Origin: Acidimicrobiaceae bacterium
Lineage (GTDB): Bacteria; Actinomycetota; Acidimicrobiia; Acidimicrobiales; RAAP-2
NCBI GenBank assembly: GCA_003132205.1
Contig: PKWY01000056.1
Coordinates: 39,337-103,336, forward strand
Reading direction: 5' to 3'
DNA length: 64,000 bases
In this document: positions 1-64,000 of the stretch, one piece after another
Layout: each line of letters opens with the position of its first letter
Position numbering within the stretch: position 1 is the stretch's first letter
Program-made: the position numbers and the translations under genes
The notes under the pieces: generated by a model
What the model saw: the letters and a program-made list of their open reading frames with translations, nothing else
Told to the model about the DNA's origin: nothing
Databases searched by the model: none

Positions 1-2
1 GG

Positions 3-578
3 GGCTTTTTAGGTCCGGGAGCGATAGAGCTCCAAATCACCCATTCGGAGGGCTTTGCTCTCTGCTGGGAAGGACACTCCCCCACCCCACCCGAATCGTT
101 CCTTGACCTCGGCAGTGGCGGAGGGCTACCAGGTCTTGTTCTTCTAGAGCGTTGGGGCTGCAGGGGAGTCTTCGTCGACTCCATGGAGAAGCGTACAAAC
201 TTCCTGCGCGAAGTACTGGAGTGGGCGGGGGCGCCATCCGGCGGAGAAGTGATCACCGGTCGGGCTGAGGAGCTCGCCAGGGATCCAGAGCTTGAGGCAT
301 CGTTTGACCTCGTTACCGCCCGATCATTTGGCCCACCCGCGGTTGTCGCTGAGTGTGCTGTCAGATTCTTAAAAGTTGGGGGAGTGTTGGTGGTTTCAGA
401 GCCCCCCGATGACACTGATCGGAGCCGATGGAACCACAAGGCCCTGACGAAGCTGGGACTGCACGATGATGGACGTATTCGTCACGGTGCGGCCTACCGT
501 GTTCTCGTGAAGGTTCGCCCAACACCAAAGGGCTTCCCCCGTGATGTGGGAACTCCGGGGAAGAAGCCATTGTTCTGA
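3..578 (+). CDS. rsmG: 16S rRNA m7G527 methyltransferase RsmG, 5' end cut by window edge
   Basis: SAM-dependent methyltransferase that modifies G527 of 16S rRNA. The frame is open from base 3, so the N-terminus lies outside the window. The first complete ATG in frame, at 183, falls inside the fold and is not the true start. The SAM-binding motif FLDLGSGGGLPGLVLLE is encoded at about 90-140, followed by the acidic VDSMEKR strand end and, later, the VTARSFG motif typical of RsmG. The stop TGA (576-578) directly abuts a parS site. The position just upstream of parA-parB is the usual one in bacteria. A decayed copy of the last 25 codons or so occurs at 1447-1521. Confidence 0.93.
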   Translation, partial: GFLGPGAIELQITHSEGFALCWEGHSPTPPESFLDLGSGGGLPGLVLLERWGCRGVFVDSMEKRTNFLREVLEWAGAPSGGEVITGRAEELARDPELEASFDLVTARSFGPPAVVAECAVRFLKVGGVLVVSEPPDDTDRSRWNHKALTKLGLHDDGRIRHGAAYRVLVKVRPTPKGFPRDVGTPGKKPLF

Positions 579-608
579 TGTTTCACGTGAAACATCAGAA
601 CAATGGCT
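565..608. repeat. perfect 44-bp palindrome centred on parS site 1
   Basis: Each base from 565 to 586 pairs with its mirror from 608 to 587, with no mismatch. The core is parS. The arms extend 14 bp beyond it on each side and include the last 14 bases of the rsmG reading frame. No T-tract follows. It may act as a terminator hairpin for rsmG, as an extended ParB site, or both. Confidence 0.9.
579..594. promoter_or_regulatory. parS site 1 (ParB-binding centromere)
   Basis: Perfect 16-mer TGTTTCACGTGAAACA, matching the bacterial parS consensus. It begins one base after the rsmG stop codon and is the centre of a perfect 44-bp palindrome at 565-608. Confidence 0.95.
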
Positions 609-770
609 AGGCGCTTAGCGGAGAATGCGGTCAAGCCCTTTCTTGACTGCCCAGGAGGGCGAATCTCGTGGGCACAGTTTCCGCATGGGGCTCCCGTATC
701 TCTGCAAAGAGGTGGCTTTGCCGCGAGTACTGTTGGCGCGAGCACCAAGAAGGAGGCTGGCATTTCCGCC

Positions 771-989
771 GTTTCAGTGAGCAACAGCGCGGTCGGACTT
801 CTTCTCATGTACGTTGTCGTGTTGCCTGGTCCGCCACTGTGGGCCATTGTTGACGAGGCGTCTTGATCATCTAACGCCTTCCGTGAGGCTGACAGCAACA
901 AAACTCTGTGGATTGTCCAGCCGTTCCTCTTCGGCATTCTGGCGGCGATTGTCAACTTCGTGGCCGTCCGAAGCTTAAGGCCGCCACTT
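771..989 (+). pseudogene. remnant of a small two-TM membrane protein (DUF2516-like) with one in-frame TGA
   Basis: Around a TGA at 864-866 the frame stays open on both sides and reads as one protein: LLLMYVVVLPGPPLWAIVDEAS, stop, SSNAFREADSNKTLWIVQPF, then a second hydrophobic stretch ending NFVAVRSLRP. The pattern of a TM helix, then D-x-A-S-x-x-x-x-AF-x-x-A, then K-T-x-W and a second TM helix ending V-x-VR resembles DUF2516 proteins as I remember them. The stop lies where that family often has Arg, so a single CGA to TGA change would explain it. Family assignment is tentative. A readthrough product or chance similarity are alternatives. Confidence 0.4.
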
Positions 990-1446
990 ATTAGTAGTCA
1001 CAAGCCGATCGATAGCTGTATGGATGCCCCCAATATATCCATCATGCTCACTCGGAGGAGAACTTCAGGGAGTCCAAGTTTGACCTTCTCAACTGAATGG
1101 CATCCCGCAAACAAGGGAGTGGATGGAGATCTTGGCGCCCAGTAGAAAGGACGCATCGTACTTGGGAACTGGCCGGACGAACGTGGAATCGACGCAAGTC
1201 TGGTCTGGGATTCTGGCATCAGAGCGGATCAGGTGGTCCCTCTGTGAGGTTCGGGCTCCTCTTGAGCGTGCAACGAAATCTGCTTAGGTTACGGGCGGGA
1301 ACTGAAGAAACCGCAACGACAACGTTCGGTTACACTTTCGTTGGCTGCGCTGAGCCACTTCAGTTGGTAATTAGGTTGATTGGAGCAAGTCTCCAAGAAT
1401 CGCCAGATGTGGATAGTCATATCCCATATTCTCGCGAAATTCTACT

Positions 1447-1521
1447 CAACACCAAAGGAGCCCATGCGATGCGGGAACTCCGGGGAGGAAGCCATTGTTC
1501 CGATGTTTCACGTGAAACATC
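1447..1521 (+). repeat. decayed duplicate of the rsmG 3' end with parS
   Basis: Bases 1473-1521 match 548-596 with two differences in 49. Further upstream the match CAACACCAAAG (1447-1457 versus 520-530) continues with a 2-base indel. The copied segment therefore covers the last codons of rsmG plus parS site 1, and the indel destroys the reading frame. Weaker resemblance may extend to about 1325. Confidence 0.75.
1504..1519. promoter_or_regulatory. parS site 2
   Basis: Perfect TGTTTCACGTGAAACA, inside the decayed duplicate of the rsmG tail. The flanking palindrome of site 1 is only partly kept here (CGATG on the left, CATCG on the right). Confidence 0.93.
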
Positions 1522-1549
1522 GATACCCGTTGTGCGACGTCGATTTGAA

Positions 1550-1565
1550 TGTTTCACGTGAAACA
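1550..1565. promoter_or_regulatory. parS site 3
   Basis: Perfect TGTTTCACGTGAAACA, 46 bp centre to centre from site 2. Confidence 0.93.
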
Positions 1566-1632
1566 CTGAGTACTGAAGAGGAATTGGTCTAAAATTATGT
1601 AAGTGAAAGAGCATGGCCGACTTCGGGCGGTT

Positions 1633-1648
1633 TGTTTCACGTGAAACA
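1633..1648. promoter_or_regulatory. parS site 4
   Basis: Perfect TGTTTCACGTGAAACA, 83 bp centre to centre from site 3 and 88 bp before the parA start, so it probably overlaps or lies near the parA promoter. ParB could autoregulate the operon from it. Confidence 0.93.
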
Positions 1649-1735
1649 TTGGTACTTGACGGCCTATCAAAAACCGTGTTGAATGGCAGGGGTTCGACGC
1701 GGTGTCGGGATGTTCTTTAAGTTGGGAAGAGGCTC

Positions 1736-2509
1736 ATGGCGGATGCCAGCACAATGAGGGTTTTTGCTGTAGCCAACCAGAAGGGTGGAGTAGGCAAAAC
1801 TACCACCACTACGTCCCTCGGTGCCGCGTTGGCCGAGATGGGCAAGCGTGTCTTGGTCGTGGACTTGGATCCTCAAGGGAATGCCACAACCGGACTGGGT
1901 GTAGATGGTCGACAGTTCGAAAAGTCTGTGTATGACGTATTGCTGAATGACACGCCGATGGTTGACATTGTCGAGCCAACTGGCTTCAACAACCTCTTTG
2001 TAGCTCCCGCAACCCTTGATCTGGCGGGCGTGGAGCAGGAGTTGACCGCAGTGATCTCGCGGGAACTTCGCCTTAAGAAGGCTCTGGCCTCGGTGGAGGG
2101 TGACTTTGACTATGTATTCATCGACTGTCCACCGTCTCTTGGCCTGATTACAATAAATGCTTTCGCAGCAGCCACAGATATTCTGGTCCCAGTCCAGACT
2201 GAGTTCTACGCCCTTGAGGGTTTGACACAGCTTCAGCGGATTGTTGATCTCGTGCAGAAGAATCTGAACCCCACGCTGCGCATTTCGAAGGTTGTCCTTA
2301 CCATGTACGATTCTCGCATCACACTTTCGCAAGACGTGGCGAGAGAGGTTCGTCGTCACTTTGAGAACGAACTCTGTAATACGGTGATTCCCCGTACGGT
2401 ACGCCTGGCCGAGGCCCCTTCGTTCGGCCAGCCGATTACTGTGTTCGATCCATCATCCAAGGGTGCCCAGGCATACCGAGCTCTAGCAGAGGAGATCAAC
2501 AATGGCTAG
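1736..2509 (+). CDS. parA: chromosome-partitioning ATPase ParA (Soj)
   Basis: Deviant Walker-type ATPase that binds the nucleoid and moves ParB-parS complexes to separate replicated origins. The 257-aa protein has the deviant Walker A motif KGGVGKTTTT near residues 16-25, the DPQGNATTGLG box after the following strand, and the Walker B region VFIDCPPSLGLITINA near residue 125. ATG 1736 follows an AAGAGG ribosome site. ParA overlaps parB by 8 bases, so the two are co-translated. Four parS sites lie just upstream. Length and motifs are standard for the chromosomal Soj type. Confidence 0.97.
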   Translation: MADASTMRVFAVANQKGGVGKTTTTTSLGAALAEMGKRVLVVDLDPQGNATTGLGVDGRQFEKSVYDVLLNDTPMVDIVEPTGFNNLFVAPATLDLAGVEQELTAVISRELRLKKALASVEGDFDYVFIDCPPSLGLITINAFAAATDILVPVQTEFYALEGLTQLQRIVDLVQKNLNPTLRISKVVLTMYDSRITLSQDVAREVRRHFENELCNTVIPRTVRLAEAPSFGQPITVFDPSSKGAQAYRALAEEINNG

Positions 2510-3425
2510 GAAACCAGGTTTGGGAAAGGGGCTTGGAGCCCTGATCCCAGAAGGAACTGTTGAGGTTGAACCGGTGGTCGAGGCTTCTGTCGAAGGGCCG
2601 TTACGCCGAGTTCCGGTGACCGCGATTCGCCCCAATCCATTCCAGCCCAGAAAGTCCTTCAGCGACGAGAGCCTTCAGACATTGGCGTCGTCAGTTCGCG
2701 AATTGGGCGTGCTGCAGCCGATCATCGTACGTCCAATAGAGGGCAAGGAAGGCGAGTACGAGTTGATCGCAGGCGAGCGACGATGGCGGGCTGCCGTGTT
2801 GGCCGGCCTCGAGATGGTTCCGGTGCTCGTGCAGGATGACGTGAATGACCGACTGTCGCTCGAGCAGGCCGTCGTGGAAAATCTTCACCGAGTTGATCTC
2901 CATCCACTGGAGGAAGCAGCTGCCTATCAGCAACTGATTGGTGAATTCGACCTCACGCACGAGCAAGTTGCCCAGCGCGTCGGAAAGAGCCGTGCCAACG
3001 TCACCAACACGCTACGGCTCCTCCAACTGGGGGAGACCGCTCAAGCCGCACTCGCAACCGGTCAGATCACCGCAGGCCATGCGAGGTCGCTCCTGGCCAT
3101 CAGTGATCCGAGCGCGCAGGCCACCATGGTTGCGAGGATCACCAAGAACGAACTCTCCGTTCGCGCGACGGAGGAGGCCGTCAAGGCCTTCCTTGAACCA
3201 AAGCCAGTGAGCGGCGCGGAGGTTGTCTCCAGAGGCGTGACGGAGAAGCCACGGCTACGACCCGTGCCAGATGCAAGCGTTGCAGAACTAGAGCAATTAC
3301 TTGAAGATTATCTCGACACCAGAGTGCACGTCGATCTCAAGGGTCGCAATGGCCGCATAATCATTGACTTCGCCGACCTTGATGACCTCGAGCGGATCTA
3401 TATCGCCATCTCACAGGCGAAGTAA
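2502..3425 (+). CDS. parB: chromosome-partitioning protein ParB (Spo0J), CTP-dependent parS-binding clamp
   Basis: Binds parS, loads as a sliding CTP-bound clamp and stimulates ParA. The 307-aa protein starts with the basic [12 protein letters not shown] tail that contacts ParA. The CTP-binding GERRWRAA box is near residues 87-94, followed by the [17 protein letters not shown] segment, the helix-turn-helix [20 protein letters not shown] near residue 150, and a C-terminal dimerisation region. Its ATG lies inside the 3' end of parA (8-base overlap). The parS sites at 579-1648 are its expected targets. Confidence 0.97.
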
Positions 3426-3458
3426 CCCTCAACCTTCAACCTCATCTTTATCTTGAAG

Positions 3459-3574
3459 TTATCCCCAAGTTGTGGATGAAGTTGTGGGTTACTTCAGATT
3501 TGCCTGAAAAACAAGGTTAATTGCAGGCAGGCCACGGCTTTCGTGGGCCGGTTTTCGGGGCTACCTGTGGATAA
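3459..3574. promoter_or_regulatory. cluster of DnaA-box-like 9-mers after parB
   Basis: One perfect DnaA box TGTGGATAA (3566-3574, complement of TTATCCACA) and two single-mismatch boxes: TTATCCCCA (3459-3467) and TGTGGATGA (3471-3479). A weaker TGTGGGTTA is at 3483-3491. The stretch between them is AT-rich compared with its surroundings. It fills the gap between the convergent parB and CwlM-like genes, and the perfect box lies inside the last codons of the latter. It may be a DnaA-titrating or auxiliary origin element. The main oriC is expected near dnaA, outside the window. Confidence 0.5.
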
Positions 3575-4460
3575 CTTCGCCAAAAACGGCGCAAATCAGG
3601 TCCGCGAGGCTCTGGAGACTTTCGACGGAGTTCATGCCGTGTTCTATGCGAAGCGTCGTCATTCTGGTTTCGCGAAGTATGGGCAAGGCCATGCCCGTCA
3701 GCTCCACGCGAATCGACAGATCCCTCTGCGAGAGCGCCGAAGCAATTGCGCTGGCCAGCCTCTCACCCTGGTGCGAGTAGGAAAGGTAACTCGCCCAGTA
3801 GTGAAGGTGCACACCGTCGAGCCCGTCGATCTGCTCGAACGAGAGGACCAGCGCGGCGTTGCTTTCGTTGGCGTATCTTGCGATCTCGGCGACGCTCGCG
3901 CCGTCGAGTGGCGCCACTTCTCGAATCCCTCCGATCGAAAGTTCGACGAGTGCGCGCAACGGACTCGAGCCGCAGAGAACCACTGGACCCGAAGTGTCCT
4001 CGTAGAACCCGGCCAGGTCACGAGCGTCGGTGACGAGGTTGCGTGTTGACTTTGAAGGTGTGACGCGCATGAGCTCCAACAATGTTCCCCGCGTGAGCGT
4101 TCCATTCACCTTGACCCCGCAGTTGCGCTGAAAGTCGCTCAGGGCGTCTTCAAGGAGGGGGCCGAAAATCCCGTCAATTCGTCCGGGATTGAATCCGAGC
4201 TGGGCGAGACGGACTTGAAGCTCCGCGACGTCGTCGCCACGGAGATTCGGACGAGCTAAATACAAGAGCCGCTGCCCCAGCCTCCATCCCGCTTCGACCA
4301 AGCGGGCCCAAGTGACCTCATCCACTTCTCCAGTGATTACAAGGCCTTTAGCGCGTTGAAATGCTTCGACCAGGGTGACAGTTTCGTCGCCGTAGGTGTC
4401 GAGGGACCCGGCGAGGGGGGCGTGGCCAAGGTCAGCCAATCTCTCGTGAAGATCGCGCAC
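3561..4460 (-). CDS. CwlM-like protein: two peptidoglycan-binding domains plus degenerate amidase_3 domain
   Basis: Position after trxA and next to parB matches mycobacterial CwlM, a regulator of cell-wall precursor synthesis that acts through MurA. The 299-aa product has two PG_binding_1 repeats (residues 1-55 and 70-130; the second reads DDVAELQVRLAQLGFNPGR). The C-terminal half follows the amidase_3 layout but lacks the zinc ligands: the DPGHGG box is TDARDLAG and the SIHAN box is LSFEQ, although HLHYWASYLS and LRETRMTTLRIEHG are kept. It is thus probably not a hydrolase. GTG 4460 is the first usual start after the trxA stop. The first repeat appears to begin upstream (in-frame TLRHGAAGERV), so the true start may be a rarer codon such as CTG near 4502. 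Confidence 0.78.
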   Translation of the reverse strand: MRDLHERLADLGHAPLAGSLDTYGDETVTLVEAFQRAKGLVITGEVDEVTWARLVEAGWRLGQRLLYLARPNLRGDDVAELQVRLAQLGFNPGRIDGIFGPLLEDALSDFQRNCGVKVNGTLTRGTLLELMRVTPSKSTRNLVTDARDLAGFYEDTSGPVVLCGSSPLRALVELSIGGIREVAPLDGASVAEIARYANESNAALVLSFEQIDGLDGVHLHYWASYLSYSHQGERLASAIASALSQRDLSIRVELTGMALPILRETRMTTLRIEHGMNSVESLQSLADLICAVFGEVIHR

Positions 4461-4510
4461 ACGTTCTCCCGCGGCGCCGTGTCGGAGCGTGCTGTAGGGC
4501 AGAGGCTGCC

Positions 4511-4837
4511 CTACAGGTTTGCGGTGATCTCTTGAAGCAGAGCACCCTTGGGCTTGGCGCCCACGAGGCGAGCGACAACTTCACCGTTCTTGAAGAGCAA
4601 CAGCGTTGGAATGCTCATGACCGAGAACTTGGTGGCGGTCGCGACGTTCACGTCGACGTCAAGCTTGCCGATGACGAACTTCTCGGACTGTTCAACGGCG
4701 AGCTCTTCGAGAATCGGAGCAATCATCTTGCACGGTCCACACCACTCGGCCCAGAAGTCAACGAGGATTGGCTTGCCAGCGGCGCCGATGACTTCGTCAA
4801 AGGTGGCGTCGGTCAGGGTTGTGATCTGGTCGCTCAT
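4511..4837 (-). CDS. trxA: thioredoxin
   Basis: Cytosolic dithiol carrier. The 108-aa protein has the active site [10 protein letters not shown] near residues 28-37 and the cis-proline loop SIPTLLLF near residue 75. ATG 4837 is chosen because GGAGGTA sits 4-10 bases upstream. A longer in-frame reading to 4882 adds an unrelated basic tail. It lies 60 bp after trxB, its reductase, with the CwlM-like gene next, so the three form one transcription unit. Confidence 0.96.
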
Positions 4838-4897
4838 ATCTACCTCCAAAAGGCGCCGTAGTCGCGGCGTCGCAGGCTCCACCTTAGCGACCAGGAA

Positions 4898-5851
4898 CTA
4901 GATCCCCTGCGCTTCGAGCCAACGCTCGGCGTCGATCGCTGCGATGCAACCCGAGCCCGCGGAGGTGACTGCCTGGCGATACACGTGATCCTGCACGTCG
5001 CCGGCGGCGAAAAGTCCGTCCACGGTGGTAAAGGAGCCGTTTCCGGTCCGAACGTAACCGTTCTCTTCAAGGTCGAGCTGGCCATTCACCAGGGTGGTGT
5101 TGGGGATATGGCCTATGGCGACGAACACCCCGGACACGTCAAGGGTCCGCTCCTCGCCGGTGACCGCGTCACGAACCCTCAAGCCCGCCACCCGCTCCTC
5201 GCCCAGGACCTCGACGACCTGGGTGTTCCACGCGAAATGGATCTTCTCGTTCGAGAAGGCCCGCTCCTGCATGATCTTGGAAGCGCGAAGCGAAGCACGA
5301 CGGTGCACGACGGTGACGCTTGATGCAAAGCGGGTGAGAAACGTCGCCTCTTCGATTGCGGAGTCGCCCCCGCCGACGACCGCGATGTCCTGGCCGCGAA
5401 AGAAGAAGCCGTCGCACGTCGCGCACGTCGAGAGGCCGTGGCTCAAGAGGCGCTCCTCTCCCGGCACGTTCATCATGAGTGAGCGCGCGCCGGTGGCGAG
5501 GATGACCGCGTCGGCGCTGATGCTGGGTTCAGTGTCGTCGGTAAGCCACGCGCGAAATGGTCGGCTCGACGTATCGAGCTTTTGCACCTTGGTGACTCGC
5601 AGGTCGGCGCCGAAACGGGCGGCCTGCGCGCGCATGTTGGCCATGAGTTCGGGACCGGTGATGCCATCGGGGAACCCGGGAAAGTTCTCGACCTCCGTGG
5701 TGAGCATCAACTGTCCACCGGGCTGATCGGTCGTTGAGGACGGCTCACCCTCTATGACGATCGGGTTCAATTGGGCGCGAGCGCTGTAGATGGCGGCGGT
5801 GAGGCCGGCGGGGCCGGAACCAACGATGAGGACACGGGTGTGCTGGGGCAT
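4898..5851 (-). CDS. trxB: thioredoxin reductase (NADPH, FAD)
   Basis: Passes electrons from NADPH to TrxA. The 317-aa protein begins [20 protein letters not shown] (FAD Rossmann motif). It has the redox pair CATCDG near residues 140-145, the NADPH motif [12 protein letters not shown] next to it, and the C-terminal FAD motif [10 protein letters not shown] followed by [14 protein letters not shown]. The start at 5851 was chosen over the longer frame to 5941 because homology begins there and a GAGGAAG ribosome site precedes it. The start codon overlaps the stop of the upstream small membrane gene (ATGA), indicating coupling. Confidence 0.97.
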
Positions 5852-6168
5852 CACTTCCTCAGTTTGACGGGACGACGGCGGCGCCAGATCACGAGCCCCG
5901 CGATCAGCGAGATCACTCCGACCACTGCGTACGTCAGCCACTCGCGGCCGGCGAAGAGATAGACGTTGAAGAGACGTACGAGGCCGATGATCAGCGCGCT
6001 GACTAGCACGAGCGCCATGAGAATCAAGATGAATCCGAAGGCGACGGTCCTTCCCGCGATGAGCAGCGGACGCAGCACGCGGTCGTGCACGACGTCAAGG
6101 ACGTGGTCGAACGAATGCAGGGCCTTGTCGACGAAGTCCGGTTCGTGCTCTCTATTCTCTTCGCTCAC
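5851..6168 (-). CDS. small two-TM membrane protein, function unknown
   Basis: The 105-aa protein has an acidic N-terminus ([20 protein letters not shown]), two hydrophobic helices (about residues 38-64 and 75-93) separated by [12 protein letters not shown], and a very basic cytoplasmic tail [11 protein letters not shown] do not recognise a family with certainty. Small membrane proteins of this layout are common next to trxB or murJ in actinobacteria. Its stop codon overlaps the trxB start, so it is co-translated with trxB. Confidence 0.7.
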
Positions 6169-6194
6169 ACCTAGAACTTAGCGGCGCTTCGGCT

Positions 6195-7034
6195 CTAAGC
6201 CTCAATCCAGCAGAGGGCGATGATCCCGGGTCCCCCGTGCGTGCCGACCACCGGTCCCATGTCGGTGACGATGATCGGGTGATCGGTTGAGATTCCAGCG
6301 GCGAGCGCCTCGAGCGCCTTGACCTCGCCGGAGTCGCCGTGAACCAGGGCGAGCCGGCGCAGGGGAGCGTGGGACTTCGTGACCTCGACGATCGCGGCGA
6401 GCGCCTTGGCCCTTGTGCGCTGGCGGCCAGCCTCTGCGACCACGCCGTCCTTCAGTTCGAGGAGAGGCTTGATGGAGAGAACTTGGCCCAGGAGGGCCCG
6501 CGCTCCGCCCACCCGGCCGCCCTTCACCAGGTGCTCGAGAGTATCGAGCATCGCGATGACGCCCACCTTCGACGTCAAAGCCTCGGCGTGCTCGACGAGT
6601 TCGTCGAGGGTCGCTCCAGCTTGAGCCAGCTCGGCGATCTCGATCGTCAGGAGACCTTGGGCCATCGAAACCGCTTTAGTGTCGACCACCTTCACGGTGA
6701 ACTCGCTCGCCACGGCCTCGGCGGCGAGCGTGGCCGACTGATGAGTCGCGGAGAGCGCCGCGGACAGGGTCAGCACGATAGCGCCGGCGCAGCCATCGGA
6801 CTTGGCGCGCTCGTAGGCGGCTTGGAATGCCCCGGGAGACGGCGCGGCGGTTTCGGGCAAGGTCTTCGATTTCTTGCACTTGGCCCAGAACTGCGAAGGC
6901 GTGAGGTCGACTCGGTCGGTGAACTCCTCGTCGCCGAAACGGATGCTGAGCGAGACGATGTCGATGTCGAGCCGACGGGCGATCTCCTCAGGTACGTCAC
7001 AAGCGCTGTCACTGATAATTCGAATTTGAGCCAC
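6195..7034 (-). CDS. DegV-family fatty-acid-binding protein
   Basis: DegV/FakB proteins hold a fatty acid and, in Firmicutes, present it to the FakA kinase. The 279-aa sequence starts IRIISDSACDVP, the family's first motif. It continues with SLSIRFGDEEFTD, a TAAPSPGAFQAAYE segment, VLTLSAALSATHQSA (lipid headgroup Ser/Thr-Ser) and the C-terminal THGGPGIIALCW signature. Start is GTG 7034 behind a G-rich ribosome site, inside the end of murJ (26-base overlap). No FakA homologue is in the window. Mycobacteria carry sigM genes in the comparable gap between trxB and murJ. Confidence 0.9.
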   Translation of the reverse strand: MAQIRIISDSACDVPEEIARRLDIDIVSLSIRFGDEEFTDRVDLTPSQFWAKCKKSKTLPETAAPSPGAFQAAYERAKSDGCAGAIVLTLSAALSATHQSATLAAEAVASEFTVKVVDTKAVSMAQGLLTIEIAELAQAGATLDELVEHAEALTSKVGVIAMLDTLEHLVKGGRVGGARALLGQVLSIKPLLELKDGVVAEAGRQRTRAKALAAIVEVTKSHAPLRRLALVHGDSGEVKALEALAAGISTDHPIIVTDMGPVVGTHGGPGIIALCWIEA

Positions 7035-8652
7035 GGCCCCCCCCTTCGAACTGCTTAAGCCTTACATCTTTTCGTGATCGACGGGTAATGCTGTAGTGCG
7101 AGATCATCACGAACGCGGCGTAGGTCGCGAATCCGAGCACCAGCGCGAGTGAAAAGCGCGCGATGAGGCCCAATCCGCGGTTCCACGTTGGTGCGGAGTA
7201 GGCGAGCGCCATCACGAGGGCCGCGGCGAGGGAGGCGCGGAGGCTGCGCCGGACGTGCAACGACCAGACCGCCGACGTGATGTTGACCTGGTGGCGCGCA
7301 AGGGCCACGACGGCCACGACGGCCACGGCGCTGTACGCGATCGAGACGCTGGAGGTGAGTCCCGCAATCGAGTGGCGTCCGAGCGCGACGCAGAGCGCGA
7401 TGGTGAGGGCGTTCTGCAGGAAGTAGAGAATGAATACCTCGCGGGCGCGCTGCATGGCCTGGAGCCCCCGCACGCAGAGCTGGAACACGGTGAATCCCGG
7501 GAGCCCCGCGGCGAGAACCGCGAGTACGGTGCCCGCGGAAATACGGTGTCCCGCCCGCACGTGGTTCAGCAAGATTCCGACGATGGGTTGGGCCAGGATT
7601 ATCAGCACCAGGCTGCAGGGAATGATGATGACGAGGGATTGTCGAAGCCCGAAGCGAAGTCGCTCGGCGAGCCCCGCGTAGTCCTCGGCGGTCGCGAGAC
7701 CCGCGAGCTGGGGGGTGAGGGCGCCGAGCACCGACACCACCACGACCGCGTAGGGCATTTGCATGAACGACCAGCCGTAGGTGTACGCGCTGACGTAGCC
7801 TCCTTTGCCCCCGATGCCGAAGGCGTACGCGAGGACCACGTAGAGCGAGAGCTGGTTCGCGACGACCACGAGCAGCGTCCAGCTCCCGAGGCGACCGATG
7901 GCGCGTACCGCGGGGTCCCTGCGGTCGAAGCGGAACGAAAGGCGCCACAGGTCACTTTTGGCGAGCGAGGGCAGCAGGCAGAGGAACTGGACGCAGACGC
8001 CGAGCGTGGTGCCGAGTCCCAGCCAGAGAAGATCGTGCGAACCCGCGAGCGCGTTGATAGTCGGCGTGGGGTCGACGAGGTGAAACCAGACCAGCACGGC
8101 GATGCAGACGATGTTGTTCGCGACCGGGACCCACGAAGCGATGCCGAAGCGGTGGCGGACGTTGAGCAGCGCGGTGGCGATGCCGATCACGCCGTAGAAG
8201 AAGATCTGTGGGACGAACCAACGAAGGAGCGACGTTGCGACGGCGCGCTGCTGGCGAAGTGAGTCGATCGAATGGGTCGTCGATGCGTGCTGGAGCAAGG
8301 TGAAGCCGTCGATGATCCACGGAGCTGCCAGCCACGCGGCGATCGAGGCGACGATGAGGACCACCAGCGAACCGGTGATCACGCTCGAGATCGACTTCCA
8401 GGCCCGTCGTTCGCCGTCAAGGGCGAGGCGCTCGACGAACACCGGTATGAACGTGGCGCTGGCGATGCCGCCGAGCACGAGGTCGAACAACATATTGGGC
8501 ACGGTGTTCGCCAGGTTGAAGGCATCGGCGATCGGCGAGAACCCGAGGACCCACGCCAGCACGAGAACCCTGAAGAGACCGGTGAGGCGCGAGGCGAGGG
8601 TCCCGGTCGCCATCGAAAAGACCCGCGAGCCGTGCGACTGGCTTTCGCTCAT
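7009..8652 (-). CDS. murJ: lipid II flippase MurJ (MviN)
   Basis: Inner-membrane MOP-family flippase that moves lipid II outward for peptidoglycan synthesis. The 547-aa protein has about 14 hydrophobic helices and the family start SMATGTLASRLTGLFRVLVLAWVLG, with DAFNLANTVPNMLFDLVLGGI soon after. It ends shortly after the last helix, so it lacks the long cytosolic pseudokinase tail of mycobacterial MviN. ATG 8652 overlaps the stop of the upstream DUF6049 gene (ATGA); a frame reaching 8697 lies within that gene. The order DUF6049 protein - murJ is conserved in actinobacteria. Confidence 0.96.
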   Translation of the reverse strand: MSESQSHGSRVFSMATGTLASRLTGLFRVLVLAWVLGFSPIADAFNLANTVPNMLFDLVLGGIASATFIPVFVERLALDGERRAWKSISSVITGSLVVLIVASIAAWLAAPWIIDGFTLLQHASTTHSIDSLRQQRAVATSLLRWFVPQIFFYGVIGIATALLNVRHRFGIASWVPVANNIVCIAVLVWFHLVDPTPTINALAGSHDLLWLGLGTTLGVCVQFLCLLPSLAKSDLWRLSFRFDRRDPAVRAIGRLGSWTLLVVVANQLSLYVVLAYAFGIGGKGGYVSAYTYGWSFMQMPYAVVVVSVLGALTPQLAGLATAEDYAGLAERLRFGLRQSLVIIIPCSLVLIILAQPIVGILLNHVRAGHRISAGTVLAVLAAGLPGFTVFQLCVRGLQAMQRAREVFILYFLQNALTIALCVALGRHSIAGLTSSVSIAYSAVAVVAVVALARHQVNITSAVWSLHVRRSLRASLAAALVMALAYSAPTWNRGLGLIARFSLALVLGFATYAAFVMISHYSITRRSRKDVRLKQFEGGGRGSNSNYQ

Positions 8653-10610
8653 CGTGCGTGGCGTCCCTTGGACTTGCGTCGGTACGTGCGGATCCACCAG
8701 TAGGCGAGCACGAGGAGTGACGCGAGGGTCAAGAGGTAGCCAACGACTGAATTGCCGGCGATGCGAACCTGAATCGCCGCTCGGGCGAGCACCAGCTGTC
8801 CGTTGGGCGTCGTGACGATCACCTGCAGGGTGAGATCACTGCCACGGTGGTTGGAGGTGGGCACGCGCAATGACTTCGTGGACGAGTCGAGCTCGACGGT
8901 GACGCTGCTGCCCCTGGGGAAGTCGAGCCGGTCGGTGACGAGGTGGACAACGGCCGTCACCGCATAGTTCGCGCGACTCAGCAACGTGACGGGGAGAGCG
9001 GTCCCGGGGCCGGTCAGCGTGATGGAGCTCTGATCAACGGAGAACTTGTTGAGCTGGGCGTTGAGGGCCGCGCTGGCGTTCGCGAGCGCGGCCTCTCGTA
9101 CGGCCGGGTCACCGAGCATCTCGGCTCTCGCCACCGCGACGCTGAGTGCGTCGATCACTTCCGGCGAGCTCACCGCCTGATTGAACGAGTTGACCTGGCC
9201 AATCAGCGTGCGAAGGGAGCTGACGTTGTGTGAGGACCAGGCGGAGGAAGAAGCGGTGTTCACGAGGGTTCGCGTGGCCGGTGCGCCGTTGGTGGCGACG
9301 AGCGAGGAGTTGAACGAGGGCGTGAGGCTGGCGGCGACGACGAAAGGATTGCCGGAGAACCCGTTGAGGAGATCGTTCACGTAGCTCGATTTCATCCGCG
9401 TGACGGGCAGCAGCAGGACGACGGTGCGTATGGCGGGCGCATTGGGCGCTTCGAAGTGCAGGAATGCGAGTGTCGCCAGCGTGAGCGTCGCCCGCCGGCC
9501 GGGTTCAATGGCGCCGTTGGTGGCGAGTTGCTCGAGGGGGTCGTCGGTGCTGAGCGCGGTGACGCTCATGGCTCCCGCGAAGTGGAAGGGAGCCCCCCAA
9601 TTGAGCGTGGTGGAGGGGGAGGGGCTGAGCGATGTGTCGGGCACGATGACATCGCTGATGTGGGCATTCGCCAGGGCCTTGATGGCAGCTAGGGTCGGTG
9701 ATCCGGAGAGCAGGACCGTCGTATCGGCGTAGCGTCCGGTCACCGAGCGCAGCAGTTGCGTCGAAAGCGAGACCTGTTGGGCAACCTGTGAAGGGAATCC
9801 GTTGCTCGCGAGCCCGTCAAAGTCGATGTCGCTGGGCGGCGCCGCGATCACGCGGTGCAAGGGGCTCGCGACGGCTTGGTTGAGGGCCGCGCGCCGCGCG
9901 GCCGCTTCGCTGGTCGTCGATTGTTCGATTGCCGCGAGCGTGCGGTAGTCGGCGGTAAGGGTGAGGGGCAGCGTCGGGTGCTGGGCGAGAGCCTTCAGCA
10001 CAGCGGTGACGCTTCCACTTCGCCGCAGCGATGATGGATCGAGTGTGCTGATGAGGTCAACGTGCAGCGGTCGCACGACGCTGGCCGCCTCCACGGCGAG
10101 CAGCGACCACTTGGTGGTGGTGACGTCATTGACGGTGACCGAGTAGCTCAGGGGATAGACACCGTCGCACTGTCCTCTCGCGCACGCCAGGTGAAGGCGG
10201 GCTGGCCGGCTCTGGCAGTTCGAGGAGGTGCGGCCGATCGTTCTGGCGAACATCGACACGGTGAACGTGACCTTGCCATGAGAGACGCAGTCAAGGCCGA
10301 AGTTCCCCGTCGTCGACATGGCGGATCCGCTTGCCCCAACGCCGCTGAAGATCGGGGAAAGCTCTGATCGCTCGATGATGCGCGGATAGATCGAGACCTG
10401 CACGAGGGGCTTGGCGGATGAATGCTTGATCCCTAGGGTCACGTTGAAGCGGGAATTCCCCTTGGCGGACAAGCGGGTGACCGCGCTCTGGTGCAGGACC
10501 GTGAAAGAAGGCGTCGTCCCAGCGTGCGCGGCCGAAGGCCACGTCACCGCTGCGAGGCTGAGGAGTACGACGCTGAGCGCCCGCCACCAGGTCGAAAATC
10601 GGTGGAACAT
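8649..10610 (-). CDS. secreted, membrane-anchored DUF6049-family protein (Rv3909-like)
   Basis: The 653-aa protein has a Sec signal peptide ending near SAAHAG (residues 1-30), a large extracellular Ser/Thr/Ala-rich region, and one TM helix near the C-terminus (VVGYLLTLASLLVLAYWWI) followed by a basic tail. In actinobacteria this is the partner gene of murJ and is proposed to act in the cell envelope; its biochemistry is unknown to me. The extracellular part has four cysteines within residues 100-150, likely disulfide-bonded. It faces pcnA divergently with only 57 bp between, so the two promoters are packed together. Confidence 0.85.
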   Translation of the reverse strand: MFHRFSTWWRALSVVLLSLAAVTWPSAAHAGTTPSFTVLHQSAVTRLSAKGNSRFNVTLGIKHSSAKPLVQVSIYPRIIERSELSPIFSGVGASGSAMSTTGNFGLDCVSHGKVTFTVSMFARTIGRTSSNCQSRPARLHLACARGQCDGVYPLSYSVTVNDVTTTKWSLLAVEAASVVRPLHVDLISTLDPSSLRRSGSVTAVLKALAQHPTLPLTLTADYRTLAAIEQSTTSEAAARRAALNQAVASPLHRVIAAPPSDIDFDGLASNGFPSQVAQQVSLSTQLLRSVTGRYADTTVLLSGSPTLAAIKALANAHISDVIVPDTSLSPSPSTTLNWGAPFHFAGAMSVTALSTDDPLEQLATNGAIEPGRRATLTLATLAFLHFEAPNAPAIRTVVLLLPVTRMKSSYVNDLLNGFSGNPFVVAASLTPSFNSSLVATNGAPATRTLVNTASSSAWSSHNVSSLRTLIGQVNSFNQAVSSPEVIDALSVAVARAEMLGDPAVREAALANASAALNAQLNKFSVDQSSITLTGPGTALPVTLLSRANYAVTAVVHLVTDRLDFPRGSSVTVELDSSTKSLRVPTSNHRGSDLTLQVIVTTPNGQLVLARAAIQVRIAGNSVVGYLLTLASLLVLAYWWIRTYRRKSKGRHAR

Positions 10611-10667
10611 GCTGCTACAGGCTACCTTCGGTTTCGCTTGAAGTCTGGCGCACTACCCTCGTTCGCA

Positions 10668-12092
10668 ATGACTTCGTTCGAACAAGTGCACGAACGGCTG
10701 AACGAGATCGCTCGTCTGTCGGCTCCGCTCGCCCGCGCCTTCGCGGACGCGGGCTTCTCGCTCTACGCCGTGGGCGGCTCGGTACGTGACGCGGTACTCG
10801 GCCGGGAGCGAGGCGAGGACTACGAAATCGATTTCACGACCAACGCCCGCCCCGATGACATCACTCGGCTCATGAAGCCGTTGTGCACCGCGTTGTGGGA
10901 ACAAGGACGGGCCTTCGGCACGATCGGCGGGAGGCTACGCGAAAGCGGGATCAAGGCGGAGATCACCACGTTCCGCTCAGAGGCGTACGTTGATCATTCG
11001 CGTAAGCCCTCGGTTGAGTGGGGTGATTCCCTCGAAGCCGATCTCAGCCGACGCGACTTCACCATCAATGCGCTGGCGCTCGACGTCGTGGCCCTTGAGG
11101 CGCAGACCCCTGGTGTTCAGACCCTTTTCGACTTCTACAACGGCTTCAATGACCTTCACGAACGTATGCTGCGAACGCCCATCGATCCGGAGGTCCTTTT
11201 CAGCGACGACCCGCTGCGCATGCTGCGCGCCGCCCGCTTCGCCGCCCGCTTCCATCTGACAATCGACCCAGCGATCGAAGAGGCAGCGACCAAGATGGCG
11301 GAGAAGCTCTCCATCGTGTCGGCGGAGCGAATTCGCGGCGAACTTGACCTTCTCATGATGACCGAGCAGCCGTCACTGGGGCTTGATTTCATCGTTCGCA
11401 CGGGCCTCGCGGACCATTTCCTCCCGGAACTTCCGAAGCTGCAGCTGGAACAAGACCCCATCCATCAGCACAAGGACGTGTTGAGGCACACGTGGGCGGT
11501 AGTTGACAAGACATCAGCGACTCTGGTGCTCCGCTTGGCGGCGCTCTTCCACGACATTGGAAAGCCCCGCACGAGAGCCATCACCGAGGAGGGCGTCACG
11601 TTCCGCTTTCACGAGGTGGTGGGCGCGAAAATGACGCGCAAGAGAATGGCCGCCCTCAAGTACTCCCAGGAGCTGATTGACGACGTGAGCATGCTGGTCG
11701 AACTGCACCTGCGGTTCCACACCTACAAGATGGGTTGGAGCGACAAGGCCGTTCGGCGCTACGTGCGCGACGCCGGGCCGCTGCTCGACGAGCTGAATGA
11801 ACTCACGCGCTGTGACTGCACGACGCGCAATGCCCGCAAGGCCGCGACGCTGGCGCAGCGCATGGATGAACTCGAGATCCGCATCGCAGAGCTTCGCGAG
11901 CAGGAGGACCTGAGTCGGCTTCGCCCCGCCCTCGATGGTGTCGCCGTCATGGAGTTGCTCGGCATTGCGCCCAGTCCGGTGGTGGGTCGGGCACTCGATT
12001 TTCTGATGGAGATTCGACTCGATGAAGGCGAGATCACCCCTGTCGAGGCCGCGGTGCGTTTGCGCGAATGGTGGGCCGAACAGCCGAAGTGA
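10668..12092 (+). CDS. pcnA: CCA tRNA nucleotidyltransferase / poly(A)-polymerase family
   Basis: Adds or repairs the 3' CCA end of tRNAs. The 474-aa protein has the class II nucleotidyltransferase head (YAVGGSVRDAVLGR, then EDYEIDFTTNARP), the EITTFRSE and RRDFTINALA motifs, and a C-terminal HD domain (LFHDIGKPRT). The first metal carboxylate, usually DxD, reads ExD (E-I-D). ATG 10668 starts the homology; the frame upstream to 10491 lies antisense to the DUF6049 signal-peptide region and is not used. Same neighbourhood as in other actinobacteria (divergent from DUF6049-murJ). Confidence 0.94.
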   Translation: MTSFEQVHERLNEIARLSAPLARAFADAGFSLYAVGGSVRDAVLGRERGEDYEIDFTTNARPDDITRLMKPLCTALWEQGRAFGTIGGRLRESGIKAEITTFRSEAYVDHSRKPSVEWGDSLEADLSRRDFTINALALDVVALEAQTPGVQTLFDFYNGFNDLHERMLRTPIDPEVLFSDDPLRMLRAARFAARFHLTIDPAIEEAATKMAEKLSIVSAERIRGELDLLMMTEQPSLGLDFIVRTGLADHFLPELPKLQLEQDPIHQHKDVLRHTWAVVDKTSATLVLRLAALFHDIGKPRTRAITEEGVTFRFHEVVGAKMTRKRMAALKYSQELIDDVSMLVELHLRFHTYKMGWSDKAVRRYVRDAGPLLDELNELTRCDCTTRNARKAATLAQRMDELEIRIAELREQEDLSRLRPALDGVAVMELLGIAPSPVVGRALDFLMEIRLDEGEITPVEAAVRLREWWAEQPK

Positions 12093-12151
12093 AGAGAAGG
12101 TGCGCGGTTCGTTCGTGACTAATGGCTCGCAGGAGTGAAAGCCGAACCGTC

Positions 12152-13246
12152 CTACGGCCAGACCGGGTTCGCAGTTCCACCGTCGGCGAACTCCTCGACC
12201 ATGTTGTGGGCGATGTCGTCGTGGAACTGCACGGGAGGCGACTTCATGAAGTACGCCGATGGCCCGATGAGCGGTCCACCGATGCCGCGGTCCAGGGCAA
12301 CCCTGGCGCAACGAACGGCGTCGATGATGACCCCAGCCGAGTTCGGCGAGTCCCACACCTCGAGCTTCAGCTCGACGTTGAGGGGCACGTCGCCGAAGTT
12401 ACGGCCTTCCATGCGGATGTAGGCCCACTTGCGGTCCAGCAGCCACGGCACGTGGTCGCTCGGTCCGATGTGCACGTCGTCGGGGCTCATGTTGCTGATT
12501 TCGAGCTGCGAGGTCACTGCTTGGGTCTTGGAGATCTTCTTGGACTCCAGGCGATCACGTTCGAGCATGTTCTTGAAGTCCATGTTGCCGCCGACGTTGA
12601 GCTGGTACGTGCGATCAAGTGAGAGGCCGCGGTCTTCGAAGAGTCGCGCGAGAACGCGGTGGACGATGGTGGCGCCGACCTGGCTCTTGATGTCGTCGCC
12701 GATGATCGGCACGCCGGCGTCGGTGAACTTCTTTGCCCACACCGGGTCCGAGGCGATGAAGACGGGAATCGCGTTGACGAAGGCAACACCGGCGTCGAGG
12801 GCGGCCTGGGCGTAGAAGCGCTGGGCTTCCTCCGAACCGACGGGCAGGTACGAGACGAGCACTTCGGCCCTGGCGTCACGAAGCGCCTGCGCGACGTCGA
12901 TGGGCTCAGCGGGCGACTCTTCGATCGAGGCGCGGTAGTACTTGTTGAGACCGTCCATGGTGGGCCCGCGCAGCACCGTCACGCCCAGCGAGGGAACCTC
13001 GGCGAACTTGATGGTGTTGTTCTGTCCGCCATCGATCGCCTTGCCGAGGTCGTTGCCGACCTTGGAGGCGTCAACGTCGAAGGCCGCGACGAACTCAAGG
13101 TCACTGACGTGATAGCCGCCGAGCTCGACGTGCATCAGGCCGGGAACGTTGTCGCCCTGCTTGGCGTCCCTGTAATAGGTGACGCCTTGAATAAGTGAGC
13201 TAGCGCAGTTTCCGACGCCCGCAATCGCCACTCGAATCTTCTTCAT
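12152..13246 (-). CDS. ino1: inositol-3-phosphate synthase
   Basis: NAD-dependent conversion of glucose 6-phosphate to L-myo-inositol 1-phosphate, the entry to phosphatidylinositol and mycothiol. The 364-aa protein matches the short actinobacterial type: [20 protein letters not shown] (NAD-binding start), [22 protein letters not shown], and the active-site lysine region [15 protein letters not shown] followed by [12 protein letters not shown]. It lies 12 bp behind padR on the same strand, as in mycobacteria. It converges on pcnA with a 59-bp gap. Inositol synthesis fits an actinobacterial cell with PI lipids. Confidence 0.96.
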
Positions 13247-13258
13247 GGCTCTCCTCTC

Positions 13259-13882
13259 CTACTTCGCTTCTCGCGCGAAGGTTTGCTGGTTACTGCGTTC
13301 GGTGGTCAACAGGCTGTCAATCCACGCGAGGTCCAACTCCACGCCCTTGGCCGCGTGGTCCATCACGCTGCGGGCGTAGGTGTCGAGCTGTTCGTTGTTC
13401 GCCCCGGCGCGCACTTCGGCGAGGCGCTCAACGAGATCGGTCCTGCGCCGCTCCAAGAGCCCAACGCGAAGGTTCGGAGTGAGGTACTTGGCGAGCGCCA
13501 TGCGCAGGGAGAAGTTCTTGCTGTCGTCAAGCGTCGCGGTGTCGCCGAGCAGTCGCACGAACTCCTGGCGCCCCGGCTCGGTGATCCGGTAGACCTTGCG
13601 GCCGCGGCGTCCCAAGCCCTGGGTCGCTCGAAGCGATCGCAGCGAGGCGCGCTCACCCGAGAGCGAGCCGGTGGAGAGCGAACTCACGCGAGGCTCGCTC
13701 GACGTCACCGCTTCGACGAAGCCGTGACGCTCGAGGCGGGCCAACGCCGGATAGATGGAGCCGAACGAGACGTTGGCCCAGACACCCAAGCGGTCGCGCA
13801 ATTGGGTGCGAATCTCGTAGCCGTGGTGGTCGCGGTCCATGAGCAGTCCGAGGATAGCGATGTCTAACACGCGATTCATCAT
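13259..13882 (-). CDS. PadR-family transcriptional regulator upstream of ino1
   Basis: The 207-aa protein has the PadR winged helix at the N-terminus (ILGLLMDRDHHGYEIRTQL, FGSIYPALARLERHGFVEAV, then GRKVYRITEPGRQEF) and a C-terminal helical dimer domain of the vinculin-like type. About 35 residues rich in Ser and Arg separate the recognition helix region from the wing strand. It is probably co-transcribed with ino1, and likely represses its own promoter through the palindrome at 13888-13901. M1 and M2 are adjacent ATGs; either could start. Confidence 0.9.
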   Translation of the reverse strand: MMNRVLDIAILGLLMDRDHHGYEIRTQLRDRLGVWANVSFGSIYPALARLERHGFVEAVTSSEPRVSSLSTGSLSGERASLRSLRATQGLGRRGRKVYRITEPGRQEFVRLLGDTATLDDSKNFSLRMALAKYLTPNLRVGLLERRRTDLVERLAEVRAGANNEQLDTYARSVMDHAAKGVELDLAWIDSLLTTERSNQQTFAREAK

Positions 13883-13887
13883 ATCAC

Positions 13888-13901
13888 TTCGATATATCGA
13901 A
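13888..13901. promoter_or_regulatory. palindromic candidate PadR operator
   Basis: Perfect 14-bp palindrome TTCGATATATCGAA six bases upstream of the padR start codon, in the 62-bp divergent gap between padR-ino1 and the DUF5318-panB pair. AT-rich ATAT-centred palindromes are typical PadR targets. Confidence 0.6.
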
Positions 13902-13944
13902 CGTGACGGTCAGCAATTAATCTCCAGATTACCGGGGGGCGGTA

Positions 13945-14385
13945 GTGTCACGCCTAATGGAAAAGAGTTTTCGCACCAGCACCGCCGACGGAGCGGTTGT
14001 TGAGTTTGGTCTGGTCCGTCACGCCCTGTTGGCCAAGCTCGCCCAGGGGATCATCCGTTACGAAGACGTCTGCGACGCGCATCCCGAGTTGCTGCGCGCG
14101 GCGAAGAACATCGGTCGCTCGACCGGCGAGACCTGCCCGGTGTGCAGCGGGGCCGAGTTGGTGGAGGTCACCTACGTCTTTGGCGCACGCTTGCCCGCCG
14201 GAGGGACGTGTCCCACGTCGCGCCCCGAGCTCTTGAAACTCGAGCGCAGGGAGGAGCCGGTGCAGTGCTACGCGGTCGAGGTGTGCGTGGCGTGCTCGTT
14301 CCACCACCTGGTTCGAAAGTGGGCGGCCGGAGGGCGCCGGGCCCGCCGGGCGCCGGTTCGCCAGCAGCGAAAGGTCGGCGAATGA
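13945..14385 (+). CDS. DUF5318-family zinc-ribbon-like protein
   Basis: The 146-aa protein belongs to a family found next to padR-ino1 in actinobacteria (near Rv0049 in mycobacteria); its role is unknown. It holds two CxxC pairs (ETCPVCSG near residues 64-71, VEVCVACSFHHL near residues 117-128), suggesting a zinc ribbon, and a strongly basic C-terminal tail (GRRARRAPVRQQR). GTG 13945 has a G-rich ribosome site 5 bases upstream; ATG 13957 is an alternative. The stop overlaps the panB start (ATGA), so the two are translationally coupled. Confidence 0.85.
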   Translation: MSRLMEKSFRTSTADGAVVEFGLVRHALLAKLAQGIIRYEDVCDAHPELLRAAKNIGRSTGETCPVCSGAELVEVTYVFGARLPAGGTCPTSRPELLKLERREEPVQCYAVEVCVACSFHHLVRKWAAGGRRARRAPVRQQRKVGE

Positions 14386-15203
14386 CCACGAGCGCCCTGC
14401 AGATCCGTTCGCGAAAGCGCCGAAGCGGCGCGGCGCCGATCGTCATGGTGACGGCCTACGACGAGCCGGGTGCTCGCTACGTGGACGCGGCGGGGGTCGA
14501 CATCATCCTGGTGGGCGACTCCGTCGCCAACGTGGTGATGGGCCACGAAGACACGCTGCACGTCACCGTGGAAGAGATGTGCCACCACGTCCGTGCGGTC
14601 GCCGCGGCGAAGCCGCGGGCCCACGTCGTCGCTGACATGCCGTGGATGAGCTACCACGTCGATCTTGCCGACAGCGTGCGAAACGCCGGCGCACTCGTGC
14701 GGGCGGGCGCCCACAGTGTGAAACTCGAGGGTGGTCGGGTTCGGCGAGAGGTAGTTCGAGCGCTGCTCGACGCCGAGATTCCGGTGATGGGCCATCTCGG
14801 CCTGACCCCGCAGAGCGTGCTGGCCTTTGGAGGTTTCAAGGTCCAGGCGAAGACCCGCGAAGCGGCGGAGTGGCTTATCAAAGATGCCACGGTGCTTCAA
14901 GACGAGGGTGTCTACGCCATTGTGATCGAGGGCGTGCCCAACGTGGTGGGAACCAGGGTCACCGAAGCCCTCGAAATCCCGACAATCGGCATCGGCGCCG
15001 GACCAGACACCGACGGCCAGGTCCTCGTGTTCCACGATCTTCTCGGGATGACGACCCGGGCTCCAGCCAAGTTCGTTCGACAGTACGCCGACCTAGGTTC
15101 CCTGATCACGAGTGCGATCAGCGACTTCGCCCGTGACGTGCGAAGCGGTGACTTCCCGGCCCTCTCCGAGGCGTACGACAACCCTGACGACCTGCTCAAC
15201 TAG
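14382..15203 (+). CDS. panB: 3-methyl-2-oxobutanoate hydroxymethyltransferase
   Basis: First step of pantothenate synthesis: transfers a hydroxymethyl group from 5,10-methylene-THF to 2-oxoisovalerate. The 273-aa protein shows MVTAYDEPGARYVDAAGVDIILVGDSVANVVMGH, the Mg2+-binding and substrate loops VVADMPWMSYH and GAHSVKLEGG, MGHLGLTPQSV, and TIGIGAGPDTDGQVLVFHDLLGM near the end, all family signatures. ATG 14382 overlaps the DUF5318 stop. The frame upstream to 14142 belongs to that gene's shadow. It takes the place between DUF5318 and rpsF where mycobacteria have ponA. Confidence 0.97.
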   Translation: MTTSALQIRSRKRRSGAAPIVMVTAYDEPGARYVDAAGVDIILVGDSVANVVMGHEDTLHVTVEEMCHHVRAVAAAKPRAHVVADMPWMSYHVDLADSVRNAGALVRAGAHSVKLEGGRVRREVVRALLDAEIPVMGHLGLTPQSVLAFGGFKVQAKTREAAEWLIKDATVLQDEGVYAIVIEGVPNVVGTRVTEALEIPTIGIGAGPDTDGQVLVFHDLLGMTTRAPAKFVRQYADLGSLITSAISDFARDVRSGDFPALSEAYDNPDDLLN

Positions 15204-15234
15204 CCAATTTTGGCCCCGTGCAGTAGAGTTGTCT

Positions 15235-15299
15235 TTCCCACAAGCGTGGGAAGAGTGAAATGAACCCTGCTCTGTTTCCGCAGAGCCCGGCCTAGCCGG
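15235..15299 (+). promoter_or_regulatory. rpsF leader: structured 5' leader of the rpsF operon
   Basis: Three successive hairpins can form: TTCCCAC/GTGGGAA with loop AAGC (15235-15252), GCTCTG/CAGAGC (15269-15286), and CCGGC/GCCGG with loop CTA (15287-15299). Leaders of rpsF in many bacteria bind the S6:S18 complex for feedback control. The second and third hairpins with their CCG elements could serve this, but I cannot match the known consensus with certainty. Confidence 0.45.
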
Positions 15300-15322
15300 T
15301 CCAGAGGGAAAGGAACCCGGCC

Positions 15323-15643
15323 ATGAGGCCTTATGAAACCATGATTGTGTTCGACACTGCTGTCGACGCGCAGTCCATCCAGATTGCTCTCGACCGAGCA
15401 TTGGAAACCATCCGATCCAACGAGGGAAACCCCGGGGCTATCGACCGTTGGGGCAAGCGTCCCTTGGCGTACGAGATCAACAAGCGCAAAGAGGGTTACT
15501 ACGTTCTGGTGGAGTTCAGTGGCGAGCCGACGACTGTTGTCGAGCTTGACCGAATCCTGACCCTGTCAGACGAAGTCCTTCGCTTCAAGATTCTTCGTCG
15601 CAACGATCGAACAAGCGCAAGTCGTGTTACGGCTCAAGCGTAA
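15323..15643 (+). CDS. rpsF: 30S ribosomal protein S6
   Basis: The 106-aa protein begins MRPYETMIVFDTAVD and has GAIDRWGKRPLAYEINKRKEGYYVLVEF and ILTLSDEVLRFKILRR, all standard S6 features. It binds S18 in the 30S platform. ATG 15323 follows an AAAGGA ribosome site. First gene of rpsF-ssb-rpsR-rplI. Confidence 0.98.
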   Translation: MRPYETMIVFDTAVDAQSIQIALDRALETIRSNEGNPGAIDRWGKRPLAYEINKRKEGYYVLVEFSGEPTTVVELDRILTLSDEVLRFKILRRNDRTSASRVTAQA

Positions 15644-15674
15644 GTTCGGGCGCATAGCGAATTAAGGAGAAGAG

Positions 15675-16130
15675 ATGGCTGACAACACCATTACCGTCGT
15701 CGGGAACGTAACCCGCGACCCCGAGCTCAAGTTTCTGAACAGCGGGCAGGCTGCACTGCGTCTTTCGGTCGCCGTGAACCGTCGCTGGCAGAACCGCCAG
15801 ACCCAGGAGTGGGAAGAGCGCGTGTCGTACTTCGAGGTCGTCGCCTACGGCTCGACCGCGGAGAACGCCGCGAACTCACTGCAGAAGGGCGCCCGCGTCA
15901 TCGTGTCCGGCCGCCTCGAGCAGCGCAGCTGGGAGACCGAGAACGGCGATAAGCGTTCGATCGTCGAGATCAACGCCGACGAGATCGGGCCCTCCCTTCG
16001 CTTCGCCACCGCAGTCGTCACCAGGACACCGCGCGCCGAGGGTGGAAACTTCCAGTCGAACGATCGACCGGCCGCCGCCCCGCGTTCCAACGAACCAAGC
16101 ACCTACGCCTTTGATGAGGAGCCTTTCTAA
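15675..16130 (+). CDS. ssb: single-stranded DNA-binding protein
   Basis: The 151-aa SSB has an N-terminal OB fold ([56 protein letters not shown]), a short Pro/Ala/Asn linker, and a C-terminal acidic tip ending FDEEPF, close to the DDDIPF-type tail that recruits replication proteins. Ribosome site AAGGAGAAG is 3-11 bases upstream of ATG 15675. The stop overlaps the rpsR start by one base (TAATG). Confidence 0.97.
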
Positions 16131-16582
16131 TGCCACGTAAGAATATGCCAACCATGCCCAAGAGGGCCCCGAAGATTGACACTCGTCGCGGCGCTAAGAA
16201 GAAGCCGTGCTCCTTCTGTCAACACGGTGTCGGCACCGTTGACTACAAGGACCTGGCCCAACTTCGCAAGTACATCTCGGACCGCGGCAAGATCCGTGGC
16301 CGCAAGGTGTCCGGCAACTGTCAGCAGCACCAGCGTGACGTGACCGACGCCATTAAGACGGCGCGTGAGCTCGCGCTCCTGCCCTACACCCAGCGCACCG
16401 TGACCGAGCGTCGCGGCGGCCGCGGCAACCGTGACGACCGAGGCCCCCGTGGCCCGCGTCCTGACCGCGACAATGCCGAGGCAACCGTCAGCGCGGGTGT
16501 CGAGTCCGACGTTCTTCTAGACGACGCCAGCGAAGCGGCTGAAGTCTTCAAGACTGAGCTCGCCGAGGAGGTCAGCGAATGA
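16130..16582 (+). CDS. rpsR: 30S ribosomal protein S18 with long C-terminal extension
   Basis: The core (about residues 18-90) is a cysteine-containing zinc-type S18: [47 protein letters not shown] and LLPYTQR. The protein is 150 aa against the usual 70-85. It then runs into a Gly/Arg/Asp-rich segment ([20 protein letters not shown]) and an acidic tail ending ELAEEVSE. The extension has codon use like its neighbours and overlaps the rplI start by 4 bases (ATGA), so it is not a sequencing artefact of a lost stop. Confidence 0.95.
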
Positions 16583-17025
16583 AGGTCCTACTACGCAGCG
16601 ACGTCACCGGCGTAGGCCGTCGTGGTGACATCGTTGAAGTGAAGTCTGGCTACGCCCGCAACTTCCTGCTGCCCACCGGCGCGGCACTGAAGGCGAACGT
16701 CACTATGGAGGTCCAGGCGGCCTCCATGCGTAAGGCTCGCGACATCCGTGACGCCCAGAGTCGCGAAGCCGCCGAGACCCAGCGTTCGCTCATCGAGCAG
16801 GCCACGGTTACCGTGGCGGCTCGCGCGAGTGCCAACGGTCGTTTGTTCGGTTCAGTGACCGAGGCGGACATCGTGAACGCCATTCGTAGCGCCACCAACA
16901 TCTCGTTGGACCGTCACATGATTTCGATGGCCGAGCACCTGAAGGAGCTGGGCACGGCCACTGTGACCGCGACCTTGTTCGATGGTGTTGTCGCGACCGT
17001 CAAGGTGGAGGTTGTGGCGAAGTAG
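16579..17025 (+). CDS. rplI: 50S ribosomal protein L9
   Basis: The 148-aa protein has the L9 N-terminal domain ([36 protein letters not shown]), the long connecting helix and a C-terminal domain ([18 protein letters not shown]). Translationally coupled to rpsR by a 4-base overlap. A strong hairpin at 17048-17080 ends the operon. Confidence 0.98.
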
Positions 17026-17047
17026 CCCAACGATCTCGATGTATTTT

Positions 17048-17080
17048 GACACTGCCGGGGCCAAGCGCCCCGGCAGTGTC
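17048..17080 (+). terminator. hairpin terminator of the rpsF-rplI operon
   Basis: Perfect 14-bp GC-rich stem (17048-17061 with 17067-17080) and a 5-base loop, 23 bases after the rplI stop. No T-run follows, as is usual for high-GC actinobacteria. Confidence 0.75.
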
Positions 17081-17189
17081 ATGTGTGTCACAGCTCCATG
17101 ACAGATTGATAATGGAAGTTAGGCACAGGATTTTCCCCATGTTGTTGTTCTTGCGACACACAACCATTATCGACAACCGTTGAGGTCTT

Positions 17190-18557
17190 ATGACGCAGAT
17201 TGAAACAGACCGTAGCCGCACCGCCCCGGGCGGCGGGCGAATTCCACCAAGTGCTATCGAAGTCGAGGAGTCGTTGATCGGAGCGATGCTCCTCTCGCAA
17301 GAGGCCGTGAGCATCGCGTACGAGAATGTTCAGGCCGAGGATTTCTATCGTCCATTGCACGGTCAAATCTTCAGCGCGATTATCGCGCTCGCGAACGCGG
17401 GCGAGCCTGTTGACTACGTAACCGTTCAGGCGAAACTGCAGGAACGAGGCGCCGTCGCGGTGGAGCTCGGTGTGCTTTCCTCGCTCCAGATGAACACTCC
17501 GTCGGCGTCGAACGCGCAGCACTACGCGGAGATCGTCCGCGAGAAGGCCCAGCAGCGGCGCTTGATCGCGGTCGCGGGTGAGATCGTCGACGACGCGTAC
17601 GTCGCGACTGATGACGTGGTCGGCCTCATCGATGAGGCCGAGCGCAAGATCAACCAGATCGGCGACGAGCGCAAGTCCGACACCGTCTCACCGCTGCAGC
17701 GCTTGTTGCTGAACGAGGCGGACATCCTCGAAGAGCGCGGTGAGACGCGCGGGCAGTTCAACGGTCTCGAGACTGGCTACAAGTCCCTCGACCTGGTGCT
17801 GCAGGGCTTGCAGCCAAACAGCCTGACGATCATCGGCGCTCGTCCCGCGATGGGTAAGACGGCGTTCGCCCTCGGCATCCTGGTTCACGTCGGAGCCGTG
17901 GTGCAACGGCCCGCGTTGTTCTTCTCACTCGAGATGAGCCGCCAGGAGCTGGCCGAACGCATCCTTGCGTCGACTGCCCGCATTGACTCCTCCAAGTTGC
18001 GCACCGGGGACCTCAGCGACTCGGACTGGAACCGCGCGCACGAGGCCTTCGGATTCCTGCAGTCCGCGAAAGTGTTCATCGACGACAACCCGAGCCTGAC
18101 GGTGATGGACGTGCGCGCGAGGGCCCGGCGGATCAAGCAGCAAAATGGCGACCTCGGCGTGGTGATCATTGACTACTTGCAGTTGATGAGCTCACGAGGG
18201 AGAGCGGAGAACCGGCAGGTCGAGGTCTCGGATATGAGTCGATCGCTCAAGATCTTGGCCCGCGAACTCGGGTGTCCGGTGATCGCGCTTTCGCAGCTGT
18301 CGAGGAAACTCGAAGATCGTGCGGACAAGCGTCCGATGATGAGCGACCTGCGTGAGTCCGGCTCGCTCGAGCAGGACGCCGACGTGGTGCTGTTCCTGTT
18401 CCGTCCCGAGCAGTACGGCGAGGTGGCCAACGACAAGAAGTCCGAGGCCGAGATCATCGTCGGAAAGAACCGAAACGGTCCAACGCGGACCGCACACCTG
18501 ACCTGGCGTGGCGAATTTGCCCGCTTTGACAACGTCGCTGAGGCCCGCGAGATCTAG
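17190..18557 (+). CDS. dnaB: replicative DNA helicase DnaB
   Basis: Hexameric 5'-3' helicase of the replication fork. The 455-aa protein has the N-terminal collar domain (PPSAIEVEESLIGAMLLS) and a RecA-like core with Walker A IIGARPAMGKTAFALG near residue 215, FFSLEMSRQELAERI, Walker B VVIIDYLQLMSS near residue 325, and the DLRESGSLEQDADVVLFLFR arginine-finger region. There is no intein, unlike several mycobacterial dnaB genes. Separated from the rpsF operon by a terminator and a 109-bp gap, so it probably has its own promoter. Confidence 0.97.
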   Translation: MTQIETDRSRTAPGGGRIPPSAIEVEESLIGAMLLSQEAVSIAYENVQAEDFYRPLHGQIFSAIIALANAGEPVDYVTVQAKLQERGAVAVELGVLSSLQMNTPSASNAQHYAEIVREKAQQRRLIAVAGEIVDDAYVATDDVVGLIDEAERKINQIGDERKSDTVSPLQRLLLNEADILEERGETRGQFNGLETGYKSLDLVLQGLQPNSLTIIGARPAMGKTAFALGILVHVGAVVQRPALFFSLEMSRQELAERILASTARIDSSKLRTGDLSDSDWNRAHEAFGFLQSAKVFIDDNPSLTVMDVRARARRIKQQNGDLGVVIIDYLQLMSSRGRAENRQVEVSDMSRSLKILARELGCPVIALSQLSRKLEDRADKRPMMSDLRESGSLEQDADVVLFLFRPEQYGEVANDKKSEAEIIVGKNRNGPTRTAHLTWRGEFARFDNVAEAREI

Positions 18558-18666
18558 CGGGCAAGGCCGTTCGCGGCAAGAACCTGACGTCACTGCGCAA
18601 GGCACCCTCGTGACTGGAACCGATGGTGTCCGGATCTGGGGGACTTGAGAGCTTGCAACGGTCGTG

Positions 18667-18700
18667 ATAGTTAGGTAACCTAATTAGGTTACCTAACTAT
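18667..18700. promoter_or_regulatory. perfect 34-bp palindrome, candidate MarR operator
   Basis: The whole stretch from 18667 to 18700 equals its reverse complement. It contains nested repeats of TTAGGT/ACCTAA (half-sites TTAGGTAACCTAA twice), so two MarR dimers could bind side by side. It ends 14 bases before the marR ATG and is much more AT-rich than its surroundings, so it probably overlaps the promoter. Confidence 0.75.
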
Positions 18701-18714
18701 AATTGAACGGGTCC

Positions 18715-19188
18715 ATGAGCGAACATCAACCAGCCGGACAGACCGGTGGGGAGTCCTTCGACCTCGACGTGGCGTGCGAAGAGTTGAACTCCGATTTCAC
18801 TGCGGCCGTTGCGCGGCTCTACCGACGCCTGCGAACTGAGAGGGATGATGAGCAGATCAGCGACACCCACCGATCGGTGCTGAATCTGTTGGTGAGCGAT
18901 GGTCCCCACACTCTTGGCGAGTTGAGCGACCACGAGCACGTCAAGCCCCCGTCGATGAATCAGACGGTGAACTTCCTGGAGCAGTCGGGTTATGTGGAGC
19001 GGATGGATGATTCGATGGACGGTCGCAAGGTGATACTGGTTGCCACCTCACGAGGCGTGGCCCTCATCGAAGAGACCCGCCGCCGCCGCCACGCGTGGCT
19101 CAAGGCGAAGCTTCAGGGACTCTCGCCCGACGAGCGTCAGATCCTCTCAACTGCTTCGGGCATCATCAGGCGGATCACTGACTCGTGA
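18715..19188 (+). CDS. MarR-family transcriptional regulator
   Basis: The 157-aa protein has a winged helix: SVLNLLVSDGPHTLGELSDHEHVKPPSMNQTVNFLEQSGYVERMDDSMDGRKVILVATSRG. The tail carries the usual dimer helices. ATG 18715 is preferred to the TTG at 18703 within the leader. It overlaps the start of the MFS exporter gene and lies directly behind a 34-bp palindrome, which suggests ligand-relieved autorepression of a regulator-exporter pair. Confidence 0.93.
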   Translation: MSEHQPAGQTGGESFDLDVACEELNSDFTAAVARLYRRLRTERDDEQISDTHRSVLNLLVSDGPHTLGELSDHEHVKPPSMNQTVNFLEQSGYVERMDDSMDGRKVILVATSRGVALIEETRRRRHAWLKAKLQGLSPDERQILSTASGIIRRITDS

Positions 19189-20948
19189 TGGAAGAAACGA
19201 CCTTGACGATTCCGCCGGCGGTCTCGCCACGTTACAAATGGCTGGTCCTTACGAACACAACGATCGGAGTGCTGCTCGCGACTATCGACTCGTCGATCAT
19301 GTTGATTGCGATGCCCGACATCTTTCGCGGGGTCAAACTGAATCCGCTCGCCGCGGGCAACAGCTTCTACCTGCTCTGGATGATTCTCGGTTTCTTGATC
19401 GTGAGCAGCGTGCTCGTGGTGAGCCTGGGGAGACTCGGCGACATGTACGGCCGGGTGAAGATGTACAACCTCGGATTCGTGATCTACACCATGTCATCCT
19501 TGGTACTCACCGTCGACCCCCTGACGGGTCAGTCCGGCGCGCTCTGGCTGATAATCGGGCGCCTCTTTCAGGGGGTCGGCGCAGCGTTCCTGATCGCCAA
19601 TTCCGCCGCCATCTTGACCGACGCCTTCCCATCGAATCAGCGCGGCCTGGCGCTCGGAATCAACAACATCGCGGGGATTAGCGGATCATTCATTGGTCTG
19701 ATCCTCGGCGGGGTGCTCGGCGCGATCGACTGGAGGTTCGTGTTCCTCGTCTCGGTGCCCTTCGGACTCCTCGGAACCATCTGGTCGTACATCAACTTGA
19801 AAGAACTCGGCGAGCGCCACCGCGCCAAGATTGACTGGGCTGGCAACCTGACCTTCGGGGTCGGGTTGATCCTGGTGATGATCGGCATCACCTACGGCAT
19901 CGAGCCGGCCAACGGCAACGCCATGGGCTGGACCAGCCTGCCCGTGCTCCTTGAGCTTGGGGTGGGGATCGCAACCCTGATCGCGTTCGCGATCTTTGAA
20001 TCGCGGGTCGCCGAGCCGATGTTCCGCCTCCCGCTCTTCAAGATAAAGGCCTTCACTGCCGGCACCGTCGCGACCTTCCTCGCCGGAGTGGGCCGCGGAG
20101 GGCTGATGTTCATGCTCATCATCTGGCTGCAGGGAATCTGGCTTCCCTTGCACGGCTATAGCTTCGCGAGAACGCCGCTTTGGGCCGGCATACTGATGCT
20201 GCCGCTGACCCTCGGATTCCTGATTGCGGGGCCGCTGTCGGGCTATCTCTCCGACCAGTTTGGCGCCCGCTATCTGGCGACCGGGGGGATGCTCGGAGCC
20301 GCGGTGGCGTTCGTGTTCCTGATGATGCTTCCGGTGAACTTCGCGTACTGGGGGTTCGCGACCATCCTGCTGGCCTTTGGAATCTCGATGGGGGCGTTCG
20401 CCTCGCCGAACCGGGCCGCGGTGATGAACAGCCTGCCGCCCCGGGACCGCGGCGCCGGCGGGGGGATGAACGCGACGTTTCAGAGTTCCGCGCAGGTGCT
20501 CTCGATCGGCATCTTCTTCACCCTGATGATTATCGGGCTTTCGACGACGTTGTCGGTCACCCTGACGCACGGATTGATCGTGCACGGCGTGCCTACGGCG
20601 GTGGCGACCAAGATCGGCGGGCTGCCGCCCGTGTCGATCCTCTTCGCGGCCTTCCTCGGCTACAACCCCATCAGGTCGCTGGTTGGCGCTAGGGTCCTCG
20701 CGCATCTCTCCCCGGCGAACCGGACCGATCTGATCGGGCACTCATACTTCCCCAATTTGATCTCCGCTCCCTTCCACTCGGGTTTGAAGTCGGCGTTCAT
20801 CTTCGGTGTCGCCGTGTTGTTGATCGCCGCCGCGGCATCCTGGTCGAGAGGGTCCAAGTACGTCCACAGCGAACCAGAAGTCCGCTCCGGCGAACACCCA
20901 AAGACCCTCACATCCCAAGAAGAACCCAGTGACGGCCACTGCCCTTGA
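19188..20948 (+). CDS. MFS drug-exporter-type transporter (DHA2-like, 14 TM)
   Basis: The 586-aa membrane protein has around 14 hydrophobic helices. The DHA2 motifs are clear: ATIDSSIMLIAMPDI in TM1, SLGRLGDMYGRVKMYN after TM2 and GRLFQGVGAAFLIANSAAIL in TM4. A cytosolic hydrophilic tail (residues 555-586) ends in SQEEPSDGHCP. The start is ATG 19188 sharing one base with the marR stop (an in-frame GTG at 19185 is an alternative), so it is translated with its likely repressor. The substrate cannot be read from sequence; a toxic small molecule sensed by the MarR protein is the simplest idea. Confidence 0.92.
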   Translation: MEETTLTIPPAVSPRYKWLVLTNTTIGVLLATIDSSIMLIAMPDIFRGVKLNPLAAGNSFYLLWMILGFLIVSSVLVVSLGRLGDMYGRVKMYNLGFVIYTMSSLVLTVDPLTGQSGALWLIIGRLFQGVGAAFLIANSAAILTDAFPSNQRGLALGINNIAGISGSFIGLILGGVLGAIDWRFVFLVSVPFGLLGTIWSYINLKELGERHRAKIDWAGNLTFGVGLILVMIGITYGIEPANGNAMGWTSLPVLLELGVGIATLIAFAIFESRVAEPMFRLPLFKIKAFTAGTVATFLAGVGRGGLMFMLIIWLQGIWLPLHGYSFARTPLWAGILMLPLTLGFLIAGPLSGYLSDQFGARYLATGGMLGAAVAFVFLMMLPVNFAYWGFATILLAFGISMGAFASPNRAAVMNSLPPRDRGAGGGMNATFQSSAQVLSIGIFFTLMIIGLSTTLSVTLTHGLIVHGVPTAVATKIGGLPPVSILFAAFLGYNPIRSLVGARVLAHLSPANRTDLIGHSYFPNLISAPFHSGLKSAFIFGVAVLLIAAAASWSRGSKYVHSEPEVRSGEHPKTLTSQEEPSDGHCP

Positions 20949-21117
20949 TCAAGGGACCGCGGTTCGCGCGTACGAAGGTGACACGACGGGCGTTTCCGAG
21001 GGAAGAAACTGGGTGGCGTCGACCACGGCTCCATCCGACGGTGGAAGAAAGGCCTTTGTTCCCAGCACGCTCGTGGGAGGATTGCCTCACTGAGATGTCC
21101 AACTCCGGGGAGGGCGT

Positions 21118-22035
21118 GTGGCGAGTCACGCAATCAAGACATTTGCTCTGACCAAGAGGTTTGGCGACACGGAGGCCTTGAAAGACCTTGACCTGGAGGT
21201 GAGCGAGGGAGAGGTCGTCGGAATCCTGGGACCCAATGGGGCGGGCAAGACCACACTGATCCGTCTCTTGCTCGGACTGCTCATACCTTCCGGCGGCCGT
21301 GCAGAGATCTTCGGTCTGGACTGTCACAGCCAGACTGTCGAAGGCCATCGGCGCCTGGCGTACGTGGCCGGCGAATCGAATCTATGGCCGACACTCACGG
21401 GGGCGGAAACCCTCCACCTTCTAGGGCAGGTTCAGGGTCGGGTCGATACCCAGTATCGAGAGGTGCTGGTCGAGCGCTTCGAACTTGACGTGACGAAGAA
21501 GGTCCGTGCCCTGTCCAAAGGAAACCGTCAGAAACTATCCCTCGTCGCGGCCCTAATGACGCGGGCGGACCTCCTGGTTCTTGACGAGCCAACCAGTGGA
21601 CTCGACCCACTCATGGAGCAGGCTTTTCGAACGTGCATCGCCGAAGCGAGAGTGCACGGCCAGAGTGTGCTGCTGTCCTCGCACATCCTGAGCGAAGTCG
21701 AAGTGCTCTGTGACCGGATCGGCATCCTGCGCGCGGGCGTGCTCGTTGAAATGGGGACACTGGCCGAGATGCGTCATCTTTCCGCGCTGACGGTGGAGGC
21801 GACGTTTGACGGCGCCGTCCCGGACCTCTCACGCGTTCCGGGGGTGACGATGGTGGAGGTTCTGGGCTCGTCGGTCAAGTGTCAAGTGAACGGGACCGTG
21901 GAGCCGCTTCTTCGAGTGCTCGCCGACTCCGGGGTTCGCGAACTGTTGAGCCGAGAGCCGTCACTCGAAGAGCTCTTCCTCGCCCACTACGGTTCGGCGT
22001 CCACTGGACAGAGCGACGCGAGCAATGCTCGCTGA
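21118..22035 (+). CDS. ABC-2 type exporter, ATP-binding subunit
   Basis: The 305-aa ATPase has Walker A GPNGAGKTTLIRLLLGLL near residues 39-56, the ABC signature as ALSKGNRQKLSLVAAL, Walker B LLVLDEPTSGLDPLMEQAF, and the switch histidine in LLSSHILSEVE. The C-terminal part after residue 220 is the accessory domain of this exporter family. GTG 21118 has GGGGAGGG 4-11 bases upstream. The 3' end overlaps the permease gene by 11 bases. Substrate unknown. Confidence 0.93.
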   Translation: MASHAIKTFALTKRFGDTEALKDLDLEVSEGEVVGILGPNGAGKTTLIRLLLGLLIPSGGRAEIFGLDCHSQTVEGHRRLAYVAGESNLWPTLTGAETLHLLGQVQGRVDTQYREVLVERFELDVTKKVRALSKGNRQKLSLVAALMTRADLLVLDEPTSGLDPLMEQAFRTCIAEARVHGQSVLLSSHILSEVEVLCDRIGILRAGVLVEMGTLAEMRHLSALTVEATFDGAVPDLSRVPGVTMVEVLGSSVKCQVNGTVEPLLRVLADSGVRELLSREPSLEELFLAHYGSASTGQSDASNAR

Positions 22036-23668
22036 AGTTCAATCCGAGGCGTCGAGCGCTTCGGGCGCAGTCTCGAGCACGGTGATTGCTCGTGTCACCG
22101 CGCGCAAGGCGGTCCGGTCGGGGTTCGGGTGGGGACTGGTCTTTGGCTTCTACGTTGCAACCCAGGCGCTCGCCTACGCGACGAGCTACCCGACTGTCGC
22201 GTCGCGCGAACTCCTGGTGCAGGAGTTCGGATCCAACCCCGGCGTCAGCGCACTGGTCGGGCCTGCGACCCAACTCGATACGGTTCCCGGATACACGGCG
22301 TGGAAGTGCCTCGCCGTCCTCGCCATCACTGCAGCGGTATGGGGCATCCTGAGCAGCACGAGGCTGACGCGAGGCGAGGAGGACGCCGGGAGGTGGGAAC
22401 TCCTGCTCGCGGGTCAAACGACCCGACGCGGAGCCGCCATTCAAGCGCTCGTTGGCATGGCAGCAGGGTTGGTCGTGCTCTTCATCACGTCGGGCGTCAT
22501 CATCGTCGCGACTGGCCGCAGATCAGATATCGGCATGGGCACGAGCGGGGCGCTCTTCCTGGCGCTCGCGATCGTTGTTGGCGCCGCGATGTTCAGCGCC
22601 CTGGGGGCGCTCGCCGGTCAGCTCTCCTCCACGAGGCGCCAGGCGTCGGGGTACGCCTCGGCGCTGCTTGGGGCGAGCTACGCGATTCGCATGGTCGCCG
22701 ATTCGGACACGAGCCTCGGCTGGTTGCGATGGCTGAGCCCACTCGGGTGGATCGAGGAGCTTCAACCACTGACCAGACCGAATCCGCTGGCGCTGGTTCC
22801 CATCGCGGTCTTGACCGCCGCTGCCGTCGCCCTCACTGTCTACCTGGCGGGGCGGCGTGACCTCGGGGCGAGCACTCTGCCCGACCGTTCGAGTTCCAAG
22901 GCGCATCTGCGCCTCCTGTCGGGACAGGCCGGCCTGGCGCTGCGTCTGATGCGCCCCACACTGGTGAGCTGGGCCGCGGCGATCATCGCCTACGGCCTGT
23001 TGCTCGGCAGCATCGCGAAGTCGGGGGGCAAGATCATGACGAGCTCACCGAGCATGCAGCTCGTCTTTGAGCGGCTCGGGGTTACCGGAGCGGAGGCGTA
23101 TCTCGGTTTCGCACTCCTGGTCATGGCGATGGCCCTGTGCTTCGTCGCCGCCGGACAGATAAGCGCGACGAGAACGGAAGAGTCGTCCGGCCGGCTTGAG
23201 TACCTCCTCGTCCGACCGCTCTCGCGGACCTCGTGGCTCGGGTGCCGGGTCGCTCTAGCGACGGGGATCCTGGTGGCTGGCGGCCTTCTCGCCGGCCTGT
23301 CGACGTGGGCGGGCGCCGCGGCCAACCATGCCGGGGTGCGCTTCTCACCCATGATCGGGGCGAGCATGAACGTCGTCCCGCCGGCGCTCCTGCTCTTGGG
23401 CGTAGGTGTGGCGGTGTACGGGGCGCTGCCGAGAGTCGCGGTGTCCGTGACCTACGCCGTGCTCGTATGGTCGCTCCTGGTCGAGATCACCAGTGGAGTC
23501 GTGAACGTGAACCACTGGATGATTGACACCTCGATGTTCCATCAGATGGCGGCGGCCCCTTCGGTGCCCGTCGACTGGACGACGAATGCGGTGATGGTCG
23601 CCATCGGCGCGCTCTCGGCCCTCCTGGGTCTCGCCGCATTTGCGCGACGGGACCTCAAGGGTGAGTGA
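22025..23668 (+). CDS. ABC-2 type exporter, membrane subunit (two six-TM halves)
   Basis: The 547-aa protein has roughly twelve hydrophobic segments arranged as two halves of about 270 aa. Each half contains a motif of the type T-R-x-E-E-x-x-G-R-x-E-x-L-L followed by several helices (LTRGEEDAGRWELLLAG near residue 118, RTEESSGRLEYLLVRPLSRT near residue 382). This points to an internal duplication, giving both membrane halves in one polypeptide. It overlaps the ATPase gene and completes the transporter. Similar proteins are annotated as polyketide or antibiotic exporters. Confidence 0.88.
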   Translation: MLAEVQSEASSASGAVSSTVIARVTARKAVRSGFGWGLVFGFYVATQALAYATSYPTVASRELLVQEFGSNPGVSALVGPATQLDTVPGYTAWKCLAVLAITAAVWGILSSTRLTRGEEDAGRWELLLAGQTTRRGAAIQALVGMAAGLVVLFITSGVIIVATGRRSDIGMGTSGALFLALAIVVGAAMFSALGALAGQLSSTRRQASGYASALLGASYAIRMVADSDTSLGWLRWLSPLGWIEELQPLTRPNPLALVPIAVLTAAAVALTVYLAGRRDLGASTLPDRSSSKAHLRLLSGQAGLALRLMRPTLVSWAAAIIAYGLLLGSIAKSGGKIMTSSPSMQLVFERLGVTGAEAYLGFALLVMAMALCFVAAGQISATRTEESSGRLEYLLVRPLSRTSWLGCRVALATGILVAGGLLAGLSTWAGAAANHAGVRFSPMIGASMNVVPPALLLLGVGVAVYGALPRVAVSVTYAVLVWSLLVEITSGVVNVNHWMIDTSMFHQMAAAPSVPVDWTTNAVMVAIGALSALLGLAAFARRDLKGE

Positions 23669-23738
23669 CCAGGGGTCGAGGCTCTTCGAAGGCGGACGCG
23701 GCGAGAGCGCTGGGCCCCGATCAGGTCGTGGAGACTGA

Positions 23739-24515
23739 CTATTTGGGCTGCATGCGGATGCCGGCGTCGATGCGGATCGATTCGGCGTTCATGTAGCTGT
23801 TGGAGAGCAACTCGACGGCGAGCGACGCGAACTCCTCGGAGTAGCCGAGACGCTTGGGAAAGAGCACGCCGGCGCCGAGGCGGGCCTTGAACTCATCGGA
23901 CTGGGGGCCAGTGCCGTAAATGGGCGTGTCGATCAGTCCAGGCAGGATGCAGTTGGCGCGAACGCCGATCGGTGCGATGTCGCGGGCCAGCGGCAAGGTG
24001 AGTCCGACGACGCCGCCCTTGGACGAGGAGTAGGCGACCTGGCCGATCTGTCCGTCCTCGGCCGCGACCGACGAGGTGTTCACGATGGCGCCGCGCATGC
24101 CGTCGACGTCGGGCGTATTGTGGCTCATCGCCGTTGCCGCCAGGCGGCAAACGTTGAACGTGCCGACGAGGTTGATTTCGATGACCTTCTTGTAGAGGTC
24201 GAGGTCGTGGGCCGACGAGTACTCGCCGTCCTTGCCAATAGTGCGCGTAGCCCACCCAATGCCCGCGCAGTTCACTGCGCTCCAGATCGGGGCCATGGCC
24301 TTGGCGGCCTCGATGGCTTCGATGACCTGGTCGGTGTTCGTGACGTCGCAGTGGACGTAGGTTCCGCCGATCTCCTTCGCGACTTGCTTGCCGCGGTCGT
24401 CGTTGAGGTCGGCGACGACCACCTTCACGCCGCGCGATGCGAGCAGTCGCGCGGTGGCCTCACCGAGGCCCGACGCCCCGCCGGTGACGACGGCCGATGT
24501 GTTCTTGAGTTCCAT
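23739..24515 (-). CDS. short-chain dehydrogenase/reductase, 3-hydroxyacyl-CoA dehydrogenase-like
   Basis: NAD(P)-dependent oxidoreductase of 258 aa. It has the cofactor motif VVTGGASGLGEATARLL, the acidic VVADLND strand end that suggests NAD(H), NCAGIG, the catalytic Ser in NTSSVAAEDGQIGQ, and the YSSSK pair (Y-x3-K). The sequence is closest to the type-10 17-beta-hydroxysteroid / short-chain 3-hydroxyacyl-CoA dehydrogenase group, whose usual role is fatty-acid or isoleucine breakdown. A ribosome site AGGAG lies 5 bases before ATG 24515. No beta-oxidation neighbours are present. Confidence 0.88.
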   Translation of the reverse strand: MELKNTSAVVTGGASGLGEATARLLASRGVKVVVADLNDDRGKQVAKEIGGTYVHCDVTNTDQVIEAIEAAKAMAPIWSAVNCAGIGWATRTIGKDGEYSSAHDLDLYKKVIEINLVGTFNVCRLAATAMSHNTPDVDGMRGAIVNTSSVAAEDGQIGQVAYSSSKGGVVGLTLPLARDIAPIGVRANCILPGLIDTPIYGTGPQSDEFKARLGAGVLFPKRLGYSEEFASLAVELLSNSYMNAESIRIDAGIRMQPK

Positions 24516-24626
24516 GGATACTCCTGTCTTAGGGTCGGCAAAGGTCTGCCAGACCGTACTTGAGTAAAGCAGACAAAACGAGGGCGGAAGATCAACCCAT
24601 CAACCGCTCTCGAATCCGCCCGACAA

Positions 24627-24860
24627 TCAGCCTTTTTGCGGGATGGCCTGAAGCTCGTCCATGGTGAAGCCGAGCACCTGGCGGTAGGCGCCGATGGTCG
24701 CTTCGTGGTCCTCGATGGTCGCGAGGTGCGCTCTCGTGGTCGCTTCGTGGTCGCGCTTGCGCTGGTGCATGAGCTCGAAGTGGAGCCCGAGCCACGGGAT
24801 TGCGACGCCGAATGCGATGGCGAGGGTAATGAGGCTGACGGAGAAGATAGCTGTGAACAT
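24627..24860 (-). CDS. small membrane protein with coiled-coil tail
   Basis: The 77-aa protein has one TM helix (IFSVSLITLAIAFGVAIPWLGL, residues 5-26) and a hydrophilic helix of charged repeats (QRKRDHEATTRAHLATIEDHEATIGAY). The HEAT(T/I) unit occurs twice, 18 residues apart. AAGGA precedes ATG 24860 by 5 bases. I know no family; a short regulatory or scaffold peptide is possible. Confidence 0.6.
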   Translation of the reverse strand: MFTAIFSVSLITLAIAFGVAIPWLGLHFELMHQRKRDHEATTRAHLATIEDHEATIGAYRQVLGFTMDELQAIPQKG

Positions 24861-25030
24861 GATGTCCTTCTTTCTGGTTGGTTACCTGAATCAAGTGTCC
24901 CGCCCCTGGTCAAAAGTCCGTCAAGGCGCGGCGAAGGGTTCGCTAAGAATGGAGCCACTCGCTAAGAGGCGGGAAGGACGTGGGTAAATTGGGCGAATGA
25001 AGGGCGTGCTTCGTGTCCTAGCGTGAAGGT

Positions 25031-26071
25031 ATGCCGTCCGCCTACGAATACAGCAAGGAAGAGTTGTCCGAACTGCTGGCGGGCGAACCGCGCTACCGCG
25101 TTGATCAGGTGTGGCACGGCCTCTGGGAAGAGGCTCAGGAGATCGGCGGGATCACGACCATCCCGAAGGCCCTGCGCGCTCGCTTGAGCGAGCAGTTCGC
25201 GCCGGGTCTTCAAGTGGTGAACGACGTCGAGAGCGATCGTGGCGCCACCCGCAAGTGGGTTTTTCGATTGAACGACGGCTCGACCATCGAGACGGTCTTG
25301 ATGAGCTACGAGGACCGGGTGACGGTCTGCGTCTCGTCCCAAGCCGGCTGCGCGATGGGCTGCACGTTCTGCGCGACCGGACAGGCCGGATTCACCCGCC
25401 ATCTGAGCGCCGGTGAAGTTCTCGAACAGGTCATGTTCGCGGCGCGCGCGGCGTCGCCTCGTCGGCTCTCCAACGTCGTGTTCATGGGCATGGGGGAGCC
25501 GCTCGCGAACTACAACGTGACGGTGAACGTGGTGAAGCGGCTTCACGAGTATCGCGGGCTCTCCGCGCGCCATCTCACGGTCTCCACCGTCGGCGTCGCC
25601 CCGGCGATCGAGCGCCTCGCGAAGGAAGGCTTGCCGCTGACGCTGGCGGTGAGCCTGCACGCGGCGAACAACGAGACACGGAACGAACTGGTGCCCCTCA
25701 ACCGCCGTTACCCGCTCGAGCGGCTCCACGAGGCGTGCGAGTTCTGGATCGAGACCACATCGCGCCGGTTGAGTTTCGAATGGGCCCTGATCGACCAGGT
25801 GAACGACACGGATCAGGCCCTCGACGAGCTCGTGCGCTACGCCAATTCGCTGCGCGCCCACGTTAATCTCATTCCGCTCAATCCGACGCCGGGCTACCTC
25901 GTTCGAGGATCATCGCCCGATCGCGTTCGCTATTTTCGCGACGGTCTCGAGGCGCAGGGAATCAATGTCACGGTGCGCAACACCCGCGGTCGCTCCATCG
26001 ACGCGGCGTGCGGACAACTCGCCAATGTCACCAACGCCAAGCACCGGTCAATCCCCGTCAGGTCGGCCTAG
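25031..26071 (+). CDS. rlmN: 23S rRNA (adenine2503-C2)-methyltransferase / tRNA A37 methyltransferase RlmN
   Basis: Radical SAM enzyme of 346 aa. The [4Fe-4S] motif is CAMGCTFCATGQAGFTRHL near residues 110-128. It has the FMGMGEPLANYNV and STVGVAPAI loops, LAVSLHA, and the C-terminal catalytic Cys in RSIDAACGQLA. There is no HTH-type Cfr-specific change that I can see. Its last 14 bases overlap the convergent MFS gene. Confidence 0.96.
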   Translation: MPSAYEYSKEELSELLAGEPRYRVDQVWHGLWEEAQEIGGITTIPKALRARLSEQFAPGLQVVNDVESDRGATRKWVFRLNDGSTIETVLMSYEDRVTVCVSSQAGCAMGCTFCATGQAGFTRHLSAGEVLEQVMFAARAASPRRLSNVVFMGMGEPLANYNVTVNVVKRLHEYRGLSARHLTVSTVGVAPAIERLAKEGLPLTLAVSLHAANNETRNELVPLNRRYPLERLHEACEFWIETTSRRLSFEWALIDQVNDTDQALDELVRYANSLRAHVNLIPLNPTPGYLVRGSSPDRVRYFRDGLEAQGINVTVRNTRGRSIDAACGQLANVTNAKHRSIPVRSA

Positions 26072-27290
26072 CCGCTTCGTTCTTCCAGAACGCCGGACGC
26101 GCACGTATCAAGCCGAGGATACCGAGAATGCAGGCGACGCCACCGGAAACAATCGAGAACTCCACGGTGGTAAGGCCCGCGACGACGCCCGACTCGAGGT
26201 CTCCGAGGCGTGGGCCGCCGGTGACGACCGCCATCTGCACCGAGGAGATTCGACCTCGGAACTCGTCGGTTATCGCATTCTGAAGAACGTAGTTGCGAAG
26301 AATGGTCGAGATGACGTCGGTGGCGCCGGCGAACGCGAGGCATCCGAGCCCAACCCACAGCACGTGCACGATCCCGAAGAGCGCCATCGAGGCTCCCCAC
26401 GCCATCACCACGACCGCAATGAGACGACCCTGTCGACGCACGCGGTCGATCCAGCCGGTGAAGATCGCCATGACGAGCGCGCCGACGCTCGACGCGGCGT
26501 AAAGGAGACCGAGGGTTCGAGGACCTCCGTGATACACCGCAATAGCCAGCGCGGGAAAGAGCGCGCGGGGTAGCCCGAAGACCATGGCGTTCAGGTCGGC
26601 GAGATAGACCGCCTGGGCGATGGCGTTCGTGCGCACGTAGCGGAACCCGTCGCCAATCGCTCGCAGCATGGCGGTGCCCGTATGCTCGCCACTCGGCTTC
26701 ATCGCTGACATGAAGAGGGTGAAGCCCGCCAAGGCGACGAAGGTCAGCGCGTCGATGGCGTAGCACGACGAGAGTCCCACGGCGGCGAGCAGGACTCCGG
26801 CGAGCGCCGCACCGAGGACGGTTCCCAGGTTCATCAGGATTTGATTGAGCGAATACGCCGCGATCAGCTGGTCGGGCTTCACCATCTTGGGAATCGCGGC
26901 GCTGCGAATCGGACCAACGAAGCCCGCCACTCCGGCCGCCACCGCCGCGAGGGCGAGCAGGACCTCCAGGTGGCTGTGATGGAGCTGCGCGTTGAGCGCG
27001 AGTCCGGCGCTCAGTAACGCCGAGACGAGCGATCCCAGCACGAGGAGAGTCCGCTTGTCGAGACGGTCGCCCATCGCGCCACCCCAGAGCGAGCCCGCGA
27101 TGAGGAAGGGGAGTTGGATGCCGCTCGCGAGTCCGACCCACAGGCTCGAATGGGTCTCGTGGTACACCTGATAGGGAACGGCGACGATCGTCAGGTTACT
27201 GCCGAGTAGAGAGACTAACTGTCCGAAGTACAGGAGACGGAAGTCGCGATTCTCCCGCAGGGGTCGCGTGTCGACGAAGAGCCTGGGCAC
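26058..27290 (-). CDS. MFS transporter, EntS/MFS_3-like
   Basis: The 410-aa protein has 12 hydrophobic helices. The N-terminal stretch LRENRDFRLLYFGQLVSLLGSNLTIVAVPYQVY is typical of MFS_3 exporters (enterobactin exporter-like), with GDRLDKRTLLVLGS after TM2 and SLNQILMNLGTVLGAALAGVLL later. GTG 27290 is the start. It is divergent from the 2-oxoacid dehydrogenase operon (55-bp gap) and convergent with rlmN (14-base overlap). No siderophore genes are nearby; substrate unknown. Confidence 0.88.
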   Translation of the reverse strand: MPRLFVDTRPLRENRDFRLLYFGQLVSLLGSNLTIVAVPYQVYHETHSSLWVGLASGIQLPFLIAGSLWGGAMGDRLDKRTLLVLGSLVSALLSAGLALNAQLHHSHLEVLLALAAVAAGVAGFVGPIRSAAIPKMVKPDQLIAAYSLNQILMNLGTVLGAALAGVLLAAVGLSSCYAIDALTFVALAGFTLFMSAMKPSGEHTGTAMLRAIGDGFRYVRTNAIAQAVYLADLNAMVFGLPRALFPALAIAVYHGGPRTLGLLYAASSVGALVMAIFTGWIDRVRRQGRLIAVVVMAWGASMALFGIVHVLWVGLGCLAFAGATDVISTILRNYVLQNAITDEFRGRISSVQMAVVTGGPRLGDLESGVVAGLTTVEFSIVSGGVACILGILGLIRARPAFWKNEAARPT

Positions 27291-27345
27291 CCGTTCATCG
27301 TAGGAGACTATGGTTCCATAGGGGTTGGTGGTCTAAGGAGAGTCG

Positions 27346-28413
27346 ATGATCGACGAGGAACTGGTCCAGCTACTTTCACCCGAAGGCGAGCGGGTTTCGC
27401 ATCCTCAGTATCAAAGTTCGCTGAGCGACGAAGAGATCTTCGGTCTGTATCGCGACATGGTGATCGTTCGCCGTCTCTGCAACGAGTCGACTTCTTTGCA
27501 GCGCCAGGGGCAACTGGCCCTCTGGGCTCCGGTCCAGGGCCAAGAGGCCGCGCAGATCGGCGCCGGTCGAGCACTGGCCCCGATGGATTTCACGTTTCCC
27601 TCGTATCGCGAGCACGGCGTCGCATGGTGCCGGGGTGTGCCGCCAGAAGACATGCTGCGCGTGTTTCGCGCGGTGAGCAACGGTGGCTGGGATCCCCAGA
27701 GGTACCGTCACGCCCTTCCAACGATTGTCCTCGGTAATCAGGCACTACACGCCGTTGGCTACGCCATGGGCGTTCAACGCGACGGTGCCGAAGAGGCCGT
27801 GATGACGTTCTTCGGTGACGGGGCGTCGAGCCAGGGCGACGTGCTTGAGTCCTTCGTCTGGGCCGCATCCTTCAACGCTCCCGTCGTGTTCTTCTGCCAG
27901 AACAACCAGTGGGGAATCTCGACGCCCTCTACGCTCCAGTCCAGAGTCCCCCTCTACCGGCGCGCTCAAGGATTCGGATTCCCCGGGATCCGTGTTGACG
28001 GTAACGACGTGCTGGCCGTGTACGAAGTCACCAAGCGCGCACTCGAGAATGCGCGCGTGGGCGGCGGTCCGACGTTGATCGAGGCATTCACGTACCGCAT
28101 GGGTGCGCACACGACGTCGGACGACCCGACGCGCTATCGAGTTGACGCGGAGGTCGAGGTGTGGAAGCACCGTGATCCCGTCGAGCGCGTAAAGGCCCTG
28201 CTCGTGCGAGGGCACAACGTCAAGAGCGCGGTGTTCGGCCAGGTCGCCGCCGAGGCGGACGCGATGGCGCTGAAGCTGCGCGACGACGTGCTGGCCATGG
28301 GCCGCCCCGACCCCATCACGATGTTCGACAACGCTTACGCCGACGCGCACCCGCTCATCGAAGAGGGACGCCGTGAGATGATCGAACTCGGGATCAGCGG
28401 AGGTGCACGCTGA
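27346..28413 (+). CDS. 2-oxoacid dehydrogenase E1 component, alpha subunit (branched-chain or pyruvate)
   Basis: Thiamine-diphosphate-dependent decarboxylase subunit, 355 aa. It has RRLCNESTSLQRQGQLALWAPVQGQEAAQIGAGRAL at the N-terminus, PSYREHGVAWCRG, and the ThDP/Mg motif FFGDGASSQGDVLESF running to NNQWGIS. The phosphorylation-loop-like segment YRMGAHTTSDDPTRY is present. The type occurs in both PdhA and BkdA annotations of actinobacteria, so substrate is open. Ribosome site AAGGAG lies 5 bases before ATG 27346. The stop overlaps the beta-subunit start (TGATG). Confidence 0.93.
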   Translation: MIDEELVQLLSPEGERVSHPQYQSSLSDEEIFGLYRDMVIVRRLCNESTSLQRQGQLALWAPVQGQEAAQIGAGRALAPMDFTFPSYREHGVAWCRGVPPEDMLRVFRAVSNGGWDPQRYRHALPTIVLGNQALHAVGYAMGVQRDGAEEAVMTFFGDGASSQGDVLESFVWAASFNAPVVFFCQNNQWGISTPSTLQSRVPLYRRAQGFGFPGIRVDGNDVLAVYEVTKRALENARVGGGPTLIEAFTYRMGAHTTSDDPTRYRVDAEVEVWKHRDPVERVKALLVRGHNVKSAVFGQVAAEADAMALKLRDDVLAMGRPDPITMFDNAYADAHPLIEEGRREMIELGISGGAR

Positions 28414-29399
28414 TGGCCACGACGACCATGACGATGGCGAAGGCGCTCAACGAGGGGCTTCGCCGCGCGATGGAGAAGGACAAGAAGGTCCTTCTCATGG
28501 GCGAGGACATCGGCAAGCTCGGCGGCGTGTTTCGCATCACCGACGGGCTGCAGAAGGACTTCGGCGAGGACCGCGTCATCGACGCACCGCTCGCGGAGTC
28601 GGCCATCGTCGGCACCGCGGTGGGCCTCGCTATTCGTGGGTACCGCACGGTGTGCGAGATACAGTTCGACGGTTTCGTCTATCCCGCGTTCGACCAGATC
28701 GTCTCCCAGGTGGCGAAACTGCGCAAGCGTTCGGAAGGTGTGTACACCTTGGGGCTCGTGATTCGCCTGCCCTTCCAGGGCGGCATCGGCGCCATCGAGC
28801 ACCACTCGGAGAGTCCGGAGGCGTACTTCGCCCACACGGCCGGACTGCGCGTGGTGTCGTGCTCGACCCCTAACGACGCTTACTGGATGATCCAGCAGTC
28901 AGTCGAGCACGACGACCCGATCATCTTCTGCGAACCGAAGAGCCGCTACTGGGAGAAGGGCGAAGTCGATCTCGACAACGCGCCGCACGGACTCTTCGAC
29001 GCCGTGGTCCGCCGCGAGGGAAACGACGTCACGGCCATCGGTTACGGCTCGAGCGTGAAGACGATCCTTCGCGCCGCCGCGACCGCCGCGACCGAGGGCG
29101 TATCGATGGAAGTGATCGATGCCCGATCAATCGCGCCGCTCGACTTCGCGCCGATGATCAAGTCCCTGGAAAAGACCGGTCACCTGGTGGTCGTTCAAGA
29201 GGCGCCGCGCACGGCATCGGTCGGATCCGAGATCGTGGCGGAACTCACGGAGCGTTGTTTCTACTCGCTTCGGGCCCCGGGGATACGCGTGAGCGGCTAC
29301 CACGTTCCGTATCCTCCCTCGCGGATCGAAGATGACTACCGACCGTCTGTCGACCGCATCCTTGACGCGGTTGACCGAGTGATGGGATTTGAAAGTTGA
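28413..29399 (+). CDS. 2-oxoacid dehydrogenase E1 component, beta subunit
   Basis: The 328-aa protein contains LLMGEDIGKLGGVFRITDGL, DAPLAESAIVGTAVGLAI, CEIQFDGFVYPAFDQIVSQVAK, and the C-terminal transketolase domain (VIDARSIAPLDF, VVVQEAPRTASVGSEIVAEL). It pairs with the alpha subunit in an alpha2beta2 E1. Coupled to its neighbours at both ends (TGATG with E1-alpha, TTGA with E2). Confidence 0.94.
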   Translation: MATTTMTMAKALNEGLRRAMEKDKKVLLMGEDIGKLGGVFRITDGLQKDFGEDRVIDAPLAESAIVGTAVGLAIRGYRTVCEIQFDGFVYPAFDQIVSQVAKLRKRSEGVYTLGLVIRLPFQGGIGAIEHHSESPEAYFAHTAGLRVVSCSTPNDAYWMIQQSVEHDDPIIFCEPKSRYWEKGEVDLDNAPHGLFDAVVRREGNDVTAIGYGSSVKTILRAAATAATEGVSMEVIDARSIAPLDFAPMIKSLEKTGHLVVVQEAPRTASVGSEIVAELTERCFYSLRAPGIRVSGYHVPYPPSRIEDDYRPSVDRILDAVDRVMGFES

Positions 29400-30766
29400 G
29401 CCAGGAAATCTTCCTCCTACCGGACGTCGGCGAAGGACTCGTCGAGGCAGAGATCGTCACCTGGAAGGTGAAAGTCGGTGACGTCGTCATCCTGAATCAG
29501 CCGCTCGTGGACATCGAGACCGCCAAGGCAACGGTTGAGTTGCCGAGCCCGTGCGCGGGAAGAGTATTGGCGCTGCACGGTGACGTGGGTGACGTGATGG
29601 AAGTGCACAAGCCGCTCATCACGTTTGAGGTGGACGGTGGGGCAGGCGCCTCGACGCCTGAACCGCGTAATGGTGAGGCGCCGGTCGGTGAGGGCCGCGA
29701 GGCGGTATTGATTGGCTACGGCGTCGCCAACGAGGACGCACTGGCCACCCGCAAGCACCGGCGCACCGGCAGCGCCGGGCCGTTATCCTCGCCGTCGCCG
29801 GCGGCCGTCGCACTCGTCAGTTCCGACAGCGCCCCTCGCAGCACGCCACCGGTTCGCCTCTACGCCAAGCAGCACGGCATCGACTTGAGCTCGCTGACCG
29901 GCTCGGGCCGTGACGGCTTGATCACCCGCGGCGACGTCGAGCGCGCCGTGGGAAACCCGGCGGGTGCGCTCGACGTCGCGCCATCTCGGGCCAGCGTGCC
30001 GATCACGGGTCCGAATACGACGTCGCGATTCGTGGGCCGTGATCTCGAATCGTGGTCGAGCGGGCCGAAGGAGGAGCGCATCCCCGTGAAGGGCGTACTT
30101 CGCTCGATGTCCGACGCCATGGTGCAGAGCGCGTTCAGCGCCCCCCACGCCGCGGTGTGGGTTCGCGTTGACGCGACCAAGACCGTCGAACTGCTGGCCG
30201 CGTTGAAGAAGCACCCCAATATGGCGGGCCTGCGACTCTCGCCGCTCACGATCATCGCGCTGGCGGTATGTGACGCCGCTCGTCATTATCCGGGCATCAA
30301 CTCCAGTTTCGACTCATCGACCAACGAGGTAGTTGTTCGTCGCTGCGTGAATCTGGGAATCGCCGCTGACACGCCGCGAGGTCTCATCGTGCCCAATATC
30401 AAGGGCGCCGATCAGCTGGACCTCGTTGGAATGGCCGAGGCGCTGAACGTGCTCGTGGACAAGGCCCGCAACGGGACCACGACACCGAACGAGATGATCG
30501 GCACGACGTTGTCGATCACCAACGTGGGTCCTTTCGGCGTGGACGCCGCGGTGCCCATCTTGCCTCCGGGCACGGGGGCGATCCTCGCCATGGGCCGGAT
30601 TGCGAAGGCGCCATGGGTCGTCGACGACGCAGTTGTCGTGCGCCACGTGGTGGAGATCGCGATGTCCTTCGACCACCGTCAGGTGGACGGGGCCATGGCG
30701 TCAGCGGTGCTCTCGCACATTGGCAGGTTCCTTCAGGACCCGGCTACCGCGCTCTTGGCGGGCTAG
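29396..30766 (+). CDS. 2-oxoacid dehydrogenase E2, dihydrolipoamide acyltransferase
   Basis: The 456-aa protein has one lipoyl domain (residues 4-80, lipoylated Lys44 in DIETAKATVELPSP), a Pro/Ser/Ala linker, a peripheral subunit-binding domain (RSTPPVRLYAKQHGIDLSSL to RGDVERAV, about residues 150-190), and a C-terminal catalytic domain ending with the SFDHRQVDGAMASAV active site. The start is TTG 29396, forced by the overlap with the E1-beta stop. No E3 gene is in the window, so lipoamide dehydrogenase must be encoded elsewhere. Its last four bases overlap the convergent peroxiredoxin gene. Confidence 0.93.
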   Translation: MSQEIFLLPDVGEGLVEAEIVTWKVKVGDVVILNQPLVDIETAKATVELPSPCAGRVLALHGDVGDVMEVHKPLITFEVDGGAGASTPEPRNGEAPVGEGREAVLIGYGVANEDALATRKHRRTGSAGPLSSPSPAAVALVSSDSAPRSTPPVRLYAKQHGIDLSSLTGSGRDGLITRGDVERAVGNPAGALDVAPSRASVPITGPNTTSRFVGRDLESWSSGPKEERIPVKGVLRSMSDAMVQSAFSAPHAAVWVRVDATKTVELLAALKKHPNMAGLRLSPLTIIALAVCDAARHYPGINSSFDSSTNEVVVRRCVNLGIAADTPRGLIVPNIKGADQLDLVGMAEALNVLVDKARNGTTTPNEMIGTTLSITNVGPFGVDAAVPILPPGTGAILAMGRIAKAPWVVDDAVVVRHVVEIAMSFDHRQVDGAMASAVLSHIGRFLQDPATALLAG

Positions 30767-31218
30767 GGCTTCAGCTTTGCCAGCGCCTCCAAGGCGCGCT
30801 CGGCGTGGACGTTCATGTTCAGTTCGCTGGTGATGATGTCGATCACCCGCCGATCCTGACCGATGACGAACGTCGTCCGCTTCACCTTCAGGAAGTCGAC
30901 GGCCCGCTTCACGTTGAACTGCTTCGCGACGACGCCGTCGGTGTCGGCGAGCAGGGGGTAGTCCAGGTTGTTCTGCGACGTGAACTGGGCTTGACGGTCG
31001 ACGCTGTCCATGGAGATACCGACGCGCTGCGCGCCGAGGGCCGCGAACTCCGACGCCAAGTCCCGGAAGTAGCAGGACTCCTTGGTGCAGCCCTTGGTCA
31101 TCGCGGCAGGGTAGAAGAAGAGCACCACCGGGCCCGACTCGAGGAGCGTGGAGAGCGTGCGTGGCGTCCCGGCTTGATCGAGCAGTGCGAAGTCGGTAAC
31201 GAGGTCGCCAATTTGCAT
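30763..31218 (-). CDS. peroxiredoxin, BCP/PrxQ type
   Basis: Thiol peroxidase of 151 aa. The peroxidatic motif is FYPAAMTKGCTKESCYFRD, with Cys44 and a second Cys five residues later, the PrxQ spacing that forms an intramolecular disulfide. The usual P-x3-T-x2-C helix (P37, T41, C44) is kept. It is 9 bp behind the response-regulator gene on the same strand, so the two are likely co-transcribed. Reduction by TrxA is expected. Confidence 0.92.
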   Translation of the reverse strand: MQIGDLVTDFALLDQAGTPRTLSTLLESGPVVLFFYPAAMTKGCTKESCYFRDLASEFAALGAQRVGISMDSVDRQAQFTSQNNLDYPLLADTDGVVAKQFNVKRAVDFLKVKRTTFVIGQDRRVIDIITSELNMNVHAERALEALAKLKP

Positions 31219-31227
31219 AGGGACAGA

Positions 31228-31920
31228 CTAAGCGTCGAGGCGAAAGCCCACCCCGCGGATGGTGATGAGGTGGCCTGGATTGCCGGGATCGTCCTCGATC
31301 TTTTGGCGCAGGCGCTTGACGTGGGTGTCGAGGGTTCGGGTGTCGGAGAGCTCAAGGCCCCACCACAGCGTGTCGAGGCAGACCTCGCGGGTCACCACCT
31401 GGCCGAGGCGTGAGGCGAAGAGCGCCAGGAGATCGAACTCCTTGCGGCTGAGTTCGATCTCGATTCCCCGTCGGGTGACGGTCCGGCGGATGAAGTCGAT
31501 GCGCAGGTCGCCGAAGGTGATGATCTCGTCGTCGGTGTTGGTCACCGGCCGTCGAAGGACTGCTCGCATGCGTGCGACCAACTCGCGAAGACGGTACGGC
31601 TTCGTCACGTAGTCCGCGGCGCCGATCTCGAGGCCGAGCACGACGTCGACCTCAGAGGTTCGCGCCGACACCATGATGACGGGAATCCGGGAGGTGTCGT
31701 AGATCTCGCGGCAGTAGTCGATGCCCGAGCCGTCGGGAAGCATCACGTCGAGCAGGACCAGGTCGGGTTTGAAGTTGCTCATCACCTCGCGGGCCTGGGT
31801 AATGGTGCTCGCCGCCACCACGACGAAGCCCTCGACGGTGAGCCCGATGTTGAGGGCGTCCTGGTAGCTCTCTTCGTCTTCGACGACCATCACCACGCTG
31901 CGGCCCTCGGGATCAGCCAC
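31228..31920 (-). CDS. OmpR-family response regulator, orphan
   Basis: The 230-aa protein has a receiver domain (VMVVEDEESYQDALN; phosphoacceptor Asp in DLVLLDVMLPDGSG; VIMVSARTSEVD; conserved Lys in ADYVTKPYRLREL) and a winged-helix DNA-binding domain (EIELSRKEFDLLALFASRLGQVVTREVCLDTLW to THVKRLRQKIEDDPGNPGHLITIRGVGFRL). GTG 31920 has GAGG at a fitting distance; the longer frame to 32001 shows no homology in its first 27 residues. There is no histidine kinase gene nearby. Confidence 0.92.
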   Translation of the reverse strand: MADPEGRSVVMVVEDEESYQDALNIGLTVEGFVVVAASTITQAREVMSNFKPDLVLLDVMLPDGSGIDYCREIYDTSRIPVIMVSARTSEVDVVLGLEIGAADYVTKPYRLRELVARMRAVLRRPVTNTDDEIITFGDLRIDFIRRTVTRRGIEIELSRKEFDLLALFASRLGQVVTREVCLDTLWWGLELSDTRTLDTHVKRLRQKIEDDPGNPGHLITIRGVGFRLDA

Positions 31921-32191
31921 GGCAACCTCGTTGAGAAACAGGGCCGAAGGCAACGAACACGACACGTGATCGGATTGGTCGGGGAGAGCGCAGTCGATCA
32001 CGTGTCATGAGGCCAACGTAAAGAGGTTGGGTTACCGCAAGGTGAAAGTCGCGCTATCGAAAGGTGGTAATTGAATGAAACTTTTTGAGTTCTTCGCCAA
32101 AAGAGGACAAATAGTCCTGATCGACTCTCAGGCGTTCAAATCTCGTGCGAAAGAGCAGCTTGGTAGGGGACGACCGATGGCCAGAGGCGAG

Positions 32192-33643
32192 CTACGACGC
32201 GCCCACCGTGAAGGCCGAATAGTTGGTCGCGTCGCTCAAGTAGCTCCCGACGGCATCGCAGACGCCGCTCTTCTGGCATACGAGGGCGTAGACGCCGCCC
32301 CCGATGCCCACGCCGCCGGCGTTGGATGGCAGGGCGAGCCTGCTGGCGGCCCTCCAGACGTGCCCGGTCTCGTTGACGATCATCGCCTGGTACTTTCCGG
32401 CCGCGTCAAGGTAGGCGGCGCCCGCGCTGCAGTTGCCGGGCGACTGGCACGACAGCGAAACGACGCCTCCGTTGTGACTGGTTTGCGTGGCTCCGCCGGG
32501 CAGGGCAAGTTCGCTCGAAGCCTGCCACCTGCCGCTCGTCTCGTTCACGAGGAACCCTTGGTACTTGCTCGTCTTGTCCAGGTACTGGCCGCCGGTGGCG
32601 CAGTTTCCCGGCGTTGCGCAGGAAATTCCTTGAAATCCGAAGAGGAGCACTTGGGGATTCACCCCGGCGCCAGCGGGCATTCTGAGCTCACTCGCCCGGG
32701 CCCACGCGCCGTGGACTTCGTTGGCGACGAGGGCTTCGACACCCGCGCCCGTTGCGTTGTAGGTCCCCACGGCGCTGCAGTTGCCGGCGCTCGCGCACGC
32801 CACCTCGCTTAGGGCTGCTCCCGCGAAGCTGCTGGCATTTCCCGGCAGCGACGTGGAGATCGCGGGCCTCCAGGACCTGGCGACCTCGTTCACGACGAGC
32901 GTGTGGGTGACGTTGTTGGCGTCGATGTACGAGCCCACCGCGCTGCAGTTGCCGGCGGACCCGCAGGCGATCTGGTTGAGCGATACGTAGGGATTCGCGC
33001 CGATGCCGGCGGGAAGCCCGACCTCTCTGGCCGCCGACCACGTTCCTCCGAGTTCGTCCACGACGAAACCCTCGATCATGGGAGAAGGACTGGCGGCGAC
33101 GTCATAGGTGCCCACCGCGCTGCAGTAGCCCGGCGAGCTGCACGAGACCGAACGCAGCGCCGACGCCTGGTTGCTCTTAATGGCGTTGACGGGCAGCGCG
33201 ACCTCCTTCGCCGCGAGCCACTTGCCGCCCACTTCATCGGCGATGAAGCTCAACTGGTTCAGCGCCGCGTCGTAGTAAGTTCCCGCCGCGCTGCATCGCC
33301 CCACCGATCCGCACGAGATGCCCGAAATCGACACGCCATCCTTCACCACCGCATTCGCCGGTGGCGTCAACGGTGTTGGCGACCGCCACACGCCTTTGAC
33401 CTCATTGAGAAGCAGCCCGAGATCGTTGCCGGCGGAGCCGACGTACACGCCTCCGGCCACGCAGTTCCTGGCCGACGGGCAGGACAGATACGGGAGGAAC
33501 CCGTCGTACACGCCTGTTGCGCCGGTGGGAAGCGCGGCGTGTCTGGCGCCGTGCCACGCAGGGTCGGTGGCGGCGTAGGCCGGCACGGCAAACGACACGG
33601 TCACCAACGAGGCGATCAGGAGTGCTGCGCGTGGGAACTTCAT
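32192..33643 (-). CDS. secreted protein of eight Cys-pair repeats, probable beta-propeller
   Basis: The 483-aa protein has a signal peptide (cleavage near AYA-ATD) and then eight repeats of about 50-60 aa. Each reads roughly L-x-x-(I/V)-(S/A)-C-x-S-x-G-N-C-S-A-V-G-x-Y, about 10 variable residues, V-x-N-E-x-x-G-x-W-x-x-A-x-x-x-x-L-P. The paired cysteines (C-x5-C) suit one disulfide per blade in an extracellular protein. The last repeat is truncated after the Y strand. Similar repeats occur in secreted proteins of Acidimicrobiia and related actinobacteria as I recall. Function unknown; adhesion or binding is possible. Confidence 0.8.
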   Translation of the reverse strand: MKFPRAALLIASLVTVSFAVPAYAATDPAWHGARHAALPTGATGVYDGFLPYLSCPSARNCVAGGVYVGSAGNDLGLLLNEVKGVWRSPTPLTPPANAVVKDGVSISGISCGSVGRCSAAGTYYDAALNQLSFIADEVGGKWLAAKEVALPVNAIKSNQASALRSVSCSSPGYCSAVGTYDVAASPSPMIEGFVVDELGGTWSAAREVGLPAGIGANPYVSLNQIACGSAGNCSAVGSYIDANNVTHTLVVNEVARSWRPAISTSLPGNASSFAGAALSEVACASAGNCSAVGTYNATGAGVEALVANEVHGAWARASELRMPAGAGVNPQVLLFGFQGISCATPGNCATGGQYLDKTSKYQGFLVNETSGRWQASSELALPGGATQTSHNGGVVSLSCQSPGNCSAGAAYLDAAGKYQAMIVNETGHVWRAASRLALPSNAGGVGIGGGVYALVCQKSGVCDAVGSYLSDATNYSAFTVGAS

Positions 33644-33897
33644 GTGGTGCTCCGCTATCTAAGACTTGCTTCGAAGTTGAGATGGCGAGATGAGCAGAGT
33701 AGAAATCGAGGATTCGTTTCGCCTGATACCTGCGCCAGTTCCAAGTATAAGGAGGAACATTCTGTTCCCCCAAGGAATGGCGGTTCAGTCGACACCCTTT
33801 ACAACATTCTTAATTTCCCGATGCCCGGAAACGTGATGAATCACGCAGTTCGATCAGTTTCCGTGCGGCACGACTCAAACCAAGCTTTGGACTTGAG

Positions 33898-34542
33898 TCA
33901 GTCCCCGTGTTCGATGGTCTTCTCCGAGTCCGTCGCGAGCTGGCCAATTCCCGATGCGAGCATTGCGGAATTGGGAATCATGAGTATTCCGTCTTCGGTG
34001 CGTACGGTCACGTAGGTGAGCCCGATGCCCTCGACCCAGGCGTCGAGAACTCCAATCATTCCTGAACGTATACGGATGTGGTCACCTACGCCAAACGGCC
34101 GGGCGAAGAGAAGAACCAGCGACGCGAAGATATTGGCCAGGCTTTGTTGGGCCGCGATGCCGAGCACGACACCAGCGACGCCGGCGCCGATGAGCAGACG
34201 TTGGGCCGAGACACCGATTACCGCAAAGATCGCAAAGAGCACTATTACGTAGCCAAGGCCCGTCGCGACGAGACGGACCGCGGCCCCGGCCGATTTCACC
34301 GATTGGCGGGTAATGATACGTCCGAGGATCGCGGCGACACGTCGAACCGCCAGTATCCCCGAAACCAGGAGAATCAGCGCCGAAATCCACTCGATGAGTT
34401 TTGCGTGCGACGAGGTGGCGTGAAACCTCTGGAAATGTGAACCCACTACCAGGGCGGCGAGCGCCAAGAGCCCGACGATCATCGTCGTCAGGAGTTCGGA
34501 CTTGCGAAAGCTTGATGTTGGGCGGATCCTCGTGCGTGCCAT
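33898..34542 (-). CDS. small-conductance mechanosensitive channel, MscS family (short form)
   Basis: The 214-aa protein has three to four TM helices and then the MscS core: LLIGAGVAGVVLGIAAQQSLANIFASLVLLFARPFGVGDHIRI (pore helix TM3 and the start of the beta domain), and the RTEDGILMIPNSAML motif. The alpha/beta cytosolic domain is cut short compared with E. coli MscS (286 aa), ending just after the middle beta domain. ATG 34542 is preferred over a TTG three codons upstream. Confidence 0.88.
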   Translation of the reverse strand: MARTRIRPTSSFRKSELLTTMIVGLLALAALVVGSHFQRFHATSSHAKLIEWISALILLVSGILAVRRVAAILGRIITRQSVKSAGAAVRLVATGLGYVIVLFAIFAVIGVSAQRLLIGAGVAGVVLGIAAQQSLANIFASLVLLFARPFGVGDHIRIRSGMIGVLDAWVEGIGLTYVTVRTEDGILMIPNSAMLASGIGQLATDSEKTIEHGD

Positions 34543-34572
34543 TAGTGACAACTGTAACGAAGGTGCATTTCA

Positions 34573-35073
34573 ATGGTCGCTACCACGGCCAGCAAGGCCC
34601 CTTCGAGCCCCTTGATTACGAAAGTCCCTAGTCGCGGCTTGTTGAAATGGACGTATTATTCAAACGTGCGTCGCTCAATCCCTTACCTGATCCTCTTCGT
34701 ATTGACCATCGCCTCGGCAGGAGCGGGACTGTTGTCCTGGCACCAGGCTCACATGAGTTCGATCACCATCTTTGATTGCTCCAGCCATAGTTCGACCGCG
34801 CCTTCCACGCTCGTGCTCACGTGCGCCGACGCAAACACGATGGTGAAGGATCTGCATTGGAGCAACTGGGGCAGTGCCACGGCTGCCGCCACCGGCGTCG
34901 GGTCGTGGAACGACTGCACGCCGGACTGCGCGGGTGGCACGTGGAAGAGTGCACCGGTCGCGATCTCCGCGTACCGGATCCGAAACGGCCACTACACCAG
35001 GGTGAACGGATCCAATAGTTCGCTCTTTGGTTCGGGCCCCTTCGATGCTGTGCCGTATCCTCCAGCGAGTTAG
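34573..35073 (+). CDS. exported protein with a WG-rich cysteine domain, function unknown
   Basis: The 166-aa protein has a single N-terminal TM helix (RRSIPYLILFVLTIASAGAGLLSW) and an extracellular domain with four to five Cys. The conserved stretch LTCADANTMVKDLHWSNWGSATAAATG, then NDCTPDCAGGTW, then APVAISAYRI appears in many small actinobacterial secreted proteins that carry no assigned function as far as I know. It is 30 bp from the divergent MscS gene. A hairpin follows the stop codon. Confidence 0.75.
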   Translation: MVATTASKAPSSPLITKVPSRGLLKWTYYSNVRRSIPYLILFVLTIASAGAGLLSWHQAHMSSITIFDCSSHSSTAPSTLVLTCADANTMVKDLHWSNWGSATAAATGVGSWNDCTPDCAGGTWKSAPVAISAYRIRNGHYTRVNGSNSSLFGSGPFDAVPYPPAS

Positions 35074-35103
35074 GCGCCGCGCGGTGACGAGGGCGCGGCG
35101 CCT
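35072..35103 (+). terminator. hairpin terminator after the exported protein gene
   Basis: Perfect 11-bp stem (35072-35082 with 35093-35103) around a 10-base loop, beginning in the stop codon. No T-run follows. Confidence 0.65.
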
Positions 35104-35146
35104 GCTTGCCCCCTTACACTGAGCCAAAAGCTATCTAGGAGGATTG

Positions 35147-35584
35147 ATGCCCAAGCGAAGTGCTCACACCAGTTGGACCGGCGGATTGCCGGATGGTTCC
35201 GGTCACGTCACGCTCACCAGCAGTGGTGCGGGCGCGTACGACGTTTCCTTTCCCAAGCGCGCCGCCGATGATGCGTCCGGCACCACGAGCCCCGAGGAGC
35301 TGATCGCCGCCGCTCACTCTTCGTGTTACGCGATGCAGCTTTCGGCCCTGATCGCCGCCGGCGGTGGCACGCCGGTCGGACTTGAGGTCGACGCGACGGT
35401 GGCGCTCTCGCCGGACCCGGCGGGTGGCTTCAGAATCTCCAACATCGAAATCGTCGTGCGAGGAACCGTGGAGGGCATGGATGAAGAGGGCTTCAAGAAG
35501 GTCGCCAACGACGCCAAGGCCCAGTGCCCGGTGAGCAAGGCGCTGACCGGGACGACCATTACGCTCGACGCGGCCCTTCGTTAG
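35147..35584 (+). CDS. OsmC/Ohr-family peroxide-resistance protein
   Basis: Cys-based hydroperoxidase that reduces organic peroxides. The 145-aa protein has TSPEELIAAAHSSCYAMQLSALI (first redox Cys) and AKAQCPVSKAL (second redox Cys), the standard pair of the OsmC subgroup. ATG 35147 has AGGAGG 4-5 bases upstream; the TTG one codon earlier is less likely. Confidence 0.93.
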   Translation: MPKRSAHTSWTGGLPDGSGHVTLTSSGAGAYDVSFPKRAADDASGTTSPEELIAAAHSSCYAMQLSALIAAGGGTPVGLEVDATVALSPDPAGGFRISNIEIVVRGTVEGMDEEGFKKVANDAKAQCPVSKALTGTTITLDAALR

Positions 35585-35604
35585 GGACAGCCTGGCGGCT
35601 GTCC
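35585..35604 (+). terminator. hairpin terminator after osmC
   Basis: Eight-base perfect stem GGACAGCC/GGCTGTCC with loop TGGC, immediately after the stop codon. Confidence 0.65.
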
Positions 35605-35946
35605 GGATCCTCTGGCGAGGCGAGGCTTCTTGGTCGTCGGAGAAGGCCCGTCGAACGTGCCGTTGGTCCGACGACCAAGAGCGCGGCGCACGTCGGCGTA
35701 AGTCACCGGTTCGATTCGCAACGGCCCAGCTCGGTTTCACGGTCTCCCGCGCATCGATGTCACTGATCCTCCGTCACCTGGAGTCGTGTCCGCGTCGTTC
35801 GATGGGGGATGGCGACTATGAGGATGAAGCTCACCATCAGGATGATCGGACCTTGTTGAGGTAAGTGATAGTCGGAGGTCGGCTCAGTCGGCTCGTGTGA
35901 TTTTGGCGGTGTAGTCTTCCTCTTATGTTTGGGGAAAATTAGGAAG
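35605..35946. other. 340-bp intergenic region before the polyamine-type ABC operon
   Basis: Contains a 14-bp inverted repeat with a 25-base loop (35628-35641 / 35667-35680) of unknown role. A GGTTCGATTC stretch at 35708-35717 looks like a tRNA T-loop but has no matching stems. The last 60 bases or so are lower in GC and probably hold the ABC-operon promoter. No protein-coding segment is convincing. Confidence 0.6.
35628..35680. repeat. inverted repeat, 14-bp arms
   Basis: Left arm 35628-35641 (core CTTGGTCGTCGGA) pairs perfectly with right arm 35667-35680 across a 25-base loop. It could be a second terminator, an RNA element or a binding site. Confidence 0.55.
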
Positions 35947-37002
35947 ATGTCGAGTTTGACTGTGCCCGTTTCTCCTTCCACTGCCAGCCAGGACGGGATT
36001 GTGCTTCGCGGCGTATCGAAGCACTTCGGAGACCACGCGGCCGTTCGTGAAGTTGATCTGGACATCGCGCGGGGTGAGTTCTTCACCATGCTCGGCCCCT
36101 CTGGTTCGGGCAAGACCACCCTCTTGCGGCTCATCGCCGGATTCGAGGTTCCGGATGCGGGTTCGATCTCGCTGCGCGGCGTCGACGTCACGAACAGGCC
36201 CCCTTATCAGCGCGGCGTCAACACCGTGTTCCAGGACTACGCGCTCTTCCCCCACTTCACGGTCGCAGGAAACGTCGCCTACGGGCTGCGCGTTCGAAAG
36301 GTAGCCCGAAGCGAGCGCGAGAGCCGGGTGCGGGCGGCGCTGGAGATGGTTCGCATGACCGAATTCGCCGATCGGAAGCCGGCGCAGCTCTCTGGTGGGC
36401 AGCGTCAGCGTGTCGCGCTGGCGAGGGCCATCGTCAACGAGCCCGAGGTGCTGCTCTTGGATGAGCCGCTGGGCGCGCTCGACTTGAAGTTGCGCCAGGA
36501 GATGCAGGTGGAGCTCAAGCGCATTCAACGCCAAATCGGCATCACCTTCATCTACGTCACGCACGACCAAGAGGAGGCGCTCACCATGAGCGACCGCTTG
36601 GCGGTGTTTCGCGACGGCCAGATCGAGCAGATCGGACATCCGGTCGACGTGTACGAGCAGCCGGCGACGGAGTTCGTCGCGGGATTCGTCGGCACTTCGA
36701 ACGTCATCACGACCCAACACGGCCGAGCAGTCCTTCGACCCGAGAAGGTCGAACTCTCGACGGGGTCGGTCGCTGCGGACCGCGAGGGTGCCGCCGGCCA
36801 CGTGGCCGACGTTGCCTACCTCGGGATGGTCACGCGTTACACGGTGCAACTGGACGACGGACGGCTTATCACCGCCGTGCAGCAGAACCGCTCGACGGAC
36901 GGCGAGCATGGACGATTCGCACCGGGCGATGTTGTCACGGCGTCGTGGAACGTCGCCGACGCTTTTCCTCTGAAGACCATGTCCGCAACTGAGATCCAGT
37001 AG
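35947..37002 (+). CDS. potA: spermidine/putrescine-type ABC importer, ATP-binding subunit
   Basis: The 351-aa ATPase has Walker A MLGPSGSGKTTLLRLIAGF, Q-loop TVFQDYALFPHFTV, signature QLSGGQRQRVALARAI, Walker B VLLLDEPLGALDLKLR, and the His switch YVTHDQEEALTMSDR. After residue 240 comes a TOBE regulatory domain (AVLRPEKVELS). ATG 35947 follows an AGGAAG motif without spacing; TTG 35929 in the same frame is an alternative. It heads an ATPase - binding protein - permease - permease operon. Confidence 0.9.
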   Translation: MSSLTVPVSPSTASQDGIVLRGVSKHFGDHAAVREVDLDIARGEFFTMLGPSGSGKTTLLRLIAGFEVPDAGSISLRGVDVTNRPPYQRGVNTVFQDYALFPHFTVAGNVAYGLRVRKVARSERESRVRAALEMVRMTEFADRKPAQLSGGQRQRVALARAIVNEPEVLLLDEPLGALDLKLRQEMQVELKRIQRQIGITFIYVTHDQEEALTMSDRLAVFRDGQIEQIGHPVDVYEQPATEFVAGFVGTSNVITTQHGRAVLRPEKVELSTGSVAADREGAAGHVADVAYLGMVTRYTVQLDDGRLITAVQQNRSTDGEHGRFAPGDVVTASWNVADAFPLKTMSATEIQ

Positions 37003-37024
37003 GGACAATGAAAGAAGGAGCATC

Positions 37025-38218
37025 ATGAACAGTTCACGGTTCCGAAGGTGGGCGAGCGGCAGCGCCGTTGCGCTCGTCCTCAGTCTCGTCGTCGTCCCGG
37101 CGGCCCTCGGCGGTTCGGCCACGGCCGCGACGAGCGCGCCACCGACCCAGGGTGTCAAGCCCCTCCAGTCAGTGGGTAAGGGCGAGGGAACCCTCAACCT
37201 CATCGCGTGGGAGGGCTACGCCCAACCCCAGTGGGTGAAGCCGTTTACCGCGTCGACTGGCTGCAAGGTGAACGTCAAGTACGCCGGCTCCTCGAGCGAG
37301 ATGGTGTCGCTCATGGCGAACGGCGGGGGACACCAGTACGACCTGGTGTCGGCCTCGGGCGACGCCGACCTTCGCTTGATCTACGGCGGCAACGTGAAGC
37401 CCGTGAACATGAAGCTCATTCCATCATCGAGCCAGTTCCGTCCGTTCCTGAAGTCGCCGTCGTTCAACACCATCAATGGCGTTCACTACGGCGTGAGCTA
37501 CGAGTTCGGGCCGAACGTCCTGCTGTACTCGACCAAGACCTTCAAGACCGCGCCAACTTCGTGGTCGGTCCTTTACAACAAGGCGTACAAGGGAAAGATC
37601 ACCGTTCCCGACAACCCCATTCAGATCGCCGACGCCGCGCTGTACCTATCAAAGGAAAAGCCGAGCCTCGGGATCACCGACCCTTACGAATTGACCCAGA
37701 CCCAGTTCACCGCGGCGGTAAACTTGCTGAAGGCCCAGCACCCCCTGATCAAGAAGTACTGGGACCTCGCCAGCCAGGAGATTTCGTTGTTCCAGAACGG
37801 TGAGGTAGTTGCCGGCGCCGCGTGGCCGTACCAGACCAACACCCTCCAAGCCGCCAGCGCGAAGGTCGCCGACACCATCCCGAGCGAAGGCGCGACCGGG
37901 TGGGCGGACACCTGGCTCCTCGCCACCAACGCGCCGCACCCGAACTGCGCCTACAAGTGGATGGCGTACGCCTCGACACCGAAGGTTCAAGCCGAAGAGG
38001 CGATCTACTTCGGCGAGACACCTGCGAACACCCAGGCGTGCTCGATCATGAACACCCTCCAAAAGGGTGGCTGCGCCGCATACCACGCCAATGCTCCTGA
38101 GTCGTACTTCTCGACCATCAAGTTCTGGAAGACCCCACTCTCCACTTGCGATAACGGCAAGTCGAACTGTGTCGACTTCACTCAGTGGCAACAGGCCTGG
38201 ACGCAGATCATTGGCTAG
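37025..38218 (+). CDS. potD: spermidine/putrescine-type ABC importer, periplasmic-type binding protein
   Basis: The 397-aa protein has a Sec signal peptide (cleavage near ATAATSA) without a lipobox. It has the PotD/PotF-type start GTLNLIAWEGYAQPQWVKPFTASTGCKVNVKYAGSSSEMV, and later YGVSYEFGPNVLLY and PNCAYKWMAYASTPKVQAEEA. Without a lipobox its anchoring to the cell is unclear. Six cysteines lie in the mature chain, five of them in the C-terminal third, suggesting disulfides. Polyamine specificity is inferred from family only; other cationic amines or amino acids are possible. Confidence 0.88.
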   Translation: MNSSRFRRWASGSAVALVLSLVVVPAALGGSATAATSAPPTQGVKPLQSVGKGEGTLNLIAWEGYAQPQWVKPFTASTGCKVNVKYAGSSSEMVSLMANGGGHQYDLVSASGDADLRLIYGGNVKPVNMKLIPSSSQFRPFLKSPSFNTINGVHYGVSYEFGPNVLLYSTKTFKTAPTSWSVLYNKAYKGKITVPDNPIQIADAALYLSKEKPSLGITDPYELTQTQFTAAVNLLKAQHPLIKKYWDLASQEISLFQNGEVVAGAAWPYQTNTLQAASAKVADTIPSEGATGWADTWLLATNAPHPNCAYKWMAYASTPKVQAEEAIYFGETPANTQACSIMNTLQKGGCAAYHANAPESYFSTIKFWKTPLSTCDNGKSNCVDFTQWQQAWTQIIG

Positions 38219-38226
38219 GAGACGCC

Positions 38227-39114
38227 TTGTCCGATAGAGGACTTCGCCAGCGGGTAGGGGCGGCGCTTTGGCGCCGCCCCTGGCTTCGTGGCGTCCTCAC
38301 GCTTTCGCCCCCGCTGCTGTGGTTCTTGGTGATCTACCTCGCGTCGCTGGTGGTGATGCTCGTCACCGCGTTCTTCACAGTGAACTCATTGACCGGCAAC
38401 GTTGTCTACCAATGGACGTGGTCGAACTTCTCGCAGATACTCACCCAATCGGTGTACGGATCGATCATCTTGCGCACGTTGCTGATGGCGATCGCGGTGA
38501 CGATCACGGACATCCTGCTGGCGTTGCCGTTCGCCTTCTTTCTGGCCAAGGTCGTGAGCCGCCGATGGCGCCAGTTACTGCTGGGACTCTTGCTGATGCC
38601 TCTTTGGGCGAGCTATCTCGCCAAGGTCTACGCCTGGATCAACATCCTGTCGAACAAGGGGGTGCTGCCCGGCATCGAATCCAAGCTCGGGATTCCGCCG
38701 ACGCACATCGCGTACACCAACATCGCGATGTGGATCGTGTTCAGCTACCTGTGGCTGCCGTTCATGATCGTTCCCATCTACGGCGCGTTCGAGCGGGTAC
38801 CCGACTCGCTCCTGGAAGCGTCCTCGGACCTCGGCGCTGGCTCGTGGATCACCTTTCGCTGGGTCCTCTTGCCAATGGTCCTGCCCGGAATCGTCGCCGG
38901 TTCGATCTTCACCTTCTCGTTGACGCTCGGCGACTTCATCACGCCCCTGCTCATCGGCGGCTCGAACTCCGATTTCATAGGAAACGCCATTTACGACAGC
39001 GCGCTCAACGGCGGCAACCTTCCGTTCGCCGCCGCGCTGGCGTTCGTGTCCATCGCGATCATGGCTATCTACCTGCTGCTGGCGAGATTCGCCGGCGCAT
39101 TCGAGGCGCTATGA
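38227..39114 (+). CDS. potB: ABC importer permease, PotB-like
   Basis: The 295-aa membrane protein has six helices and the permease EAA loop EASSDLGAGSWITFRWVLLPMVLPGIVAG near residue 195. TTG 38227 is chosen because AGGAG lies 5 bases upstream and the frame before it is the end of the binding-protein gene. The stop overlaps the next permease (ATGA). Confidence 0.88.
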   Translation: MSDRGLRQRVGAALWRRPWLRGVLTLSPPLLWFLVIYLASLVVMLVTAFFTVNSLTGNVVYQWTWSNFSQILTQSVYGSIILRTLLMAIAVTITDILLALPFAFFLAKVVSRRWRQLLLGLLLMPLWASYLAKVYAWINILSNKGVLPGIESKLGIPPTHIAYTNIAMWIVFSYLWLPFMIVPIYGAFERVPDSLLEASSDLGAGSWITFRWVLLPMVLPGIVAGSIFTFSLTLGDFITPLLIGGSNSDFIGNAIYDSALNGGNLPFAAALAFVSIAIMAIYLLLARFAGAFEAL

Positions 39115-39923
39115 AGCTCTCGCGTTTTACTCGGGCGGGCTTGGCGACCTTCGCGGCCTGCGTCGTGTTCTTTCTCATAGCACCGCTCCTCGTGATTCTG
39201 CTGTTCGCCTTTGACGCCTCGAATGTGCAGACGTTCCCGATTCATCACTGGACGACGTACTGGTTCTCTGTGGCCTGGCACGACCCCGCGGTTCGAAGCG
39301 CTCTCTGGCTGAGCGTGAAGGCCGGAGTGCTCGCGACCGCGATCGCGCTCATTCTCGGCACCATGGTCGCCTTCGGGATACATCGATACAGATTCTTCGG
39401 TCGCGACACGGTATCGCTCCTGCTCGTGCTGCCGATCGCGTTGCCCGGCATCGTCACTGGACTCGCCCTGCAGTCTGCCTTCAATCTGGTGGGGATTCCC
39501 TTCTCCATCTACACGATCGTGATCGGCCACGCCACCTTCTGCATCGTGGTCGTGTTCAACAACGTCGTCGCGCGCTTGCGACGAACGTCGACGTCGCTGA
39601 TGGAGGCCTCAGCCGATCTCGGTGCGAGTCCTCTCCAAACCTTTCGGTTGGTGACGTTGCCGACGATCTCGACGGCCGTCATCGCGGGGGGGCTGCTCGC
39701 TTTCGCCCTGAGCTTCGACGAGGTGATCGTCACCACGTTCACCGCGGGTGCGCAGAACACCCTCCCCCTGTGGATCTTCGGCGCTATCCGACTCGGTCAG
39801 CAGCTCCCCGAGGTGAATGCGGTGGTCGTGGGGGTCGTGCTCCTGACCCTCATCCCGATCGCCTTCGCGGCCCGGATGTCGAGCGGGGAAGGAACCGGTC
39901 GCTCGACGAGGTCGAGCATCTAG
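39111..39923 (+). CDS. potC: ABC importer permease, PotC-like
   Basis: The 270-aa membrane protein has six helices and the EAA loop EASADLGASPLQTFRLVTLPTISTAVIAGG near residue 165. It forms the second half of the transmembrane pore with PotB. ATG 39111 is coupled to potB. Its end overlaps the convergent Mg2+ ATPase gene by four bases. Confidence 0.9.
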   Translation: MKLSRFTRAGLATFAACVVFFLIAPLLVILLFAFDASNVQTFPIHHWTTYWFSVAWHDPAVRSALWLSVKAGVLATAIALILGTMVAFGIHRYRFFGRDTVSLLLVLPIALPGIVTGLALQSAFNLVGIPFSIYTIVIGHATFCIVVVFNNVVARLRRTSTSLMEASADLGASPLQTFRLVTLPTISTAVIAGGLLAFALSFDEVIVTTFTAGAQNTLPLWIFGAIRLGQQLPEVNAVVVGVVLLTLIPIAFAARMSSGEGTGRSTRSSI

Positions 39924-42601
39924 TTCTTCCTGTTCGAGGAGCGGCGCAAGCCCGGAGCCTCGTGCCCGACGAAGCGCGATGCGCGCCGACGTATCTGGCG
40001 CTCGACGCGCTGGACGGGACTGACGGCGCGCGGCGCGCGCGCCCGTATTGAACGATAGAAGTACGTCTTGGCGACCTCGACCAGGACGAGGTAGACCACG
40101 ACCATCGCGAAGAGCCAGAGGAAGAAGATCCCGGGCAGCGGAGTGAATCCGAGGAGGTGGGCGAGCCCGGTGAACGGAAGCACGGCTCCGACGAGCGCCG
40201 CGCCAGTGGGCACGGCCATCATCGCGAGGCTCGGCCGGCTCTTGAAGAAGGGCACCCGTCTCGTTCGAATGATGTACACGATGAGTGTCTGGGTGGCGAT
40301 TGATTCGACGAACCACCCGGTTCGAAACTCGACGTGGTCGGCGTGCAGCACCGAGAGCATCACCCAGAAGGTCACGAAGTCGAAGATCGAGCTGATGGGG
40401 CCGAAGATCGACATGAATCTTCGAATGAACTTCATGTCCCACGCCGCGGGGCGAGTGAGCGTCTCGGCGTCGACCCGGTCGGTCGGTATCACCAGCTGGC
40501 CGGCGTTGTAGAGCAGATTGTTGAGCAGGATCTGCGAAGGGAGCATCGGCAGGAAGGAGAGGAACGCGGATGCTCCGGCGGCGCTGAACATGTTCCCGAA
40601 GTTGGATGAGGTGGCCATGAGCACATACTTCATGGTGTTGGAGAAGATCCTTCGACCTTCGGTGACGCCTTCGGCGAGCACCCCGAGGTCCTTGTCGAGC
40701 AGGACCACGTCGGCGGCGTCCTTCGCGACGTCGGTCCCCGAGTCCACCGAAATTCCCACGTCGGCGTGGTGCAGGGCCACCGCGTCGTTCACGCCGTCGC
40801 CCAGGTAGGCAACGTCCTTGCCCGTGCGGCGCGCAACCTTGATGATTCGCGACTTCTGATCCGGGCTGATTCGAGCGAACACGGTCGTCTGGAGAATCGC
40901 CCTCGCCAGATCGTCGTCGCTCATTGGCTCGATATCGACGCCGTTCAAGAGGCCCGTGCTCACGAGGCCGATCTGCGAGCAGACTTTGGCGGCGACGAGT
41001 CCGTTGTCGCCGGTGATGATCTTCACCTCGACGCCCAGTCGCTCGAGCTTCGCTAGGGATTCGCCGGCGTCATCCTTCACGCGGTCAGCAAAGGTCAAGA
41101 ACCCCTCGAAGACGAGGCCGTGCTCGTCATCGGCGCCGAGGGTCCTCGTGTCCGCGGGGCAGGACCGGCTGGCAATCGCGATGACGCGTTCGCCCTCGGA
41201 GAAGAGTTCCTGCAAGAGCGTTCGCGTGGCGTCACTCACCTGTTCGCAGCGATCGAGCACGACTTCCGGGGCACCCTTGGTGATGATCTGGGTTACTCCG
41301 GAGCCGTCCTCCACGAGCACGGAGACGAGTTGGCGTTCGTGGTCGAAGGGCAGGATTGCCTTGTGCTTGAACTCCGCGGCTGCGCTCGCGAGGGGGTTCG
41401 CCGCCGCGCCGTCGAGCGCCGCCCAAAGGGCCTGGTCGAGCGAGTTCCCGCCGGTGGGGCCGTTCTCGCTAAGCGTGGCTTCGTTGCAGACAAGACCGAG
41501 CAGCCACGGACGGTCACCCTGCGAGCCATCCTGTCCCAGAGCGTGCTCGAAGGTGATCGATCCCTCGGTGAGCGTTCCCGTCTTGTCCGTGAAGAGGATC
41601 TCGATGTTGCCGAGGTCTTCTATCGCGACTAGGCGTTTTACGAGTACCTTCTTCGCCGCGAGCGCCTTGGACCCTGACGCGAGGCTGATGGTCACGATGG
41701 CGGGCATCATCTCTGGGGCGATACCCACTGCGATGGCCAACGAGAAGAGCAGCGCCTCGATCAGGGGGCGTGACAGGACAATGTTCATTGCGAAGACGAA
41801 TGTGGTCAGGATGGCGGCCACCAGGAAGAGGAACCGCGAGAACTTCGAAAGGCCGGCTTCGAAGGCGGTCTGCCCCGGCCGCTCGGAGAGCCCGGCGGCG
41901 ATCTGTCCGAACGCCGTGCGCGCGCCGGTCTCGACGACAACGCCCACCGCTGAGCCCTGGTGGACGATCGTTCCCATGTACGCGCAATTCGCCAGCTCCG
42001 GCGAGCCGCTGGTCATCGCCCCGACAGACTTCTCGACGGGCAGTGACTCACCCGTGAGCATGCCTTCATCGCATTCGAGTTCAGCGACCTCGATGAGGCG
42101 AAGGTCCGCGGGCACGATCGCGCCGATGCGTAGTGACATGACGTCGCCCGGCACCAAATCGGCGACCGGAATCTCGATGATCTCGCCGTCGCGACGAACC
42201 TGGGCGTTCTGGCTGATCTTCGAGCGAAGCGACGCCATCGCGACTTCGGCAGCGTACTCATTAAAGAAGCCGAGACCGACGCTGAGAGCGACGATGACGG
42301 CGATGATGGTGGCATTCGTGCCCCCGCCCGTGAGCCCGGATACCAGTGCCGCGCCCAGTAGCAAGAGCAGTATCGGGTTGCGCACCTGACGCCACAACAC
42401 CGAGAGCGCGTGGACCTTGTGGATTGTCAGCAGGTTCGGCCCGACCGTGGCGAGTCGCTCGCTCGCCTCACTGGAGGTCAAGCCGTCGCTGCGACTGGAG
42501 AGGCGCGCCGTCACATCATCGACGGGCAGTGAAGCCGCGAGAGCGAGGGTCAGTTCATCATGTTCGTTCGTCGCGTTGACCACGAGCACAGTCTTGCGCA
42601 C
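39920..42601 (-). CDS. mgtA: magnesium-transporting P-type ATPase (MgtA/MgtB family)
   Basis: P3B-type ATPase of 893 aa for Mg2+ uptake. It has the actuator motif EGMLTGESLPVEK, the TM4 ion motif VGIAPEMMPAIVTISLASGSKALA characteristic of MgtA, the phosphorylation site DKTGTLTEG, the nucleotide domain (KGAPEVVLDRCE) and the hinge YLGDGVNDAVALHHADVGISVDSGTDVAKDAAD. About ten TM helices. GTG 42601 starts the frame. No CorA, MgtC or leader peptide is evident upstream. The length is that of the family. Confidence 0.93.
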   Translation of the reverse strand: MRKTVLVVNATNEHDELTLALAASLPVDDVTARLSSRSDGLTSSEASERLATVGPNLLTIHKVHALSVLWRQVRNPILLLLLGAALVSGLTGGGTNATIIAVIVALSVGLGFFNEYAAEVAMASLRSKISQNAQVRRDGEIIEIPVADLVPGDVMSLRIGAIVPADLRLIEVAELECDEGMLTGESLPVEKSVGAMTSGSPELANCAYMGTIVHQGSAVGVVVETGARTAFGQIAAGLSERPGQTAFEAGLSKFSRFLFLVAAILTTFVFAMNIVLSRPLIEALLFSLAIAVGIAPEMMPAIVTISLASGSKALAAKKVLVKRLVAIEDLGNIEILFTDKTGTLTEGSITFEHALGQDGSQGDRPWLLGLVCNEATLSENGPTGGNSLDQALWAALDGAAANPLASAAAEFKHKAILPFDHERQLVSVLVEDGSGVTQIITKGAPEVVLDRCEQVSDATRTLLQELFSEGERVIAIASRSCPADTRTLGADDEHGLVFEGFLTFADRVKDDAGESLAKLERLGVEVKIITGDNGLVAAKVCSQIGLVSTGLLNGVDIEPMSDDDLARAILQTTVFARISPDQKSRIIKVARRTGKDVAYLGDGVNDAVALHHADVGISVDSGTDVAKDAADVVLLDKDLGVLAEGVTEGRRIFSNTMKYVLMATSSNFGNMFSAAGASAFLSFLPMLPSQILLNNLLYNAGQLVIPTDRVDAETLTRPAAWDMKFIRRFMSIFGPISSIFDFVTFWVMLSVLHADHVEFRTGWFVESIATQTLIVYIIRTRRVPFFKSRPSLAMMAVPTGAALVGAVLPFTGLAHLLGFTPLPGIFFLWLFAMVVVYLVLVEVAKTYFYRSIRARAPRAVSPVQRVERQIRRRASRFVGHEAPGLRRSSNRKN

Positions 42602-42758
42602 CCGTTCGCGCGCGCGACGCCCTTTGGCGGTCTACCTTGGGAATGAACCAAGACGGTGGCCAGGAAATGACTCCACCAGCCACCGTGTTCGGATACGAAT
42701 CACCGGTCCGACGGGCCCGCTCAATCAGTGAATGTCCGAAAGAGTCTCATCGTCTCCC

Positions 42759-43040
42759 CTAGGGATGGTTGCGCAGGAGATCCCGTCGCTGCTGGTAATC
42801 ATCGGCGTCGATCTCGCCACGTGCGAATCGCTCATCCAGGATTCGCACCGCGTCCGATCCTCGGGGAGCCGGGAGGTCGCCGGGGGCTTGCTTGTCGAGG
42901 TGGCCGTGATGGCGGTAATCGCGCTCGCGCATGAGGGCCGTCACGACCCAAATAACCGCTCCGATGATCAGTATCAGGAAGATGAGCGCCAGAATCCCTC
43001 TGCCGTCTCCTCCACCGTGCTCATATTGGTATGGTCCCAT
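42759..43040 (-). CDS. small membrane protein with SHOCT domain
   Basis: The 93-aa protein has one TM helix (GILALIFLILIIGAVIWVVTAL) and a C-terminal SHOCT motif (DAVRILDERFARGEIDADDYQQRRDLL), a short oligomerisation module. ATG 43040 has GGAG 6 bases upstream. It lies 157 bp upstream of mgtA on the same strand. Confidence 0.82.
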   Translation of the reverse strand: MGPYQYEHGGGDGRGILALIFLILIIGAVIWVVTALMRERDYRHHGHLDKQAPGDLPAPRGSDAVRILDERFARGEIDADDYQQRRDLLRNHP

Positions 43041-43266
43041 ACACACTCCATCTCTTCCGTCTGCTCCAGTTATAGGCGATGCGGCCGAAGACCTCTACGG
43101 CCGAAGGTCATTTCAACCCCTTGTTTACGAAACTCTTAGTTACTGAAGCGCAGCGTGGTCCTCGGGCAACGTCCGAGGGGTACGGGCATTGGTCGCTCTC
43201 GCCGCGGCTCAAGAGGCTCAGAGTTCTCGCCACGGATGGCGGGCGGCCTCAACTAACTTGGTCGCT

Positions 43267-44283
43267 ATGACTGACGGGCTCCGTAATCTTGACCCAGCAC
43301 TTCGCCACGCGTGGCACTCCCTGTGTCGCGCCGGCGAACTCACGATCGCGCCTCGTTCGTTCACGCTCCTTGGCGAGCGTTACGTCGCCTACCGCTCGCC
43401 CGAGGGCGAGGCGCGCGTATTCCTGGACCGCTGCCCCCATCGATTCGCCCCACTCTCGCTGGGCAGCTGCGAGGGGGAGAACCTTCGCTGCGTGTATCAC
43501 GGGTGGGTCTTCGATGCCGATGGCGACTGCGTTGAAATTCCCGCTCTCGGCGAGGATGCCGCGCTGCCCGCGCGCGCGAAGTTGACGGGGCCGGACGGTG
43601 TCACCGAGTCGCATGGCATGGTGTTCGTCGCGCCCGAGACTCCGTTGACACCGGTTCCCAGAATCGATTCGGCGTACGACCCGGCCTTCCAGCAAGGCGA
43701 CCTTCCGGTTATCGAGACTCGCGCGAACGCCGGGCTACTCGCGGACAATTTCCTCGATATGGCGCACTTTCCGTTCATCCACTCCGGAACCTTTGGCGCG
43801 GGCGAGGCCCGTGAAGTGCCCAACTATTCGGTGACGCGCGAGGGCTACACCTTCACCGCCGCCTACGAGCACGAATTCGCCAACCGGGAGGACCCCGGCG
43901 TCGAAGAGGGGATTCGCCCGCTTCTGCAGCGGCGCCGCCTCACGTACCGCTACACCGCGCCCTTTCACCTAGAGCTCGCTATTGAGTTCCTCGACTCCGG
44001 TGGAACCAACGTGATCGGTTTCTTCCTGACCCCCGTGGACGACGAGAATGTGCGCGTCTACTCGAGCCTTTGGCGAGATGATCTTGACGGTTCCGAGGAA
44101 CGTATGGGTGACGCAATTGACTTCGAGATTGCCGTCGTGAACGAAGATCTGCAACTGCAGTCACGGTACGAGGTGCTGGAGTTGCCACTCGATATCACCG
44201 CCGAGGTGCACACCCGTGCCGACAAGACAACGGTGGAACTACGGAGAATTCTTGGCGAATTCGCGCGCACCGCCAGAGGCTGA
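43267..44283 (+). CDS. Rieske-type aromatic ring-hydroxylating / demethylating oxygenase, alpha subunit
   Basis: The 338-aa protein has the N-terminal Rieske centre (CPHRFAPLSLGSCEGENLRCVYHGW, C-x-H and C-x2-H). The catalytic mononuclear-iron domain has the bridging Asp and two His in NFLDMAHFPFIHSGTFG. The short length and single-subunit layout match vanillate O-demethylase and related oxygenases. No reductase or ferredoxin gene is adjacent, so the electron donor must be encoded elsewhere. ATG 43267 begins the homology. Confidence 0.88.
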   Translation: MTDGLRNLDPALRHAWHSLCRAGELTIAPRSFTLLGERYVAYRSPEGEARVFLDRCPHRFAPLSLGSCEGENLRCVYHGWVFDADGDCVEIPALGEDAALPARAKLTGPDGVTESHGMVFVAPETPLTPVPRIDSAYDPAFQQGDLPVIETRANAGLLADNFLDMAHFPFIHSGTFGAGEAREVPNYSVTREGYTFTAAYEHEFANREDPGVEEGIRPLLQRRRLTYRYTAPFHLELAIEFLDSGGTNVIGFFLTPVDDENVRVYSSLWRDDLDGSEERMGDAIDFEIAVVNEDLQLQSRYEVLELPLDITAEVHTRADKTTVELRRILGEFARTARG

Positions 44284-44407
44284 GCGCCGGACCGGCGAGG
44301 GACGACCCCAGTGACCGATTTCGCGCAACAGACCTGAGACGATGGGCCGGTTCTTGGAAGGCATGGGACGACGCCGGCACTAATTACTAGAGTGGCCTCA
44401 GAAGTGC

Positions 44408-44426
44408 CGGCCGCTCAGTGCGGCCG
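44408..44426 (+). promoter_or_regulatory. hairpin in the leader of the PEBP gene
   Basis: Seven-base stem CGGCCGC/GCGGCCG with loop TCAGT, 45 bases before the PEBP start codon. It may be the end of an upstream transcript or part of the leader. Confidence 0.45.
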
Positions 44427-44470
44427 CTGTCGTGTTGTCGTCATGCGAAAGCATTGGAGGGGAGATTGTC

Positions 44471-45001
44471 ATGTCGAGGAACCCGTACGAGGACCTGCCC
44501 GACGTTCCATCGTTCGAAGTGACTTCGGATGATTTCGTTGACGGCGGAAGTCTGGGCACCGCGCAACTCAGCGGGATCATGGGGGCCGGCGGTTCGGACA
44601 CGTCACCGCAACTTTCGTGGAGGGGTTTCCCGGAAGAGTCGAGAAGTTTCGCGGTCACGGTCTATGACCCGGTTGCCCCCACCGCCTCGGGCTTTTGGCA
44701 TTGGGCCGTTGCGAATATCCCCCTTTCAACGACGTCGCTGCCCTCGGGTGCGGGAGATGAAAGCGGGAGCGGACTTCCGGAAGGCGCGTTGCAGCTGGCC
44801 AATGACGCGGGTCTTCGACGCTACGTAGGGGCGGCTCCACCGCCCGGGCATGGGGTCCACCATTACTACGTGGTGGTGCACGCCGTTGATGTTCCTCACA
44901 TGGACATACCCGACGACGCGACGCCAGCATTCCTCGGCTTCAATCTCTTCCAGCACACGCTGGCGAGGGCGGTAATCGTTGGAACGCACGAGCAACGTTG
45001 A
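44471..45001 (+). CDS. PEBP family protein (YbhB/YbcL, Raf-kinase-inhibitor-like)
   Basis: The 176-aa protein shows the bacterial PEBP layout: [40 protein letters not shown] (anion-binding pocket DPDAP-like and HW), [21 protein letters not shown], and the final [14 protein letters not shown]. Its physiological role in bacteria is not settled. A GGAGGGGAGA stretch upstream fits ATG 44471; the earlier frame start at 44432 lacks homology. Confidence 0.9.
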
Positions 45002-45106
45002 GATACCGCATAGGAGCCGGTAACTAGGGAGTCAGTCTCATTTCGACCATTGGTCGGGCGAGACTCTCGAGGACCGCCTTCCCCGGGCGAAAGGTACCAT
45101 CGGTCG

Positions 45107-46306
45107 GTGCGAACCGCTCAGCGAACTTCCGGGGTGCCCGACACGCTGTCGGCCCGCGAGGCTGCGCGCATCGCACTCTTCGCCCAGGGCCTTCGTGGTC
45201 CGCGGCTCGGCGGCGGACCCGCCGCGCTGGTGCACCATCTTCGCGGCGTGCAACTTGACACGATTTCCGTGTTGGCGCGCTCGCACGAGCTCGTGGCGTA
45301 TGCGCGCTTGGGAATCGTGGCGAAGAAGAGGATCGAAGCGGCCTACTGGGGTCCCGAGAGCGAGACCTTCGAGTACTGGTCGCACGCGGCATGCGTCCTG
45401 CCGCTGGAGTTGTGGCCCGCGTACGCCGCCAAGCGCCGCGCTCGCGCTGCGAAGGGATTTCGTTGGCACCGGCTGAAAGACCACGAGCGCAGCTGCGCCG
45501 ATGTTGTTGAGCGTCTTCGCGGCGAGGGTCCATTGACGTCTCGGGAACTCGGTGGCGCGAAGAAAGGCGGGGAGTGGTGGGACTGGTCCGAGACCAAGAT
45601 CGCTGTCGAGTGGATGCTCGACGTGGGGACGGTCGTCTGTCGAGAGCGTCGGGGCTTCGAGCGCGTCTACGACCTGGGCGAACGTGCGATCCCCTCATCG
45701 CTACGGGAGGTGGAGCTCGATAAGGAAGCCTGCCTGCGCGAGCTGGTTGAATCCGGCGGTCGAGCCATGGGCATTGCGACCGCCGCTGACCTCGCCGCCT
45801 ACCACGGTCTTGGCGCGAGCGGCGTGCGCTCGGTGCTCGCGACCACAACGCTTCGACCGGTGCGTGTCGAGGGCTGGCGTGACGAGGCCTATCTGGCCGA
45901 CGACGCAGAAGCGGGTCTTCAGCCGGGACTGCGAGGTCGAACCGCGCTGTTGTCGCCCTTCGACTCGCTGCTGTGGGACCGCGCCCGACTGGAGCGGCTC
46001 TTCAAGGTCACCTATCGCCTCGAGGCGTACGTGCCCGCCACCAAGCGCGTGGTCGGCTATTTCGCCATGCCAGTACTGTCGGGAGATCGGCTCGTCGGTC
46101 TGGTCGATCCCAAGCGCGTCGGCGAGGTGCTGCACGCCCGCCACGTCGTCGTCCACGAGCCCGGCGCCGCTCAGCACATCGCGCGGGCTCTTCGTGAGGC
46201 GGCGTCGTGGGTTGGCTGCACCCGCGTCGAGGTCGATCGCGTCACACCACCCTTGGCGGCCGACGCGCTGCGTGACGCCATGAGTGACGGCCCGCGGCCC
46301 GCTTAG
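45107..46306 (+). CDS. YcaQ/AlkX-type DNA glycosylase (HTH_42 family)
   Basis: The 399-aa winged-helix protein belongs to the family that unhooks interstrand crosslinks and removes alkylated bases. The catalytic motif reads Q-L-D in HHLRGVQLDTISVLARSHELVAYARLG, the QxD form of the YcaQ branch (AlkZ has QxQ). YWSHAACVLPLELWP and LLSPFDSLLWDRARLERLF also fit the family. The start is uncertain: GTG 45107 is used here, GTG 45134 is possible, and the frame reaches back to TTG 45050. Confidence 0.85.
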   Translation: MRTAQRTSGVPDTLSAREAARIALFAQGLRGPRLGGGPAALVHHLRGVQLDTISVLARSHELVAYARLGIVAKKRIEAAYWGPESETFEYWSHAACVLPLELWPAYAAKRRARAAKGFRWHRLKDHERSCADVVERLRGEGPLTSRELGGAKKGGEWWDWSETKIAVEWMLDVGTVVCRERRGFERVYDLGERAIPSSLREVELDKEACLRELVESGGRAMGIATAADLAAYHGLGASGVRSVLATTTLRPVRVEGWRDEAYLADDAEAGLQPGLRGRTALLSPFDSLLWDRARLERLFKVTYRLEAYVPATKRVVGYFAMPVLSGDRLVGLVDPKRVGEVLHARHVVVHEPGAAQHIARALREAASWVGCTRVEVDRVTPPLAADALRDAMSDGPRPA

Positions 46307-46315
46307 AGTGAGACC

Positions 46316-47539
46316 GTGCAGAGCAAGACACGTCCGATAGAAGAGGTGCTCGCCGAGCTGGACGCGCTTCAGCTCCGGGATCCCGAGGTGCACGGCAAAC
46401 GGCTCTTTGGACTGGTGTACCCGACCGGCCGCGAGGACATCGAGGCCCTCGTTCACGGCGTCTACGACCGCTTCCTCTTCGCCAACGCTCTCAATCCCCT
46501 CAAGTTCGCCGCCCTGGCGCAGGTCGAGAAAGAGGTGATCGCCATGGCGGGCGACCTCGTGCACCGAACAGCGACGAACGTCCACGGAGGCTCGATGACG
46601 TCGGGGGGAACGGAGTCGATCTTGATGTCGATGCTGGTGAGCCGCGAACGCGCCCGCGCCCGCGGCGTCGAACGCGCGGAGATCCTCGCTCCGGAATCGG
46701 CTCATCCGGCGTACGCGAAGGCTGCCCACTACTTCGACATGGACTACGTGCGTGTGCCCTTGGACGGATCGTACCGGGCCGACGTCGCGGCGGCGCGAGC
46801 GCTCGTGAGCGAGCAGACGTGCGTGATCGTGGGCTCCGCCTACTCGTATCCCCACGGAGTGATCGATCCGATCGCCGAGCTCGCCGCCCTGGCGGGCGAG
46901 CACGGAATTGGCTGTCACGTCGACGCGTGCATCGGCGGCTTCGTGCTCCCGTTCATGGAGATGCTCGGTCACCCCGTTCCGCCGTGGGACTTCCGTGTCG
47001 AAGGGGTCACCGAGATATCGATGGACGTGCACAAGTACGGCTACGTCCCCAAGGGCGCGTCGGTCATCCTGCACCGCGATGACGACTGGATCTGGCACCA
47101 GACTTTCTTCTATGAGCAGTGGGGCTCGGGTCTTTACGCCACGCCCGCGATCGCCGGCGCTCGCGCCGCCGCGCCGACGGTGGCCGCGTGGGCCGTCATG
47201 CGGCACCTCGGCGTCGATGGCTACAAGGAGCTTGTCGCGGATCTCTGCGCCACTGTTGAGCGACTACGCACTGGGATCACGTGCATCGAGGGGCTGGAGA
47301 TTGTGGGAGATCCGATCGGACCCCTGCTCGCCCTGCGAAGTGACACGGTCGATCTCTACGCGGTGGCGGACGTCATGGACGAGCGTGGCTGGCACCTTAA
47401 CCGCAACACCGATCCGTACGGACTGCACCTCATGATCTCGCCCGCGCACCGCGATGTCATCGACGAGTTGCTGACGGACCTGTCATACGCGATGACGCAT
47501 CATGGGCCGAGCAAGGGCAAGACAGCTCGCTACGCCTGA
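46316..47539 (+). CDS. PLP-dependent decarboxylase/lyase, sphingosine-1-phosphate-lyase-like
   Basis: Group II PLP enzyme of 407 aa. It has VHGGSMTSGGTESILMSMLVSRERARARG (cofactor phosphate loop), APESAHPAYAKAAHYF, HVDACIGGFVLPFME (PLP-ring Asp) and the Schiff-base Lys in SMDVHKYGYVPKGASV. The arrangement is nearer to sphingosine-phosphate lyase than to glutamate decarboxylase, but bacterial members also act on other substrates. GTG 46316 begins 9 bp after the YcaQ-like gene, suggesting one transcript. Confidence 0.88.
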   Translation: MQSKTRPIEEVLAELDALQLRDPEVHGKRLFGLVYPTGREDIEALVHGVYDRFLFANALNPLKFAALAQVEKEVIAMAGDLVHRTATNVHGGSMTSGGTESILMSMLVSRERARARGVERAEILAPESAHPAYAKAAHYFDMDYVRVPLDGSYRADVAAARALVSEQTCVIVGSAYSYPHGVIDPIAELAALAGEHGIGCHVDACIGGFVLPFMEMLGHPVPPWDFRVEGVTEISMDVHKYGYVPKGASVILHRDDDWIWHQTFFYEQWGSGLYATPAIAGARAAAPTVAAWAVMRHLGVDGYKELVADLCATVERLRTGITCIEGLEIVGDPIGPLLALRSDTVDLYAVADVMDERGWHLNRNTDPYGLHLMISPAHRDVIDELLTDLSYAMTHHGPSKGKTARYA

Positions 47540-47719
47540 GATCGGCTCGGGCCTTCTCTGGTTGGCAGGAGCCGCTCGGCTTTCTCCGTAGGTTCTCATT
47601 CCTGACTGGGGCTTCCGGAAGTCCTCAGCCCGAAGTGTTGCACAAGCACCTCAGAAGAGACTCACGTTCTTCACCATCTCACCGTTTCTTCTTAACTTTC
47701 TCTTACTAAAAAGAACCTC

Positions 47720-49627
47720 ATGACAAAGACAACCAAATACATGAGAGTTACTCGCAAGGCTGTTGGTGGCCGGAAATTGGCGACCATCGGCATGGCGTTC
47801 ATTACCGTGCTTCTGCTACTGGCGGGTGTATCAACGTCACTGGCGTCATCAGCGTCGTCGGCGTCGTCTTTCAAAGACTCCAGTTCGCTCCCGCCGATCA
47901 AGCATGTTTGGTTCATCATCTTGGAGAACAAGTCCTACGACGCCACGTTCACCGGATTGAACAACAACACGTACTTGTGGAAGACCCTTCCATCGCAGGG
48001 GACGCTGCTGACGAACTACTACGGCACGGGTCACTACAGCCTTGACAACTACATCGCCCTCGCCGCGGGTCAGGCTCCTGAAGTCGACAACCAGGAAGAC
48101 TGCCCGACGTACGAGACAATGAGCGGATCAATGATCACCAACAAGTCGAGCCCCAACTACGGCCAGTTCCAAGCCGGCGGAGCCCCGTACACGAACCAGG
48201 GGTGCGTCTATCCCAAGAGTGTTCCAACATTGTTCAACCAGCTTGACGCCGCCGGCGTCTCGTGGAAGGGCTACGCACAGGATCTCGGCAACACCGACAC
48301 CGCATCCGCTCCCCACGACGTCAACGCGTGCGGCGGGCCCGGGGCCAACCCGGACACCACGCCGGTCGTCAACCCTGGTTCCGCGAACGCGACGGACCAG
48401 TACGTCCCCAAGCACTTCCCATTCCCGTGGTTCGACTCGCTGCTCGACAACGGGACCACGGACTGCAATGCGGCGCACATCGCGAACGCGTTCGATCCGA
48501 ACAACGGCCTGTACCACGACCTGCAGAGCGTGGCGACGACGCCGGAGTTCAGTTGGATCACTCCGAATAACTGTTCGGACGCCCACGACGCGGTCTGCCA
48601 CGGCAACAACCTCTCCGGCGGCTGGGCCAACGCGACTACCCCGAATCCGCCGGTTAACTACACCGGCGGACTGTACGCGTCGGACCTGTTCCTCGAGCAC
48701 GTGATCCCCGAGATCGAGGCGTCGCCCGCGTTCAAGCAGGGCGGACTCATCGACGTTTCCTTCGACGAGGGCTTCCCGGCGTTCACCTTCACCGGCAACA
48801 GCTTCAACAACTCGACCGCCGACCCCGCCACTGCGGCGTCGTCGATCGCCGCCGACTCGGCGGGTGAGAACCTGTACGGCAAGAACGTCAATGCGGAGCC
48901 GACCGGGCCGAACACGCCACTGCTCACGAACGCGAGCGGTGACCAGCTCTACCCCGGTCCCGGTGACAACGCGTTCGTCGACCGCGACCCGTCGACCCCC
49001 GGCATCATCCTGGGTGGAGGTGGAGCACCGCCGGCGGCCCGCACCGACGCGGCGAGCGCCGACAGCGGCTCAACCTACGTCAACGACCAGGCGATCGTCG
49101 CGACCGACGTTGGTCGCAGCGTCACCGGAGCTGGCATCCCCACGGGCGCCACCGTTGGAATCGTCGACGACACTCCGGACGTGGCGACGAAGGCGAACGG
49201 TGCCGGGTGCTCGAACACCTGCGCCACCCACGGGATCTTCGAGCTCTTCGTGAACGGCCTCCCCGCCGCTGCGACCGGCCCGGTGACCAGCATCACCCTG
49301 GGGGCCGAGACGACCGCGACAGATCCGCTGTTCGACGCCACGGACGCCACCACCGGTGGTGGCGATGTCGGCAGCGTCTTGATCAGCCCCTACATCACGC
49401 CGGGCTCGACGGACTCGACCTTCTACAACCACTACAGCTGGTTGCGAACGATGGAGGACCTGTTCAACGTCGCCAAGGCATCGCCCGGACTGGACGGACA
49501 GGGTCACATTGGCTTCGCGGCCCAGCCGGGGCTCAAGGCCTTCGGAGCGGACGTCTTCAACAACTGCCCTGAGCGCGTGTGCACGGGCTCGTCGTTGGAC
49601 GACCACGTGGTCGCCCGTCGGCGCTGA
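47720..49627 (+). CDS. secreted phosphoesterase-family protein with an inserted domain
   Basis: The 635-aa protein has a signal peptide or TM anchor (residues 20-43, then a Ser/Ala-rich stretch). It is followed by the acid-phosphatase/phospholipase C-type fold: HVWFIILENKSYDATF (metal ligands), YGTGHYSLDNYIALAAGQ (the family nucleophile loop) and LIDVSFDEGF. The C-terminal part resumes at GGGDVGSVLISPYITPGSTDSTFYNHYSWLRTMEDLF. Between STPGIILGGGG and GGGDVG lie about 100 residues foreign to the family, with STYVNDQAIVATDVGRSVTG, IPTGATVGIV and one Cys pair. Extracellular phosphate or phospholipid turnover is likely. Confidence 0.88.
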   Translation: MTKTTKYMRVTRKAVGGRKLATIGMAFITVLLLLAGVSTSLASSASSASSFKDSSSLPPIKHVWFIILENKSYDATFTGLNNNTYLWKTLPSQGTLLTNYYGTGHYSLDNYIALAAGQAPEVDNQEDCPTYETMSGSMITNKSSPNYGQFQAGGAPYTNQGCVYPKSVPTLFNQLDAAGVSWKGYAQDLGNTDTASAPHDVNACGGPGANPDTTPVVNPGSANATDQYVPKHFPFPWFDSLLDNGTTDCNAAHIANAFDPNNGLYHDLQSVATTPEFSWITPNNCSDAHDAVCHGNNLSGGWANATTPNPPVNYTGGLYASDLFLEHVIPEIEASPAFKQGGLIDVSFDEGFPAFTFTGNSFNNSTADPATAASSIAADSAGENLYGKNVNAEPTGPNTPLLTNASGDQLYPGPGDNAFVDRDPSTPGIILGGGGAPPAARTDAASADSGSTYVNDQAIVATDVGRSVTGAGIPTGATVGIVDDTPDVATKANGAGCSNTCATHGIFELFVNGLPAAATGPVTSITLGAETTATDPLFDATDATTGGGDVGSVLISPYITPGSTDSTFYNHYSWLRTMEDLFNVAKASPGLDGQGHIGFAAQPGLKAFGADVFNNCPERVCTGSSLDDHVVARRR

Positions 49628-49653
49628 GCTGCGTCAGGAGTAAGGGCAAGTCG

Positions 49654-50256
49654 ATGAGTGCCGATCGACGCGCGAGGGGGAGCCGGGCAAACGTGCGCGG
49701 CTCCCGTGCGCGGCTCGTGGTGGTCATGGCGTCGGTCGTCGTCATCTTGTTGACGGCGTTCGTGGGGATGAGGGAGTCGAGCAAGTCCAATCTCGATTCG
49801 TATGGTGGACTTCCGAGCTGGCTGCCGCGCTCGAGTGTTCCAACGAACCGAATCGTCAGCGCCACGGTTCAGCACCCGCAGCTCGGCATCGGCGGCAGTA
49901 CCTTCAAGGTGATCGTCGATGGCGCCTCGACCCTGGTGACTATGTCGGGACCGCAGACCCCTCCCTTCGTCACGCCTCCGCCTCCGGTCACGAGGGCGAC
50001 GTTCACCATCACGTTCGCAAAGACGACCGGCGTCGTGGCGTTGCGGCCCCGCGACTTTGGAATCATCGACGGCAACGGCAACGTCTACTATCCAAAGGCC
50101 TTCGCCGACGGGACAACGCGGGTTCTGGCATCGTTAGCCATGCCAACGTCCGTCGAGGTCTCGGTGGTGATGGCGACTGGGACCGGGAGCATCGCGTGGG
50201 CCCCGGATGGAAAGCGTCCGGTCGTCACGTGGGAGTACACCCTGGAGAATGACTGA
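49654..50256 (+). CDS. single-TM exported protein, function unknown
   Basis: The 200-aa protein has a basic N-terminus, one TM helix (LVVVMASVVVILLTAFVGM) and an extracellular beta-rich domain of about 160 aa with a Pro-rich loop (TPPFVTPPPPVTR). The lower half (FTITFAKTTGVVALRPRDFGIIDGNGNVYYPK) resembles Ig-like DUF4352-type domains in layout, but I cannot assign it. It lies 26 bp after the phosphoesterase gene and may be its partner. Confidence 0.7.
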   Translation: MSADRRARGSRANVRGSRARLVVVMASVVVILLTAFVGMRESSKSNLDSYGGLPSWLPRSSVPTNRIVSATVQHPQLGIGGSTFKVIVDGASTLVTMSGPQTPPFVTPPPPVTRATFTITFAKTTGVVALRPRDFGIIDGNGNVYYPKAFADGTTRVLASLAMPTSVEVSVVMATGTGSIAWAPDGKRPVVTWEYTLEND

Positions 50257-50513
50257 ACGCGTCTCGCCTCGTGACGGTTGAACGACCAGCTAAGGGTGAC
50301 GAGCCAGTCGCCTGGCGCGGCACGATCGGGAGTGCGTACGTGGTCGCCGTTGCCACAAATATCTACGTCGTCTCTCGCACTATCCGGCCCGCTTCGGTCC
50401 TCGTAGCTCTCGTTGAAACCTACGGCAATGACGTCGCAGGATGGGTGGCAATTCCCTGATGAAGGGGCTCGAAGTGGATGTCAAGTAATCGAAGTCGTGG
50501 TACGGTCGAAAAC

Positions 50514-51353
50514 ATGAAGGGACCAACCCTTGTAATCCTGGCGGCCGGCAGAGCTCGTCGTTACGGCGGGTTGAAGCAACTCGCCCCGATTGGAAAGCAT
50601 GGCGAGGGCGTGATCGATCTTCTCGCCTCCGACGCGATGCACGCGGGCTTTGACGAGATAGTCATCGTCATCAATAGCGATACCGGACCCCAAATCAAGG
50701 AGCACGTCGCGCGGATGTGGCCAGCCGATCACCGGGTTGCTTTTGCCATTCAAGAGTTTCCGCACGGAACGGTTGACGCCGTCCTCGCCGCCCAGCCCGA
50801 TGTGGACCCGTCCACTCCCTTCGGCGTCTGCAATGCTGACGACCTCTACGGCCTCGATGCTTTCACCAAACTCAGCACCCACCTCGTCACCAGCGCCAAC
50901 AACTGCCTCGTGGGCTTCGAACTCGAGAATTCGGTCGTTGGTGACCTGCCGGTTTCACGCGGCACGTGCCAGGTGGTGAATGGACATCTCGTCGAGATCG
51001 TCGAGCGACGCAATGTGCATTTCACTCCGGAGGGGCTAGGCGCCGACGACGGACTGGAGCCGCACTTCCTTGATCCCCAGACGATGGTGTCGATGAACCT
51101 CTGGGGCTTTCAGCCGCCGATTTGGCCCCTGATGCGCCGAGCGATGGATGAGCACGACTTCACCAAAGATGTCGAGGTCCTGCTGCCGATATTCGTGGGG
51201 GATATCTTGCATACGACGTCGACGCGTTTTGACGTGCTGGCGACCAATTCGCGTTGCATTGGAGTCACCCACGCGGAGGATCTTCCGTTGGCGCAGTTTC
51301 TCGTTCGCGAGGAGATCAAGTCCGGTCAACGACCCGAGTTCGCATTTGTTTAG
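50514..51353 (+). CDS. sugar nucleotidyltransferase (MobA/GlmU-like Rossmann family)
   Basis: The 279-aa protein starts LVILAAGRARRYGGLKQLAPIGKHGEGVIDLLASDAMHAGF, the nucleotidyltransferase signature (a G-x-x-x-R-x-G-x-x-K variant), with the metal-binding dyad in FGVCNADDLYGLDAF. Nothing indicates which sugar or base it uses. It converges on the alpha-glucan operon with a 70-bp gap; a role in supplying NDP-sugars to that pathway is only a guess, since it lacks the length (about 400 aa) of ADP-glucose pyrophosphorylase. ATG 50514 starts the homology. Confidence 0.82.
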   Translation: MKGPTLVILAAGRARRYGGLKQLAPIGKHGEGVIDLLASDAMHAGFDEIVIVINSDTGPQIKEHVARMWPADHRVAFAIQEFPHGTVDAVLAAQPDVDPSTPFGVCNADDLYGLDAFTKLSTHLVTSANNCLVGFELENSVVGDLPVSRGTCQVVNGHLVEIVERRNVHFTPEGLGADDGLEPHFLDPQTMVSMNLWGFQPPIWPLMRRAMDEHDFTKDVEVLLPIFVGDILHTTSTRFDVLATNSRCIGVTHAEDLPLAQFLVREEIKSGQRPEFAFV

Positions 51354-51423
51354 AACTCAACACGCGGGTCACGAAGGAGTGCTGCGAAGTGAAGGGTCGT
51401 GTCGTTCCCGGCCACGGCGAAGA

Positions 51424-53577
51424 CTAATGATTCGGACGATAGATCTGGTCGACGTAGTCGTTGACCATCCGAGCCCCGCTGAACTGCGGTCCCAGGGTCC
51501 GCAGTGATGCGCGCACCCGGGCCAGCCAACCTACCGGTATGCCATTGGCGTCGCGGGAGAAGAAGAGCGGCTTGACCTCATTCTCGAGCAGGTCGTAGAG
51601 CGCCTTCGCGTCGCGTTCGTCCTGCTCCCTCGCGTCATCGACCACCGAACCGTCGATCGCCCAGCCGTTCTGTCCGTTGTGCCCCTCGCACCACCAGCCG
51701 TCCAGCACGCTCAGGTTGAGCCCACCGTTCAGGGCCGATTTCATGCCGCTGGTGCCGCTCGCCTCAAGGGGCGGCCGTGGCAGGTTCAACCACAGGTCGC
51801 ATCCGGCCACCAGCTGCGGCGCCATTCGCAGGTCGTAGTCCTCGAGGAAGACCACGCGATTCGGGATGTCGAGGCCTCGCTTCACGACGAACATGTTCTT
51901 GGCCACGTTCTTCGCCTCATAGTCGAGGGGGTGCGCCTTGCCCGCCAAGATGATCTGGGCACCCTCTTCGTGGTCGATGATCTTGCGAAGCCGGTCGACG
52001 TCATGGAAGAGCAGGTCGAGTCTCTTGTAGGTTGCCAGCCGCCTGGCGAAGCCGATCGTCAGATGTGTGGGATCGAAGGCGCTGAAGGCGGATTCGGCGA
52101 GGGCGACGTCCTCGCCACGTCCCAACCGGTCGACGACGATGCGGCTGCGGATCATCTCAACCAGTTGGAGGCGCATGTCGCAGCGCGCTCTCCAAAGGTC
52201 AACGTCCGGAATCTCGTCGACGTGACTCCACAGACCCGGGTCGTCGGCGTGGCGCTCCCAGTCGGTACCGAAGAACTTGGTTAGCAAGCCGCGCATGGTG
52301 GGGTCCATCCACGTCGGCAGGTGCACCGCGTTGGTCACGTGCGTGATCGGCACCTCGTCCAACTTCGCATCGGGGAAAAGGGGATTCCACATGCCGCGGG
52401 CCACCTCGCCGTGGCGTTTGCTTACGGCATTGGTCGAGCGCGCGCACCGGATGGCCAGCGGGGAGAAGCCCAGCGACTCCGTCGTCGAGGTGGGGTCGAT
52501 TCGGCTCTCCGAACTCAACTCATCGCGCGAGATGCCCATCTGATCAATGGAGCGACCAAGCACGGAGAAGAACACGTCGGGATCGTAGGTCTCGTTGCCT
52601 GCCGGCACCGGGGTGTGGGTCGTGAAGACGAACCTGTCGCGCCCCACCTCGAGCAGCTTCTTGAGCCCGAGGGGGTCGCCAGTGAGTTCCTTCGACGTCT
52701 GCGAGGCGATCTCGAGCGACGCGAGCGCCGCATGGCCCTCATTGAGGTGGAAAAGGCTGGGATTGATTCCCATGGCGTCGAGGGCGCGAACGCCCCCGAT
52801 GCCGAGCAGCGCGTACTGCGCCAATCGAATCTCGTGTGAGCCTTCATAGAGGCGCGCCGTGACCCAGCGCTCCAGCGGGCTGTTCTCCTCGAGTTCCGCG
52901 TCGAGCAGGTAAAGGGGCGTGCGCCCGACGTTGACGCGCCACACGTGGGCCGCCAATTCGCCGTCCCACACCGGAACCGTGACTCGCACGGGGAGTCCGT
53001 CGGCTCCCCGGACGCGCACCGCGGGCAGTTGATCGGTGTTGGCCTCGAGCCAGTACTCGTGCTGCCAGCCGTCGAGGTTCATGCGTTGGTGTAGATAACC
53101 GCGACGGTAGAGCAGGCCGACGCCGACCACGTCGAGCGCTTGGTCCGAAGTCTCCTTCAAGAAGTCACCGGCGAGGACTCCCAGTCCGCCGGAGTACACG
53201 GGCAGCGACTGGTGCACGCCGAATTCCGCGCAGAAGAAGGCCACGGGTCCGCTCGAAAGCACCCGATTGGTGGGACGCTGCATGCTGGCATCCATGATCT
53301 GAGCCACTTGGGCCAGGCGTTCCAGAAGGTCCTGATTGGTCGCGGCACGCAGGAGGTCCCGCTCGGGCAGATTCAGGAGAAAACGTACCGGATTCTCCCC
53401 CGACAGGGTGAACCGGTGCGCGTCGATGGTGCGAAAGAGTTCACGGCCGCCAGGGGTCCATGACCAGAGGTAGTTGTAGGAGATCCACGCGAGGTCCTCG
53501 AGAGGTTCTGGGAGCCGTCGGGTAAGGCGGTCGATCGCGCGACTCATGTCGCGAGATCCGTCGAATCGCATGTTCAT
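51424..53577 (-). CDS. glgP: alpha-glucan phosphorylase (GT35) with DUF3417 N-terminus, copy 2
   Basis: Removes terminal glucose units from alpha-1,4-glucans with phosphate, giving glucose 1-phosphate. The 717-aa protein has a DUF3417 domain (PEPLEDLAWISYNYLWSWTPGGRELF), then CAEFGVHQSLPVYSGGLGVLAGDFLKETSD and TTHTPVPAGNETYDPDVFF. The PLP-binding Lys613 sits in EASGTSGMKSALNGGLNLSVLDGWW. The length and domain order match the maltodextrin phosphorylase type of actinobacteria and thermophiles. Last gene of the operon, 30 bp after the GH57 gene. Confidence 0.94.
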   Translation of the reverse strand: MNMRFDGSRDMSRAIDRLTRRLPEPLEDLAWISYNYLWSWTPGGRELFRTIDAHRFTLSGENPVRFLLNLPERDLLRAATNQDLLERLAQVAQIMDASMQRPTNRVLSSGPVAFFCAEFGVHQSLPVYSGGLGVLAGDFLKETSDQALDVVGVGLLYRRGYLHQRMNLDGWQHEYWLEANTDQLPAVRVRGADGLPVRVTVPVWDGELAAHVWRVNVGRTPLYLLDAELEENSPLERWVTARLYEGSHEIRLAQYALLGIGGVRALDAMGINPSLFHLNEGHAALASLEIASQTSKELTGDPLGLKKLLEVGRDRFVFTTHTPVPAGNETYDPDVFFSVLGRSIDQMGISRDELSSESRIDPTSTTESLGFSPLAIRCARSTNAVSKRHGEVARGMWNPLFPDAKLDEVPITHVTNAVHLPTWMDPTMRGLLTKFFGTDWERHADDPGLWSHVDEIPDVDLWRARCDMRLQLVEMIRSRIVVDRLGRGEDVALAESAFSAFDPTHLTIGFARRLATYKRLDLLFHDVDRLRKIIDHEEGAQIILAGKAHPLDYEAKNVAKNMFVVKRGLDIPNRVVFLEDYDLRMAPQLVAGCDLWLNLPRPPLEASGTSGMKSALNGGLNLSVLDGWWCEGHNGQNGWAIDGSVVDDAREQDERDAKALYDLLENEVKPLFFSRDANGIPVGWLARVRASLRTLGPQFSGARMVNDYVDQIYRPNH

Positions 53578-53607
53578 CTCATTGAATCTAACCGCGCGCC
53601 GACCGGC

Positions 53608-55629
53608 CTAATTCGTCTCCACGATTTCACTCAGGCCCACGGCTCGTGCCAGCGGCGTCAGGAGGTCGATGTCGGTTTTCGAGATTGGCTGTCCGACGAG
53701 GGCAGTCAACGCGCGTCGAATGGAGGCCTCCGCGATGGGCGTCACGTACCGTGGCGCACTGGCGAGCGCGACGAGCACCGCTGCTTCGTCGCTGCTGGCC
53801 GGCTGCTCGAGCAACTGTGCGGCGAGCAGGTCGAGCGCGCCCTCGTAGTTCTCGCTACCCGGCCCTATGAGCCACGAGCACGCCACCCGGGCCACCACAT
53901 CGTTGCCGAGCTCACCGAGGACGAATCTTCGGGAGCTGTCGGCATCATTGACGTGAACTTCCACGCCGAGTCCGCCGAGTCGCTCCACTCGGGTCAGGTA
54001 ATGGCTTTGACGGAGCGTCAGCGTGTTCGTCAGCACGATTCGCCGTGCGTCCGGGTCGTCATCCGTGGGCTCCGCCTTCATCCGCCAGAATCCCCGAACC
54101 GTCCTCGCGCTGTCCTTCGACGCGAACAGTTCTGCGGCGAATCCGGCGACCACGAGGGCTTCGTCGAAACGGTACGCATCGCAGGCCCGTCGCCAGAGGG
54201 TACGCCCTTCGATGCCCGGTCGATTGGACCGGACCTTGGCCAAGCGCTCGAGCAACCCCGCCTCGAGGTCCACGTCAAGTGCCCGGAAACCAATCTCCAT
54301 GGCCACGGCGGCGTAGCGCAGGACGATCGAGGTTTCAATCTCGGCGGGATCGGCGAAGAACCAGGCGCAGCTGGTGAAGCTGTACAGAAGGTTGCGATGG
54401 ACCTCGCAGAGCTCCAGGACCCTGCTCGTCTCGTCGGCGTCGAGGGGCCGATGTGCGTGGATCGTGACGAACTCGTGGGGTTCTGCTTCACCCGAGAGCA
54501 CCCTTCCGTAGTCGAGCAGCGCGTCATCGACCGAGCGCAGGTGGCGGGCGAGTTCGGCGTCAACCGCGCCGCCCAGGGCCTCGCGCAACCAGTCGAGGGC
54601 CTCGCGCAGCGGCGCTCTCCAGCCCTGGTGCCATCCCGGCTGTTCGCCGGTCACGCAACCGCAGTCGCTGCGCCAACGCTCGACGCCGTGGGCGCAGCTC
54701 CACGCCGACACGAGAGCGAGCTCGACTTCCCACGTCGGCTCCGTGGTGGCGAGCCATGCGCCGAGGGTTGTCTCGAGTTTGTGGTGGCGCTGAAGCCGAC
54801 GAAGCGCCCAGGCGAGGCCCAGATCACCGAAGCGGTGGTGGTGGCCGTAGGTCTCGCCGTCCGCGACGAGCAGCACCACGCCATCCCGGTCGTGGAGCTC
54901 TCGCGCCATGATGTCCGCGAGCTCCGTCCCGTCGTCGATCAGGTCGCCGAAGGCGACGCGCTGGGAGAGGCTGGCGTGTCCGAAGACCACGGTGATGGTC
55001 CTTCCCTCGCCGAGTTGCACCAGGTAGGGACGCGACGTGTCGAGCGAATGCGCGTCCACTGGACGCCAGTCGCCTCCGGGTTCTCGTACGCGCACGGCCT
55101 GGGTGGGCATGAGGATGGTGTAGCGAATGCCCTGACGGGCGATTGACTCCAATGTCGCCAGATCGACCGCGGTTTCTGGCAGCCACATTCCCAACGGGCT
55201 CGCGCCGAAGCGGCGGGCGTAGTCCGCGATTCCCCACGCGATGAGTCGATCGCGATCCTTGGCGCTCGCGAGGGGCAGGATCGCGTGCACGAGCGGCGCG
55301 GCGATCGCGACGGCGCTGGGCCCCGACGCGGCGCGGCGAACTTGATAGCCGAGCGCGCGCTCGACGTCGGGTGAGTGGCGTTCGAGCCAGTAGTGCAGCG
55401 TGGGGCCGACGTCAAGGCTGCTCCGGGTCAATGGTTCGACGAGCTCAGTCTCCCCGTTCTCGCCGAGGGGCAACGCAACGGCGACCATTGCCCGGTAACA
55501 CTCCGCTGCGATACGTTCGTTCCAGTCGTGGTACGGCCACGCGCTCCACTCGTTGGCGACCAGTCCGAGCCAGGGATCCTCTCGGGGTGGTTGGTAGAGG
55601 TGGAGGTGGAACCCCGCGACCGGCGACAC
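53608..55629 (-). CDS. GH57 family glycoside hydrolase, DUF3536 type
   Basis: The 673-aa protein begins with GFHLHLYQPPREDPWLGLVANEWSAWPYHDWNERIAAECYR, the GH57/DUF3536 signature. The likely nucleophile Glu is in GMWLPETAVDLAT and the acid Asp in VLLVADGETYGHHHRFGDLGLAWAL. The C-terminal half is the helical DUF3536 region (WHQGWRAPLREALDWLREAL). GH57 members act on alpha-glucans as amylases, amylopullulanases or branching enzymes; DUF3536 proteins are not characterised as far as I know. GTG 55629 abuts the stop of the fusion gene with no gap. Confidence 0.9.
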   Translation of the reverse strand: MSPVAGFHLHLYQPPREDPWLGLVANEWSAWPYHDWNERIAAECYRAMVAVALPLGENGETELVEPLTRSSLDVGPTLHYWLERHSPDVERALGYQVRRAASGPSAVAIAAPLVHAILPLASAKDRDRLIAWGIADYARRFGASPLGMWLPETAVDLATLESIARQGIRYTILMPTQAVRVREPGGDWRPVDAHSLDTSRPYLVQLGEGRTITVVFGHASLSQRVAFGDLIDDGTELADIMARELHDRDGVVLLVADGETYGHHHRFGDLGLAWALRRLQRHHKLETTLGAWLATTEPTWEVELALVSAWSCAHGVERWRSDCGCVTGEQPGWHQGWRAPLREALDWLREALGGAVDAELARHLRSVDDALLDYGRVLSGEAEPHEFVTIHAHRPLDADETSRVLELCEVHRNLLYSFTSCAWFFADPAEIETSIVLRYAAVAMEIGFRALDVDLEAGLLERLAKVRSNRPGIEGRTLWRRACDAYRFDEALVVAGFAAELFASKDSARTVRGFWRMKAEPTDDDPDARRIVLTNTLTLRQSHYLTRVERLGGLGVEVHVNDADSSRRFVLGELGNDVVARVACSWLIGPGSENYEGALDLLAAQLLEQPASSDEAAVLVALASAPRYVTPIAEASIRRALTALVGQPISKTDIDLLTPLARAVGLSEIVETN

Positions 55630-58600
55630 TTACGCCTCGCGCCTGAGTACCACGAGGGAAAGTGGAGGGAGCGAGACGCTCAGCACGTGTCCGGAGTGGA
55701 CGTTCGTCGATGACGAGAACTCCCTCGTCGCGAGGTAGCCGCTTCCGCCGTAGTCGTGGTCGTCACTGTTGAGCACGACGGTCCAATTCCCGCTTGACGT
55801 GATGGGGAGTTCGTAGTTGTCGCGAGGTACCGGAGTGAAGTTGGCGAGCATGACCAGCTCGTCGGGGCCGTAACCACGGCGCCAGATGAGCACGCTCTGG
55901 GAAGCGTCGTCGCAACTCAACCACGCGAAGTCCTCGGCGCTGGCGTCATCTCGGTGCAAGGCTGCGTTGTCGCTGTAGAGGGCGTTGAGACGGCGAACCC
56001 AACGGGCCACGCCCTGGTGCTCGACGCTGCCGAGCAGGTGCCAATCGAGCGATCGCTCGTGATCCCATTCGCCGGATTGCGCGAATTCGTCGCCCATGAA
56101 GAGGAGTTTCTTTCCAGGAATCGTGTACTGGTAGCCGAACAACAGCCTGAGATTCGCCCGCTTCTGCCAATCGTCGCCCGCCATCTTGGCCAGCAGCGAT
56201 CCCTTGCCGTGCACGACCTCGTCGTGGGAGAGCGGCAACATGAACCTTTCGTTCGCGGCGTAGATTGCCCGGAAGGTCAGCTCGTTCTGATGGTATTTGC
56301 GGTGGACCGCATCGCGCGACAGGTAGTCGAGGGTGTCGTGCATCCAGCCGAGGTCCCACTTGAACGTGAAACCGAGTCCGTCCTCGAAGACAGGTCGCGT
56401 CACCGCTGGCCACGACGTTGACTCCTCGGCGACGACGATCACGCCCGGGAACGACTCGGTGAGTTCGGTGGTGCACTGACGCAGGAACTCGACCGCCTCG
56501 AGATCCTCGTGTCCGCCGTACTTGTTGGGCACCCACTCGCCCGCCTTGCGCGAGTAGTCCAGGTACAGCATCGACGCGACCGCGTCGAGTCGCAGTCCGT
56601 CAATGTGGTACTCGTCGAGCCAGAAGCACGCGCTCGATATGAGGAAGCTCCGCACCTCGTTGCGGCCGTAGTTGAATGTCCAGCTCTGCCAGTCGGGGTG
56701 CACGCGCTGGCGAACGTCGGCGTGCTCGTAGAGATGGGTGCCGTCAAAGCGTGCGAGCGCGAACTCGTCGGCGGGAAAGTGCGAGGGGACCCAGTCGAGA
56801 AGTACCCCGATGCCGGCCAGATGAAGGGTATCGACCAGGTATTTGAAATCATCGGGGGTGCCCATTCTCGAGGTCGGCGCGAAGTACCCGGTGGTCTGGT
56901 AGCCCCACGATCCGTAGAACGGATGCTCCATCACCGGCAGCAGCTCCACGTGGGTGAAGCCCATCTCGACGGCGTACCCCGCGAGCAACGGGGCCAGTTC
57001 CCGGTAGGTCAGTTGGCGGTCGTGCTCTTCGGGCACGCGCCGCCACGAGCCGAGGTGCACCTCGTAGACGGACACCGGCCGTTCCCTTGGGCGAAATGTG
57101 GATCGATCGTCGATCCACCGATCGTCGCTCCACGTGTAGTTCGAGTTCCACACCCGTGTTGCCGTCGCCGAGGGGATCTCAAAGAAACGACCCATGGGAT
57201 CGGTCTTGTCGAACTCGTCCCCGCCGAGCCGTGAGTGCAGACGGTACTTGTAGGTCGTCAGCTCCTCGACGCCGGGGATGAAGCCTTCCCACACGCCCGA
57301 GCTTCCAACGGGAGCGAGTTGGTGTTGCGTGCCGTCCCAATCATTGAACTCGCCAATGACCGAGACCCGATCGGCATTGGGTGCCCAGACCGCGAAGTAG
57401 CATCCGGCGACGCCTTCGAAGACCATGCGATGGCATCCCAGATGGTGGTAGAGGCGAAAGTGGCGCCCCTCGTTGAGCAGATGGAGGTCCTGCTCGGTGA
57501 ACCGTGTGGCGTCGGCCAGCATCTGGCGATTGTGGCGGCCCTTCTTCGACGAGGAGTAGCCCCGGCGCTCGCGCAGGGGTGCGAGGGCGCTCGCGAGGAC
57601 GGTGGACGACGCCAACTCCTCGAGGCTCAGTCGAGCCAGGCGATTCCAGTTCGCGCGCTCCGTCGTAGTCCCCGGAAGATTGACCGCCGAGGTCTCTTCG
57701 AGCAGGTCGTCGAGTTGGGCCATGACCAGGCCCGCGTCGCTGTCGGCGAGGAACGCGTGCACCGCCGCGAGCACGACCTCGGGTGGGTCGTTCTCCGCGC
57801 AGTCCAGCGCGCGCGCCAGGTCACGACGCTGGTCGGCGCGCTTGTCACGGGCGCTCGCGGCCGCCGGGGCGTCGAACAGGCCCAGGCCGAGCCGTTCGTC
57901 GATGTCCGCGCCGCTCCACCACCCCGAGAAGGTCGCCGTGTCGTGGGTCGCGAAAGAGGCCACTGAGCCCCTGGGCACCGGCGCGAGGCCCTCGTTGGTG
58001 ATCGCGTACTGCGCCACGTAGGTCCTGCGAAGGCCGTCACGCTCCATGGCGTTGCGAAGATCGTCCTCCACGGTGCCCAGGTCCTCGCCAACGACGTCGA
58101 CGCCCAGTCGTTGAGCTTCGATTGCGACGACGGCCAGCTGCTCCTCGAAGGGCATGGCGACGTAGAGTCCCTGCTCGGGTGAGGTCCCTTCGGGCACCCA
58201 GAACAGGCGCTGCAGGCCCATCACGTGATCGATGCGCACGACGCCCGCGATGCGCATGTGAAAGCGCAGCGCTTCGCGGAACTTGCCGTGCGCGTCCTCG
58301 CGGCAACGGTCGGGGTGGGGCGGGGGTGAACCCCAGTCCTGCCCTTTCGCCGAGAGATCGTCGGGCGGCGCGCCGATCGACATGGTGCTGACGTAATCTT
58401 CGGGGTTTCGCCACACGTCGTAGCCGTAGGGGTGCACTCCGACCGGAATGTCGAGCTCCAGTGTCTGTCCGCGCTGCGAGAGACGCGACGCCAGTCGCGT
58501 CATCTGCTCATCGATGATCCACTGGGCGAACATGTGATAGCGAACGAGGATCGGATCGACGTCGTTCCAGCGGAGCATTCCGCTTCGCGCCGTCGATGGC

Positions 58601-59646
58601 CATTTGTGAAAGTCGAGGCCGAAACGTTCGCCGGCGGCTCGGAATCTGGCGTAGTCGTTCAAATCTGGGTGGTTCATGACGTAGGAGCGAAGCCCGCTCT
58701 CGTGTTGGGCCATAAATTCACTTTGCGTCGCCGCCCACGCCTGGATGACGTTGCGCTTGGCCGCGAATGCGGCGCCTCCGTCAACGAGACCGTTGACGGT
58801 CCACACCTCGCGCCGGGCCGGCGAGTAGGTGTCGTTCATTAGGTGCTGCGCCGCCGGCGACCTCGCGAGGTCGTCGACCTGGTCGAGGGCGATCCACCGA
58901 TCGTTCCAGAAACGCCGGCTCACCGGGCGGTAGGGACTCGACTCGAAATCGTTGGGGCCGAATGACGCCAGCAGGGGAAGCGTCGAGACGACTGTCGCCT
59001 GCTGATTGGCCGCCAGGCGCGCGAACTCGTCCAGATCGCCAACGTCGCCGCTGCCCCAGCTGCGCTTGGAGTGCAGGGAGAAGATCGGCGCCTGCACCGA
59101 ATAGGCGCGCCAGTCCCGGGCGAATCGGTACGGGGCGCCCCGCAACGGACGAACGATGATCGTCGAGCGAGCCTCCCTCCGCCCCACCGCCACGTGAATG
59201 TGGTGGTAGCCAACGCGCATTGCCGGCAAAGCCAGCGCGAAGACGGGCTCGTCGTTTGCGCTCGCGCCCGGCATCATCGCGAGCGATTCGCTGGAGAGGC
59301 TCCATGACACCTCACCGCCGAACTCGAACTCCAACCGACACTCGAGGCCGGCGCTTCTGCGCCCGAGGCGGATCGGCATATGCGTTTCGACGCCCTCGTC
59401 GACGACGTAGACCGGCTCGAGAATCCGATCGACGAGTTGTTGGCGATGTTGACGAAGGACCGGCCGCGCGTCGCCCGACAACGAGAGTTGATCCATGTCG
59501 CCAAAGGAGTTGAGTATTGCCACTAGGGCGTCGGGATCAGCCCTGCGGTGAGCGCCGCGCCCGTCGATGTAACTGAGGCCAACTCCGCGAAGGCTGGCCA
59601 GTTCGCGTAGCGCGGGCGAGATCAGCGGTTTCTGGTTCGCGCTCAT
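55630..59646 (-). CDS. fusion of 4-alpha-glucanotransferase (GH77, MalQ) and 1,4-alpha-glucan branching enzyme (GH13, GlgB)
   Basis: One 1338-aa frame with no interruption. Residues 1-175 are a MalQ-type N-terminal beta domain. The GH77 barrel (about 175-700) carries the triad Asp473 in RIDHVMGLQRLFW, Glu521 in VVGEDLGTVEDDL and Asp569 in FATHDTATFSGWW. From about residue 709 (RFTEQDLHLLNEGRHFRLYHHLG) a full-length GlgB of the short type follows: a CBM48 domain, then Asp1021 in GLRLDAVASML, Glu1074 in the AEEST motif, Asp1142 in LPLSHDEVVHGKG, and a C-terminal all-beta domain. So both enzymes look active. ATG 59646 overlaps the upstream phosphorylase stop. Together the halves can lengthen and branch glucans in one molecule. 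Confidence 0.93.
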   Translation of the reverse strand: MSANQKPLISPALRELASLRGVGLSYIDGRGAHRRADPDALVAILNSFGDMDQLSLSGDARPVLRQHRQQLVDRILEPVYVVDEGVETHMPIRLGRRSAGLECRLEFEFGGEVSWSLSSESLAMMPGASANDEPVFALALPAMRVGYHHIHVAVGRREARSTIIVRPLRGAPYRFARDWRAYSVQAPIFSLHSKRSWGSGDVGDLDEFARLAANQQATVVSTLPLLASFGPNDFESSPYRPVSRRFWNDRWIALDQVDDLARSPAAQHLMNDTYSPARREVWTVNGLVDGGAAFAAKRNVIQAWAATQSEFMAQHESGLRSYVMNHPDLNDYARFRAAGERFGLDFHKWPSTARSGMLRWNDVDPILVRYHMFAQWIIDEQMTRLASRLSQRGQTLELDIPVGVHPYGYDVWRNPEDYVSTMSIGAPPDDLSAKGQDWGSPPPHPDRCREDAHGKFREALRFHMRIAGVVRIDHVMGLQRLFWVPEGTSPEQGLYVAMPFEEQLAVVAIEAQRLGVDVVGEDLGTVEDDLRNAMERDGLRRTYVAQYAITNEGLAPVPRGSVASFATHDTATFSGWWSGADIDERLGLGLFDAPAAASARDKRADQRRDLARALDCAENDPPEVVLAAVHAFLADSDAGLVMAQLDDLLEETSAVNLPGTTTERANWNRLARLSLEELASSTVLASALAPLRERRGYSSSKKGRHNRQMLADATRFTEQDLHLLNEGRHFRLYHHLGCHRMVFEGVAGCYFAVWAPNADRVSVIGEFNDWDGTQHQLAPVGSSGVWEGFIPGVEELTTYKYRLHSRLGGDEFDKTDPMGRFFEIPSATATRVWNSNYTWSDDRWIDDRSTFRPRERPVSVYEVHLGSWRRVPEEHDRQLTYRELAPLLAGYAVEMGFTHVELLPVMEHPFYGSWGYQTTGYFAPTSRMGTPDDFKYLVDTLHLAGIGVLLDWVPSHFPADEFALARFDGTHLYEHADVRQRVHPDWQSWTFNYGRNEVRSFLISSACFWLDEYHIDGLRLDAVASMLYLDYSRKAGEWVPNKYGGHEDLEAVEFLRQCTTELTESFPGVIVVAEESTSWPAVTRPVFEDGLGFTFKWDLGWMHDTLDYLSRDAVHRKYHQNELTFRAIYAANERFMLPLSHDEVVHGKGSLLAKMAGDDWQKRANLRLLFGYQYTIPGKKLLFMGDEFAQSGEWDHERSLDWHLLGSVEHQGVARWVRRLNALYSDNAALHRDDASAEDFAWLSCDDASQSVLIWRRGYGPDELVMLANFTPVPRDNYELPITSSGNWTVVLNSDDHDYGGSGYLATREFSSSTNVHSGHVLSVSLPPLSLVVLRREA

Positions 59647-62219
59647 GGGGACCACGTGATCAAGCCGGCGATCGCCTCGCCGTCGGTGTGCATCGGCGAC
59701 GGCAGGACCCTCGCGACTATCTCGTCCGCTTCGACGTCGCCGGTGCGCTCGATGGTGGCGACGTATCGGGCCTCCGCGCCCGCACGTTCGACGAGGCGGG
59801 CGTCGATCGGCCGACGGGCCACTCCCTTTGATGCCGCCCAGAGTTGGACCCGGAGGTCGGCGGGGTCCAGGGCCCCGAGCTTCACCACTATCTCGACCTG
59901 ACCGTTCAATGCCGGGGTGGGGGTCCGGGCGCTGACCTCGACCGCGAGATTCGGCCAGTTCGTTCGAAGTCGCTGGAGTTCGTGGGCCCGGTCGCGAGCC
60001 GACTTTGCGCCGCCCGAGCGAAGCTGTTGAACCTTCGCCAGCCCCGGGAGGTAGTACGACTCGGTGTACTCGCGCGTCATTCGAAGCGAGTCCCACGTCG
60101 GGGCCAGCGTGGACATCGATTGCTTCATGGATGCCACCCAGGCCCGCGGCACGCCCTCGTCGTCGCGCTCGTAGAAACGGGGGATGATTTCATTCTCGAG
60201 CACGTCGTAGAGCGACTCGGCGTCGAGGGCGTCCTGGGTCTGTTCATCGGCGTACGGGCCCTCGGTCCCGATGGTGAAGCCGATCGGCGCGGCGCCCGGC
60301 TCAGCGTCGTGGCGCGCCTCGTCCCACCAGCCGTCCACCGTGCTGAAGTTCAGTGCGCCATTCATTCCTGCCTTCATTCCGCCCACGCCGCACGCTTCCA
60401 AAGGGCGCCGCGGGGTGTTCAGCCAGACGTCAGCGCCCTGGGCCAGCGCGCGGTCCATGGTGGTGTCGAAATCGACGATGAAGACGACGCGATCGGCGAG
60501 TCCGTAACGCGCCGCGAATTCGATCATGTTCTGCAGGAGCAGTTTCCCCGATTCGTCGTCCGGGTGCGCCTTGCCGGCGAAGACGATCTGCACCGGACGT
60601 TCGGGATTCTTCAACAGCCGTGCGAGTCGCTCGGGATCGCTCAACAGCAGGGTCGGACGCTTGTAGGCGACGAAACGGCCGACGAAGCCAATGGTGAGCC
60701 GGTCGGGATCGAGGAGGGTCACCGACGTCACGCGCTCACTGGGAGCGTGGCGCCGTGCGAGTTCGTTTCTGGCGCGGCGGCGAGTGAACTCCACCAGCTC
60801 GGAGCGCGCAGCGTTCTTCACCCGCCAGAGCTCGGCGTCATCGACGTTCAAGAGCTTGGACCACATGACGGGGTCGCCCGGGGTGACGTCCCACTTCGGA
60901 TCCACCGTTGACGCGAAGAGCTCGCTGAATTGGCTCGTTGTCCACGATTCCAGGTGAACCCCATTGGTGATGTGACCAATGGGGACTTCCTCGAGCGGGA
61001 GCCTCGGCCACAGCAACGCCCACTGCTCGCGGGTGACCCGGCCGTGCAATCGACTGACGCCATTTCGGTGTCCCGCCATCCGCATCGCGAAAACGGTCGG
61101 ACAGAAGGTCTCACTTGGATTATCCGGGTACACCCGTCCGAGCGACACCAGCGTCTCGAGTTCAACACCGGATTGGGTTGCGTAGGGGGCGAGAAAGCGT
61201 TGCGCCACGGTCGGGGCGAAGTAATCATGTCCCGCCGCCACGGGCGTGTGGGTGGTGAAGACGATCCCCGGGCGGACCACTGAGCGGGCCTCTTCGAAGC
61301 TCAACCCCTCCTGGGCCATGACCCGGCGCACCCGCTCGAGCACCGCGAAAGCGGAGTGTCCCTCGTTCAGATGCATCACGACGGGCTCGACGTCCAGGGC
61401 GGCGAGGGCCCGCACGCCCCCCACGCCGAGAATGAGTTCCTGGGCGAAGCGGATATCGACGTCACTGTCATACAACCGGGCGGTCAACGTTTGATCGGAC
61501 GACGAGTTCGAATTGACGGCACTGTCGAGTAGCAAGAGCTGATTTCTCCCCACTCGGGCCCTGTAGACGGCCACTTGGATGTCACGTCCCGGCAGTGAGA
61601 CCGTGACCTGCACCACCCGTCCCTGGACGTCGCGTGCGCGTTCGATCGGCATTTGCGACGGCGAGGTCATGTCCCATGCTTCGTGCTGACGGCCCTCGCG
61701 GTCGAGCCACTGGTGTGACGTGCCTCGATACAAGAGCCCTACTCCGACGACCGGAACCCCGAGGGCGCTCGAGGCCTTCAGGTGTTCCGCAGCCACCGTT
61801 CCCAGCCCGCCGGCGAAGATTGGCAACGAGTCAGTCAGCGAGTACTCCGCGGCGAAGTACGCCACCACGAGATCCTTCTGGCCGCGGTGGGATGTCTTGA
61901 ACCACGTCTTGGCGGACTTGGCGTCGTACGATCGAAAATTCTCGACCACCGCTTTGGCGAGTTCGGCGATATCGAGATCAGTGTTCAACAGTTGCGTGAC
62001 CCGGGACCTCCCGAGTCCGAGCAGTAGTTGGTGCGGCCACTCAAGTGCGCCTGGACTGGCCTCGGGATCCAGACTCGCGAAGAGCCGTCGTGCTTCGATC
62101 TTCCAGGTCCAGCGCAGGTTTAACGCGACTTCGAGCAGATCGTCGTACGTGACGACAGATCGCTTCAGTCCGCCACCCGACTTGCCAACTGGCACGCCGA
62201 CCTCCCCACCTCGCACCAT
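59643..62219 (-). CDS. glgP: alpha-glucan phosphorylase (GT35) with DUF3417 N-terminus, copy 1
   Basis: First gene of the operon, 858 aa. Its DUF3417-like start (YDDLLEVALNLRWTWKIEARRLFASLDPEA) is followed by AEYSLTDSLPIFAGGLGTVAAEHLKASS, MHLNEGHSAFAVLERVRRV, FTTHTPVAAGHDYFAP and KAHPDDESGKLL. The PLP Lys616 is in EACGVGGMKAGMNGALNF, where the usual GTSGMK reads GVGGMK. A C-terminal beta-sandwich extension of about 110 aa (from VEVSARTPTPALNGQVEIVVK) is absent from copy 2. It shares one ATGA junction with the MalQ-GlgB fusion. Likely starts at ATG 62219. Confidence 0.93.
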   Translation of the reverse strand: MVRGGEVGVPVGKSGGGLKRSVVTYDDLLEVALNLRWTWKIEARRLFASLDPEASPGALEWPHQLLLGLGRSRVTQLLNTDLDIAELAKAVVENFRSYDAKSAKTWFKTSHRGQKDLVVAYFAAEYSLTDSLPIFAGGLGTVAAEHLKASSALGVPVVGVGLLYRGTSHQWLDREGRQHEAWDMTSPSQMPIERARDVQGRVVQVTVSLPGRDIQVAVYRARVGRNQLLLLDSAVNSNSSSDQTLTARLYDSDVDIRFAQELILGVGGVRALAALDVEPVVMHLNEGHSAFAVLERVRRVMAQEGLSFEEARSVVRPGIVFTTHTPVAAGHDYFAPTVAQRFLAPYATQSGVELETLVSLGRVYPDNPSETFCPTVFAMRMAGHRNGVSRLHGRVTREQWALLWPRLPLEEVPIGHITNGVHLESWTTSQFSELFASTVDPKWDVTPGDPVMWSKLLNVDDAELWRVKNAARSELVEFTRRRARNELARRHAPSERVTSVTLLDPDRLTIGFVGRFVAYKRPTLLLSDPERLARLLKNPERPVQIVFAGKAHPDDESGKLLLQNMIEFAARYGLADRVVFIVDFDTTMDRALAQGADVWLNTPRRPLEACGVGGMKAGMNGALNFSTVDGWWDEARHDAEPGAAPIGFTIGTEGPYADEQTQDALDAESLYDVLENEIIPRFYERDDEGVPRAWVASMKQSMSTLAPTWDSLRMTREYTESYYLPGLAKVQQLRSGGAKSARDRAHELQRLRTNWPNLAVEVSARTPTPALNGQVEIVVKLGALDPADLRVQLWAASKGVARRPIDARLVERAGAEARYVATIERTGDVEADEIVARVLPSPMHTDGEAIAGLITWSP

Positions 62220-62815
62220 GCTGAGCCGTCAAACGATGGACCTCGGGTACGAGAATCCCAGACTAACGTTCCTCCGAGTTGGGGTCGGACTGTTGCGCTT
62301 CGTCGTCGCCGGAGGTCTCAGTTGAGAGACGTTTGGATTTCGGGGCTTACACCGACGCAGTGATCTCAGGGCAGCGGTCCCTCGCATGGAAGATCGGCAA
62401 ACCCTCGGTGCCATATCTCCTCGAGTCGACGGATCTTCATCTTCGTTCTCAGACTGTGATCAAAGTCGCTTGGGTCATCGGGTGTCGCCCAAGGTCGGTG
62501 CTCGTTAAGGTTTCCCTGTGCAAAGCGACTGATGCGAAACATGGACCGACCTTTCACTCTGTTGGCGAACGCGAGACGAAACCAATAGTGAGAATAGGAA
62601 GCTGGGGTAATCGCAGCGTGAGATGTTCGGGTCGTCCCAACACCAATACGGTGACGATCTGATCCTTCGAACACCCTGCCAAGAGTGCCAGCCCAACCCG
62701 CGACCTCAGCTTGGAATCTGGACGAGTCGCTAGTGGGAGAATTCGCGTCTTCTGGAGGTGGTTGATGCCCCCTCCATCTTGCGTTGCCGGCCTCAGCGGA
62801 TTCGTCGGGCGGCGT
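62220..62815. other. 600-bp intergenic region upstream of the alpha-glucan operon
   Basis: Lower in GC than its surroundings. It probably carries the glucan-operon promoter in its first 150 bases (minus strand). A CTTGGG/CCCAAG hairpin with a 13-base loop lies at 62469-62493. One short open frame (62366-62542) is possible. No mobile element or RNA gene is recognisable. Confidence 0.6.
62366..62542 (-). CDS. possible small protein, 58 aa, unknown
   Basis: An open frame starting MFRISRFAQGNLNEHRPWAT, rich in charged residues, with AAAGG about 8 bases upstream of its ATG. It could be a real small gene or chance. There is no recognisable family, TM segment or neighbouring partner. Confidence 0.25.
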   Translation of the reverse strand: MFRISRFAQGNLNEHRPWATPDDPSDFDHSLRTKMKIRRLEEIWHRGFADLPCEGPLP

Positions 62816-64000
62816 CTACGATCCGTAGGGACTGACCGTGTTGATGTTCGAAACTGCTGGCGCCAGGTTGCCGGCGGGACCTTGGCCGAATAACTTCAGG
62901 ATGTTATTGGTGATCTTGATCAAGGTTGGCGCCGGGCAATCCGCCGTACCTGGTGCACATGACCGGAGGTCGCCAATCCACACGTTGTTGCCAGTGTCGA
63001 TGACCCCGGCGTGGCCTTGGGGGTTGGTGAAGTAGACCAGGTCCGAATACGTTTCGCCATTCCACCGATCACCGCTCACGGTTGCCTGCGACAGCGGGAT
63101 TGGTGAGTGGGCGAGGATTTCAATGTTGGAGGGCGTCAGCGAGGATGCGGTGACGTGGTCGAAATCCGACGCGATGACACCGGGAATTGATGAACCGTCG
63201 AGCAGGCCGGTGCCCTGGAAGACCCACGACGAGGCGTCGGTGATGACCATCGGAACCGTGATGCCTGGTTCGAGATAGCCGCTGTACTCTTCGCCAATCT
63301 GAGGCGTCGGTGACCAACTTGCGGGCGGATCTTCCCAGGTATTGCCCGTGACTTGCGTGGGTCTGCCCACACCGTTCAGTGGGTCTTCTTGCGCATTGCG
63401 GTAGTCGACCTCTTCGCGGTCAGCTCCCAAAGGCGAGGGCTGTAGTCGCACGTGGCGAACCATCGCCGCGGCTCCGAAATAGGCAGCATTCACCCCGTGA
63501 GCGACAGCATTCTGGACAGCCATTCGATCCTCGTACGTCCATGACTCGTCGTGATCGAGCGAAAGCAGTGCCCGATGGCGCAGCAGAAGACCGGGATACT
63601 GGTCGAGAGTGGCGTCGGTGATGTACGTGACGTCGAGCCCTTCACGTTCACACAGTTGCCCGAGGGGGTACTCATTGGTCAAGAAATCCGAGGAACCATT
63701 GCCGGTGTCGTAGGGGCGGTCGAACGAGACCACGCGTGCTCGATTACATACGGGGTATGAAAGGTCGTCGAGGATGCACGGCCCGATGCCCGTATAAAAC
63801 GAGTAGCCGCCGTACGTGTTCCAACCCTGTTCGACGAATGAACGGTTCATGATCACGTAGGTGGCCTTGCTATGGGAGTTCCAGATGGTCAGCGGAACGT
63901 AGCTGGCGGCTCTTGGGCCCACAACCAGCTTGATGAGATAGTCGCCGGGAACGAATGATGAGGTGATCGGCATGGCGAGCGAAACGCTCCAATTGGCGCA
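62816..64000 (-). CDS. N,N-dimethylformamidase large-subunit-like secreted/surface protein, 5' end beyond window
   Basis: The frame is open through base 64000, so the N-terminus is missing; the ATG at 63973 is internal (the residues before it, ANWSVSLA, continue the strand). The visible 394 residues include VPGDYLIKLVVGPRAASYVPLTIW, FVEQGWNTYGGYSFYTG, VVSFDRPYDTGNGSSDFLTNEYPLGQLCEREGLDVTYITDATLD, and ALLSLDHDESWTYEDRMAVQNAV. These resemble the large-subunit C-terminal domain of N,N-dimethylformamidase, a domain shared by many actinobacterial secreted proteins. The chain ends with LAPAVSNINTVSPYGS. Enzyme activity is unproven. Confidence 0.75.
   Translation of the reverse strand, partial: CANWSVSLAMPITSSFVPGDYLIKLVVGPRAASYVPLTIWNSHSKATYVIMNRSFVEQGWNTYGGYSFYTGIGPCILDDLSYPVCNRARVVSFDRPYDTGNGSSDFLTNEYPLGQLCEREGLDVTYITDATLDQYPGLLLRHRALLSLDHDESWTYEDRMAVQNAVAHGVNAAYFGAAAMVRHVRLQPSPLGADREEVDYRNAQEDPLNGVGRPTQVTGNTWEDPPASWSPTPQIGEEYSGYLEPGITVPMVITDASSWVFQGTGLLDGSSIPGVIASDFDHVTASSLTPSNIEILAHSPIPLSQATVSGDRWNGETYSDLVYFTNPQGHAGVIDTGNNVWIGDLRSCAPGTADCPAPTLIKITNNILKLFGQGPAGNLAPAVSNINTVSPYGS

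Follow-up and report, generated by a model that had tools for sequence, protein, structure and literature searches.

The parS cluster upstream of parA in an Acidimicrobiaceae genome raises the question of how a bacterial centromere cluster gains a new site. Why parS sites cluster has been posed as an open question, and new parS sites have been described as restricted to a zone near the original one (PMC7333895). The stretch of 64,000 nt analysed here, called the window in the following, belongs to genome G000 and begins inside rsmG. In it, one of four parS sites is preceded by DNA resembling the 3′ end of rsmG, a segment which the initial annotation had taken for a decayed gene copy carrying its own parS.

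Layout of the rsmG-parA region

The features of the region are the following; parS positions with a minus sign are given relative to parA throughout, and G074 is the genome of a sister species.

1..578, plus strand: intact 3′ part of rsmG (copy 1), the gene start lying before the window (Pfam GidB, E 6.3e-06, 26.1 bits, slightly below the cut-off of 27 for the partial frame; gene order from L034)
565..608: perfect 44-bp palindrome centred on parS 1 (inverted-repeat search, arm 22)
579..594: parS 1, fused to the rsmG stop codon (exact 16-mer; 16/16 in G074)
609..1423: spacer, not recognisably rsmG, fast-evolving (73-80% identity to G074; no significant jag-rsmG match)
798..1004, plus strand: gene remnant with an in-frame stop, originally coding for a small membrane protein (tblastn to the intact G062 protein)
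1424..1503, plus strand: decayed copy of the rsmG 3′ end (copy 2; parS-free similarity to the rsmG end; 81% identity to G074)
1504..1519: parS 2, joined to the decayed rsmG copy (exact 16-mer; 16/16 in G074)
1550..1565: parS 3 (exact 16-mer; 15/16 in G074)
1633..1648: parS 4, adjoining a TTGAC box before parA (exact 16-mer; 16/16 in G074)
1736..2509, plus strand: parA (Pfam AAA_31, E 3.5e-62)
2502..3425, plus strand: parB (Pfam ParB_N and HTH_ParB)

All four parS sites, which start at 579, 1504, 1550 and 1633, match the 16-bp palindromic motif TGTTTCACGTGAAACA exactly and lie at most 1.2 kb from parA, the downstream three at -232, -186 and -103; elsewhere in the draft genome (2.89 Mb, completeness 92.87) there is no parS, even when one mismatch is allowed. 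A ParB with ParB_N and HTH domains is encoded beside these predicted sites. L034 provides the full rsmG reading and the gene order, with two N immediately preceding base 1 of the window. In 71/83 genomes the parS closest to parA is followed by a TTGAC box at a distance of up to 20 nt, mostly at 7 nt (window 1633-1660), as if ParB bound at this site could regulate parAB. The 13-mer AACAATGGCTAGG is present both behind parS 1 (599-611) and at the parB start (2498-2510), which may be chance.

A decayed copy of the rsmG 3′ end precedes parS 2

The repeat reported in the initial annotation, 1473-1521 against 548-596 with two differences, was recovered exactly, with 47/49 bases identical, and the repeat search returned it as family D1 with 90% identity over 61 nt. 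A fuller alignment of 1424-1521 with the rsmG end plus parS gives 82% over 95 nt (E 1.4e-22). The similarity extends beyond the parS 16-mer and covers the coding end of rsmG as had been claimed, so that the pairwise alignment leaves a reading as duplication standing: with parS excluded, 502-578 aligns to 1429-1503 with a score of 72, the best of 1000 mononucleotide shuffles reaching 30, and a parS-masked blastn search of the rsmG-parA interval with the rsmG end finds 78% over 74 nt (E 7.7e-13), with no match to the reversed interval of G000. The segment 548-578 agrees with 1473-1503 in 29/31 bases; the next-best place on either strand of the 64 kb reaches 19/31. The recognisable copy begins at about 1422-1429, further upstream than the start at 1447 given originally. 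It is frame-breaking, as had been noted, because it comprises 75 nt compared with 77 nt in the intact rsmG end and is thus 2 nt short; moreover, the rsmG stop codon TGA reads CGA. Similarity to rsmG outside parS, loss of coding and, as described below, drift like that of the spacer mark it as a pseudogene fragment. We conclude that 1424-1503 is probably what remains, without coding capacity, of a local duplication in which rsmG was copied over at least its last 80-100 nt together with the stop-fused parS.

The spacer holds a dead membrane-protein gene

The initial annotation had further proposed a tandem duplication, and of this claim the duplicated rsmG 3′ end with its own parS stands, whereas a simple 925-nt unit does not. 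In such a unit the spacer should repeat the DNA preceding it, and it does not. The spacer (609-1423) was rejected as decayed rsmG or jag, since 15/200 dinucleotide shuffles reach its score against jag-rsmG; for its reverse complement and for the G074 spacer, the corresponding counts are 87/200 and 42/200. As the spacer is not rsmG-like and holds a dead membrane-protein gene, the 925 nt are not a clean tandem unit. The remnant at 798-1004 is 48% identical to an intact protein of G062 (tblastn E 2.9e-16 in a small local database), whose gene lies directly behind rsmG and parS (L164, L221) on a contig that ends shortly after. Part of the DUF2516 model is matched by this G062 protein with 33.2 bits (cut-off 30.6); its match to PLDc_N, with 21.1 bits, stays below the cut-off of 23.3.

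A gene remnant between two direct repeats, with the break at a gene 3′ end, is also what would be expected if an rsmG 3′ end, parS and the membrane-protein gene had been carried by a small circle or other element that recombined into the rsmG end and left repeats flanking its cargo, and frames related to the cargo gene do occur elsewhere in G074 (L163, with a stop) and G025 (L165). However, the spacer measures only 0.8 kb, no Pfam match, to an integrase or other mobility gene or otherwise, was obtained in the three spacer frames tried (603-863, 1097-1558 and 494-952 on the minus strand), and the rsmG-end repeats of G007 and G089 lie at offsets of 161 and 150 nt, leaving no room for a cargo gene. 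We therefore consider such an insertion unlikely and keep to local duplication.

The sister genome separates drift of the gene part from retention of parS

When the spacer DNA (597-1425) was searched against 99 genomes of the genus (E ≤0.01), matches were found in nine, namely its own genome, G074 with a full-length match of 74% identity, and seven with short pieces only. The comparison with relatives thus places the full interval in a single other genome and, like the pairwise alignment, does not refute the duplication. In G074 (L082), a separate assembly, the layout is the same as in the window. Identity between both is 91-94% for rsmG and 93.8% for parA, compared with 73-80% for the spacer and 81% for the rsmG remnant, while the four parS sites agree in 16, 16, 15 and 16 of 16 bases, i.e., 63/64 (parS versus spacer, Fisher p 1.3e-6, the sites having been chosen as exact in G000). 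Hence, the rsmG remnant drifts like the spacer while parS is kept, which bears out the earlier claim that all but the parS site decayed.

These data bear on two further explanations. The rsmG-like flank might be an old functional element, retained because it is helpful to parS, and it would fit this that the window's copy retains 29/31 bases beside parS, a higher share than in the DNA upstream of them. Yet the drift of the flank between G000 and G074 at the rate of the spacer nearly refutes this reading, and other parS sites are without such a flank, so we regard it as highly improbable. The repeat could also stem from an assembly artefact or a strain mixture, as the genomes are draft MAGs, contigs break at this region in G017 and G062, and a copy in G089 is 100% identical. 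Against this argue the same layout in a second, separate assembly with a spacer diverged by 20-27%, and the difference of about 18-22% between the two rsmG-end copies of the window; an artefact here is exceedingly improbable.

A comparison of parS and flanks between tandem copies, in which 11/480 parS positions and 158/1610 flank positions differ over 30 pairs, was set aside. It is biased, as a pair was counted only when a parS could be recognised in both of its members; moreover, in seven pairs differences were confined to parS, the flank being weak or not scorable. The retention argument therefore rests on G000 and G074 instead.

Which end is the original

The rsmG-parA region was gathered from 85 genomes of the genus, draft MAGs in which several contigs terminate within it. 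In 70 of these, a complete rsmG end and parA are located on one contig; left out were G070, whose parA start was misplaced, G017, G035 and G067, where contigs end, and the genomes in which no rsmG match was obtained upstream of parA. In 43/70 loci the rsmG stop and the first parS are fused, lying no more than 2 nt apart. Allowing up to two mismatches, the loci carry two (1 locus), three (23), four (14), five (15), six (11), seven (4) or eight (2) parS sites. In 20/70 loci, designated compact, rsmG ends at most 250 nt from parA, and 19 of them have three parS sites and one has two. The compact loci of G018, G022 and G036 have parS at about -235, -188 and -102, and many others share both outer positions with the window and have a middle site near -140. 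A parS at -220 to -246 is kept in 28/50 expanded loci.

The remnant in the window occupies the position at which rsmG ends in the compact relatives. The intact rsmG end and its parS are therefore the ones that moved away, and “copy” and “original” are, in terms of position, the other way round: the downstream segment is a duplicate, as the initial annotation had it, but by position it stands where compact relatives end their rsmG. We infer that the compact layout is the ancestral state. That the parS near -232 generally keeps a visible rsmG flank in expanded loci was rejected, since only G000, G007 (at -850) and G074 stand out; these are also the three with more than 0.6 identity among 112 non-first parS sites compared, the rsmG remnant not being visible at most others.

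Copies of the rsmG end recur in relatives

Copies of the rsmG end are present in further genomes of the genus. A general rsmG profile run over 31 intergenic regions matched only G017 and G000 at E <0.5, and therefore own-genome comparison and a clade profile were used. Comparing each rsmG end with its own rsmG-parA interval, with parS masked (E ≤1e-5), gave copies in 7/70 complete loci (G000, G007, G084, G089, G090, G099 and G108), and reversed intervals gave 0/70 even at E 0.01; at this threshold G074 has no match. The clade profile, built from seven related rsmG ends with parS masked and run on those of 84 supplied genomes that had more than 60 nt, matched, all at E ≤5e-5, G017, G000, G089, G062 (twice) and G074; the next forward match had E 0.088 and the best reversed one E 3.1. 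It adds G017, G062 and G074 to the seven loci, and the proposal that the window displays a route by which new centromere copies arise is thereby strengthened.

A parS closely follows the copy in G000, G074, G017, G007 and G062, and in G108 it follows after 79 nt, near the expected register. No full parS follows the copies in G089 and G090; in G099 the flanks of a parS further downstream (-492) repeat those of other sites, and in G084 no link between copy and parS was seen. In G089 (L204), 131 nt of the rsmG 3′ end are repeated with 100% identity 150 nt downstream, with a break inside parS, possibly a very recent event. A long rsmG pseudogene is present in G017, where it runs up to parS -232; in the tree it clusters with the G017 rsmG (support 99/99). 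Slight differences among the G017 contigs in the intact rsmG copy may point to a mixture of strains or to a third copy. G062 has two remnants within a 192-nt repeat, one before parS -220 and one before parS -412. At a contig end of the same genome (L168), two parS sites have inverted flanks, an inverted duplication or an assembly fold-back that may be an artefact. In G072 (L176) rsmG matches in two pieces (query residues 1-74 and 100-131) within one open frame of 184 aa, possibly an internal deletion.

Each copy is closest to the rsmG of its own genome or of its sister. A single old duplication shared by G000, G017 and G062 is for this reason not favoured, the margin in G062 being small; gene conversion between copies could give the same picture. 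Counting sisters once, we estimate about five to seven rsmG-end events.

Repeated parS units and extended palindromes

Duplication around parS is not restricted to the rsmG end. A masked self-comparison of 79 loci (E <1e-5) found direct repeats in 20/79, with parS pairs in register within the repeated units in 14/79; the reversed control gave any match in 3/79, and a cross-genome control, which includes true orthologues, gave any match in 26/474 pairs and in-register matches in 14/474. The clearest arrays are those of G079 (184-nt unit, 3.1 copies, 96% matches), G087 (167-nt unit, 3.1 copies, 85%) and G075 (118-nt unit, 2.4 copies by TRF), the last with eight parS in the locus and with units four periods apart 94% alike (L094).

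Palindrome arms of at least 13 nt surround 9/220 distinct exact parS compared with 0.8 expected by shuffling, although self-pairing of a site was possible in the shuffles and tandem copies do not provide independent sites. The longest is the 44-bp palindrome at 565-608, which extends into the rsmG coding end. This excess hints at template switching at parS. The same palindrome was rejected as a terminator, there being no T run after it.

A proposed route for the growth of parS clusters

The parS clusters of this Acidimicrobiaceae genus are best read as growing through local duplications, some of which include the rsmG end. Unequal or slipped replication would copy a short stretch including this end, possibly helped by the palindrome. 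The upstream copy would keep the gene whole and the downstream copy would drift, with its predicted parS presumably still binding ParB and being kept by selection, so that the cluster would gain one site, from three to four. In the lineage of the window, a small membrane-protein gene would have come to lie between the copies and then died.

In a wider and more tentative reading, the cluster resembles a small satellite centromere: new sites would arise through repeated local duplication, at times including the rsmG end, would spread as tandem units (89-230 nt where clearest) and would decay in between, and cluster size would reflect a balance of birth and death readable from gene-end fossils. 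The parS palindrome may promote these events, because one break lies inside parS and extended palindromes exceed chance. While the single case is modest, the genus-wide pattern gives it weight. It makes a mutational route visible in natural genomes, in which a parS sits on a gene end, both are copied, the gene part drifts and the site stays, and it thus suggests, in concrete terms, how bacterial centromere clusters can grow. With two to eight sites in each of the 70 complete loci, a single genus allows one to measure how centromere sites are born, kept and lost. Among the titles and beginnings of abstracts listed we found no account of parS clusters growing by duplication, which is weak evidence as most subscription papers lay outside the search.

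Comparison with known systems

Eukaryotic satellite centromeres consist of head-to-tail units that carry a binding site. The arrays of G079, G087 and G075 resemble them only in how they would work; parS loci show no sign of drive or general homogenisation, and they have two to eight sites, each of them a defined ParB motif. Closer is the tandem duplication with pseudogene decay, with which the window shares a partial gene copy that lies beside the intact gene and drifts without coding. It differs in that the decayed copy keeps one short predicted functional site and that the spacer lies outside any repeated unit. Finally, the window has the parts of a chromosomal ParABS system with an origin-proximal parS cluster, i.e., parA, parB and several exact parS near rsmG and jag. 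A mycobacterial example, described in PMC2346475, has the par genes in a jag-gidB-parA-parB region with two putative parS. What sets the loci of this genus apart from such systems is that their sequence itself records how the cluster grew by local duplication.
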